The notes beneath the pieces are model-generated. The model worked only from the letters and a program-made list of their open reading frames with translations, was not told the DNA's origin and made no database searches. Below, one piece after another: positions 1 to 39,191 of a DNA stretch of 39,191 nucleotides (position 1 is the first letter of the stretch; the number at the start of each line of letters is the position of its first letter). This DNA comes from a bacterium (GTDB taxonomy: Bacteria > Patescibacteriota > Doudnabacteria > UBA920), in NCBI GenBank assembly GCA_021791515.1, contig JAJYWK010000020.1:1-39191 (forward strand), in the 5' to 3' direction. The position numbers and the translations under genes are program-made.

Positions 1-20
1 ATGGAAAAGTGAATATGCAT

Positions 21-95
21 TCGGGAGTAGCTCAGCGGTAGAGCAATCGGCTGTTAACCGATGGGTCCTGGGTTCGAATCCCAGCTCCCGAGCCA
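21..95 (+). tRNA. tRNA-Asn (anticodon GTT)
   Basis: A full cloverleaf can be drawn. The acceptor stem pairs TCGGGAG with CTCCCGA, the anticodon stem pairs ATCGG with CCGAT around loop CTGTTAA (anticodon GTT at 53-55), and a T-arm GGTTCGAATC is present. The discriminator base is G and CCA is encoded. The last 15 bases (81-95) are repeated at 20784-20798, which marks this tRNA as the integration target of the element to its right. The tRNA is intact after integration. Confidence 0.96.
81..95 (+). other. attL-like site (tRNA 3' end)
   Basis: Sequence CCAGCTCCCGAGCCA forms the 3' part of tRNA-Asn including CCA. It is identical over 15 bases to 20784-20798, and the flanking bases differ on both sides. 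Inverted GTGCAAA (105-111) and TTTGCAC (134-140) lie just inside the element and could be recombinase-related; that is inference. Confidence 0.8.
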
Positions 96-313
96 GATTT
101 TTCCGTGCAAAGTGACCCAGGTGCTATGTGAGATTTGCACTGAAAAACTTGTTCAACCGAACAAACATAAAATCACAAGGTTTACGCCTTGTGATTTTAT
201 TTTGCCTAAAACTCTAATTTTTCAGTAATTCATCAATGATTTTCGTTTCGATTCCCATCTCTTCCCTTAAAGCCGGATTGCCAATGTTTTATGGTTCGTA
301 TCCCGGGTAGGTT
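96..313. other. Gene-free left end of the element
   Basis: This stretch holds inverted repeats (GTGCAAA/TTTGCAC; TTGTTC/GAACAA at 149-164) and the terminator at 167-200. On the minus strand, after the recombinase stop, a short open stretch could encode IGNPALREEMGIETKIIDEL but has no visible start. It may be the remnant of a longer recombinase C-terminus or of another gene. No complete gene is seen. Confidence 0.5.
167..200. terminator. Bidirectional terminator hairpin
   Basis: ATAAAATCACAAGG and CCTTGTGATTTTAT form a perfect 14-bp stem around a TTTACG loop, with A/T-rich flanks on both sides. It can end transcripts from tRNA-Asn on the plus strand and from the recombinase on the minus strand. 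Confidence 0.8.
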
Positions 314-1669
314 TTACCGCTTCCTGCCGGATTCTTTTCCTAAAAATATTTTCTGGTTTTGTAAATATATTCTCGATCTCAGGCATTTCAGCAGGTTGCG
401 CTTGTCCTCCCGGCTGCCGAATTGAAGGACATACTTGGCATAACTCTTTGCATCCACTACCGGTATAGGGATATTGGTCTCCATGATCTTACCTAAAATT
501 CCCTGACTAAAGTTTTTGTACTTTTCCATTTCTTCCTGTAGCTGGCTGTTAATGCCGATCTCGTCTATGTCTACTTTGTCTATCATATCCAGCAGCTGGG
601 CGATTAGTTCTTCTTCCCTGATGAACTTCTCCGGGCAGTACCTGTCCTGGAATTTAGTGCAGTGGTAATAGACGTACCTGACGATTTTTCCGTCGCTGAG
701 TTTCTTGATCTTGTCTTCCGCCGATACGCCCGATCCGCAGTGGCCGCAGTGGATCAGCTTGGTATAGTCGAATTCCTTGCTGCCGTTTTTCGCCCTTATG
801 GGAGCGCTGATCAGGTTGCCCCGGGCATGGTCATAGAGTTCCTTGGTTATCAATGGCTCATAATTTCCTTTATACCAGTTGCCGGATTTTACTGGCCATT
901 CAAATTCCCCGTAATAGAATGGGGACGATAGTATCCTGAATATTCCACTCTTGGTAAGCGGCTTGCCTTTTCTGGTAGTAAAGCCTGTCTCATCAAGCCA
1001 ATCCTTTATCTTTTGGCCGGTATAAAACTGGAAGGCTACTTTGTTGAACATTTCTTTGACTATCGGTGCCCGTTCCGGGTCTATGATAATCCGGCTTTGC
1101 CCCCGGTAACCGATTTTTTCGTTAAGGTATCCCAAGGGTGCCATGCATGGCCGGTGGCCGGTTTCCAGCCTGGCTCTTTGTCCGCGCTTAACGTTAATCC
1201 CTCTATTGTCGTTCTCCAATTTGGCTTGGCTGCACAATATCATTAGCAGGAATTTTTCGTTTGGCGAGTTAGTAAACTTTTGACCGTGAGTTCTTATCTC
1301 TTTGAGAATTCCCTGATCCATCAAATCCACTAACGCCCCAAGGTCACCTGCGTTTCTACTTAATCTGTCCGGTGCCCAAGTTAGTATTCCATTAAAAATC
1401 CCGGACTTAATGTCCAGGATTAATTGGTTGTACACCGGCCGCATTCCCGAGGCTTTGGCTGAATGGCTTTCCCGCCTGATCTCTGTAATTAACATTCCTT
1501 CTCGCTCGGCCATAGCCAGCATCTCTTTAATCTGGCTGTCTATGCTTAAGGCTTGGCGCTCATCGTCTTCCGAACTCTTGCGGGCATAAAGGCAATATTT
1601 GACCGAGGATGCCAGCTGCGGAAGGGTTGCGGTTTGAACGGATGCCGTTAAATTTATCGATTGGTTCAT
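314..1669 (-). CDS. Large serine recombinase (integrase)
   Basis: The 451-residue protein has the serine-recombinase layout. A resolvase domain begins with YARKSSED (probable nucleophile Ser32) and contains APDRLSRN. A 'Recombinase' DNA-binding domain follows at roughly residues 175-280 (CMAPLGYLN onward). A zinc-ribbon-like CGHCG...C...C segment sits near residues 310-350, and the tail is charged. It should catalyse excision and integration of this element between the tRNA-Asn repeats. The start at 1669 is supported by an AGGAAAGGA ribosome site just upstream. It is shorter than many phage integrases of this class, with little coiled-coil tail. It sits at the left end reading outward, as expected for an integrase next to its att site. 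Confidence 0.93.
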   Translation of the reverse strand: MNQSINLTASVQTATLPQLASSVKYCLYARKSSEDDERQALSIDSQIKEMLAMAEREGMLITEIRRESHSAKASGMRPVYNQLILDIKSGIFNGILTWAPDRLSRNAGDLGALVDLMDQGILKEIRTHGQKFTNSPNEKFLLMILCSQAKLENDNRGINVKRGQRARLETGHRPCMAPLGYLNEKIGYRGQSRIIIDPERAPIVKEMFNKVAFQFYTGQKIKDWLDETGFTTRKGKPLTKSGIFRILSSPFYYGEFEWPVKSGNWYKGNYEPLITKELYDHARGNLISAPIRAKNGSKEFDYTKLIHCGHCGSGVSAEDKIKKLSDGKIVRYVYYHCTKFQDRYCPEKFIREEELIAQLLDMIDKVDIDEIGINSQLQEEMEKYKNFSQGILGKIMETNIPIPVVDAKSYAKYVLQFGSREDKRNLLKCLRSRIYLQNQKIFLGKESGRKR

Positions 1670-1772
1670 TATGTTGTTCCTTTCCTATATTAAGGCTTAC
1701 AACACAAGGAATGACGCAACCCTTTTGCTTTGTCCAGACCCCGGAAAGCTAGGGAAAATCCCTAATTTGCGC

Positions 1773-1801
1773 TTACCAAAAGCTAAAAAAGATGGTAAAA
1801 T
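1773..1801 (+). promoter_or_regulatory. Putative promoter of the methylase operon
   Basis: TTACCA and TAAAAT are separated by 17 bases, about 80 bases before the methylase start. They lie in the divergent spacer between the recombinase and the methylase. The -35 box is weak, so this is a pattern match only. Confidence 0.4.
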
Positions 1802-1882
1802 ATAAGCATAATTTACATATCCAACCAAGAAACTTAATGCTCATCAAACGAAGGCGTGATAATTTATAGTACGAAGAAATGT

Positions 1883-3091
1883 ATGGCAAACCACAATCTT
1901 ACAAGTGCCAAACGGGCAAAAAATGACGAGTTTTATACCCAATACGGCGATATCCAAAAAGAGATTCAATCGTACCTGGATTACGATGCAAAAACATTCT
2001 ATGGTAAAGTGGTGTATTGTAATTGTGATGATCCATTTGAAAGCAATTTTTTTCGTTATTTCGTTCTCAATTTCAACAAGCTGGGATTAAAACAGCTTAT
2101 TACCACCAGCTACAAACCGTCTCCAGTTGCTAACACACAGCTGGCATTGTTTGGTAACGATAAAACCCTCACAAAATCAAAAGGCCGTCCCAAAGTCACC
2201 GCCAACAAATTTATTATCAACGAAGTTGGTGATATAGATAATGATGGCGAATTTAACTTAAAAGATATTGCCCAACAATTAAAGGTGAACAAACATAATG
2301 AGTGGGCACCACTTGTGGGTGACGGCGACTTCCGTAGTAATGAATGCATAGAATTGCTTAAAAAATCGGACGTTGTGGTAACAAATCCGCCGTTCAGTCT
2401 TTTTCGTGAATATGTAAAACAACTTTTTGATTATAAAAAGAAGTTTGTGATTATTGGTAATAAAAATGCAGTAACATACAAAGAAATTTTCCCATTAATC
2501 AAAGACAACAAAATGTGGTCTGGAAAAACTGAGTGGTCCGGCGGATTATGGTTTGTAACGATGGATGACGGAGATGTCGATAAAGTGATTGATGGCGTCA
2601 ATATGAAAAATGTGTCTTCTGTTTGGTTTACAAATCTTGATCACGGACGACGCCACCAACCGCTGCCGCTTATGACAATGGAAGAAAATTTAAAATACAG
2701 CAAACACAAAGAAATCCAAGGCAAAAAAGATTATGAAAAATATGACAATTATAATGCTATAGAGGTTCCTTTTACCGATGCAATTCCAAGTGATTATGGT
2801 GGAGTAATGGGTGTACCAATTAGTTTCCTTGATAAATATAACCCGGAACAATTTGAGATTGTTGGATTAACCTCAGGCAGAGATGAATTTGAATGTAGGC
2901 CTTCAAAAAGATACCTAAACCCTCTACAACACAATCCGAATGGCACCATAACGAATGGTAGCAAGGCCAATACTCGTGCGACAATTTTGCTAAAAAATAC
3001 TCCTGACGATATTTATTACACTGCGGATAATGCGAGCGGACCATTCATGATAGCTTACGCAAGAATTTTGATTAAATATAAGAAAAAATAA
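1883..3091 (+). CDS. EcoRI-family adenine-specific DNA methyltransferase
   Basis: The N-terminus [20 protein letters not shown] and the catalytic motif TNPPFSLF (about residue 167) fit the M.EcoRI-like adenine methylase family (N6-adenine, NPPF form of motif IV). The protein is about 402 residues, near full family length. The ORF track starts at a GTG (1856), but the ATG at 1883 gives the usual N-terminus and is preferred. One base separates its stop from the DUF262-HNH gene, so the two are surely co-transcribed. The expected role is to protect host DNA from a partner nuclease. Base composition is AT-rich compared with the packaging genes to the right, which suggests separate acquisition. Confidence 0.88.
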
Positions 3092-3092
3092 T

Positions 3093-4262
3093 ATGAAAAC
3101 AACTTTAAAAATCAACACCACCGTCAAAGATATTTGCGAAGGGTTTGTTTATAACGAACTGGAAGGTAAGGGGTTGTTCGGTTTGTCAGGCAAATTGACC
3201 ATTCAGCCTGAGTACCAGCGCAATTACATTTACGCGTCCGACGGCGGAAAAAGAGAGGTTGCCGTTATTGAATCTTTGCTAAAAGGTTATCCAATAGGAT
3301 TGCTTTATTTTAATAAGGTTTCCGAAAACAATTTGGAAGTCCTGGATGGACAACAACGCATAACCAGCATCGGGCGTTTTGTTACTGATAAATTTGTCAT
3401 AATAGATGAAAATGGGATGGAACAGTATTTTGGTGGTATGGCAAAAGACAAAAAGGCAAAAATTTTAGAAACAAAATTATTGATATATGAATGCGAAGGA
3501 ACGGAAAGCGAGATAAAAGAATGGTTTAAGACCATTAACATTGCGGGTGTTCCGTTAAATAATCAGGAACTTTTGAACGCAGTATATTCCGGGCCGTTTG
3601 TTACACTTGCTAAAGAAGAGTTCAGCAACAGCCAAAATTCTAACATTCAGAAATGGAGCGCTTATATTAGAGGCAGCGCTAACAGGCAGGATTTTTTGGA
3701 AAGTGCGCTTGGCTGGGTAAGTAAAGGTAATATCGGGGAGTATATGAGTGGCCATCGCAAAGAGAAAAATATTACCGAATTAAAAAAATATTTTAACAGC
3801 GTGATTGACTGGGTTTCCAGTGTTTTTTCCGACGTAGAAAGCGAGATGTGCGGGCTGGAATGGGGACGATTGTATGAGCAGTACCATAAAAAATCATACA
3901 ACCCGGCTAAAGTATCAGTTGAGGTGCAGAAGTTATATGGGGATCCTTATCTAAAAAACCGCAAAGGTGTTTTTGAGTACATACTTGGCGGCTCTGTTGA
4001 TACAAAGTTGTTGGATGTTCGCGTTTTTGACGAGGCAACCAAAAATAATGTGTATAAGATCCAAACCGTCGAGGCTGAAAAGAAAAGTAAGTCAAACTGT
4101 CCGCTCTGTGCCATTGGACACGATGTCAACAAAAGTAAGATTTGGAAGTTAAGCGAAATGGACGCTGATCATGTTGCAGCCTGGAGTAAGGGTGGAGCCA
4201 CTTCGGGTAAAAACTGTCAGATGCTCTGCAAAACTCATAACCGAGCTAAAGGAAATCGATAA
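3093..4262 (+). CDS. DUF262 / HNH nuclease (GmrSD-like)
   Basis: The N-terminal half matches the DUF262 (ParB/Srx-like NTPase) family: [11 protein letters not shown], then [14 protein letters not shown] around residue 84-97. The C-terminus (about 335-389) is an HNH nuclease with [16 protein letters not shown] and an asparagine/histidine-containing end. DUF262 proteins with HNH ends include the GmrSD/BrxU type IV enzymes, which cleave modified DNA using NTP-dependent gating. Here the gene is fused into an operon with an EcoRI-type methylase, so it could instead act as the cleaving arm of a modification-sensitive system. The length of 389 residues is shorter than GmrSD fusions. The domain call is firm; the biological target is inferred. 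Confidence 0.87.
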
Positions 4263-4308
4263 TTTTGTAAAATACCATAAAAAATACGCCAAACAAAGAC
4301 TAAAAAAT

Positions 4309-7014
4309 ATGATAAAAGTGGATGAACAAATAGATACATCCGATAAAGCAATATGCAAACTTATTGAAAAATTTGGAACGGATGAGCGGGGGTTTTTGTC
4401 GCAAAATATTCTAGACAAACTTAGAACTTTTGTTGAGGCGGTTTCTGTTAAAGCAATTGGAGAAACTGAATATAGCTACGATATTTTTTCCAAGAAGGCA
4501 AAAAATCTTATTGCAGCAAGAGCTGATTTGAGATTTTTAAGTAAATTTCATAAAAGTCTCCAAAGTTCAAAATCACATTACGCTACCGACGAGGAGGTTT
4601 CTGAAAGACTAATGTTGAGATACTATGAATATTTACTTAGAATTAAATTTTTTTTAAAGTCAAAATACAATTTGGATGTCCTAAATAACATAGACAAATT
4701 TCCCATTGATACAGATCGGACTCTTAGCGAATATTACGAGAAAATAGCTAAAAAAATTAAAGAGCCAAGGCCAAGAAGCAGACTTATAAAAAGTTTCTAT
4801 ATACAAAAGATAAAACCATTTTTTGTCAATCAGGAAATATTTTATGAAGTTACTTTTAGAATAGCTGACGACAAACTTCGTAAATTTGATAGGCTCATTG
4901 CTTTTACAAGATTAGAAATAACCGAAAATTACGCCGTAGACCTTGCTATCGATAAAGATTATATCGAAATATCAAGCAAGAAAATGCCAATCCAAATCAT
5001 TAATGATTGGAAAGTTTCGATTCGCCCGTGTGAATTTAAGAATTATGAAAATATCTTTATTTCAGACGCTAAAGAATATAGCAGAACTAAAGAATATGAT
5101 GAAATAATGTCCTTTTTAACAGAAACGGGTTTGAATTTGATAGAAATAATTGATTTTCCTGATAATTACTATAATAGATTTAAAAGCAGAGTCACTCAAA
5201 AGTCTACAACGACTCGAATACTTGGTTTGTTAGATAAAAGTCGCGAATTTGTACAAAAGGGCTCTCCCGGAACCAATATACTTAGATATTTACTTTATCA
5301 CCTTAATAATAGAATTATAAAAGAACAATATAATAGAGGCGGCAATTTCAAATTATCGAACTTAAATCTTTTATATGAATGCATTCCTTTTGACGAAATG
5401 CCTTTTGCCAGCTGTCCTGTAAAACACACTCCAGTAATTTCTGATTTATTAGACTGTATAGATGCCACTGCCAGGGAACATGAATTATTTGCTCGACGTA
5501 TAACAGGTAATGCGGAAATTAAGGGGTGGTTGTACACGCCGCTTGAAGATGTTAATCATTTTGAAAATGTTAATGGGCTCCTTGATAAATTCAATAACTC
5601 TCTTTACCAAGGCACTGAAACCCAAAGGGATCGTAAACTTGAGACATACAAGGATCATATCTACATTACCGGGTACGAAAACGCCGTTATTGAAATTGTT
5701 AAAAAATTAAGAGATTTATCGACATCCGGCATAAAAAATTATTCTAATTCAATCAATGCTTGGTTATCCTCCTCGGATTCAGATGTTGATTGTTCTCAAA
5801 AAGAGACGGCGCTTAAAGAGATGTTTGCGGCATCAAAAGTATCGTTAATCTATGGTGCTGCTGGAACTGGAAAAACAAAACTAATAGAACATATTTCAAA
5901 ATACCATAATGAAAGAACAAAGCTTTATTTGGCAAATACACACTCTGCAGTGAGTAATTTAAGAAGCAGAATTATTGCTCAAAATACTGAATTTAAAACG
6001 ATAAAAAGTTTTTTGCATGAAAATAGTGACGAAGTAGAATTTGACCTTTTAATTATCGACGAGTGTAGCGTCGTAAGCAATTCAGACATGCGTGCCATAC
6101 TCAGAAAGGCATCATATGGCGCTTTAATTCTGGTTGGTGACATATTTCAGATAGAATCAATCCGATTTGGAAATTGGTTTTATATTGCAAAAAGCTTTGT
6201 TCCAGAATCATCTGTTATAGAATTAACTACACCATGGCGTGCAAAAAATAATAATGATTTGTTAAAGTTATGGGAGAAGGTCCGAAATTTAGAAGAAGAT
6301 ATGGATGAACATATTGCCAAACATCACTATTCTGCCAGACTAGATGATTCAATTTTTGAACATTCAGAAGAAGATGAAATAATTTTATGTTTAAATTATG
6401 ATGGATTTTATGGAATCAATAATATTAACAGGTTTTTACAGGAAAGCAACGATAAAACCCCGATAGTTTGGGGTGTTCACACATATAAGGTTAACGACCC
6501 TATCTTATTCAATGAATCCAATAGATTTGGGTCAGTAATTCACAATAACCTAAAAGGAAAAATATTAGATATAAAAATTTTTAAAGGAAGAATCCAATTT
6601 GATATCCAAATTGACAAATCAATCTCTGAATTAGATGTTCGTGGGTGTGATGATTTGGAGCTGTTAGACAGTTCCGAAGAAGGCGCATCCGCTATTCGCT
6701 TTAGCGTTAATGAGCATAGAAACATAGACGAGGACGATGACGATTCTGCATCTGATATTGTACCTTTCCAAGTTGCATACGCTGTTTCTATTCATAAAGC
6801 GCAAGGCTTAGAGTATGATTCAGTAAAAATTGTAATTACAAATGAGGCAGAGGAAAGAATCTCGCATAATGTCTTTTATACAGCCATCACAAGAGCAAAA
6901 AAGAAATTGAAAATTTATTGGACACCCGAGACTCAAAATAAAATAATAGGATCACTAGAGCAAAAATTCAATAAAAAAGACGCATATTTATTAAAATCAA
7001 AATTTAACCTATAG
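4309..7014 (+). CDS. SF1 DNA helicase with large uncharacterised N-terminus
   Basis: The C-terminal half is a superfamily 1 helicase: Walker A YGAAGTGKTKLIEH (about residue 515), Walker B LLIIDECSVVSN, motif III LVGDIFQI, a PWRAK segment, and motifs V/VI in SIHKAQGLEYDS and FYTAITRAKKKL. The first ~500 residues are not recognised; they are rich in Lys, Ile and Asn and contain a Cys-poor beta/alpha region. The longest ORF starts at 4171 and overlaps the HNH gene by 92 bases. The ATG at 4309 avoids that, but protein-like sequence begins earlier ([14 protein letters not shown]), so a start inside the overlap remains possible. It is the third gene of the methylase/DUF262-HNH operon and is notably AT-rich. 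Confidence 0.82.
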   Translation: MIKVDEQIDTSDKAICKLIEKFGTDERGFLSQNILDKLRTFVEAVSVKAIGETEYSYDIFSKKAKNLIAARADLRFLSKFHKSLQSSKSHYATDEEVSERLMLRYYEYLLRIKFFLKSKYNLDVLNNIDKFPIDTDRTLSEYYEKIAKKIKEPRPRSRLIKSFYIQKIKPFFVNQEIFYEVTFRIADDKLRKFDRLIAFTRLEITENYAVDLAIDKDYIEISSKKMPIQIINDWKVSIRPCEFKNYENIFISDAKEYSRTKEYDEIMSFLTETGLNLIEIIDFPDNYYNRFKSRVTQKSTTTRILGLLDKSREFVQKGSPGTNILRYLLYHLNNRIIKEQYNRGGNFKLSNLNLLYECIPFDEMPFASCPVKHTPVISDLLDCIDATAREHELFARRITGNAEIKGWLYTPLEDVNHFENVNGLLDKFNNSLYQGTETQRDRKLETYKDHIYITGYENAVIEIVKKLRDLSTSGIKNYSNSINAWLSSSDSDVDCSQKETALKEMFAASKVSLIYGAAGTGKTKLIEHISKYHNERTKLYLANTHSAVSNLRSRIIAQNTEFKTIKSFLHENSDEVEFDLLIIDECSVVSNSDMRAILRKASYGALILVGDIFQIESIRFGNWFYIAKSFVPESSVIELTTPWRAKNNNDLLKLWEKVRNLEEDMDEHIAKHHYSARLDDSIFEHSEEDEIILCLNYDGFYGINNINRFLQESNDKTPIVWGVHTYKVNDPILFNESNRFGSVIHNNLKGKILDIKIFKGRIQFDIQIDKSISELDVRGCDDLELLDSSEEGASAIRFSVNEHRNIDEDDDDSASDIVPFQVAYAVSIHKAQGLEYDSVKIVITNEAEERISHNVFYTAITRAKKKLKIYWTPETQNKIIGSLEQKFNKKDAYLLKSKFNL

Positions 7015-7076
7015 GATAATCATATATTCTTTGGAATAAGGTATGGCGGTACGCAAATTTTTTAACTTGATTCCGA

Positions 7077-7124
7077 AACATAATAATAAAATGATAGGTC
7101 GACCTATCATTTTATTATTATGTT
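7077..7124. terminator. 48-bp perfect palindrome / bidirectional terminator
   Basis: The 24-base arms are perfectly complementary with no spacer, centred on GGTCGACC (SalI-type core) and flanked by A/T tracts. It lies between the convergent helicase and PD-(D/E)XK genes, where a two-way terminator is expected. A perfect loopless palindrome this long is unusual for a simple terminator. Confidence 0.75.
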
Positions 7125-7139
7125 GACTATAAATTGTAG

Positions 7140-8216
7140 TTACCTGGTTAAATTTTTGATAATTGATACAAAAGTCTCCGCCTTATCCTGCCATTCTTCT
7201 ATTGTGTATGGTATAAAATGGTCACGGTAGTTATCAGGCACTTGTAGTCCCAGTTTGGTTTCTACTTCATGCTTTAAAGCATCACGGAATTTTACGGCCA
7301 TTTCATCGTCAATCAGCCAACCGAAGTTTAAAGTCAGCTTGCCGTCGGTCCAGAGCGTGTAAACCGATTTTGTTGGGCTCACACTTTCAAATACCGCATT
7401 ACAGGAACCCTTGGCCGTACCCGAACCCCATTTAATTTCTCCGTGCGACTTGGTAAAGTCGTAGAGTTTTTTGATTATGGGAATATATTTAGCATCGGTC
7501 TGTGATTTTACTGTCTCTAGGAAACTTGCTTCGTCCCAGCGCCTTCTCGGGCTGCCCGAGCCGCTGCTGACGCTGACATCCTTTTTTACTTCCGCCCCGT
7601 ATAACTTAGGGATCATTATTTCGTATTCCTTGAACCTGTAATACTCCATTTGCACGGCATAGATATCAAACTGGCTGTTCTGGTTAACGTAGACTATTAA
7701 GTCTTTGAGCCGGTCATCCAGAGAATCCATTAAGATGACGAATTTAAGGTTGCCATCTTTGAGGTTTCTTGTCATGGAATCCAGTAGCGAGTCGATCTGA
7801 TCATCGTTCAGGCCAAAGAATTCTTTGGTCTTTTCCGAAAAACTTACCTTAAAACTACTTCTGACCTTTTCGTCCAGCACGGATTGAAATTCGCTAAAAT
7901 CACCCGTATGTTTCCAGAGGGCTGCCCCGTAATCTAGCGCTTGGGCCACCACCGTCCGTTTGTCGGGATTGCGGTATAATTTGGTTTCTACGATATAGAT
8001 ATCGCCGTCTTTGTCTACAGCTAAAGCATCAATCGGCCCGGATTCAGTGGAAAATTCACGTGCAGCCACAAACAGACGTTTGTCTTCCTCTATTTCGTAT
8101 ACTGGAATGGATTCCGGATTCTGGTGAATGTAATTTTGCAGGTAGTCTTCCTTATCAAAGTTTGCTTTTTCCACCTTCTGAGCCTGCATGCCTTTTTTTG
8201 ATACGATAATAGGCAT
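7140..8216 (-). CDS. PD-(D/E)XK nuclease-family protein
   Basis: Residues 55-85 read ESGPIDALAVDKDGDIYIVE followed by TK. This gives the Asp63...Glu77-x-Lys79 pattern of a PD-(D/E)XK nuclease, similar to NucS/DUF91-like proteins. The N-terminus (NFDKEDYLQNYIHQNPESIP) also fits that group. The C-terminal half (about 230-358) looks like a separate alpha/beta domain that ends around DHFIPYTIEEWQDK; its role is not recognised. A Ser/Gly-rich linker (SVSSGSGSPRRR) separates the halves. It is the last gene of the leftward operon, 4 bases after the zinc-ribbon gene. It may act on DNA during element defence or packaging; this is inference. Confidence 0.78.
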   Translation of the reverse strand: MPIIVSKKGMQAQKVEKANFDKEDYLQNYIHQNPESIPVYEIEEDKRLFVAAREFSTESGPIDALAVDKDGDIYIVETKLYRNPDKRTVVAQALDYGAALWKHTGDFSEFQSVLDEKVRSSFKVSFSEKTKEFFGLNDDQIDSLLDSMTRNLKDGNLKFVILMDSLDDRLKDLIVYVNQNSQFDIYAVQMEYYRFKEYEIMIPKLYGAEVKKDVSVSSGSGSPRRRWDEASFLETVKSQTDAKYIPIIKKLYDFTKSHGEIKWGSGTAKGSCNAVFESVSPTKSVYTLWTDGKLTLNFGWLIDDEMAVKFRDALKHEVETKLGLQVPDNYRDHFIPYTIEEWQDKAETFVSIIKNLTR

Positions 8217-8220
8217 AGGT

Positions 8221-8472
8221 TTAATTGCCGCCTTCCGGCTTGGCGCTAACCAGCTTTGCTCCCATAGGGCTATCTGTCGGGATCATTGTTGGGTTCTTAC
8301 ATTTTGGACAAATCATTTGTTTCGTTGTTAAACGCCAAATGGAATATATTAATCCGGGAAGTATAAGAAAAAGCCAAAGGAGGATTTCTATTAAAATACT
8401 GCCTTTAGTATGTTTTTTGGGATAACCTACATACCCGCACATGGTGCAAACTTGCGTTTTTGATGTTGCCAT
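8221..8472 (-). CDS. Small zinc-ribbon membrane protein
   Basis: The 83-residue protein has one CxxC pair near the start (CTMCGYVGYPKKH), a hydrophobic segment (ILIEILLWLFLILPGLIYSI) and a second CxxC (ICPKCKNP). It looks like a split zinc ribbon around one transmembrane helix, a layout seen in small proteins of unknown function. A GAAAGGAAC ribosome site lies upstream. Its 5' side is the structured spacer 8537-8767, which could be its leader. Function is not known. Confidence 0.7.
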   Translation of the reverse strand: MATSKTQVCTMCGYVGYPKKHTKGSILIEILLWLFLILPGLIYSIWRLTTKQMICPKCKNPTMIPTDSPMGAKLVSAKPEGGN

Positions 8473-8808
8473 TTTAAAAAGTTCCTTTCTTGTAGCTGGT
8501 AACGGGCTTATGTAAACACAAGGCCGCCCGCCAGCTGGAACCTTTCGGTTCCCATATCAGTTTCCCGATATGGCCCGACAAAGAGCGCTGGACGGACGGT
8601 CCAGTATCTTTGTCGGGTCTTTCTTTCACCATGCCAAAGTATTATCTTTGGTTTAGGCTACTTTTATAAATTGTTAATGTAATTATACCTAAAATTCCTT
8701 TATCCTTCAACCAATTGTAGCTGGGCAGGCTCAAAATACCCTTGTAAATCCTTAATATTTTTACAAGCCAAGGATGCCGCAAAGGGCAAACAAAGTCCAG
8801 GAAGTTCG
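8473..8808. ncRNA. Highly structured spacer (candidate structured RNA)
   Basis: Five hairpins lie in 230 bases. They are GGAACC/GGTTCC (8537-8552); CATATC/GATATG (8553-8572); CCCGACAAAGA/TCTTTGTCGGG enclosing CTGGAC/GTCCAG (8574-8617); CCAAAG/CTTTGG (8634-8651); and CTTGTAAA/TTTACAAG (8741-8767). No ORF or poly-T run is evident. On the minus strand it sits after the terminase gene and before the zinc-ribbon gene, so it could be a leader or a processed RNA. It matches no RNA family I recognise. Strand is uncertain. Confidence 0.45.
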
Positions 8809-10269
8809 CTATATGCCGAAAACCTCAGGAGTTGCCGGTTTCTTATTCTTGCCTGCCATAATTTGGTTTACCAAAATGGCAAAGGCATCGGCTAAGTCGT
8901 CATGTTTTTCCACGCCAAAACCTATCAATTGCTGTACCAAAAATTCCGCTCCTTTTTTTGGGAATAGCACCGTACCTTGCTTTACATGCGGGCTGGTGAT
9001 CCTCAATCTCTCTTCCTTGTCCTGGCCGCAGACTTTGAATTCTTCGGCCGGGTAGCCTTCTTTCTGAAGCTGCTGTGCCAGCGCCGGTTGGTAGCCGACG
9101 GATTCTATAACAAGCCTGCTTCTTTTGCCTTTCATAAAAGACAAAGAGATTTCCTTGGCTTTGGTCAGCGTTTGGGGAAAATCCAGCCTTTCGTTGATCG
9201 GGTTCGGCAGGATGTAAATTTTCATCTGGTCGCCCCAACCGAACACGTAAGCCGAAACCATTGCCGTGTAATCTGCCGAGGTTTTGACCGAGATTGCCAA
9301 ATCTATTCCCGTAATGGCAAACCGAAAAGCATTTTTCGGATTCCTTCTATCCGGCAAATTTTCGTAATAACGAATCCATTCCGGCCTGATGACTGCGTTT
9401 TCCCGCTGAACCGGTATTAGCAAAAATTCCTGGTTCCAGGCAGCCTCGTTGCCGATTTCTTTTTTCAGCTTATCGATAGCTTCTGCATCGGGATATTTTC
9501 CGGGCCAAAGGGAATTCCCGTTTTTGTCCAGCAAAGGAAAGGCTCTGTATACGCCTTGCAGCATTCTTTCCTCAATTTCCTTTTTAAGGCGCATTATCAG
9601 GCTGTCCATATGCAATATTGACCCGGCCACTACCAAACGAGCTCCCGTCTCCCGGACCGGCATTAGGTCGTTTTTAATCCATCCGTAAAGCTTGTCGCGG
9701 CCTTCCAAAGTCTTTACCGAATTAGAATCCTCCAAGTCGTCGCAGATTATCAGCTGGGGCCTCATGCTCCCGTACCTGATACCGCGAATGCTCTGTTCGC
9801 TGGAGACGGCCATAATCATTGCATTATGCTTGGTTAGGACTATGGCGTTGCTGCGCCACACGTCGTCTTCCCGAAACGGCCCCATGTCGGATTTCAGCAA
9901 ATCGTTTTTGACCAGTTCGTCCGTAAGGTTTTTCATGTAAAGCCTGGCTTGTTCCTGGGTCTTGCCGACAATCAGGATGAACTTGTATTTCGGCTTGCCC
10001 AGCACGGCCCACAGCGGATACGAAAGGCAGAATATGGTGCTTTTGCCGGAATGGCGGAAGGCAGGTACGACCAAATGCCCTAAGCTGAAATCTTCGGTCA
10101 AGGCGTAAATCTCCCGGTGGAAATCCGGAGTGGAACATTTGACGTAATGGGCAAAGTAGAAATGGAAAAACCAAAAATGGCTTTGGGAAGTAATTTTTGT
10201 CCTAAGCCTGCGGTCTTTCACCATCAGGCTTATCAGGTCCTGCTGGGGATTGTTTGCTGGTGTCTGCAT
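8809..10269 (-). CDS. terL: Phage-type terminase large subunit
   Basis: The ATPase half has a Walker A-like FRHSGKST (about residue 75) and Walker B LIICDDLED. The C-terminal nuclease half has GIDLAIS, VIESVGYQPAL and HDDLADAFAIL, typical acidic-residue motifs of TerL RNase H-like nucleases. TerL packages DNA into procapsids by ATP-driven translocation and cuts concatemers. The start at 10269 is chosen because GGGAGG precedes it by five bases; the ORF track extends to 10290. It overlaps the small subunit gene. No portal or capsid gene is nearby, so its substrate capsid would have to come from elsewhere. Confidence 0.9.
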   Translation of the reverse strand: MQTPANNPQQDLISLMVKDRRLRTKITSQSHFWFFHFYFAHYVKCSTPDFHREIYALTEDFSLGHLVVPAFRHSGKSTIFCLSYPLWAVLGKPKYKFILIVGKTQEQARLYMKNLTDELVKNDLLKSDMGPFREDDVWRSNAIVLTKHNAMIMAVSSEQSIRGIRYGSMRPQLIICDDLEDSNSVKTLEGRDKLYGWIKNDLMPVRETGARLVVAGSILHMDSLIMRLKKEIEERMLQGVYRAFPLLDKNGNSLWPGKYPDAEAIDKLKKEIGNEAAWNQEFLLIPVQRENAVIRPEWIRYYENLPDRRNPKNAFRFAITGIDLAISVKTSADYTAMVSAYVFGWGDQMKIYILPNPINERLDFPQTLTKAKEISLSFMKGKRSRLVIESVGYQPALAQQLQKEGYPAEEFKVCGQDKEERLRITSPHVKQGTVLFPKKGAEFLVQQLIGFGVEKHDDLADAFAILVNQIMAGKNKKPATPEVFGI

Positions 10270-10717
10270 CGCTGCCTCCCAAGGCGGCAAGCTCTAAAGC
10301 CTTGCGCACTAATTGTTCTTGTTCTGGCGTCAAAGCTTCGTCATTGTTCTCCAGTTTGGCCTTTACTTCCAGCTTGGTGGCATAAGCCGGATGTCTGGAC
10401 TTCAGCCAGAAGGCAATGGCGGAAAATTCCCTGTCCTTGATGCAGGACAAAAGCTGGGACTCTGCCAAATCATTCATCAGGGCAGTGCCGTCATTAACAG
10501 CCTGTTCCACCGCTTCGGCAAAATTCCTGTCGTCTTTTTTCCACCTGTAGAAAGTCGCCCGGGCAATTCCGACTCTTTCGCAGGCAGCCTGAACGATTGG
10601 CAATTTCTTTAATTGCTCAACCAAAGCTTCTTTCTGCCTGTCTTGCCGCCCTTCCACTGCGCCCTTGCCTTCTTCCGGTTCGGGCAAGGCTTGAATCTCC
10701 GAATTAAGATGCTCCAT
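10202..10717 (-). CDS. terS: Terminase small subunit-like DNA-binding protein
   Basis: Residues 30-75 form a helix-turn-helix (LPIVQAACERVGIARATFYR), followed by alpha-helical sequence (NDGTALMNDLAESQLLS) typical of phage terminase small subunits of the phBC6A51-like HTH type. The end is Gly/Asp/Pro-rich. It overlaps the terL start by 68 bases, a classic terS-terL arrangement. It should recognise the packaging site on DNA. The start ATG has AGGAAAGGA upstream. Confidence 0.83.
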   Translation of the reverse strand: MEHLNSEIQALPEPEEGKGAVEGRQDRQKEALVEQLKKLPIVQAACERVGIARATFYRWKKDDRNFAEAVEQAVNDGTALMNDLAESQLLSCIKDREFSAIAFWLKSRHPAYATKLEVKAKLENNDEALTPEQEQLVRKALELAALGGSDADTSKQSPAGPDKPDGERPQA

Positions 10718-10721
10718 AAGA

Positions 10722-11510
10722 TTATTCCTTTCCTCCCGTGATTTTTACTGCCTTAAACCCGCTAAGATTTTCCCATCTGTTAATGATTGTGGCGCAATAT
10801 TCGGCATCCGCTTCCACGGCAAAGCATCGGCGCTTAGTCTGCTCGCAGGCAATAATCGCGGTACCCGATCCGCAGAAACCGTCAAAAACTATGTCACCGA
10901 CCTTTGTATTGTTTAGAATTAGGCGGCGTATCAAACTGACTGGCTTCATGGTCGGATGCAAAGCGCTTTTGTTCGGCTTTGGGCAAACCAAGACAGATTT
11001 GTCTTTGGCTTTAACGAAAGCGTGGCTGCCATGCCAGCCGTAAATTATCAGTTCGTGCTGGAGCAGATAGTCCTTGCGCCCTATGACCGAATGGTTTTTG
11101 ACCCAAATAAGTAGCTGGGAGAATTTAAAACCCGCCAGCTCCAGGCCGTCCTTTAGCGCAAACAGCATCCGGTCGCAGTTAAATATGTAGGCGCTATTTT
11201 TGGCGGCAAGGTAAGGCGCAATTGCATTGAGCCACTCTTTGGTGAATCTGGCGTAAGACTCTTCTGACACTTCTTCGTCATTGGCAATATCTTTTGCTTT
11301 CTTTACTTTGCTGAATCCCGCCTTGCTTTGGGCATACGCCACGCCATAAGGGGGATCGCAATTGATAGAGATAATCCGCTCGCTGCCGACAAGGCGCTTG
11401 AGCAGTTCCTTGTCGCGGCAATCACCGCAGGCAAGCCTGTGCTCGCCAAGCTTAAAAATATCTCCGGCTTTAATTGAGCTTAACCGGTTTTTGTCCCGTG
11501 AGTTTTGCAT
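10722..11510 (-). CDS. Site-specific DNA methyltransferase (DPPY type)
   Basis: The 262-residue protein carries the beta-class amino-methylase order. A target-strand start (LGEHRLACGDCRD) comes first, then motif IV CDPPYGVAY, then FDGFCGSGTAIIACEQTKRR (the SAM-binding FxGxG motif I) near the C-terminus. It should methylate adenine N6 or cytosine N4. Its N-terminal 41 bases overlap the end of the upstream ParB-methylase, and the two share the phrase 'KxGDxFxLGxHxxxCGD', so they are probably duplicated relatives. It may protect the element's DNA or mark it for packaging; that is inference. Confidence 0.88.
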   Translation of the reverse strand: MQNSRDKNRLSSIKAGDIFKLGEHRLACGDCRDKELLKRLVGSERIISINCDPPYGVAYAQSKAGFSKVKKAKDIANDEEVSEESYARFTKEWLNAIAPYLAAKNSAYIFNCDRMLFALKDGLELAGFKFSQLLIWVKNHSVIGRKDYLLQHELIIYGWHGSHAFVKAKDKSVLVCPKPNKSALHPTMKPVSLIRRLILNNTKVGDIVFDGFCGSGTAIIACEQTKRRCFAVEADAEYCATIINRWENLSGFKAVKITGGKE

Positions 11511-12765
11511 ATCTATCGAGAGTTAATTGTACGAAGGCTGGCGTGATGTCAGCCATGAATGCCCTGCGCTTTAGTTGGTCGCAGGCGACCATAATTGAGC
11601 CGCTGCCTGAAAAGATATCAAGCACGATGTCGCCGGGCTTGGTGCAGCGGCGCAAGGCTTTTTCGTGCAGGGTCGGCGGCTTTTCCGTGGCATGCGTGTA
11701 TTTGCTGGCAGAAAGCCGCTTGACCAGCCAGATGTTGAGCAAATCTAAAATATCGTCATGCAAGCGGTTGCCCGAGCTGACTTCTTTATTTAAAACTTCG
11801 TTAAGGTTTTTCACGTTTTCGTTAAGGTAGGGCTTGCCGATTACGCCGTAACTGCAAAATTCCGTTACCTTGTTGAACGCGATTTTGGGCGTCGGATTTT
11901 GGTTGTCCTTGATCCAAATACAGGTACGCTTGTTTTGGATATTAAGATAGCCGAAAATCTGCTGGATCAGTCCGGTGTAAATTTCGTCTGACCAGACGAA
12001 GAAATGGCAATCCGGATAACACACGTCCAGAACGTTCTCTATGCAGCCGGACAGGAAGCGCTCATATTCCGCCCGCGAACGGCTGTCCTCCACGGCCTCG
12101 CCGCCGTAGTTGCGTTTACCACCTATGCCTTTGCCGTAATCCAAGGAAATATTATAGACAGGATCCGTATACAGCATGGAAGCATGCTCCTTGCCCATGA
12201 GCTTAAGTACGGTGTTTGGGTCTTGCGAATCTCCGCAAATAATTTTATGCGGACCAAGCTGGAAAACATCCCCGAGCTTGATGTCCGTATCCTTGGCTTT
12301 CTCCAAAGCTTTCTTTACGTCAAAATCATCATCTTCAACCTCAAGCGATTCGTCCCAGATTGAGGACAAATCCGCATTGTCAAAACCGACATCCATTAGC
12401 AAGTTGATGTCGAATTCCTTAAGTTTTTCCCAGTCCCACCGGCCCGTGTTCCGGTTTAAGCGTAAATTAAGTTCACGCTCGCGCTCTTCTTCGGGAATAT
12501 CCACAAACACGCAGGGTACCTCCTTGTGCCCGAGCTGCTTTAGGGCTTCCAGTCGCATATGCCCGCCGATCACGTTATTTTTCCGGCTAGGCGCTCCGTT
12601 AATGATTAAAGGGTCCAGCATACCGTATTTGGAAATGCCGGTTTTGAGCTGATCCATATCGGCCTGTTCCCAGCCTCTTGGATTGTACAAGGCTGGTTTA
12701 AGCAGTTCTATTGGAACCTGAACTATTTGCAAGCCCGCAGGCTTGGTAATTTTAGTAGTTTTCAT
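11470..12765 (-). CDS. ParB-domain / DNA methyltransferase fusion
   Basis: Residues 15-110 form a ParB/Srx N-domain (LKPALYNPRGW, NVIGGHMRLEALKQLG). Residues 160-431 form a DNA methylase with YTDPVYNISLDYGK at the motif IV position and LDIFSGSGSIMVACDQLKRR as motif I. Such fusions are common next to phage terminases. Motif IV reads DPVY rather than DPPY, a substitution that could alter catalysis. It is the first gene of the leftward operon (methylases, terS, terL, zinc ribbon, nuclease). A TAATGTTG...CAACATTA inverted repeat lies just upstream of its start, and no clear ribosome site is seen. Confidence 0.88.
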   Translation of the reverse strand: MKTTKITKPAGLQIVQVPIELLKPALYNPRGWEQADMDQLKTGISKYGMLDPLIINGAPSRKNNVIGGHMRLEALKQLGHKEVPCVFVDIPEEERERELNLRLNRNTGRWDWEKLKEFDINLLMDVGFDNADLSSIWDESLEVEDDDFDVKKALEKAKDTDIKLGDVFQLGPHKIICGDSQDPNTVLKLMGKEHASMLYTDPVYNISLDYGKGIGGKRNYGGEAVEDSRSRAEYERFLSGCIENVLDVCYPDCHFFVWSDEIYTGLIQQIFGYLNIQNKRTCIWIKDNQNPTPKIAFNKVTEFCSYGVIGKPYLNENVKNLNEVLNKEVSSGNRLHDDILDLLNIWLVKRLSASKYTHATEKPPTLHEKALRRCTKPGDIVLDIFSGSGSIMVACDQLKRRAFMADITPAFVQLTLDRYAKLTGQKPVKLN

Positions 12766-12777
12766 AGCTAAAGGACT

Positions 12778-12875
12778 TAATGTTGGGCCACAGCAACATT
12801 ACCTTTTCGCCATTTGGGTAAAAAAATACCCGTAACGTCAATTGGTCGATATAAAATCACCAATAATCGTTACGG
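12778..12875. promoter_or_regulatory. Divergent control region with three inverted repeats
   Basis: Between the packaging operon and the lexA-like gene lie TAATGTTG/CAACATTA (12778-12801), GGGTA/TACCC (12817-12832) and CCGTAACG/CGTTACGG (12830-12875). The last encloses ATTGGT/ACCAAT (12841-12846 with 12859-12864). They are good candidates for repressor operators or leader hairpins. The binding protein is probably the adjacent LexA-like repressor, but that is inference. Confidence 0.5.
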
Positions 12876-12949
12876 TTTCGCTAAATAAGGGAGGATGTAT
12901 TAATTATAGGTTGTTGTATATGTTGTGTCAATTTGAGAAAGTTATCCAC

Positions 12950-12978
12950 TTTACAGCTTAGATAAAACCATATAAAAT
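12950..12978 (+). promoter_or_regulatory. Promoter of the LexA-like repressor
   Basis: TTTACA and TAAAAT are spaced by 17 bases. The -10 box ends nine bases before the ATG at 12988, so the transcript is predicted to be leaderless or nearly so. No Shine-Dalgarno sequence is present, which agrees. Confidence 0.6.
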
Positions 12979-12987
12979 AATATAGTT

Positions 12988-13659
12988 ATGACTATCCCAA
13001 GCCGACAGCCATTAACCCCCAAACAGCACAAATTTTACCTTATTCTAAAGGATTATTGGGCTAAATGGGGCAAATCGCCCAGTCTGCCCGAATTACGGGC
13101 ATCGCTTGAAGCTTCATCTTTAAGGTCGGTTTCTCAATATCTTAAGATCCTAGAGCGAAAAGGATATATCCACAGGGCAAAATACCAAAAAAGGTCTATT
13201 CAGCTTGTAGGCGAAGGCCAGTCACCGACCATCCAGTTACCAGTTTTGAGCGCCGCCGGTTGTGATAATGCCAGCATAATTGCTGACCGGCTTTATGACG
13301 AATATATTGACGTAAGCTCGCAGATGTTAAACAGGAAAAATCCCGATAAAGTGGTGGCAATTAAGGCAGTGGGGAATTCCATGGTGGATGCAGGAATAGA
13401 TAACGGCGATTACGTCATCACTGAAATGACGCCGGAAGCCGAAGAAAATGATTTAGTCGTTGCCGTCGTGGACGGGATGGCTGTCATAAAAAAAATCTCC
13501 TTCGCCAATAACGCCGCGATTTTAAATCCGGTTAGTTCCGATAAGTCTTACCGGCCAATTATCGTTCAAAGGAATTTCCAGATTTTCGGCAAGGTTATAA
13601 ATTCCATAAAAATACCAAAACAAATTGAATTTAAATATGTAGATATAATTGATTCTTAA
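12988..13659 (+). CDS. LexA/CI-like self-cleaving repressor (S24 family)
   Basis: The N-terminal winged-helix part (about 8-70: LTPKQHKFYLILKDYW, SVSQYLKILERKGYI) is LexA-like. A cleavable Ala90-Gly91 pair (SAAGCDNAS) precedes the S24 peptidase part with Ser131 (AVGNSMVDAG) and Lys168 (GMAVIKK). These are the residues needed for RecA-stimulated self-cleavage. It sits divergently to the packaging operon and inside the mobile element. It is therefore likely the element's own DNA-damage switch rather than the host LexA, although a host-type LexA is possible. It is followed by a terminator. Confidence 0.9.
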   Translation: MTIPSRQPLTPKQHKFYLILKDYWAKWGKSPSLPELRASLEASSLRSVSQYLKILERKGYIHRAKYQKRSIQLVGEGQSPTIQLPVLSAAGCDNASIIADRLYDEYIDVSSQMLNRKNPDKVVAIKAVGNSMVDAGIDNGDYVITEMTPEAEENDLVVAVVDGMAVIKKISFANNAAILNPVSSDKSYRPIIVQRNFQIFGKVINSIKIPKQIEFKYVDIIDS

Positions 13660-13688
13660 CTGATAGCCATAAAACCTTGACTTCTTTT

Positions 13689-13718
13689 AAAATCAATAAA
13701 TGATTATTGATTTTTTAT
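13689..13718 (+). terminator. Terminator after the LexA-like gene
   Basis: AAAATCAATAA and TTATTGATTTT form an 11-bp stem with an ATGA loop followed by a T run. Confidence 0.7.
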
Positions 13719-13799
13719 TTTTAAAATTTAAAATAGCTTTGGGACACCGGCTGTTTCCAATCCTATTCATTAAAACTAGCCGGAGAGACACACAAACCA

Positions 13800-14003
13800 A
13801 TGGCAAAGTATAATCGGAATTCTGGAAAATCTTGGACCAGCCAAGATATTTCCAAATTGCGGGAGTTGGCGAAAGACAACACACCCACCCGGGTTATCGG
13901 CTTGAAGTTGGGCAGGACCGAAGATGCTATTTATAGCAAAGCTTCTCAGGAAGACATTTCTTTGGATCCGACCAATCAGTCGCCTTATAACCGGAGTAAA
14001 TAA
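13800..14003 (+). CDS. Small Myb/SANT-like conserved protein
   Basis: The 67-residue protein reads SWTSQDISKLRELAKDNTP then TRVIGLKLGRTEDAIYSKAS and ends in PTNQSPYNR. This matches a widespread small family with a Myb/SANT-like helix-turn-helix pattern. It may bind DNA; no function is established that I know of. A terminator follows directly. It is a single-gene unit between the repressor and the TIR cassette. Confidence 0.75.
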   Translation: MAKYNRNSGKSWTSQDISKLRELAKDNTPTRVIGLKLGRTEDAIYSKASQEDISLDPTNQSPYNRSK

Positions 14004-14008
14004 AAAGC

Positions 14009-14038
14009 GGCCTGAGCTAGATTTTTCTAGTTCAGGCC
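14009..14038 (+). terminator. Terminator hairpin
   Basis: GGCCTGAGCTAG and CTAGTTCAGGCC form a 12-bp stem with one G-T wobble around ATTTTT, followed by a weak CCTTTG tail. It separates the small Myb-like gene from the TIR cassette. Confidence 0.65.
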
Positions 14039-14069
14039 CTTTGTCCATTGAAAGTATAACATAACCTTT

Positions 14070-14483
14070 ATGGAAAACAAAATTAAGCATCTGGAGTTTA
14101 TCCAGCAGACAATTAATAGGGTGGCTGGCAACTCTTTTTTGCTCAAAGGTTGGAGCGTAACCCTGATTGTTGGCATATTTGCGCTTTCAGCTAAAGATTC
14201 CAATACGCACTACATTTTGCTGGCATATTTTCCCACATTCCTTTTTTGGTTTTTGGACGGCTATTTCCTTCAGCAGGAAAGGCTGTATAGATCGCTCTAT
14301 GACGAAGTCAGAAAAAAAGAGGAAAACCAAATTGATTTTTCCATGAATGCTCAGATTTTCGTGGAAAAAGATAAAAGGAACACATGGCTCGAGTCAACGT
14401 TCTGCTCCAAGACAGTAGCGGCTTCTTACGCCGTGTTGATAACGATCTTATTTGTCGTTATGGTATTCACCATTAATAAATAA
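14070..14483 (+). CDS. Two-helix membrane protein next to the TIR gene
   Basis: The 137-residue protein begins with an amphipathic segment (LEFIQQTINRVAGNSFLLKG). Two adjacent transmembrane helices follow (WSVTLIVGIFALSA; YILLAYFPTFLFWFLDGYFL), then a charged cytoplasmic loop (QQERLYRSLYDEVRKKEE) and a third hydrophobic stretch at the C-terminus (AVLITILFVVMVFTI). This type of small membrane protein is, from memory, often found beside DUF1863/ThsB-like TIR proteins. It is a plausible membrane-damaging effector or membrane anchor for the TIR signal. Its stop lies four bases before the TIR start. Confidence 0.72.
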   Translation: MENKIKHLEFIQQTINRVAGNSFLLKGWSVTLIVGIFALSAKDSNTHYILLAYFPTFLFWFLDGYFLQQERLYRSLYDEVRKKEENQIDFSMNAQIFVEKDKRNTWLESTFCSKTVAASYAVLITILFVVMVFTINK

Positions 14484-14487
14484 ATTT

Positions 14488-15126
14488 ATGGCTCATAAAG
14501 TATTTTTTAGTTTTCATTTCAAACGCGACGCTTGGCGTGCCGGACAGGTGCGGAATAGCGACCTACTGGCTGATGAGGATGAATACGGCGTTATTGACGG
14601 TGTTGAATGGGAGAAACTTGAACGCGAAGGTTCAGAAGCAATCAAGCGCTGGATCAACGACCAGCTTAAATATACTTCCGTAACGGTAGTGCTCATTGGG
14701 GCGGAAACCGCGGGCCGCCCGTGGGTCAATTATGAAATTCGCAAGAGCTGGGAGCGCGGAAATGCTATTATCGGTCTCCGTATTCATAACATAAAAAACC
14801 AAGATAGCGAAACTGACATGCCTGGCCCGGATCCTTTAGATTCAATCCAGCTGATTGACGGCACCAAGCTTTCCTCAATCTGCAAAACTTACGACTGGAA
14901 CACAGACGACGGCAGGAAAAATCTTGGGAAATGGGTAGACGAAGCGTTTCAAGCCAGGGAAGAATATACCGGAGAAACAAAATTGAAGGAAGAGGAAGCT
15001 CGAAAGACCCCAAACGCTTCCCCTTCGCAGGCTTTTGCCCCCAGAGCAACTTCTCAAAATTTTCAGACGCAAGGCGCATTCCAGCCTCGCGCTCCGTGGG
15101 GTGATAATGCTAACGGAAGAAGATAA
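14488..15126 (+). CDS. ThsB-like TIR-domain protein (DUF1863 type)
   Basis: The N-terminal 140 residues read KVFFSFHFKRDAWRAGQVRN, then SVTVVLIGAETAGRPWVNYE and IRKSWERGNAIIGLRIHNI, the pattern of MTH538/ThsB TIR-like proteins. In Thoeris systems ThsB makes a cyclic ADP-ribose signal on infection that triggers a partner effector. The tail (about 170-212) is disordered and Pro/Gln/Ala-rich. The start at 14488 is the ATG of MAHKVFFSF; the track's 14452 start runs into the upstream gene. It overlaps the SEC-C gene by 20 bases. No ThsA-like SIR2-SLOG effector is present, so the neighbouring membrane protein or HEPN protein would have to serve as effector. Confidence 0.85.
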   Translation: MAHKVFFSFHFKRDAWRAGQVRNSDLLADEDEYGVIDGVEWEKLEREGSEAIKRWINDQLKYTSVTVVLIGAETAGRPWVNYEIRKSWERGNAIIGLRIHNIKNQDSETDMPGPDPLDSIQLIDGTKLSSICKTYDWNTDDGRKNLGKWVDEAFQAREEYTGETKLKEEEARKTPNASPSQAFAPRATSQNFQTQGAFQPRAPWGDNANGRR

Positions 15127-15808
15127 TAAATGGCTGAGCCGATATTATCCTAATCTTACCGTGGGCCGCGATATAATTTCCGGCACGGTTGAATTTGTCG
15201 CGACCTACAATAAGGAAACAAACCAGTTCCTCATTTTACGGGATGGGATAGCTGATTCGGTCGGTGGCCTTAGGCTGACCGGGAAATTTGGCATTAGAAT
15301 CAAGGAACGGGAGGACAAAACCTTGTCCAAGCTTCCGGCACTGTTTGTGGATGATGTGCAGCCCATTCCGGATCGCCATTTCGGACAAAAAGATTTTAGT
15401 GCCTGCCTTTGCAGCCCCCTCGAAGAAAGTGAATTTTTAATCCCAGAATTTCAATTCAGGAATTATTTTGAACAATTGGTCATTCCCTTTTTATATGGCC
15501 AACTTTTTTATTCGTCTGAAAAGCATTGGCCATGGGATGAATACCAGCATGGCGGCATCGGCTTATTGCAGTCCTATTTTCAAATTGCCGAATTGGTCAC
15601 TGAAAAAATAATTAAAGAATTTTTGTCTTATCTAAAGCAGGACAAAAATTGGAATTTGTATAAAATGGTTTTGTTTTTGCGCAGGCCGTCGAGACAGGGT
15701 TGCCCATGCGGTTCTAATCGCGAATTTAGGGATTGCCACCCAGAAGCCTTGAAAGGACTGGCTAGATTGAAGGCTGATATAAGCAATCTTTCAGTCAATA
15801 TAGATTAA
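15107..15808 (+). CDS. SEC-C zinc-motif protein with possible E2-like core
   Basis: The C-terminus CPCGSNREFRDCHPEALKGL (about 206-225) is a SEC-C zinc-binding motif. The first ~150 residues contain a beta-rich region, then PIPDRHFGQKDFSACLC (His91, Cys100, Cys102) and WPWDEYQHGGIGLLQSYF. The spacing of His, Gly and Cys-Leu resembles bacterial E2-like ubiquitin-conjugating folds found in CBASS-type and ubiquitin-like operons, but this is my reading by eye and could be wrong. The start at 15107 is the ATG of MLTEEDNKW, overlapping the TIR gene. It is translationally coupled to TIR, which argues for a joint role. Confidence 0.6.
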   Translation: MLTEEDNKWLSRYYPNLTVGRDIISGTVEFVATYNKETNQFLILRDGIADSVGGLRLTGKFGIRIKEREDKTLSKLPALFVDDVQPIPDRHFGQKDFSACLCSPLEESEFLIPEFQFRNYFEQLVIPFLYGQLFYSSEKHWPWDEYQHGGIGLLQSYFQIAELVTEKIIKEFLSYLKQDKNWNLYKMVLFLRRPSRQGCPCGSNREFRDCHPEALKGLARLKADISNLSVNID

Positions 15809-15812
15809 AGAT

Positions 15813-16571
15813 ATGGAAAAAGATGTAATTGCGATTCATATTATGAACCCACAATGGACAATAAAAGCCCAACCGCCCTTAAGAATTTTCAAAGGAGGGC
15901 ACCAAGCGAAAGCTGGCGAATGGTTTTTGGAGGTTCAGCGAGTCTTGTTTGACATTTACCAATCCTTTAAAGCGATAGAAAATTTTATCAATCGCGGTAA
16001 TCAGGATTTGTTTGTAGGAAAAAACAAGACCAAAATTGAGATTTCCGATACGGACAGAACATGGGTTCTTGGTTATGTAATAGATAATGCTTATTTAAGG
16101 ATTGATTCATGCTTAGACAAAATTGCCCAAATGGTACTCGTGCATTATAACCATCCAAATCATGGAGGTGATTTATTGTTGCAACAAAGATGCGGCAAAT
16201 GTCCGCCGTCAACAATGACTGAAAAAAACTGTACTTTTGGATCGCTCGTCAGAACTCTACATGAAAACGGAAGGGACTCAGAAATCGATAATGCTCTTTT
16301 TTCACTGGAAGAAAGCAAAATCTTAGCACAGGCAAAAAAAGCGAGGAACAATATATCACATAGGATTAATAAAAATATTTTTTATCCCGGTCTTGATCCT
16401 TCTATAAAACTAGAAATTTCGGGGGACATCCAGAGGACCACATTTATTTTCGGAGAGAAGTTGCCGTCTATAAACGAGTACCGCCATCTAATTGCCGACG
16501 CTCATAATGAAATAACTCAGCAATTAAATATAATCGGACCAATAATTTTTCCTGCAGCCAAAAATTATTAA
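15813..16571 (+). CDS. HEPN-domain protein (Cthe_2314-like)
   Basis: The protein has an alpha-helical pattern with VLGYVIDNAYLRIDSCLDKI and a C-terminal KKARNNISHRINK holding the HEPN Rx4-6H motif (Arg178, His183). This arrangement fits the Cthe_2314-like HEPN group. HEPN proteins are often RNases that act as toxins or abortive-infection effectors. The gene lies four bases after the SEC-C gene, in the same direction. A CPPS...C segment (CGKCPPSTMTEKNC) adds a possible metal site. The family assignment is from motif and layout only. Confidence 0.68.
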   Translation: MEKDVIAIHIMNPQWTIKAQPPLRIFKGGHQAKAGEWFLEVQRVLFDIYQSFKAIENFINRGNQDLFVGKNKTKIEISDTDRTWVLGYVIDNAYLRIDSCLDKIAQMVLVHYNHPNHGGDLLLQQRCGKCPPSTMTEKNCTFGSLVRTLHENGRDSEIDNALFSLEESKILAQAKKARNNISHRINKNIFYPGLDPSIKLEISGDIQRTTFIFGEKLPSINEYRHLIADAHNEITQQLNIIGPIIFPAAKNY

Positions 16572-16585
16572 AAATGGCAAAAAAA

Positions 16586-16594
16586 TGCTAAAAT
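16586..16594 (+). promoter_or_regulatory. Possible extended -10 promoter
   Basis: TGCTAAAAT is an extended -10 pattern 20 bases before the ATG at 16615. No good -35 box is seen. It could give the nuclease-like gene its own transcript. Confidence 0.35.
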
Positions 16595-16614
16595 AAGGCT
16601 AGAAATATACTTTT

Positions 16615-17151
16615 ATGAACAATGAGCATGAATTGGTGGTAAAGCCGCTTATCAAATGGTTTAATAGCCAAAAAGCTAATTGGCAACTTGATTGTCCAAA
16701 ATATCCAACTGCTGCCACTGGATGGGATTTGCAAGCGAGGCGTAAAAATCAGGATCTTTTAATAGAGGCTAAGTACATTACCGGAAGGTTTATTTCTTAT
16801 TTTTCCGGAATGGTATGCGCCCCGATGTCCAATAAAAAGCAGTCGTTCATGAAAAGAAAAAGCCACGGCTGGAACGAGGGGGTTTGCTGGGCTATTGGCA
16901 CGTCGTTTAAAACAAGGGATGTATTTCAAATATTGCTTGATTATCTTTCGAGAAATATAGAATTTTGGATTTTCTACGGTAACCATTTCCGTATGAAGTA
17001 TATATTTTTTATAAGCGACTCAAAAGTTAAAAAAATAAATTGGACAAAACTGATCCAAATAGCTGCTAAATATTTAGATGTTCAAAATCAAAAGAAACTC
17101 AATTTATTAGAGCGAAGGGTCTTGGCAGCTAAACTTATGAAACTAACTTAA
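16615..17151 (+). CDS. PD-(D/E)XK nuclease-like protein
   Basis: The 178-residue protein contains TGWDLQARRKNQDLLIEAKY, giving Asp38...Glu51-x-Lys53, the core of a PD-(D/E)XK nuclease. The preceding helix (ELVVKPLIKWFNS) also suits this fold. The rest is Lys-rich and unrecognised. The next gene starts six bases later. It may be the nuclease arm of the TIR/HEPN cassette or an independent restriction-like gene. Confidence 0.58.
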   Translation: MNNEHELVVKPLIKWFNSQKANWQLDCPKYPTAATGWDLQARRKNQDLLIEAKYITGRFISYFSGMVCAPMSNKKQSFMKRKSHGWNEGVCWAIGTSFKTRDVFQILLDYLSRNIEFWIFYGNHFRMKYIFFISDSKVKKINWTKLIQIAAKYLDVQNQKKLNLLERRVLAAKLMKLT

Positions 17152-17157
17152 AATAGT

Positions 17158-18117
17158 ATGCAAAATATTTTTGGTTTTCTATTTCTAGCCTCTTTTGGAG
17201 GATTATGCATAGCGATTTTTAAACCCACTTTGCTTAATCAGTGGCTAAGGCAAAACTGGCCAAAAAAGAAATGGATCTGGACAATGGCAAGCACTGCTTT
17301 TGTCTTTTTTCTTTTAATCGGCTTTACCGCTCCCAACAGATCCGCTGATAAAGTGCCTGACAGCCAACAACGAACTCAGCAGCGCCGACAGGAAGCGCCT
17401 GATAATGTTCCTGCCGAAAGCGACTCTCAACCATCGGTTCAGGAACAGAACAGAACCACCCAACAAAATAATTCCGTCAAAGGCGAATTTTATTCGGTCA
17501 TTAAAGTCGTTGACGGCGACACCATAGCCGTCGACTTGAACGGCAAAAGCGAAACCTTAAGGCTTATCGGCATCAATACCCCGGAAACCGTAGATCCCAG
17601 GAAGTCCGTGGAATGTTTTGGCCGGGAAGCGTCAAACAAAGCCAAGGAGGTATTAACCGGCAAAAAGGTCAGGCTGGAAGCTGATACGGCCTCCGGCGAA
17701 CGGGACAAATACGATCGCTTGCTAAGGTATGTTTTTTTGGAAGACGGCGCCAGCTTTAACAAGCGGATGATTTCCGAGGGTTACGCTTACGAATACACCT
17801 ATAACGGCATTCCTTATAAATACCAGGCAGAGTACAAACAGGCACAGAAGGAAGCTGAAAGCGCCAAGCGTGGTCTTTGGGCAGATAACGCCTGCGTAGT
17901 CCAAACCAACCCCGCTCCCGCACCTTCTCCAATTCCTCCCGCTGACACAGCAACTCCTAAGCCCGCAGTAGTTCCCGGGGTGGACAAGGATTGCAAGGAT
18001 TTTAAAACCCATGCCGAAGCCCAGGCCTACTTTGAAGCCGGCGGCGGCAGTTCGACCAACAATTTTGACAGGCTGGATTCCGACGGTGACGGCATTGCCT
18101 GCGAAAGCTTGCCATAA
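17158..18117 (+). CDS. Membrane-anchored thermonuclease with Excalibur domain
   Basis: Two hydrophobic segments lie at the N-terminus (residues 1-20 and about 38-56), followed by a Gln/Arg-rich linker. A staphylococcal-nuclease domain spans about 112-245: VVDGDTIAVDLNGK, RLIGINTPETV, ERDKYDRLLRYVF. An Excalibur calcium-binding motif (CKDF...DSDGDGIACE) closes the protein at 278-319. It would hydrolyse DNA outside the membrane in a Ca-dependent way, for nutrient salvage, DNA uptake or attack on competing DNA. It heads the rightward envelope set with mltG. Confidence 0.9.
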   Translation: MQNIFGFLFLASFGGLCIAIFKPTLLNQWLRQNWPKKKWIWTMASTAFVFFLLIGFTAPNRSADKVPDSQQRTQQRRQEAPDNVPAESDSQPSVQEQNRTTQQNNSVKGEFYSVIKVVDGDTIAVDLNGKSETLRLIGINTPETVDPRKSVECFGREASNKAKEVLTGKKVRLEADTASGERDKYDRLLRYVFLEDGASFNKRMISEGYAYEYTYNGIPYKYQAEYKQAQKEAESAKRGLWADNACVVQTNPAPAPSPIPPADTATPKPAVVPGVDKDCKDFKTHAEAQAYFEAGGGSSTNNFDRLDSDGDGIACESLP

Positions 18118-18133
18118 AAATTAACTAAATTTT

Positions 18134-19252
18134 ATGTTTAACCAAACTTCACCGCGCAGATTGTTAATTATTGCCGGTGCGACCCTGGGAGGAATCGCCC
18201 TTATTTGCGTTTTGGCGGTACTCGCTTTCCAATACTCTTTTGGAGCGCCGCAAAAAGACGCCGAAGAAGAAGCGTTTATCGTTCCCTTAAACGCAAACTC
18301 CAAACAGGAGGTCGTCCAAAAGCTTTACGACAAAGGGTTTGTTAAGCATAAGTGGGCCATTAATTACACCTTAAAATTTGAGGGAGGAAGCGACTCTATC
18401 CAGCCCGGCGGGTACATGATAGAAAAGGACTGGACAGCGTTTGCAGTAGCCGGAGCATTGACTGACAATCCTGCCATGAAATGGGTCACCGTTCCCGAAG
18501 GCTGGAGAAAAGAACAGATTGCGGAACTTTTAGCCTCCACTTTCAATTGGGAGCCAAAAGTTAAAAACACCTGGGTCAACAATCTGACAGCCATGAAATA
18601 CGATTACGTGGAAGGCGTTTATTTTCCGGACACTTACCTTATTCCCGCAGATGAAACTCCTTCACAAATAGCTGACCGTATGCGCCGCAGGTTTGACGAG
18701 CAGTTCGCTCCCTATGCCAAGGAGGCTATTAACCAAAACATCAAATGGACTACGGCACTTAAACTTGCTTCCATTGTCCAGCGCGAAGCCGGAGGTAAAA
18801 GCGATATGCCTATTATCGCCGGTATTCTGTGGAATCGGCTGCTTAAAGATATGAAGCTGGAAGTGGATGCCACGATTCAGTATGCCCGTGACAGCAAGCT
18901 GGCTTACGAAAAAGATCCTTGCGAAGACCCGAACAGCGCTTTCCGCCAAAACGGCACCTGTTATAACCCGGAACTAATGCAGATGACCGTAGCTTACACC
19001 GGCATGAAGGACTGGTGGAGACCGATAACACCGGCCGATAAGGAGATTGGGTCGCTATATAACACGTATATGTACAAGGGACTGCCGCCTCACCCAATTG
19101 GCAATCCAGGTATTAATGCCATTGACGCCGTGCTTCATTCAACCGAGACCGAGTGTTTGTATTATCTCCACGACAATAACCGCCAAATCCACTGCTCCAA
19201 GACTTACGAGGAACACCAGCAGAATATTGATAAGTATTTAAAAAACCAGTAA
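18134..19252 (+). CDS. mltG: Endolytic murein transglycosylase MltG (YceG-like)
   Basis: An N-terminal transmembrane helix (about 12-34) precedes a LysM-like region (TVPEGWRKEQIAELLAS). The MltG catalytic domain follows, with VEGVYFPDTYLIP, SIVQREAGGKSDMPIIAGIL (likely catalytic Glu218) and GLPPHPIGNPGINAIDA. MltG cleaves nascent glycan strands in peptidoglycan. At 372 residues it is near family length. A copy on a mobile element is unusual, because mltG is normally a housekeeping gene. It could remodel the wall for DNA entry or exit. It is followed by a coupled small gene (TAATG). Confidence 0.92.
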   Translation: MFNQTSPRRLLIIAGATLGGIALICVLAVLAFQYSFGAPQKDAEEEAFIVPLNANSKQEVVQKLYDKGFVKHKWAINYTLKFEGGSDSIQPGGYMIEKDWTAFAVAGALTDNPAMKWVTVPEGWRKEQIAELLASTFNWEPKVKNTWVNNLTAMKYDYVEGVYFPDTYLIPADETPSQIADRMRRRFDEQFAPYAKEAINQNIKWTTALKLASIVQREAGGKSDMPIIAGILWNRLLKDMKLEVDATIQYARDSKLAYEKDPCEDPNSAFRQNGTCYNPELMQMTVAYTGMKDWWRPITPADKEIGSLYNTYMYKGLPPHPIGNPGINAIDAVLHSTETECLYYLHDNNRQIHCSKTYEEHQQNIDKYLKNQ

Positions 19253-19524
19253 TGAAAAAGCCTGTTATCATCCTGACAATTCTTATCCTGATTTTTGCAA
19301 TCGGCCTAATCGTACCGAAAGTCCTTTTTCGCAATACCGGACTTGGTTCCGGTCCGTGCGTAAAGCTGGCTCAGCAGGAAGCGTCTACATTCCCGAACTC
19401 TCTTTTTCGGACAGCCAGAATTACCGAACGGGACGTCAGCAGCGTCGAGATTAGCTATTATACCTTGTTCGGTATCAGGTATGGCGGGACTCATATGCTG
19501 TTTTGCAATATGATCCCAAACTAA
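19252..19524 (+). CDS. Small single-pass membrane protein
   Basis: The 90-residue protein has an N-terminal hydrophobic helix (VIILTILILIFAIGLIVP) and a short extracytoplasmic part with two Cys residues (SGPCVKLAQQEA, HMLFCNMIPN). Its start overlaps the mltG stop by one base. It may be an accessory of MltG or the nuclease, but it matches nothing I recognise. Confidence 0.6.
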   Translation: MKKPVIILTILILIFAIGLIVPKVLFRNTGLGSGPCVKLAQQEASTFPNSLFRTARITERDVSSVEISYYTLFGIRYGGTHMLFCNMIPN

Positions 19525-19527
19525 AAT

Positions 19528-20529
19528 ATGTTTTGCACCAGTTGCGGCAATAAATTGGAGGCGGAAGATAAATTTTGCGGCCAGTGCGGAAAAGCCGTGC
19601 GTATTCAGCCTGCCCGAAAGCCGGATATTGAGCCTGAAAGAATTCCGGAGAAAATACCCAAGGAGCCTATTTTAAAAGAACCGACGCCTTACATTCCTCC
19701 CATCGTTTCAAAACACATACCTTCAGGAACCAAGTGGCAGAAAGCCGAAGAAAAAAGGAAAGCGGAGCTCAAAGTATTATTGGAAAAAAGCGCAGGCAGA
19801 GAAGTAACCGATTCTGAACTGAACGAATCGGAATTTTGGCTCAAGCAATATGCCGATTTAATATATAGGATTTACCAGACAGACCAAAGACGACAGGAAA
19901 AACTTAAAGAGAATCCTAAAGGTTTTCACTTGGAAGGTCAAGGATATTCATGCGCTATTTGCGGCAGAAATGTATCTGACCTGGAAACTTGGTACGACCA
20001 GCATGGTGTTAAGTGCTTAATCTGCCAAAAAGCAATCGATGACAAAATAATCCCCGCCACTGCGGCAAGCGACAAAGACAGCTGGTATTCGGTTTTGGAT
20101 TTTGAACGCAGCTTTTTTATTAACCGCTACGGAGTTAAAAGGCTCGTGAAGGAAGGCTTGCTGAAACCCCGGATTATTCCAAACGCTTCCGGGCGGCCGC
20201 ACTGCCAGATATTTTTAATAGAAGACCAAAAAGACGTCCTGCCTCCCAAAGAATTAACCAAGTGGCCGCTGGTCAGATTCCAGAAAGACGGGCAGGATTG
20301 GTACCATTCGGAGCCATGGATTCAACATGCCAATCCCATGGAAGTGCTGAAAGGCTACAAGGTTTTGGATTATATGCAAACGCTAAAAGAGACCGAAATC
20401 CAAAAGACAGTGCATGACCTGAGTTTCCAGGTACCAGAGGGAGCGAAACACATCATGAAGGTAAACTGTATCGATAAAACTAAGCCGGAAGGCTCAAATA
20501 AACCCAAAACCGAAACCTCTGCAAAATAA
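19528..20529 (+). CDS. Zinc-ribbon protein of unknown function
   Basis: The N-terminus MFCTSCGNKLEAEDKFCGQC is a classic double-CxxC zinc ribbon. A Pro/Lys/Glu-rich linker follows, then a second CxxC pair region (CAICGRNVSDLETWYDQHGVK followed by CLIC). A possible winged-helix part comes next (SFFINRYGVKRLVKEGLLKP). The last ~100 residues include WPLVRFQKDGQDWYHSEPW. It could be a nucleic-acid-binding regulator. It is the last gene before the right att site. Confidence 0.6.
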   Translation: MFCTSCGNKLEAEDKFCGQCGKAVRIQPARKPDIEPERIPEKIPKEPILKEPTPYIPPIVSKHIPSGTKWQKAEEKRKAELKVLLEKSAGREVTDSELNESEFWLKQYADLIYRIYQTDQRRQEKLKENPKGFHLEGQGYSCAICGRNVSDLETWYDQHGVKCLICQKAIDDKIIPATAASDKDSWYSVLDFERSFFINRYGVKRLVKEGLLKPRIIPNASGRPHCQIFLIEDQKDVLPPKELTKWPLVRFQKDGQDWYHSEPWIQHANPMEVLKGYKVLDYMQTLKETEIQKTVHDLSFQVPEGAKHIMKVNCIDKTKPEGSNKPKTETSAK

Positions 20530-20542
20530 CGGTTTTTCCTAA

Positions 20543-20583
20543 AAATGAGACATTAAGACAAACCCTTAAGGGGTGTCTCATTT
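20543..20583 (+). terminator. Terminator at the element's right end
   Basis: AAATGAGACA and TGTCTCATTT form a 10-bp stem, with CCTTAAGG in the loop, followed by a short T-rich tail. Confidence 0.65.
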
Positions 20584-20654
20584 GTCTTATTTTCTCCGTC
20601 CTCAGCCTCAAACCCGAGTGCCTTGCTTGGGTCTTCCGAAACCTCCTTGGGGTT

Positions 20655-20729
20655 GCCCGAAGGGTGGTTCTGATCTCCTACGCTGAGCCATTGAAAAAAG
20701 TATCACCTTTTGGTGGTGCTTTTTTCAAT
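20655..20729 (+). ncRNA. Repeated structured block A (ends in 18-bp hairpin)
   Basis: The block begins at TTGCCC and runs through CGCTGAGC to ATTGAAAAAAG; a stem of about 18 bp (20690-20729, with G-T wobbles) and a T run follow. The same order is seen at 21976-22044 outside the element (TTGCCC, AAGG or GAAGGG, CGCTGAGC, ATTGAAAAA, hairpin, T run). It may be a small RNA 3' end or just a repeated terminator. No known RNA family is recognised. Confidence 0.4.
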
Positions 20730-20765
20730 TGTCTTGTGTTTGGTGAGATGTTGACCGAATCTTTA

Positions 20766-20783
20766 CCCTGTCGTATGACAGGG
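20766..20783. repeat. Hairpin directly abutting attR
   Basis: CCCTGTC and GACAGGG pair perfectly over 7 bp around GTAT. The hairpin ends exactly where the 15-bp att repeat begins. It could be a recombinase recognition arm. Confidence 0.45.
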
Positions 20784-20798
20784 CCAGCTCCCGAGCCA
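20784..20798. other. attR-like site
   Basis: CCAGCTCCCGAGCCA is identical to the last 15 bases of tRNA-Asn (81-95), but no tRNA precedes it. It marks the right end of the element. Confidence 0.8.
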
Positions 20799-20832
20799 CA
20801 AAAACACCAAGATTAATCCTTGGTGTTTTTGT
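20798..20832 (+). terminator. Displaced tRNA-Asn terminator
   Basis: ACAAAAACACCAAG and CTTGGTGTTTTTGT form a perfect 14-bp stem with a 7-base loop and T tract. Its location immediately after the tRNA-end repeat shows it was probably the terminator of tRNA-Asn before insertion. Confidence 0.75.
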
Positions 20833-20907
20833 ATTCGTCAAAATGAATCTGGACAGAACATATTTATACTATTATAATTTATACGAAACATTTGGCTTAT
20901 TTACACG

Positions 20908-20935
20908 TTATACTTGGTATAAGCAATAATATAAT
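20908..20935 (+). promoter_or_regulatory. Putative promoter of the lipoprotein gene
   Basis: TTATAC and TATAAT are separated by 16 bases, 19 bases before the ATG at 20954. The region is AT-rich and has other possible -10 boxes (TGGTATAAG). Confidence 0.45.
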
Positions 20936-20953
20936 TAAAAAAGCAATAAAAAT

Positions 20954-21877
20954 ATGAAAAAGCTTTTGTTTTTGTTAGCCATTCCGTTGATTGCGGCTAG
21001 CTGCAATAATAAGCAGGCTTCCAATCAGGGGGCAATCAACCAAAATCAAGTTAAAACAAGCGGTCAAGGCAGGGTGGTATTTTCTATTAAGGACGCGCCG
21101 CCAACTTTACAAAATATCACAGCAGTGAATGTGGCTATAGATAAAGTGGAATTGCATAGTTTAACAGACGCTTGGATAGTCGCAACTAGCACAGTACAGA
21201 CTTATGACTTGCTTAAACTTAAAGAAAGCGGAGTTTCGAAGTTGCTAGCGGACGCGCAAGTTGCAGCCGGGACGTATGACCAAATTCGCTTGCATATAAC
21301 CAAAGTAGCAGTGGAGGAGGGTGGGACGCAAATTCAAGCCAAATTGCCATCCAATACTTTAAAGATTAAGGCGAAAGTGGTAGTGGGGGCAAATTCAACT
21401 GCCAGCGTGCTTTTAGATTTTGACTTAGATAAATCTTTACATATTTTGGGCAACGAAAAAATTATACTTACCCCGGTAATAAAGCTGGAAAGCAAAAGCG
21501 ATGCCAGTGTAAATATTAACAAGGACAATGAGGTAGAGGTCAGTGATGGCGACATACAAGAGGATGCAATTGTGGGGACAGATGAAAACGGTGAGACCGA
21601 ACGAAATTTTACACTTGACCAAAACGCTAAGCTGGATATTACTACCAGCGGCGCAATTCATATCGAGTCCGCGGACCAAAGCGAGTCTTCCGTTAAAATA
21701 AACGCCCAACAGGCGACCGAAATTGCATTAGAAAGCGGGCAAATAACAGTAGTCGTTTCGGTAAAAATGGATACCGAGAATGGCCAGAAAGTTTGGAAAG
21801 TTACCGGCACGAGCAATCTTCAGTTAAAATCTGTGTATGTAAACGCTGCCACTGGCGCCATTGTGAGAGGAGAGTAA
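20954..21877 (+). CDS. DUF4382 lipoprotein
   Basis: The signal peptide ends in LIAASC, a lipobox with Cys17, so the protein should be lipid-anchored. Residues 35-185 follow the DUF4382 pattern (GRVVFSIKDAPPTLQNITAV, VDKVELHS-like IDKVELHS, GTYDQIRLHI, LLDFDLDKS). The C-terminal third (about 200-307) is acidic, then carries a second beta-rich repeat ending in VYVNAATGAIVRGE. Function is unknown. It lies outside the mobile element, is monocistronic, and is convergent with the purine operon. Confidence 0.85.
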   Translation: MKKLLFLLAIPLIAASCNNKQASNQGAINQNQVKTSGQGRVVFSIKDAPPTLQNITAVNVAIDKVELHSLTDAWIVATSTVQTYDLLKLKESGVSKLLADAQVAAGTYDQIRLHITKVAVEEGGTQIQAKLPSNTLKIKAKVVVGANSTASVLLDFDLDKSLHILGNEKIILTPVIKLESKSDASVNINKDNEVEVSDGDIQEDAIVGTDENGETERNFTLDQNAKLDITTSGAIHIESADQSESSVKINAQQATEIALESGQITVVVSVKMDTENGQKVWKVTGTSNLQLKSVYVNAATGAIVRGE

Positions 21878-21975
21878 AATCTTTAATTATTATCCTACGG
21901 TAATAGTTGTTGTAATAAAAACACAAGCCAGGTATCCGATTGGCTAGTAAGCATCCTTAAAAAGCCCTTCCAAAC

Positions 21976-22044
21976 TTGCCCAAAGGATTACCGCGGCCCG
22001 AGCGCTGAGCAATTGAAAAAGCGCCACTTCTGTGGTGCTTTTTT
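21976..22044. terminator. Repeated block B with shared bidirectional terminator
   Basis: AAAAAGCGCCAC and GTGGTGCTTTTT pair around TTCT (22016-22043), with one G-T wobble. It sits between the convergent lipoprotein and purB genes and can serve both. The upstream TTGCCCAAAGG...CGCTGAGCAATTG shares order and words with block A inside the element. Confidence 0.65.
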
Positions 22045-22047
22045 ATG

Positions 22048-23433
22048 TTACAAGGATGCGAGTTTTGTTGCCAGGCCGGTGTAATTTTCCGGAGTAAAAA
22101 TTTTTAGCTCTTTTTTTACTTTATCATTTACATCAAGAGAATCAATAAACTGATGCAAATCTTTCAGCGTAATTTTTTTGCCGCGGGTGAGTTCTTTAAG
22201 TTTTTCGTACGGCATTTTTACCCCCTCGCGCCGAAGCACGGTTTGAATGGCTTCGGCCACCACCTCGGGATGATTATTTAAAACCTCGCGTACTTTTTTT
22301 TCATCAACAGTAACTCGACTGAGGCCCTTAAGCAGATATTCATAGGCAATAAGGCAATGGGCGAGAGCGGTGCCAAAATTCCTTTCCACGGTGGAATCGG
22401 ATAAATCCCTTTGCAGGCGGGAGATTGGCAGTTTGCGGGCAAAAAATTCAAACAAAGCGTTGGCCAGCCCTAAGTTGCCTTCGCTGTTTTCAAATTTAAT
22501 CGGGTTGATTTTGTGCGGCATAGTGCTGCTGCCTACCGCCCCTTCCCGCGGTCTTTGCGCAATCCATTCATCGCTAATGTAGCGCCACATATCCTGGTTA
22601 AAATCTATTAAAATGCTGTTAATGCGGCGCAAAGCGTCAAAAATTTCTATGTAGGAGTCGTGCGGCTCGATTTGAGTGGTGTGGAGGTTAGCTTCAAGCA
22701 TGAAACTTGAAGTATGAAGCTTATTGAGTTGAGCGATGAAGTTTTTTGAAAATTTAATCCAATCAACTTTTGGGAAAGCGGCCACTGCCGCGTTGTAGTT
22801 GCCGGTGGCGCCGTTTAATTTGACCGATATTCCAACATTCTCAAGAATGTGAGATTGTCGTTTTAGCCTTTCCGCAAAAACTTTAAACTCTTTGCCAAAG
22901 GTGGTGGGGGAGGCGCTTTGTCCGTGCGTGCGGGCAAGCATGGGCAAGGAATGATATTTTTTAGTTAGATAATTCAATGATTTTATAATTTCTTGAAGTT
23001 TGGGCAGAATTATTTTATCTAAGCCCAGTTTTAACATCAATCCGTAAGCCAAGTTATTGGTGTCTTCCGAAGTTAGAGCAAAATGGGTAAATTCCAAAAC
23101 GTCTTTCAGTGATGTTCGGCTTAATTTATCTTTAATAAAATATTCCACCGCTTTAACGTCGTGGTCAGTGGCTTTAATATTTTTGTAGCCTTTGGTTTCA
23201 ATATTGGAAATAATTTGCGCGTCAGCGGCTGATAAATTGTACAAAGCGCGGATAATCTTTTTTTCTTTGTCGGAGAATTTGCGGACTAATTTAGCATCAG
23301 CAAGCGCGATTAAATATTCGCCTTCTACGATAATTCTATATCGCATAAGCGCGGATTCGCTAAAAAACGGAGCTAAAGGTTCTGCGGTTTTGCGGTAGCG
23401 TCCGTCTATGGGGGAGATGGAAGATAAAGACAT
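22048..23433 (-). CDS. purB: Adenylosuccinate lyase
   Basis: The 461-residue protein matches PurB: SPIDGRYRKTAEPLAPFFSE at the N-terminus, HDVKAVEYFIKDKL, FALTSEDTNNLAYGLML, ARTHGQSASPTTFGKEF and the signature loop GSSTMPHKINPIKFENSEGN. It cleaves SAICAR to AICAR plus fumarate and adenylosuccinate to AMP plus fumarate. It is the last gene of the leftward pur operon, separated from purC by a 12-base spacer with a GGTGTTAGGGT repeat. Confidence 0.97.
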   Translation of the reverse strand: MSLSSISPIDGRYRKTAEPLAPFFSESALMRYRIIVEGEYLIALADAKLVRKFSDKEKKIIRALYNLSAADAQIISNIETKGYKNIKATDHDVKAVEYFIKDKLSRTSLKDVLEFTHFALTSEDTNNLAYGLMLKLGLDKIILPKLQEIIKSLNYLTKKYHSLPMLARTHGQSASPTTFGKEFKVFAERLKRQSHILENVGISVKLNGATGNYNAAVAAFPKVDWIKFSKNFIAQLNKLHTSSFMLEANLHTTQIEPHDSYIEIFDALRRINSILIDFNQDMWRYISDEWIAQRPREGAVGSSTMPHKINPIKFENSEGNLGLANALFEFFARKLPISRLQRDLSDSTVERNFGTALAHCLIAYEYLLKGLSRVTVDEKKVREVLNNHPEVVAEAIQTVLRREGVKMPYEKLKELTRGKKITLKDLHQFIDSLDVNDKVKKELKIFTPENYTGLATKLASL

Positions 23434-23460
23434 AGGTGTTAGGGTTTAGGTGTTAGGGTT
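23434..23460. repeat. Telomere-like GGTGTTAGGGTTTA repeat
   Basis: Two copies of GGTGTTAGGGT are separated by TTA across the purC stop and the purC-purB spacer. A related TTTAGGG/TTAAGGG run lies at 35406-35436, upstream of purL. Confidence 0.7.
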
Positions 23461-24423
23461 AAGTAAGAATGAATAAAGATTTTTTTCCATTCTTTCCAAA
23501 ATCGGGGTGTTTAAATCGGCTTCAAATTTATCTCCTGTAAGTTGCTCATAAATTTGAATGTAGCGGGAAGCAAGCTCGGCTATCATTTCCGCCGGCGCTT
23601 GGGGCAGAACTTCGTCTTTGTAGGGGTCGCAGTTTTCCTTAAACCACAGCCTTAGAAATTCCTTGTCAAAATATTCCGGCTCTTTTCCTTCGTTAAACCT
23701 TTGTTGATATGTATTAAGCTTCCAGTACCGCGAGGAATCCGGGGTGTGGATTTCGTCTATCAGCATTAGTTCTCCCTTATTATTTAGCCCGAATTCGTAC
23801 TTGGTGTCAACCAGTATAAGGCCGTTTTTTTCCGCGATTTCCCGCCCTCTTTTAAACAGGGCCTTGGCGGTTTTGGATAAATTTTCCCAAAGCTCCGGTT
23901 CAACAATTTTTTCGCTGATAATTTCTTTTGGAGTAACCGGCTTGTCATGCACGTCGGATTTTGTGGTTGGGGTTAAAACCGGTTCGTCTAATTTTTGATT
24001 TTTTTTCATGCCTTCGGGCAAAACAAAGCCGCCAAAATCGCGCTGGCCCTTTTGATAGTTAGTCCAGAGCGCGGTGTCCGTAACTCCGGTAATATAGCCG
24101 CGCACCACCATTTCCAGCGGGATAACCTGGCATTTTCGCGCCACCACCGCATTGGGGTCCGGCACGTCCAAAATATGGTTTTTTACAATGTCTTTGGTTT
24201 GCTCAAACCACCAACGGCTGATTTGCGTTAAAATTTGCCCCTTAAAAGGAATATGGGCAATAATGCGGTCGAATGACGAATGCCTGTCTGTGGAGATGAG
24301 AATTAATTTATCGTCTTGAATATAAACGTCGCGCACCTTGCCGACTTTTTTTTGCCCAAGATTTTGAAAATTGGTTTCTTTAAGCACGCGGTTGATATTT
24401 TTTTCGATTGTGGTTTTTTCCAT
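23446..24423 (-). CDS. purC: SAICAR synthase
   Basis: The 325-residue protein shows GKVRDVYIQDDKLILISTDR, SSFDRIIAHIPFKGQ, EMVVRGYITG and VDTKYEFGLNNKGELMLIDE with HTPDSSRYW. It condenses CAIR with aspartate using ATP. It is the longer type, as in yeast-like/PurC-II proteins, without fusions. Its C-terminal end overlaps the GTTAGGG repeat (LLNPNT). Confidence 0.97.
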   Translation of the reverse strand: MEKTTIEKNINRVLKETNFQNLGQKKVGKVRDVYIQDDKLILISTDRHSSFDRIIAHIPFKGQILTQISRWWFEQTKDIVKNHILDVPDPNAVVARKCQVIPLEMVVRGYITGVTDTALWTNYQKGQRDFGGFVLPEGMKKNQKLDEPVLTPTTKSDVHDKPVTPKEIISEKIVEPELWENLSKTAKALFKRGREIAEKNGLILVDTKYEFGLNNKGELMLIDEIHTPDSSRYWKLNTYQQRFNEGKEPEYFDKEFLRLWFKENCDPYKDEVLPQAPAEMIAELASRYIQIYEQLTGDKFEADLNTPILERMEKNLYSFLLNPNT

Positions 24424-24437
24424 AGGTTTATTATTAT

Positions 24438-24502
24438 GTCATCCTGAACTTGTTTCAGGATCCATTTTTTATTTATGGATTCCGAAATAAATTCGGAATG
24501 AC
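24438..24502. repeat. 65-bp palindrome of two hairpin arms
   Basis: The left arm begins GTCATCCTGAACTTGTTTCA and the right arm, reversed, begins GTCATTCCGAATTTATTTCG. Each arm folds on itself (TCCTGAA/TTCAGGA; TTCCGAA/TTCGGAA), and the two arms differ by compensating changes. It lies in the purM-purC spacer. The left arm is the common TCATCCTGAACTTGTTTCAG repeat word seen in many bacteria. Confidence 0.85.
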
Positions 24503-24509
24503 CAAACAG

Positions 24510-25649
24510 CTATTCCCCCGGGGGAGTTAATGTTATTTTATTCGGTTCAAAAATAGTTTGGCGTATGCCGTCTTCCACAACTCCAACATCCGCCAATTCA
24601 TACCCGGCCTTTTGTCCAAGCGACAGAATCGCATCAACCTCGCCGGCCGGGGCATAAATATAGTAGCCCGCGCCCCAGTTAAAGGTTTTTAGGCAGTCTT
24701 GGAGCTCAACCCCAATTTGCTGATGAAAGAATTCCATCAGCGGCGGAACTTTAAGCCAGGAGTGGATGCGGTAAGTAAAGGCGCGTTTGTCAAAAGCGAT
24801 TTTTCCCACGCCGTCGCCGGTGCCGGGCAGTAGCGCGTGGATTTTAATTTTATTTTCCAGTAGGATTTCTATTAGTCTTACGTAAGAACGGGTAGGGATT
24901 AAAGCTTCCTCTCCCAAGGTGTGTCCGTTTGGCAGTTTGGTTAAAAATTGTTCTTTTAGTTCAAGCCCCTTTTTAATTACTAACGAAATACCGTTGGCGT
25001 GAAGGCCGGAGGAAGCGACGGCGATAATATGGTCGCCGGCTTGTAAGTCCCGCCCCGTAATTAAGTTTTCTTTAGGAGCAATTATGCCGGTAACCGAACC
25101 GGAAAGCGTGGCGATTTGTTTAACCGGAGGCTTTGGATTAATTAAATAGGCGCAACTGGCGCTTTCGCCGGCCGGCAGGGCCATGCCGACTTCTTCGCAA
25201 ATTTTTACCAAGCCGCCCGCAAAATCCTGCGCGCGTTTTTTATCCGCATACCAGCCGCTACTGCTTGCTTCCAATTGGTCGTTAAAAACCACAGGCATGG
25301 CGCCCTGGGCAATCACATCATTCACTACAATTAACGCGGTATCTATCGCAATGGCATCGTAATAAGTTTTGTCGGTATTTTGGTACATCCATTCGGCAAT
25401 CCAGTTTTTGTTGCCCAAGTCTTCCTGGGTTTTGCACCAAATGTGCGGCTGATTGCCTCTATATTCAAACACCGCGCCGTGAGCATGAATGGCGTCTTTA
25501 ACTATGTAGACATCCCGTTTTTCCGGGAAATGCAAAGTTTTTTTGCCAGCCTCAATCATGGCCATTTTAAACGGCTCCATAATGCTGTAATCTACCCCGG
25601 ATTGTGCGTATGCGCTTTTCATCGCGTTATTGATATTTCTTATACCCAA
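24510..25649 (-). CDS. purM: Phosphoribosylaminoimidazole (AIR) synthase
   Basis: The 379-residue protein has the PurM fold. Recognisable parts are [84 protein letters not shown] and [14 protein letters not shown]. It closes FGAM to AIR with ATP. It is longer than the ~345-residue E. coli enzyme. Its start overlaps the purE end by 23 bases, so the two are coupled. Confidence 0.95.
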
Positions 25650-26133
25650 CCTTTTTTAACTTGTCCGCTTTGGCATTAACGGCTTTGGCCATGGTTTTTT
25701 TGTAGTCAGCAAATTTTTTCATCAGCTTATTATCAGATGTCGCTAAAATTTGCACAGCTAACAGAGCGGCGTTTTTGGCCCCGTCCACACCTACGGTTGC
25801 CACCGGAATTCCGGGCGGCATTTGCATTGTGGAAAGCAGAGAGTCGATTCCATCGAGGTTTGATTTTATAGGCACGCCAATAACTGGTAGGGTGGTAAAC
25901 GCCGCCAATACACCGGCCAAGTGCGCGGCACCGCCGGCTCCGGCAATAATAACTTTTAGTCCGCGTTTTACAGCATCAACCGCGTATTTATGCGCCCGGT
26001 CTGGCGTTCTGTGCGCGGAGCAGACTGTAATTTCAAAAGCCACGCCGAATTCTTCCAAAACCTTGGCCGCTTCCCGCATGACTTTTAAATCGCTGTCACT
26101 GCCCATTAAAATTCCTACTAGGGGTTTGTTCAT
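25627..26133 (-). CDS. purE: N5-CAIR mutase (PurE)
   Basis: The protein begins [20 protein letters not shown], with [13 protein letters not shown] and [20 protein letters not shown], as in PurE. It makes CAIR. No purK is seen in the window, so it may be a class II enzyme that uses AIR and CO2, or purK lies elsewhere. The length of 168 residues is typical. The C-terminal ~40 residues are Lys-rich. Confidence 0.96.
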
Positions 26134-26164
26134 ATATCTACAAAACTACAAATTTCCACGAATC

Positions 26165-26182
26165 CTACGAATGACTACAAAT
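26165..26182. repeat. Left inverted copy flanking GxxExxY gene 1
   Basis: CTACGAATGACTACAAAT; its reverse complement supplies the TAG stop (26175-26177) of the GxxExxY gene. It matches 26568-26585 inverted in 17 of 18 positions. Confidence 0.8.
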
Positions 26183-26579
26183 GCTCCGCAGGATTCCGCA
26201 GATTATTAATATTTAAAATTCTTTTAGGATTAATTCTTTTGTCCCTAAAATTTACCAATAATCCCAGTTGATAGCCGGTTTGGTATAGATATCTTTTTAT
26301 CTGATCGTAGTGCTCGGAAGTGATAAACGGGGCTGTTTTAAATTCTATTATGATTTTACCATCTATATCAAAATCCGCAATGTTGCCGGAGTCGCCAATT
26401 CTTAATTCTCTTATATATGAAATTTTGTTTTCTTTAAGTTTTTGTTCAAACCAGTCGCAATATTGCTTTTCCCGAGCAAAAGAGCCCAGTTCTTTTTGCG
26501 CCCGCATCATTAAACCTACCAGCTGATAACTTAAATCTTTATATAATATTTTTTCTTCCGGGTTTGAATTTGTAGTCAT
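26175..26579 (-). CDS. GxxExxY-family protein (copy 1)
   Basis: The 134-residue protein fits the GxxExxY family (PD-(D/E)XK-like): ELGSFAREKQYCDWFEQKLK aligns with the family motif (Phe replaces the first Gly), then NIADFDIDGKIIIEFKTAPF (Asp...Glu-x-Lys) and QLGLLVNFRDKRINPKRILN. The biochemical role is not established. Its ATG sits in one copy of a CTACAAATGACTACAAAT repeat and its stop in the inverted copy. It sits between HAD and purE in the operon and is probably an insertion. Confidence 0.85.
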   Translation of the reverse strand: MTTNSNPEEKILYKDLSYQLVGLMMRAQKELGSFAREKQYCDWFEQKLKENKISYIRELRIGDSGNIADFDIDGKIIIEFKTAPFITSEHYDQIKRYLYQTGYQLGLLVNFRDKRINPKRILNINNLRNPAEHL

Positions 26580-26585
26580 TTGTAG
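26568..26585. repeat. Right inverted copy flanking GxxExxY gene 1
   Basis: ATTTGTAGTCATTTGTAG on the plus strand reads CTACAAATGACTACAAAT on the minus strand. It contains the ATG start of the GxxExxY gene. Confidence 0.8.
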
Positions 26586-26603
26586 TTTCGTATCATTCGG
26601 AGA

Positions 26604-27272
26604 TTAGTAGCAATTAAGTTTTTTAATAATCGGAATCAAATCTTTCATATTATGGATTAAAAAGTCTGGTTTGTGTTTTTTGAGACGGGCGGTGGAATTA
26701 TATCCGCCGGTAATGGCCACGGTATGGTAGCCGTATTTTTTACCGATTTCAATTTCTTCCTCCGTGTCGCCGACTGTTAGTATTTCCTTTGGCTTTAAAT
26801 TATTTCTTTTTATATAGTCTAATAGTTTCTGTTCTTTGTTTCTAAAATGCACCTGGGTATGGCCATCTTCTACCGAGCGGGCGAGGACTTCGTCAAAGTA
26901 TTCAAAAATATTAAGGCGCATTAATTGTTTAATGATATCAGGAGCAATATGGTTGGAATAAATCATTCGTTTTATCCCGTACTTTTTTAACCAACTTAAA
27001 AGCGGTTTACTGCCTGCGCGAGTACGTGTTTTATTTGCGTGAGTCTCATAGAGCCGGTGAAAATTTTTCGATTGTGCATCTAAATCTTCGGTTTTCCCTT
27101 TATGTTCCAGCCAAAAACGTGAAACTGGAATATGAAAAGTTTTTTGAAACTGCGTAAGAGATATTTGTTTAAGCCCAAATTTTTTAAAATTAAAATTAGA
27201 AGCCCTAAGATTAACTTGGGTGTCGGCTAAAAGTGTTCCGTTCCAGTCAAAAGCAATTAATTTTATAGCCAT
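26604..27272 (-). CDS. HAD-superfamily phosphatase
   Basis: The protein opens with FDWNGTLLADTQ (nucleophile and acid-base Asp in DxNGT form). It has MIYSNHIAPDIIKQLMRL (motif II), a Lys region, and VGDTEEEIEIGKKYGYHTVA (motif IV). The cap is helical (about 20-95). This resembles phosphoglycolate phosphatase-like HADs. The substrate is unknown. It lies inside the purine operon and may act on a nucleotide or sugar phosphate by-product. Confidence 0.88.
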   Translation of the reverse strand: MAIKLIAFDWNGTLLADTQVNLRASNFNFKKFGLKQISLTQFQKTFHIPVSRFWLEHKGKTEDLDAQSKNFHRLYETHANKTRTRAGSKPLLSWLKKYGIKRMIYSNHIAPDIIKQLMRLNIFEYFDEVLARSVEDGHTQVHFRNKEQKLLDYIKRNNLKPKEILTVGDTEEEIEIGKKYGYHTVAITGGYNSTARLKKHKPDFLIHNMKDLIPIIKKLNCY

Positions 27273-27279
27273 AAAATTT

Positions 27280-27353
27280 TCTACTAAATACGAAAGTAGC
27301 TAAATTACTAAACCAGCTGATTTCGTAGTTTAGTGTTTTTAGTATTTAGTAGA
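27280..27353. repeat. 74-bp loopless imperfect palindrome
   Basis: The 37-base arms pair at 29 positions around a central CAGCTG. Words are TCTACTAAATAC, CTAAA, TACGAAA. It fills the purD-HAD spacer and overlaps the end of purD (27308). Confidence 0.85.
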
Positions 27354-28618
27354 GACTTAAGTCCGATGTCGGTGCGATAGTGCATCCCTTCAAACTTAAT
27401 TAGTTTTACCGCCTCGTAGGCTTTGTTTAGGGCAGATTGTAAATCATCAGCAACTGCCGTAACGCCCAAGATTCTTCCGCCGTTAGTCAGTAATTTTCCA
27501 TCATCTGATGTTTTTGTCCCGGCATGGAAGACAACCACATCATCCATCTTTTCTGCTTCATCTATGCCTGTAATCGGCAAGCCTTTTTCGTAATTTCCGG
27601 GATATCCGCCGCTTGCCAGCACAATGCAGCAAGCGTATTTTTTTGCCCATTCAATTTTAATGTCAGCCAAGTTTCCATTGACACAGGCTTCTAGAATATC
27701 AAACAGATCGCTATCTAACAGCCGCATATAGCTTTGGGTTTCCGGGTCGCCAAAACGGGAATTGAATTCAATTACTTTGGGGCCATCCTTAGTTAGCATA
27801 AGTCCCGGATATAATAGCCCCACAAACGGGCTGTCTAGGTTTTTTAGGCCATCCAGTGCCGGTTTTACTATCGTTGATGACACTTCGTCCATTAATTTTT
27901 GATCAACCCAAGGCAGGGGAGCAATGGTGCCCATGCCGCCGGTGTTGGGGCCTTTGCCTTCGTTAAATACCGGTTTGTGGTCTTGCGATGGCGGAAGCAG
28001 TTGAAAGGTTTTGCCGTCGGAAAACGCGTGGATGGAAAATTCCGGCCCTTGCAAAAATTCTTCAATAACCACTTCGTTTCCCGCATCGCCAAAAATTTTG
28101 TTAACCATTACATCCTGCAGGAATTTTTTGGCCTCGTCCAAAGTCTGGCAAACGCTTACGCCTTTGCCTAAGGCAAGGCCGCTGGCTTTTATGACAATCG
28201 GCGCGCCTTTATTTTCCAAATATTTTAAGGCCTGATGATAATCGCTAAACGTTTGATATTCCGCGGTTGGGATATTATTGTCTTTCATCAGCTTTTTGGC
28301 GAAAGCTTTGCTGGCCTCTATTTGCGCGGCTTGTTTGCTTGGTCCCCAAATTTTTAAATCCCGCTTTTGGAATTCATCCACAATTCCTAAAGCCAAAGAG
28401 TCGTCCGGACCCACCACGGTAAAATCTATTTTGTTTTTTTGCGCCCAATCGGCCAATGCCAAAATATCGGTAGGCTTAATATTTACATTCTCTCCAAGTT
28501 CTGCGGTGCCGGCATTGCCCGGCGCCACAAAAATTTTACCCACACGCGGGGATTGTTTAAGTTTCCAAGCCAGGGCATGTTCTCTGCCGCCGGAGCCAAT
28601 AATTAGAATTTTATTCAT
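27308..28618 (-). CDS. purD: Phosphoribosylamine-glycine ligase (GARS)
   Basis: The protein shows ILIIGSGGREHALAWKLKQS, TVVGPDDSLALGIVDEF, ATP-grasp parts (APIVIKASGLALGKGVSVCQ, VIEEFLQGPEFS), PNTGGMGTIAPLPW and VIEFNSRFGDPETQSYM. It joins phosphoribosylamine with glycine using ATP. The C-terminal end (LLNTKNTKLRNQLV) is encoded by the palindrome, so the native C-terminus may have been altered. It stands between purN and HAD. Confidence 0.97.
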   Translation of the reverse strand: MNKILIIGSGGREHALAWKLKQSPRVGKIFVAPGNAGTAELGENVNIKPTDILALADWAQKNKIDFTVVGPDDSLALGIVDEFQKRDLKIWGPSKQAAQIEASKAFAKKLMKDNNIPTAEYQTFSDYHQALKYLENKGAPIVIKASGLALGKGVSVCQTLDEAKKFLQDVMVNKIFGDAGNEVVIEEFLQGPEFSIHAFSDGKTFQLLPPSQDHKPVFNEGKGPNTGGMGTIAPLPWVDQKLMDEVSSTIVKPALDGLKNLDSPFVGLLYPGLMLTKDGPKVIEFNSRFGDPETQSYMRLLDSDLFDILEACVNGNLADIKIEWAKKYACCIVLASGGYPGNYEKGLPITGIDEAEKMDDVVVFHAGTKTSDDGKLLTNGGRILGVTAVADDLQSALNKAYEAVKLIKFEGMHYRTDIGLKSLLNTKNTKLRNQLV

Positions 28619-28623
28619 ATATT

Positions 28624-28657
28624 TTCTACGAAATACGAAATGATCGAAATACGAAAA
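28624..28657. repeat. Left inverted repeat of the GxxExxY insertion in purN
   Basis: TTCTACGAAATACGAAATGA then TCGAAATACGAAAA. The reverse complement of 29095-29129 starts TTCTACGAAACACGAAAAGG and continues ACGAAATACGAAATA. The two are near-identical inverted copies bordering the GxxExxY part of purN. Confidence 0.85.
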
Positions 28658-28690
28658 CTATTATACTCACGAAAACGACAGCTAGAAAAA

Positions 28691-29725
28691 TTAATAAAGG
28701 TTGACAATTCTTTTAAATTTTACACCAGAATGAGTAAAGTTAGCTAAAATTCCCAGTTTTAAATTCATGGCTTTAAGATAACTGCGGACTTGGTCTATAT
28801 TTTTAGTTCCAAAATTTTCATGTTTCTTTATTTCCAAAATAATCGTTGCTTCTCCGATTTTTATCACAAAATCAACATAAAAGATACCCATAGATTTACC
28901 ATTAAATTGAAGTTTAACCGGAACTTGTTCTTGAAATTCAATACCCTCTTCTTTTAAAAGTTCCGCAATAAATTTCTGGTAGTATTTTTCTAGGAATGAT
29001 CCGCCTTGTGTCTTGTAGACTTTGAATAAAATTCCCATTATTTTAAAACATTCATCACGATAAAGTAGGTCCTCGTTTTTGATTGGGTACATAATATTTC
29101 GTATTTCGTCCTTTTCGTGTTTCGTAGAAGCCCCGGTGAGCCTTTGTAGAACTTCAACGTATAGTTCGTTCTCTTTTTTCTTTAATCTGCCGTATAGGGA
29201 TTCAACCGTATCATCAGATTTTATTTGTTCAAAACACCTTGCTAAAACCGGGCCAAAGTCAAATTGCAAAGTTAAAAAGTGAATGCTGGAGCCGGCATGG
29301 GTTGCTTTTTGGTCTAAAAAGTTTTGAATGGCTTTATCTGTGAGCATTCCTTTGTTCCAAAGTCCTGGGGTGCCATCGGGATTTAAGGCCACTCCATTAA
29401 ATGAGTCCGGAATTACCCCGGGGTGCAAATTTAAAATTTTATTCGGAAAAGCTAAAATCACCTCGTCGAGGATTATTTGTTTCCAGCCGGCCAGGCAAAT
29501 AAAATCCGGATTTAATTTTTGGAGTAGCGGCAAAAGATTCTCTTTTTTTGGACATATCTCAATCGGCAAATTATTCTCGCGGGCATGCTTTAGGCCCAAG
29601 GCATCTTCTTTGTCCGAAATCACGGCAACAATCTTAGCATCGATTTTTTTATTTTTGATGCCATCAATGATAGCTTTTAGGTTAGTACCGGTTCCGGCGT
29701 TGGAGATTAAAACCACTAATTGCAT
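28691..29725 (-). CDS. purN: GAR transformylase (PurN) fused to GxxExxY
   Basis: Residues 1-198 form a PurN formyltransferase: VVLISNAGTGTNLKAIIDGI, LAGWKQIILDEV, NKILNLHPGVIP (with the Asn-x-His-Pro motif), HAGSSIHFLTLQFDFGPVLA. After LTGA comes a repeat-derived linker (STKHEKDEIRN). A GxxExxY domain spans about 212-344 (GGSFLEKYYQKFIAELLKEE; YVDFVIKIGEATIILEIKKH). Typical PurN ends near residue 200, so the C-terminal 140 residues are extra. The linker is the translated inverted repeat at 29095-29129, which points to an in-frame insertion at the gene's 3' end. The transferase part looks intact. Confidence 0.9.
   Translation of the reverse strand: MQLVVLISNAGTGTNLKAIIDGIKNKKIDAKIVAVISDKEDALGLKHARENNLPIEICPKKENLLPLLQKLNPDFICLAGWKQIILDEVILAFPNKILNLHPGVIPDSFNGVALNPDGTPGLWNKGMLTDKAIQNFLDQKATHAGSSIHFLTLQFDFGPVLARCFEQIKSDDTVESLYGRLKKKENELYVEVLQRLTGASTKHEKDEIRNIMYPIKNEDLLYRDECFKIMGILFKVYKTQGGSFLEKYYQKFIAELLKEEGIEFQEQVPVKLQFNGKSMGIFYVDFVIKIGEATIILEIKKHENFGTKNIDQVRSYLKAMNLKLGILANFTHSGVKFKRIVNLY
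29095..29129. repeat. Right inverted repeat of the GxxExxY insertion in purN
   Basis: TATTTCGTATTTCGTCCTTT then TCGTGTTTCGTAGAA. It is the inverted counterpart of 28624-28657 and is translated in frame as STKHEKDEIRN. Confidence 0.85.
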
Positions 29726-29808
29726 AATGAAAAATGAAATATCAAAATGTAAAATTTAGGTGTCGCTTTACGACTCTATAATTTTGATTTTTGACTTTTA
29801 AATTTTAA
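29726..29808. repeat. AT-rich imperfect palindrome in the purF-purN spacer
   Basis: AAAAATGAAATATCAAAATG on one side and, inverted, AAAAGTCAAAAATCAAAATT on the other surround GTCGCTTTACGAC (a 4-bp hairpin). It has the same layout as the other spacer palindromes, with a different word family. Confidence 0.65.
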
Positions 29809-29809
29809 T

Positions 29810-31288
29810 TTAGAACAGGGCTCCCTGCGGCTTCACTTCTCCTGCGTACACCGGCTGTTTTACTTCTTTTGTCCGTTCCAGTAAATCAATTGGATATTCA
29901 CCGGTAAAGCAGGAGGTGCAAAATAAATTAGAATCTATGCCGGTAGAATCCATTAATCCTTTTAAAGACAAGAAGTAAAGCGAGGTGGCGCCTAAAAATT
30001 GGCGGATTTCTTCCACGGTCTTGTGCGAAGCGATTAGTTTTTCCTGCTTGGGGGTATCGATTCCGTAAAAGTCCGGGAATTTAACCGGCGGGGAAGAAAT
30101 TAGCATATGAACTTCAAGACAGCCGGCATCAAATAACATCTTAACCAGTTGGCGGGAAGTGGTGCCGCGGACAATGGAGTCGTCCATTACGATAATTTTT
30201 TTGCCCTGTAAAACTTCCCGCAAGGGGGTAAGTTTTAATTTAACGCCCAAATCGCGGCTGTGCTGTTCGGGTTGAATAAAGGTGCGGTGGATGTAGCGGT
30301 TTTTTACCAAAGCCATTTCCATGGGGATGCCGCTTTTTTTGCTGTAGCCGGAAGCTACGGGATAGGCGGTTTCCGGCACCGGAACCACAATGTCGGCATC
30401 TATTTTACATTCCTCGGCCAGCTTCATGCCACAGTTGCGGCGAGTTTCGTAAACCGATTTGCCTAAAATTTGGCTGTCTGGCCGGGCAAAGTACACAAAT
30501 TCAAAAATGTCCACCTTGGTTTTAGATTCTTGTATTTGCACTGACTCAATGCCTTTATCTGTTACTATTACCATTTCGCCGGGGTTGACTTCGCGGATGA
30601 GTTCAGCGCCCACGGTGTGAAAGGCACAGGACTCGGAAGCAAATACAGTGGCGGAGTTATTTACCCCGTTAAATTTCGCCTCTGGCGAACCGGCTTCGCC
30701 GGATTTAACGGGGTAAATACGGCCCATACAAAGCGGCCTGATGCCGTAAGTGTCCCGCACGGCTACCAGGGAGTCTTTGGTTAAAATGGTTAAAGAAAAA
30801 GCGCCGGTAAAAAGCGGGTAAGCTTTAATTACGGCGTCTTTAATTGTGTGTCCGTGTTCCAAATAGTAGGCCAAGGCCTTGGTCATAAGTTCGGAATCGG
30901 AACAATCCAAGGTGGAAATATCCTTTGCTTCTAAAAATTCTTTAAGTTTAGTGGTGGATGGCAAATTGCCGTTATGCGCCAAGGCGAGCTGGTTGTTAAC
31001 AATAACCGGCTGGGCGTGCTTAATATGCGAGCCTTCGGAAGTGGAATAGCGGTTGTGGCCGATGCCAATATGCCCCTTTAAGCTGGTAATAGTTTCTTCA
31101 TTATAGACCTGGGTTACAAGTCCCATATTTTTATAACAGTCAATATGGTTGCCGTCGGCTGTGGCAATCCCTGAACTTTCCTGGCCGCGGTGCTGTAGGG
31201 CAAACAGGCCGTAAAAAGTCAGCCTGGATACGTCCAGGTCTTTGCCGTAAATTCCAAACACGCCGCATTTTTCGTTTAAATTATTCAT
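29810..31288 (-). CDS. purF: Amidophosphoribosyltransferase
   Basis: The start at 31288 gives MNNLNEKCGVFGIYG, where Cys8 becomes the N-terminal nucleophile after propeptide cleavage. A GGAG ribosome site lies 7 bases upstream. Family motifs are LFALQHRGQESSGIA, IGIGHNRYSTSEGS, QLALAHNGNL, KIIVMDDSIVRGTTSRQLV (PRPP loop) and LFCTSCFTGEYP. It transfers glutamine ammonia to PRPP, the committed step. Compared with typical enzymes it carries about 20 extra residues (YPVKSGEAGSPEAKF) between RPLCMGR and VFASESCAF, encoded by the palindrome 30658-30719. Confidence 0.96.
   Translation of the reverse strand: MNNLNEKCGVFGIYGKDLDVSRLTFYGLFALQHRGQESSGIATADGNHIDCYKNMGLVTQVYNEETITSLKGHIGIGHNRYSTSEGSHIKHAQPVIVNNQLALAHNGNLPSTTKLKEFLEAKDISTLDCSDSELMTKALAYYLEHGHTIKDAVIKAYPLFTGAFSLTILTKDSLVAVRDTYGIRPLCMGRIYPVKSGEAGSPEAKFNGVNNSATVFASESCAFHTVGAELIREVNPGEMVIVTDKGIESVQIQESKTKVDIFEFVYFARPDSQILGKSVYETRRNCGMKLAEECKIDADIVVPVPETAYPVASGYSKKSGIPMEMALVKNRYIHRTFIQPEQHSRDLGVKLKLTPLREVLQGKKIIVMDDSIVRGTTSRQLVKMLFDAGCLEVHMLISSPPVKFPDFYGIDTPKQEKLIASHKTVEEIRQFLGATSLYFLSLKGLMDSTGIDSNLFCTSCFTGEYPIDLLERTKEVKQPVYAGEVKPQGALF
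30658..30719. repeat. In-frame palindromic insert in purF
   Basis: TATTTACCCCGTTAAAT (30658-30674) and ATTTAACGGGGTAAATA (30703-30719) pair over 17 bp. Between them are two hairpins, TTCGCC/GGCGAA and CCGGC/GCCGG. The folded form is a three-way cruciform. It encodes the extra PurF segment. Confidence 0.85.
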
Positions 31289-31298
31289 AATTAAACTC

Positions 31299-31330
31299 CT
31301 ACGAAACACGAAAGAAACGAAATACGAAAT
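31299..31330. repeat. Solo copy of the ACGAAA repeat upstream of purF
   Basis: CTACGAAACACGAAAGAAAC then GAAATACGAAAT. It is nearly identical to the inverted repeats around the GxxExxY part of purN, but no GxxExxY gene is attached. It lies just upstream of the purF ribosome site. Confidence 0.8.
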
Positions 31331-31336
31331 TAAGAT

Positions 31337-31540
31337 TTATCTGCCGTGGCGCAATTCATCAGTCGGATAAAAGTGCGGGTCTCTTGTTAAGTGTCCTTCC
31401 ATCCAGAGCGTATAAGGCTCTGTTCCTTCTATATAAGGGCATTTATCGCCTTGTTCCGCATGCGAGCCTTCTAGTCTAATAGCGTTTTTTTCAGCGTCGG
31501 TTAATTGCCTGTCTAACTTGATTTCTCCGTTTAAATCCAT
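31337..31540 (-). CDS. Small hypothetical protein in the pur operon
   Basis: The 67-residue protein reads MDLNGEIKLDRQLTDAEKNA, then HAEQGDKCPYIEGTEPYTLW and ends RDPHFYPTDELRHGR. It is rich in charged residues, with His, Cys and Tyr that could bind metal. No family is recognised. It sits between purQ and purF, 15 bases after the purQ stop, in the same direction. Confidence 0.55.
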   Translation of the reverse strand: MDLNGEIKLDRQLTDAEKNAIRLEGSHAEQGDKCPYIEGTEPYTLWMEGHLTRDPHFYPTDELRHGR

Positions 31541-31555
31541 ATCTTTTATTGTTAA

Positions 31556-32329
31556 TTATTTAAAATATTCCACCGCGTTTTTAAATATTTTTAAGCCTTG
31601 GGCCTCGCGCGGCAGCGGTTTACCCGCGCGTAAATATTTTTCTTTTAATAAAGGCCAGTGGGGCAATTGGGTAAAGAACATCGCCCGCTCGGGGTGGGGC
31701 ATAGTACCGAGGATTTTACCATCAGCCGATGTTATCATCGCAACATCTAAGGTGGAACCGTTGGGGTTGGGTGTAAGATTTTGGTAGCGGCAGATATCGC
31801 CTTTATAGTATACACCAGCGATTTGTTTTTGCCGTTTGAGGGTTTCTATTACATCAGCGGAGGCCATAAATTTGCCTTCCCCGTGGGCAATGGGGAGGGA
31901 AAGGGATTTTATTCCCCTAAGCCATGGGGAAGGGGATTTGTTGATTTTTAAATCCACCCACCTTACGGTATAGCGGGCGTTGGTGTTGTTAGTAAGCGCG
32001 CCAGGCAAAAGGCCGGTTTGCGTTAAAATTTGAAAGCCGTTGCAAATGCCAATTATTAATTTATCTTTTCGCGCGAATTCCAAAAGTTTATGTTTTAGAT
32101 GATTGTTTAATTTATTGGCGTAAGCGCGGCCCGAGCCAATATCATCGCCGTAGGAAAAGCCGCCCGGGATAGCCAGGATTTGATAGCGTTGCGGTTTGTT
32201 TTTATTTTCTATGAGGTCATTAATATGAACTATTTCAGATTCGCCTCCGGCCAGTTCAAAAGCCAGCGCAGTTTCTTCTTCGCAATTAATACCATAGCCG
32301 GATAAAATTAGGACTTTAGGTGATTTCAT
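31556..32329 (-). CDS. purQ: FGAM synthase, glutaminase subunit
   Basis: The protein has VLILSGYGINCEEETALAFE, IPGGFSYGDDIGSGRAYANK, the nucleophile elbow LIIGICNGFQILTQTGLLPG (Cys), and LPIAHGEGKF with a later HPERAM His. It supplies ammonia to PurL. The length of 257 residues is usual. A CCTTCCCCGTGG/CCATGGGGAAGG inverted pair (31876-31933) underlies SPSPWLRGIKSLSL and could be another palindromic insert, but this is uncertain. Confidence 0.95.
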   Translation of the reverse strand: MKSPKVLILSGYGINCEEETALAFELAGGESEIVHINDLIENKNKPQRYQILAIPGGFSYGDDIGSGRAYANKLNNHLKHKLLEFARKDKLIIGICNGFQILTQTGLLPGALTNNTNARYTVRWVDLKINKSPSPWLRGIKSLSLPIAHGEGKFMASADVIETLKRQKQIAGVYYKGDICRYQNLTPNPNGSTLDVAMITSADGKILGTMPHPERAMFFTQLPHWPLLKEKYLRAGKPLPREAQGLKIFKNAVEYFK

Positions 32330-32337
32330 ATAGCTGT

Positions 32338-32421
32338 CTTTACTAACTACTAATTTGTACTAATATACTAATTTTTTGTTTTCAATATTCGTATATTAGT
32401 AACGATTCGTAGTTCGTAAAG
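32338..32421. repeat. 84-bp imperfect palindrome in the purL-purQ spacer
   Basis: The left arm begins CTTTACTAACTACTAAT and the inverted right arm begins CTTTACGAACTACGAAT. 32 of 42 positions match, and several mismatches are T/G swaps of the ACTAA/ACGAA word. Confidence 0.85.
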
Positions 32422-32422
32422 C

Positions 32423-35401
32423 TTAGTAATCTTTAAATTTCTGTTTATAAGTTTTTAAAGCGATTGATGTTTTAATATCGATTATTGCTTTGTCAGCCTT
32501 GTCTTTAACTATAATTTTATCCTTTTTAGTAACTGTTCCCAAAGCAGCGATACTTTGGCCAAAGAACAGGCTTTCAAACTTTTCGCGATTTTTTTTCGCG
32601 ATTGTAACAATCAATCTTCCCTGACTTTCGCTAAATAACGCATCCGCATTTACTTTCCAGTTGCCCGGCAAATCGTTCAAACTGATTTCTCCGCCCAAAC
32701 CGCCACCCATAAGCGTTTTTATTAGCGCGGGCACAAGCCCGCCGCGGGTTACGCTAATGGAAGAAGCAATTAAGTCCTGCTGAACGGCATTAAATAATGT
32801 TTTATATAATTTATAATTTTTCGCGGCATCTACGGTTGGAATAATTTCGCTGTTGGTGTCGCCCAATATATAAATAAGATCGCCTGGAATTTTTGCATCC
32901 AAAGAAACGGTTTTATTAGCGTTTGGCACCACGCCCATGGCGGAAATTAAAAGCGTGGGCGGAATGGAAATTTTTAAAGGTTTTCCGTCAGCTCTATAGC
33001 CCTTAAAGTCATTGAACATGCTGTCTTTGCCGGAAATAAACGGCGTGCCAAAAGAAGTGGCGTAATCAAAGCAGGCGCGCGCGGCTTGTTTTAGTTGCCA
33101 AAGGCGATGAGGGTCATCAGACGAGCTCCAGCAGAAGTTATCCAAAAGCGCCAAGTAATCTACATCGGCGCCGGCGGCAACCGCGTTTCTAATGGCGGTA
33201 TCAATCGCGCAGGCGGCCATATTATAAGCATCAGTTTCGCTAAATTCCGGCCAGAGGCCGCAGGCCAGCACTACGCCTTTTTTGGAAGTTAAGACCGGCC
33301 TGGTGACAGTTGCGTCCGCGGTAATGCGCCCACTGCCCTGAATTGGTTTTAGCACGGAAGTGCTTTGGACTTCGTGGTCGTATTGGGTCGCTAAAAAATC
33401 CCGGCCGGAGATATTCAAAGATGACAGCAGTTTAAGGGCGTGGTCATTGTAGTTTTTCTTATTCGGAATTTTGGGAACATTTTTTTTATCTTGTATCTTG
33501 TATTTCGTATTTTGTATTTTGCGAGGGCGGCCGTTGTGCAAAAAGTCCAAATCCAAGTCCAAAACCGTTTGGCTGTTAAATTTGACGGCGCATTTTTTGT
33601 CATTGGTGAACTTTCCAATCACCGTGGTTTCCACGCCCCGCTTTTTCATCAGCTTTTGCAATTTCGCCAGTTTTTGCCGGGGCACGGCCAAAACCATGCG
33701 CTCTTGGGATTCAGAAATCCAAATTTGCCAAGGGGAGAGCCCTGGGTATTTAAGCGGCACTTTTTCCAAATTCACCAAACAGCCGTTGGTAGCTAATGCC
33801 ATTTCGCCGACCGCGGAAGAAAGTCCGCCGGCGCCGCAATCGGTAATACTGCTGTACAGCCTTTGGCCGCGCGCTTCTTTTACCAAAGCATCGCTAAACT
33901 TTTTTTGGGTTATCGGGTCGCCAATCTGCACGGCCGTTGCCGGGCTGTGGCTGTCCAAAGTTTCAGATGAAAAAGTCGCGCCGTGAATTCCGTCCAATCC
34001 CACGCGGCCGCCGACCATAACAATTAAATCGCCCGGCTTGGCTTGTTTTATGTGCGAGGGTTTGTCTTTAATCTTTTTAGGAATCAGTCCCACAGTCCCG
34101 GCAAACACCAAAGGCTTGCCGCGGTAGCCATCATTAAAATACATAAAGCCCATATTGGTAGGGATGCCGCTCTGGTTGCCGCCGGAATTAATGCCCGAAA
34201 CGACTCCATCCAAAATTCTCCGAGCCGATAACATTGGTTGTTTAAGTTCTTTATCTCTGTAGAGTTTAGACTTATCTTCCGGATCAGCCAAACAAAAACC
34301 GTAAACGTTAATGATCGGCTTGGCGCCAAGGCCAAAGCCCAAACAATCTCGGTTGACCCCCACAATGCCGGTCACGCTTCCGCCAAAGGGGTCAAGCGCC
34401 GAAGGTGTGTTGTGGGTTTCCACTTTATGGGTGATTAAATATTCTTTGTTAAACTCAATGGCTCCGGAGTTGTCGGTAAAGACGGAAACGCAGAAATCCC
34501 CCGGCGGTTTGGGGGAAGAGTCCCCTCTAAAAGAGGGGACTCTTCTTTTTTGCTTTCTGATAGCTTCCGTGGCGGCCTTAATGTAGGTTTTGTAAATGCC
34601 GTTTTTTAGCTCATCCATTGGGTCGGCAAAAATAGTGTGCTTGCAGTGCTCAGACCAGGTTTGCGCTAGAGTTTCCAGTTCCACGTCGGTTGGCTTTCGG
34701 CCTAATTTATTAAAGTAGTCGCGGATAACTTTTAAGTCATCAAGCGATAAAGCCAGCGGCCCGCGTTTGCTGCCATCCTTATTGGGGATGCCTAATTTGC
34801 CCAATTTTGTCAGTTCATCATCGCTAACATTTAAATCCACTTTGCTGACTTTGGCAGAAGTCGTGAGTTTAACTTTAGGGATGGCCGGTACCAAAGCGTG
34901 TTTTTGAAACTCATCAAAACTTGTTATGGTCGCTTTTTGAATGAGCGGATTATACAAAGAGTTGGCGATTTTTTGGATTTGGCCGCGATTAAGACCCCCT
35001 AAAATAAATAACACCTGGCTAGAATATACATTCTGGCCAGGTTTAAACTTTATGCGCGCGCCATCTGTTAGAGTTTCTTTGGCCGTGTTGCCGACGTTGT
35101 CGGTGACTCCGGGGAGAAAGCCGATCTCGATTGCGTAGCTAAACATTATTTTTCTCCCCAAGACTTGGGGAGATGTCCCGGCTTGCTGGGACAGAGAGGT
35201 TGATGCCTGTTGCGTCAACGGATTGGCTAATAGCTGTTTTGCTTTTTCTAGTTGTTGTTTGTTCAGTTTGCTATCTATTGTATAGCAATCAGCTACGTAC
35301 ACTGCTCCTAATTTGGCTTTGGGCAAGAGGCTTTGGAATTGCTTTTTCTTGATTTGGCCTCTGGCGTCAGGGATGGTGTATGTAACGTATAGGCGGTGCA
35401 T
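32423..35401 (-). CDS. purL: FGAM synthase (PurL with N-terminal PurS-like part)
   Basis: The 992-residue protein begins with two PurS-like stretches (about 1-55 and 85-165; FSYAIEIGFLPGVTDNVGNT). PurL follows from about residue 190: DVELETLAQTWSEHCKHTIF, THNTPSALDPFGGSVTGIVG, GGRVGLDGIHGATFSSE, DCGAGGLSSAVGEMA and GSGRITADATVTRPVL. It makes FGAM from FGAR, with PurQ supplying ammonia. It heads the operon. Extra segments match repeat DNA: SLSQQAGTSPQ (35154-35192), KRRVPSFRGDSSPK (34515-34545) and KIQNTKYKIQDKK (33486-33519). Confidence 0.94.
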   Translation of the reverse strand: MHRLYVTYTIPDARGQIKKKQFQSLLPKAKLGAVYVADCYTIDSKLNKQQLEKAKQLLANPLTQQASTSLSQQAGTSPQVLGRKIMFSYAIEIGFLPGVTDNVGNTAKETLTDGARIKFKPGQNVYSSQVLFILGGLNRGQIQKIANSLYNPLIQKATITSFDEFQKHALVPAIPKVKLTTSAKVSKVDLNVSDDELTKLGKLGIPNKDGSKRGPLALSLDDLKVIRDYFNKLGRKPTDVELETLAQTWSEHCKHTIFADPMDELKNGIYKTYIKAATEAIRKQKRRVPSFRGDSSPKPPGDFCVSVFTDNSGAIEFNKEYLITHKVETHNTPSALDPFGGSVTGIVGVNRDCLGFGLGAKPIINVYGFCLADPEDKSKLYRDKELKQPMLSARRILDGVVSGINSGGNQSGIPTNMGFMYFNDGYRGKPLVFAGTVGLIPKKIKDKPSHIKQAKPGDLIVMVGGRVGLDGIHGATFSSETLDSHSPATAVQIGDPITQKKFSDALVKEARGQRLYSSITDCGAGGLSSAVGEMALATNGCLVNLEKVPLKYPGLSPWQIWISESQERMVLAVPRQKLAKLQKLMKKRGVETTVIGKFTNDKKCAVKFNSQTVLDLDLDFLHNGRPRKIQNTKYKIQDKKNVPKIPNKKNYNDHALKLLSSLNISGRDFLATQYDHEVQSTSVLKPIQGSGRITADATVTRPVLTSKKGVVLACGLWPEFSETDAYNMAACAIDTAIRNAVAAGADVDYLALLDNFCWSSSDDPHRLWQLKQAARACFDYATSFGTPFISGKDSMFNDFKGYRADGKPLKISIPPTLLISAMGVVPNANKTVSLDAKIPGDLIYILGDTNSEIIPTVDAAKNYKLYKTLFNAVQQDLIASSISVTRGGLVPALIKTLMGGGLGGEISLNDLPGNWKVNADALFSESQGRLIVTIAKKNREKFESLFFGQSIAALGTVTKKDKIIVKDKADKAIIDIKTSIALKTYKQKFKDY
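33486..33519. repeat. Tandem TATCTTGTATTT-type repeat inside purL
   Basis: Repeated units TATCTTG, TATCTTG, TATTTCG, TATTTTG, TATTTTG give the Lys/Gln-rich linker KIQNTKYKIQDKK in frame. It lies between two domains of PurL. Confidence 0.7.
34515..34545. repeat. 13-bp palindrome inside purL
   Basis: GAAGAGTCCCCTC and GAGGGGACTCTTC pair perfectly around TAAAA. It encodes RRVPSFRGDSS in frame, a segment not usual for PurL. Confidence 0.8.
35154..35192. repeat. Paired hairpins inside purL (PurS-like linker)
   Basis: CTCCCCAA/TTGGGGAG (35154-35172) is followed by GTCCCGGC/GCTGGGAC (35175-35192, one G-T wobble). They lie between the two PurS-like stretches and are translated as a Ser/Gln/Thr-rich loop. 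Confidence 0.75.
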
Positions 35402-35527
35402 TGACTTTAGGGTTTAGGGCAAAGGGTTAAGGGTTTAGTGAGAGACAAGAATGAGGCGGTGTCTAATTCTTGTAAAAAAATAAAAAGAACTTCCAAAGTT
35501 CAAGCGAGAAATTTTTGTCAGTCGCGG
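35402..35527. promoter_or_regulatory. Leader of the pur operon
   Basis: Upstream of purL (minus strand) lie an ACAAGAAT/ATTCTTGT hairpin (35445-35473) beside an A/T tract, and TTTAGGG/TTAAGGG repeats (35406-35436). The hairpin may be a terminator of the toxin operon reading from the right, or a leader structure. No purine riboswitch core is recognised. Confidence 0.4.
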
Positions 35528-35869
35528 CTACTTTTTAGGCAAAAAAGCTTCCAGTTTTTGCTTTACCAATGGCACATCTTGAGAAGCGGTATCCCAAATT
35601 TGCCTTAAATCCAGTTCAAAATATTCATGAACCGCGAAATCGCGGAAACCGGCCATAAGCTTCCAGGGTAGGTCTATTTTATTTTTTACCTCTTCCGGCA
35701 GTTTTTTGGCCAGCTCGCCAATTACAATCAACTGCATAATTGTCGCGCTTTGGGTTTTGGGGTCTAATAAAAATTTATCCAAATCAAAGCCAAATAAAAA
35801 ATCGGCAAGCTTTTGGCTCGCTCCCAGCATCAGCTCTAAAGTAATATCGTGTTCTTTTTCAGTTGGCAT
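35528..35869 (-). CDS. hepT: HepT-like (DUF86) toxin, HEPN family
   Basis: The 113-residue protein contains LMAGFRDFAVHEYFELD, giving the HEPN Rx4H motif (Arg76, His81) followed by Tyr. The pattern QLIVIGELAKKLPEEVKNK precedes it, as in HepT proteins. HepT is an RNase toxin inactivated by AMPylation on Tyr by its MntA partner. The gene overlaps the mntA end by 11 bases. Confidence 0.9.
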   Translation of the reverse strand: MPTEKEHDITLELMLGASQKLADFLFGFDLDKFLLDPKTQSATIMQLIVIGELAKKLPEEVKNKIDLPWKLMAGFRDFAVHEYFELDLRQIWDTASQDVPLVKQKLEAFLPKK

Positions 35870-36149
35870 AGATTTGAGTTAAATCTTTTTGGATTTTTTT
35901 CGCGAGCATTGGGTTAAGGGCATCTTCGGAAACTAAATCTACTTTTTTGCCCAAAACTTCCTCTAAATCCTGCTTGAGTCCCACAAATCCCCAAATGCCA
36001 AAAGGCAGTTTGCCGGTTTTTACAAGCAGGTCAACGTCGCTATTTTTATGGTCTTGCCCCCTGGCTACACTGCCAAAAACTGATACGCGCGTAACGCCGT
36101 ATTTTAACAGCACTGGATTGATTTTTTGCTGGATTTCCGAAATGCTCAT
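35859..36149 (-). CDS. mntA: MntA-like nucleotidyltransferase antitoxin
   Basis: The core VSVFGSVARGQDHKNSDVDL is the GSxARG...DxD signature of minimal nucleotidyltransferases. The start at 36149 (MSISEIQQK) is preferred, with a GGAG site upstream. The track's 36284 start reads into the IS30 end and gives a foreign-looking N-terminus. MntA neutralises HepT by AMPylation. Its promoter region is abutted by the IS30 element. Confidence 0.9.
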   Translation of the reverse strand: MSISEIQQKINPVLLKYGVTRVSVFGSVARGQDHKNSDVDLLVKTGKLPFGIWGFVGLKQDLEEVLGKKVDLVSEDALNPMLAKKIQKDLTQIYAN

Positions 36150-36243
36150 AAAAAAATTTGCTCCGTGCCCGCCTATTTCTACGGGCTTCTCTACCTGCAG
36201 TTTAGCGGGAATTTGGCAATTCGTCAATTTTTTAAAGCGCCCT

Positions 36244-37307
36244 GAATTCAAGGTACACTGCACCACTTTGGAGTAAAATGACAACTACCAAGGAGTTTAA
36301 AAGGAAAATGCAGGTATTAACATCGGTGCAGAGGGAATGGATAGAATTCTTTAATAACAAAGGTCAGGGGCCAAGGGAAATCGGCAGGCAGATTAAGCGC
36401 GACCACACCGTCATTTCCAGAGAGTTAAAAAGGAACACTAAGCCCGGTAAAAAGTATTCTGCGATTACGGCTCAAAAGTTAGCTGACTTAAAAGCCAAGA
36501 AAACCAACAAGCGGAAACTGGACAAGGACAGGGAGCTTCATGATTATGTGGTAAAGAAAATTAAGGAAGGTTTTTCACCGGATGAAGTCTCGGGAGAGCT
36601 TAAAAATTTTCCTACTGAAAACTTAAAAGGAAAAACCATTAGTTATGAAGCCATTTATGACTACATCTACAACGGCGAGGGTAAATGGGAAAGCTTGTAT
36701 CAACACTTAAGGAAAAAACACCGTAAGCGTAAAGTGCAACGTAGCCGCAAGAGTCGGAAAATAGCCATTCCAGAGCGTATTTCCATACATTTAAGGCCTA
36801 AGGTAATCAACGAGCGGAAAAGAGCCGGAGACTGGGAAACTGACAGCGTTAAGTTCAAAAAACAGAAAACCTCCCTGTCGGTGCAGTATGAACGCAAACT
36901 GATGCTGGCTCGGATCCATAAAGTCAAAGACGGAACATCGGAAGAAACCCAAACAGCTATTTCTAAAAGCATTGAATCCCTGCCAAATGAACTATTTAAA
37001 AGCTTAACATGGGATAACGGCAAGGAAGGGGTCTGCCACACTAAGATTCGGGATGCCTACAACATCGAGACTTACTTTTGCGACCCTTACAGCTCCTGGC
37101 AGAAAGGCGGAGTGGAAAATCTTAATGGCTTAATCCGCGAATACTTGCCAAGGGAAACAAACATGGATACCATAACCGATGAAGACATCTATCGCATACA
37201 AGAACTTCTTAACAACCGGCCGCGGAAGAAGCTCGGCTATTTAACTCCTAACAAAGCCCTGGCGGCGATTACTAATCAACTAACTGGTGCACTAAATTCC
37301 TGAATTC
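36244..37307. mobile_element. IS30-family insertion sequence
   Basis: Imperfect terminal inverted repeats GAATTCAAGG...TGCACCA (36244-36265) and TGGTGCACTA...TGAATTC (37285-37307) enclose one transposase gene. The stop codon lies in the right repeat. A target duplication could not be seen with confidence. It separates mntA from the membrane-protein genes. Confidence 0.8.
36278..37303 (+). CDS. IS30-family transposase
   Basis: The N-terminal helix-turn-helix (EIGRQIKRDHTVISRELKRN) is typical of IS30. The DDE domain shows Asp189 in GDWETDSV, Asp246 in TWDNGKEG and Glu280 in QKGGVENLNGLIREYLP. The 341 residues are full length, and no frameshift is seen, so it may be active. The start ATG at 36278 has GGAG ten bases upstream. 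Confidence 0.95.
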   Translation: MTTTKEFKRKMQVLTSVQREWIEFFNNKGQGPREIGRQIKRDHTVISRELKRNTKPGKKYSAITAQKLADLKAKKTNKRKLDKDRELHDYVVKKIKEGFSPDEVSGELKNFPTENLKGKTISYEAIYDYIYNGEGKWESLYQHLRKKHRKRKVQRSRKSRKIAIPERISIHLRPKVINERKRAGDWETDSVKFKKQKTSLSVQYERKLMLARIHKVKDGTSEETQTAISKSIESLPNELFKSLTWDNGKEGVCHTKIRDAYNIETYFCDPYSSWQKGGVENLNGLIREYLPRETNMDTITDEDIYRIQELLNNRPRKKLGYLTPNKALAAITNQLTGALNS

Positions 37308-37379
37308 GCAGGTAAAAGATTGATTCTTTGCTACAATACATACAGCAAATCAATAATAATATTAAAGTATACATACGCT

Positions 37380-37835
37380 ATGTACAAAATCGTGTATCGA
37401 TTTTTTGACAAATTAGAAGACAGTGTGCGCGGCTGGTTCAGCCACTATCCGATTTTTTACGCCGTTGTCGGCGGTGTTGGTGTTGTGCTCTTTTGGCGCG
37501 GCGTCTGGCATACTACAGATTATATTATCTTCAAAATCGGCACTCGGGGCATGGCCCTAACCAGCATAGACCTTAACTATGGCATGTGGTGGGATGGACC
37601 GGTATCTTTGATTTTTGGCGCATTTATTTTGCTAATAATCGGCGTGTTTGTTTCCAACTTTATTGGGAACGAAATCTTAATTTCCGGCCTAAAAGGCGGA
37701 AAGAAAATCGCGGAAAAAACGGAAAAGGAAGTGGAAACCGAGGCCACAGAATTAACGCATTTAAAATCCGAGGTTAATGAAACCTTGGATCGGTTAAAAA
37801 AACTGCAGAATAAATTGGAAAATTTAAAAAATTAA
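37380..37835 (+). CDS. Two-helix membrane protein with C-terminal coiled coil
   Basis: From the ATG at 37380 the protein has 151 residues: hydrophobic segments FYAVVGGVGVVLFWRGVW and VSLIFGAFILLIIGVFVSNF, then a Lys/Glu-rich heptad region (TELTHLKSEVNETLDRLKKL) likely to form a coiled coil. The upstream part of the ORF track (37320-37379) seems non-coding. No family is recognised. Confidence 0.65.
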   Translation: MYKIVYRFFDKLEDSVRGWFSHYPIFYAVVGGVGVVLFWRGVWHTTDYIIFKIGTRGMALTSIDLNYGMWWDGPVSLIFGAFILLIIGVFVSNFIGNEILISGLKGGKKIAEKTEKEVETEATELTHLKSEVNETLDRLKKLQNKLENLKN

Positions 37836-37870
37836 TTAAACGCCATTGAGCGTAGAAAAAAATTTATTTT

Positions 37871-38590
37871 ATGGACGTCGAAAACACGCCAAACACACCG
37901 CCGGCAGGGGAGCCAAAGAAAAACTCAACCGAAAAAGCCATGTGGCTTGTTGCGGGAATTTTAATTATTTTGGCTGCGGGTTGGTATATTATGGGTAAAA
38001 GCAATAAAAACGCCGGGCAAATTAAATCCAACAACGAAGCCGAGAACGCTTTGCAGCAACAAAATGGACAACCCATGTCATTAAGGGAACTAATGGCTTT
38101 AGGCAAAAGTCAAAAATGCGAGTTTAACTTTTCTGCGGATAAAACCCAAACCCAAAGCACTGTATATTTTGGAAAAGGAAAAATGCGCGGTGACTTTGCC
38201 GCCACAGTTGATGGCAAGCAAATGGTCAGCCATATGATAAATGACGGCTCTACCATATATACTTGGATTGACGGCTCATCAATGGCATTTAAGATTTCAG
38301 CGCAATCTGCTGAGGATAAGCCGGGGCAGACTTCAGACCAATCAAACTCGCAGTCTGTGGACGTCAATGCGAAGTATAACTACAACTGCTCCTCCTGGCC
38401 AGTTAATGATTCTCTTTTAACCCCGCCGGCAAACATTACTTTTACAGATCAAAACGAACTGTTAAAACAGGCTCAAGAGCAGACTGTGCCGACAAGCGGG
38501 GCATCTGGTTCTTCCGCTCAATGCGCGGCATGCAATTCGCTTTCCGAAAATCAAAGAGCTTCTTGCTTAGCCGCCTTAAAGTGTAACTAA
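37871..38590 (+). CDS. Single-pass membrane protein with exported domain
   Basis: A Pro/Asn-rich cytoplasmic start is followed by a transmembrane helix (MWLVAGILIILAAGWYIM, about residues 24-41). A beta-rich exported domain (KCEFNFSADKTQTQSTVYFG; MRGDFAATVDGKQMVSHMIN) is reminiscent of LolA/DUF4412-like folds. The C-terminus has CAACNSLSENQRASCLAALK with four Cys that could form disulfides. A strong terminator follows. The function is unknown. Confidence 0.65.
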   Translation: MDVENTPNTPPAGEPKKNSTEKAMWLVAGILIILAAGWYIMGKSNKNAGQIKSNNEAENALQQQNGQPMSLRELMALGKSQKCEFNFSADKTQTQSTVYFGKGKMRGDFAATVDGKQMVSHMINDGSTIYTWIDGSSMAFKISAQSAEDKPGQTSDQSNSQSVDVNAKYNYNCSSWPVNDSLLTPPANITFTDQNELLKQAQEQTVPTSGASGSSAQCAACNSLSENQRASCLAALKCN

Positions 38591-38600
38591 CTTCATTTCA

Positions 38601-38651
38601 TTTGCATAAAACCCGCTGACTGCTTTAGATTCAGCGGGTTTTATGTGCAAA
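38601..38651 (+). terminator. Strong terminator hairpin
   Basis: TTTGCATAAAACCCGCTGA and TCAGCGGGTTTTATGTGCAAA pair over nearly 19 bp around a 10-base loop. It ends the upstream membrane-protein gene. Confidence 0.8.
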
Positions 38652-38690
38652 TAGCTTTTAGACGAATAATGGCCTAAGTTGGCATATTTA

Positions 38691-38699
38691 TGTTATAAT
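38691..38699 (+). promoter_or_regulatory. Extended -10 promoter
   Basis: TGTTATAAT is an extended -10 box 13 bases before the ATG at 38713, with no clear -35. It would drive the small membrane protein and the PH-domain gene with a very short leader. Confidence 0.5.
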
Positions 38700-38712
38700 T
38701 ATTTTAATCCCA

Positions 38713-38826
38713 ATGTTTAAAAACAGAAAATTACTCAACAAAATAATGGCCGTGGTGATGATTTTGGTGGTTGCAAGCATGGTGTTGGCTTTGTTTGCGG
38801 GTTCATTTATTAACACCGGAGCTTAA
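38713..38826 (+). CDS. 37-residue membrane peptide
   Basis: The ORF MFKNRKLLNKIMAVVMILVV then ASMVLALFAGSFINTGA is too short for the track. It has a positive N-terminus and one hydrophobic helix. It starts 13 bases after a good -10 box and is followed six bases later by the PH-domain gene. It could be a real small membrane protein, or a leader peptide. Confidence 0.5.
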   Translation: MFKNRKLLNKIMAVVMILVVASMVLALFAGSFINTGA

Positions 38827-38832
38827 ATACCA

Positions 38833-39191
38833 ATGTTTAAGTTTGATTTGCAGCCAAACGAAAAAGCCCTTAATATTGGCCGACAAAGCGAGTCAGTGCT
38901 TTTTAAGCCTACTTTTTTGGTGCTGATTTTAATTTATCTTCCCTGGTTTTTTTTATTTAAGTATGAATTTTTAACCGGCCGCGTCCTTAAATTATTGATA
39001 TTTTGGACTTTAGCTGTATTGCTGTTTGCCGCAAATAAATTTATATTGTGGATGATTAACGTTCATATCCTCACTAACAAGCGCCTGATTTTAATCAGCT
39101 ATCAAAGCCTATTTAACAAGCGGGTTTTAGAAACGCCGCTGAACTTGATTTTAAACGCAAGTTTTTCGCAAAAAGGCGTGCTTGAGTCCCT
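38833..39191 (+). CDS. Bacterial PH-domain (YdbT/bPH2-like) membrane protein, partial
   Basis: The first 119 residues are present and the gene runs off the window. The start MFKFDLQPNEKALNIGRQSE leads into two transmembrane helices (VLILIYLPWFFLFKYEF; LLIFWTLAVLLFAANKFIL). Then comes the bPH2 hallmark VHILTNKRLILISYQSLFNK with RVLETPLNLILNAS. Such proteins are small membrane-anchored PH-like domains of unknown binding partner. Confidence 0.8.
   Translation, partial: MFKFDLQPNEKALNIGRQSESVLFKPTFLVLILIYLPWFFLFKYEFLTGRVLKLLIFWTLAVLLFAANKFILWMINVHILTNKRLILISYQSLFNKRVLETPLNLILNASFSQKGVLES

Follow-up and report, generated by a model that had tools for sequence, protein, structure and literature searches.

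To our knowledge, most descriptions of palindromes inside protein-coding sequence come from Rickettsia, Wolbachia and some REP-bearing bacteria. Rickettsia palindromic elements (RPEs) and the corresponding Wolbachia elements are dispersed and occur between genes, in frame within conserved genes and also in RNA genes, and a host protein that was tested keeps its activity (PMC2229807). RPEs are 105-146 bp long, and RPE-4 and RPE-6 end in CGTC (PMC3733652). REP elements associated with RAYTs (REPtrons) form hairpins, have no observed target duplication and sometimes lie inside DNA-repair genes (PMC3733652). Bacterial MITEs such as NEMIS, RUP, ERIC and RU-3 are small and non-autonomous, have inverted arms and in some cases carry ORFs fused to genes (PMC2229807). 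Perfect inverted repeats are also found inside translated genes of Nematomorpha mitochondria (PMC6649704), although these do not derive from the dispersal of a single sequence family.

The palindrome analyzed here lies in purF, within a window (the whole stretch of DNA analyzed) of 39,191 nucleotides, and palindromes of its type resemble those of Rickettsia and Wolbachia in being short and dispersed, in frame in protein genes, intergenic and present in tRNA genes. The first-pass annotation had drawn a parallel with RPEs, which is valid as an analogy, as both are in-frame palindromes in protein genes whose homologues lack them, but does not extend to sequence, length or end tag. All checks suggested there gave favorable outcomes, whereas the cross-phylum distribution, the extreme arm conservation, the asymmetry of the ends and the relatives carrying tRNA genes were not anticipated. 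The purF copy is 54 bp long, and its family has the ends TTYACCCC/GGGGTRAA, combines ACCCCGTTAAAT arms with two zero-spacer hairpins and is spread over many phyla. In contrast to REP/RAYT systems, the family lacks the GTAG tag and none of the RAYTs examined is flanked by its arms. Terminal inverted repeats are shared with MITEs, but the absence of target-site duplication at the uvrB and purF empty sites, a perfect-arm unit below 70 bp and a variable interior between fixed arms all differ from a classical MITE. A literature search, with subscription literature mostly outside its scope, returned no description of such elements in Patescibacteria and found the arm sequence in just four papers, all on unrelated subjects.

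The host gene, purF (amidophosphoribosyltransferase; 29810-31309, minus strand), is intact, as judged from its ORF, its Pfam GATase domain and alignment with relatives. Its 499-aa ORF, with a likely ATG start at 31288, continues uninterrupted across the palindrome, the catalytic Cys and the PRPP loop DDSIVRGTT are present, and the product aligns almost end to end with Bacillus subtilis PurF (PDB 1ao0/1gph; E about 1e-118). The left arm, TATTTACCCCGTTAAAT (30658-30674, 17 nt), and the right arm, ATTTAACGGGGTAAATA (30703-30719, 17 nt), are 100% complementary over 17 nt and are separated by 28 nt. This interior consists of two perfect hairpins that abut each other and both arms, hairpin A (TTCGCC-TCT-GGCGAA, 30675-30689) and hairpin B (CCGGC-TTC-GCCGG, 30690-30702), such that as a single strand the palindrome folds into a three-way junction with unpaired bases only in two 3-nt loops. 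Its predicted DNA fold has an energy of -29.5 kcal/mol, compared with -12.3 +/- 2.8 for shuffled sequences (z = -6.2; none of 200 as good). Sequence, fold and ORF thus confirm the 17-bp stem with two internal hairpins, in frame within purF at 30658-30719, that the first-pass annotation had reported. Elsewhere in the window, PurN is fused to a PD-(D/E)XK domain (PF13366; 28691-29725), and a second, stand-alone PF13366 protein is encoded at 26175-26579 in the same purine gene cluster. The region 314-13659 encodes a serine recombinase and a GmrSD-type HNH protein; DNA methylases, a terminase-like protein and a LexA-like repressor were recognized there by eye, and the whole resembles an integrated mobile element or a prophage.

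PurF, whole or partial, was recovered in 16 of 30 relatives. The four closest, same-genus species (G001-G004), with PurF 82-85% identical to that of the source genome, have an empty site, relative to which exactly 54 nt (18 codons) are extra here; the relatives read GKI-(N)GDATVFAS or GKI-DGGYV where the source protein reads GRI-YPVKSGEAGSPEAKFNGV-NNSATVFAS. These empty sites define a minimal inserted unit of 54 bp, T-ACCCC...GGGGT-A (30662-30715), which encodes YPVKSGEAGSPEAKFNGV and entered the ancestral gene between ATT and AAT, a net gain of 50 + 4 = 54 nt without target duplication. The first-pass annotation had counted about 20 extra residues; the extra residues are real, but alignment with relatives gives 18. 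Had all relatives shared the segment without palindromic DNA, the insertion reading would have been refuted, whereas relatives without the segment exist. In the solved B. subtilis enzyme, the position of the insert corresponds to a short, tight turn that joins two glutaminase-domain strands. An AlphaFold model of PurF (seven sequences) is weak overall, with a mean pLDDT of 66, and the insert falls among its low-pLDDT stretches (202-217); the argument for a loop therefore rests on the alignment with solved PurF together with the low pLDDT of residues 202-217. We consider it highly probable that a short palindromic mobile element, non-autonomous and translated when it lies within a gene, inserted recently at this position of purF.

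The source genome (1.17 Mb in 70 contigs, read in stretches) contains 37 arm matches, compared with 3 for a reversed-pattern control, and full or partial copies occupy about 15-20 places. Besides purF, copies lie in frame in three further conserved genes, fusA (EF-G), valS and uvrB, and others are intergenic or surround tRNA genes. The four coding copies have in common the peptide PVKSGxAGxPxAxFNGxx (in its longer form HPVKSGxAGxPxAxFNGVK), or a form one residue off. In uvrB the copy is again a 54-nt unit: a relative has the empty site GGCATT-AAAGTC, where the source genome reads GGGATT-(CACCCC...AGGGTA)-AAAGTG. The fusA site is empty in seven relatives, the perfect arm pair is missing in 39, and most orthologues are empty. 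One congener, G003, also has an in-frame palindrome at this EF-G turn, but a different one (L223), with arms AATCCCGTTAGAAGT/ACTTCTAACGGGAC and hairpins AGACGCC-GGA-GGCGTCT and GGTGCGC-AA-GCGCACC. Its arms belong to a second type, TTCTAACGGGGTRAAT, that is also present in the source genome (L265 on C17, L266 at C19:9826 and L264 at C44:8278). The valyl-tRNA synthetase encoded by valS (L003) has a second insertion besides the palindrome, an ASCH domain within the catalytic part.

To survey other genomes, we used the pattern ACCCCGTTAAAT-N(12-42)-ATTTAACGGGGT with one genome per species, so that the arms were fixed by the query and the interiors were not. At least 119 loci with perfect arms were found, all sharing with the purF left arm the core ACCCCGTTAAAT. 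Among the matches listed, the Patescibacteria hosts include Parcubacteria, Moranbacteria, Nealsonbacteria, Staskawiczbacteria, Buchananbacteria, Nomurabacteria and others, and hosts elsewhere include Bacteroidales, WOR-3/Stahlbacteria, Omnitrophota, Cloacimonadota, Zixibacteria, Calditrichaceae and Desulfobacterales. The arms of the family, 13-15 bp long, are nearly invariant (TTYACCCCGTTAAAT/ATTTAACGGGGTRAA), the interior is variable, and units with perfect arms measure 39-68 bp; arm variants occur in other genomes of the phylum sample (CCCTGTTAAAT in G013, CCCCGTTAGAT in G289 and CCCCGTCAAAT in G071). Two interior types are found among the matches listed: a two-hairpin form, usual in Patescibacteria, and an unstructured form of 60-66 nt, typical of WOR-3. 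Two perfect abutting hairpins are present in 39 of 110 distinct interiors among these matches and in none of 200 shuffles, and 72 of 96 hairpin loops are 3 nt long, mostly AAA, TTT, TTC or GAA.

The ends of the element provide further information on how it may be recognized. Tandem copies at three loci (L058, L074 and L139) repeat with a period of core + 2, which, together with the purF and uvrB empty sites, indicates that the inserted unit is N-ACCCC...GGGGT-N, without target duplication. The end consensus is TTYACCCC/GGGGTRAA, with R-A-A following GGGGT. Among the matches listed, 74 of the 85 elements with a purine after GGGGT at both ends are asymmetric, with GGGGTGAA at one end and GGGGTAAA at the other (p = 1e-12). 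Owing to this asymmetry, the palindrome has, immediately beyond its 12-bp stem, a C.A or T.G mispair that is conserved; the purF copy, with T/A at that position, is an exception. Where a palindrome is perfect but for one conserved mispair, that mispair distinguishes one strand from the other, as is the case for attC sites and IS200/IS605 hairpins, and 3-nt loops suit DNA mini-hairpins better than RNA tetraloops. From the end mispair and the zero-spacer interior with its 3-nt loops, we infer that the element is recognized as folded single-stranded DNA.

An enzyme of this kind might already be known, if the element belonged to the TIR family that Y1 tyrosine transposases (TIRYT/RAYT) mobilize, a class already described. 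That class has the motif GGGGWSAS, close to GGGGTRAA, and its REPs also occur in uvrA/B, uvrD, polA and tRNA synthetase genes (PMC3733652). The purF-type elements are likewise inserted without target duplication, have GGGGT-rich arms and occur as single, dimer and clustered copies, as in TIRtrons. However, GGGGTRAA differs from GGGGWSAS at the last position and reads outward, and no transposase linked to it was found among the loci examined. We searched 18 genomes for Y1 transposases (Pfam PF01797) and read the neighborhoods of about 40 matches. Matches were found in the source genome and in 14 of the 18 tested genomes, but the element-rich genomes G305 and G306 had no PF01797 match, and the arms were absent from all of the approximately 40 Y1 loci in 14 element-bearing or related genomes. 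The RAYT-like genes of the source genome (C35) and of G314, also rejected as partners, have other palindromes. In G307 (WOR-3), four Y1 genes (L324, L325, L327 and L328) are flanked by their own 23-28 nt TIRs starting TGGGGTCA, a typical TIRYT-like arrangement, but these TIRs point inward, in the opposite sense to the purF-type arms. Such TIRYT-like genes remain the nearest lead to a partner, and membership of the described class, though not to be discarded, is an unlikely explanation. No carrier of the element was found among phages, plasmids and viral contigs, and no long element with the same arms was present among the fetched loci, which spanned only 3-8 kb in fragmented genomes.

The elements could also be retained for a function, as a regulatory RNA structure, a protein-binding DNA site or a useful peptide, and not as passengers. 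Support comes from the copy in rplR (ribosomal protein L18), which in three species (L049, L097 and L142) is identical at 55/55 and 54/55 positions (98-100%) with flanking DNA only 70-76% identical; this is also a point against a neutral, vertically inherited passenger. The L18 copy may reflect either a recent insertion or replacement at one site in several species or a constrained sequence. Arms common to many phyla would also be consistent with function, although they are equally explained as the recognition sequence of a mobilizing enzyme. Furthermore, the EF-G site is occupied in two species by different palindromes, and L114 and L121 have the same arms at the same site of the same gene with hairpins and length that differ. 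The latter difference favors repeated insertion or exchange, and recurrent sites can reflect few tolerated positions combined with a TT/AA-like target. Given also the patchy presence of the elements, with 39 relatives lacking the perfect pair and most orthologues empty, we regard a selected function as improbable.

If the elements are instead passengers that are translated, as we favor, they should leave a trace in reading frames. For this test we took the elements with enough flank and counted those in an ORF that stays open for 50 aa or more in each direction. Among the matches listed, 22 elements lie inside open ORFs, and in 20 of the 22 the unit length is a multiple of 3. No ORF among the matches with enough flank is restored only by excising the element, compared with 3-4 restored by chance in control excisions, indicating that broken genes are absent from the sample and not merely missed. 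Hosts verified by Pfam include type IV pilins, rpoC, polA (at two different sites), rplR, uvrD, an mfd-like gene, tsaE, ftsZ (at the N-terminus), apgM, rsmI, porG, PGI and atpG. In three type IV pilin-like genes (L119, L073 and L140), the position of the element coincides exactly with the GFTLIE prepilin signal, so that the product reads GFTPLN...LTGFTLIE. Such a pattern would be expected of a translated element of which only harmless insertions in essential genes survive, and argues against splicing or bypass.

The splicing or bypass reading, in which the palindrome acts as a small intron or is skipped by the ribosome and PurF is made without the extra residues, has in its favor the high stability of the hairpins and the fact that some of the host proteins are among the most conserved in the cell. 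It has a counterpart in the byp elements of Magnusiomyces mitochondria, and palindromic elements of yeast mitochondria that are bypassed in translation have been described (cited in PMC6649704). Removal at the RNA level requires no reading frame, however, yet the frame is kept in the counts above, and the purF insertion lies at a turn of solved homologues; we consider this reading very unlikely. An assembly or library artefact, for which it can be said that most named genomes with the element are metagenome assemblies, can be practically disregarded, as the same arms occur in MAGs of many laboratories and sites, the same element occupies the same site of L18 in three species and the frame is kept in coding genes. 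Several other identities were rejected: the order of boxes is the reverse of that in integron attC sites (GTTAAAT ... ATTTAAC here, RYYYAAC ... GTTRRRY there), the only Rfam match is a 21-bit hit to a microRNA family with a gathering score of 66, and an intrinsic terminator is incompatible with the missing T-run and with copies in mid-gene.

Inverted arms of the same kind (CCCCG../..CGGGG) also enclose six complete tRNA genes of the source genome, each nested inside a tRNA gene of the same isotype (L260 and L267 on C70, L261 on C62, L262 on C22, L263 on C21 and L264 on C44). Nested loci were also identified in G003 (L343), G022 (L344 and L346) and G008 (L303), and the isotypes involved are Arg, Pro, Thr, Val, Leu and Ala. 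Most invaded tRNAs additionally bear a second small palindrome of about 35-43 nt. The outer tRNA is uninterrupted in sister species, and after excision of the palindrome plus 4 nt, ARAGORN recognizes four of five outer tRNAs with the same anticodon (the Val boundary was set by eye); the fifth, Ala, then has one base too many in its anticodon loop. For the inner tRNAs, the nearest matches are tRNAs of other species (for example, Thr 99% to G008 and Ala 96% to G025). In the nests of G003 (Ala) and G022 (Ala, Thr), the outer Ala tRNA has lost its anticodon, and the inner Ala tRNA most likely replaces it for this reason. The same loss, together with a decayed T-stem in the outer Thr tRNA of the source genome, weakens splicing of the outer tRNAs as an explanation. 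We regard the nests as related to the purF-type family but unexplained.

As a working mechanism, we propose that a trans-acting enzyme would recognize one strand of the arm as folded single-stranded DNA and thereby move the element, an inference from assemblies alone, as movement has not been observed. The purF copy would then be translated within PurF as a flexible, hydrophilic surface loop (PVKSG..FNGV) that PurF tolerates, although there are no translation or activity data. Since insertions disrupting essential genes are lost, the element may persist for the most part as a passenger, either selfish or neutral. Judged by sequence comparison, the family itself is previously unrecognized and separate from the palindromes of Rickettsia, Wolbachia and REP systems, and its mobility mechanism is unproven. 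Only tentatively do we offer the full account, namely that the family is undescribed and crosses phyla, that an enzyme not yet identified recognizes the conserved end mispair and moves the elements as folded single-stranded DNA, that essential proteins gain translated peptides from them, and that some members bring a complete tRNA gene into its cognate, so that the gene destroyed by the insertion is also rescued by it.

If the insert is translated, PurF would hold peptides such as YPVKSGEAGSPEAK or FNGVNNSATVFASESCAF. The family occurs in many uncultivated phyla and decorates RNA polymerase, EF-G, DNA polymerase I and ribosomal protein L18. It accounts for odd insertions in proteins of Patescibacteria, provides natural experiments on loop gain in essential proteins and points to an unknown mobilizing enzyme. 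In its tRNA-carrying forms a cognate tRNA lies within the tRNA that is disrupted, and insertions that rescue themselves in this way would be of a new kind.
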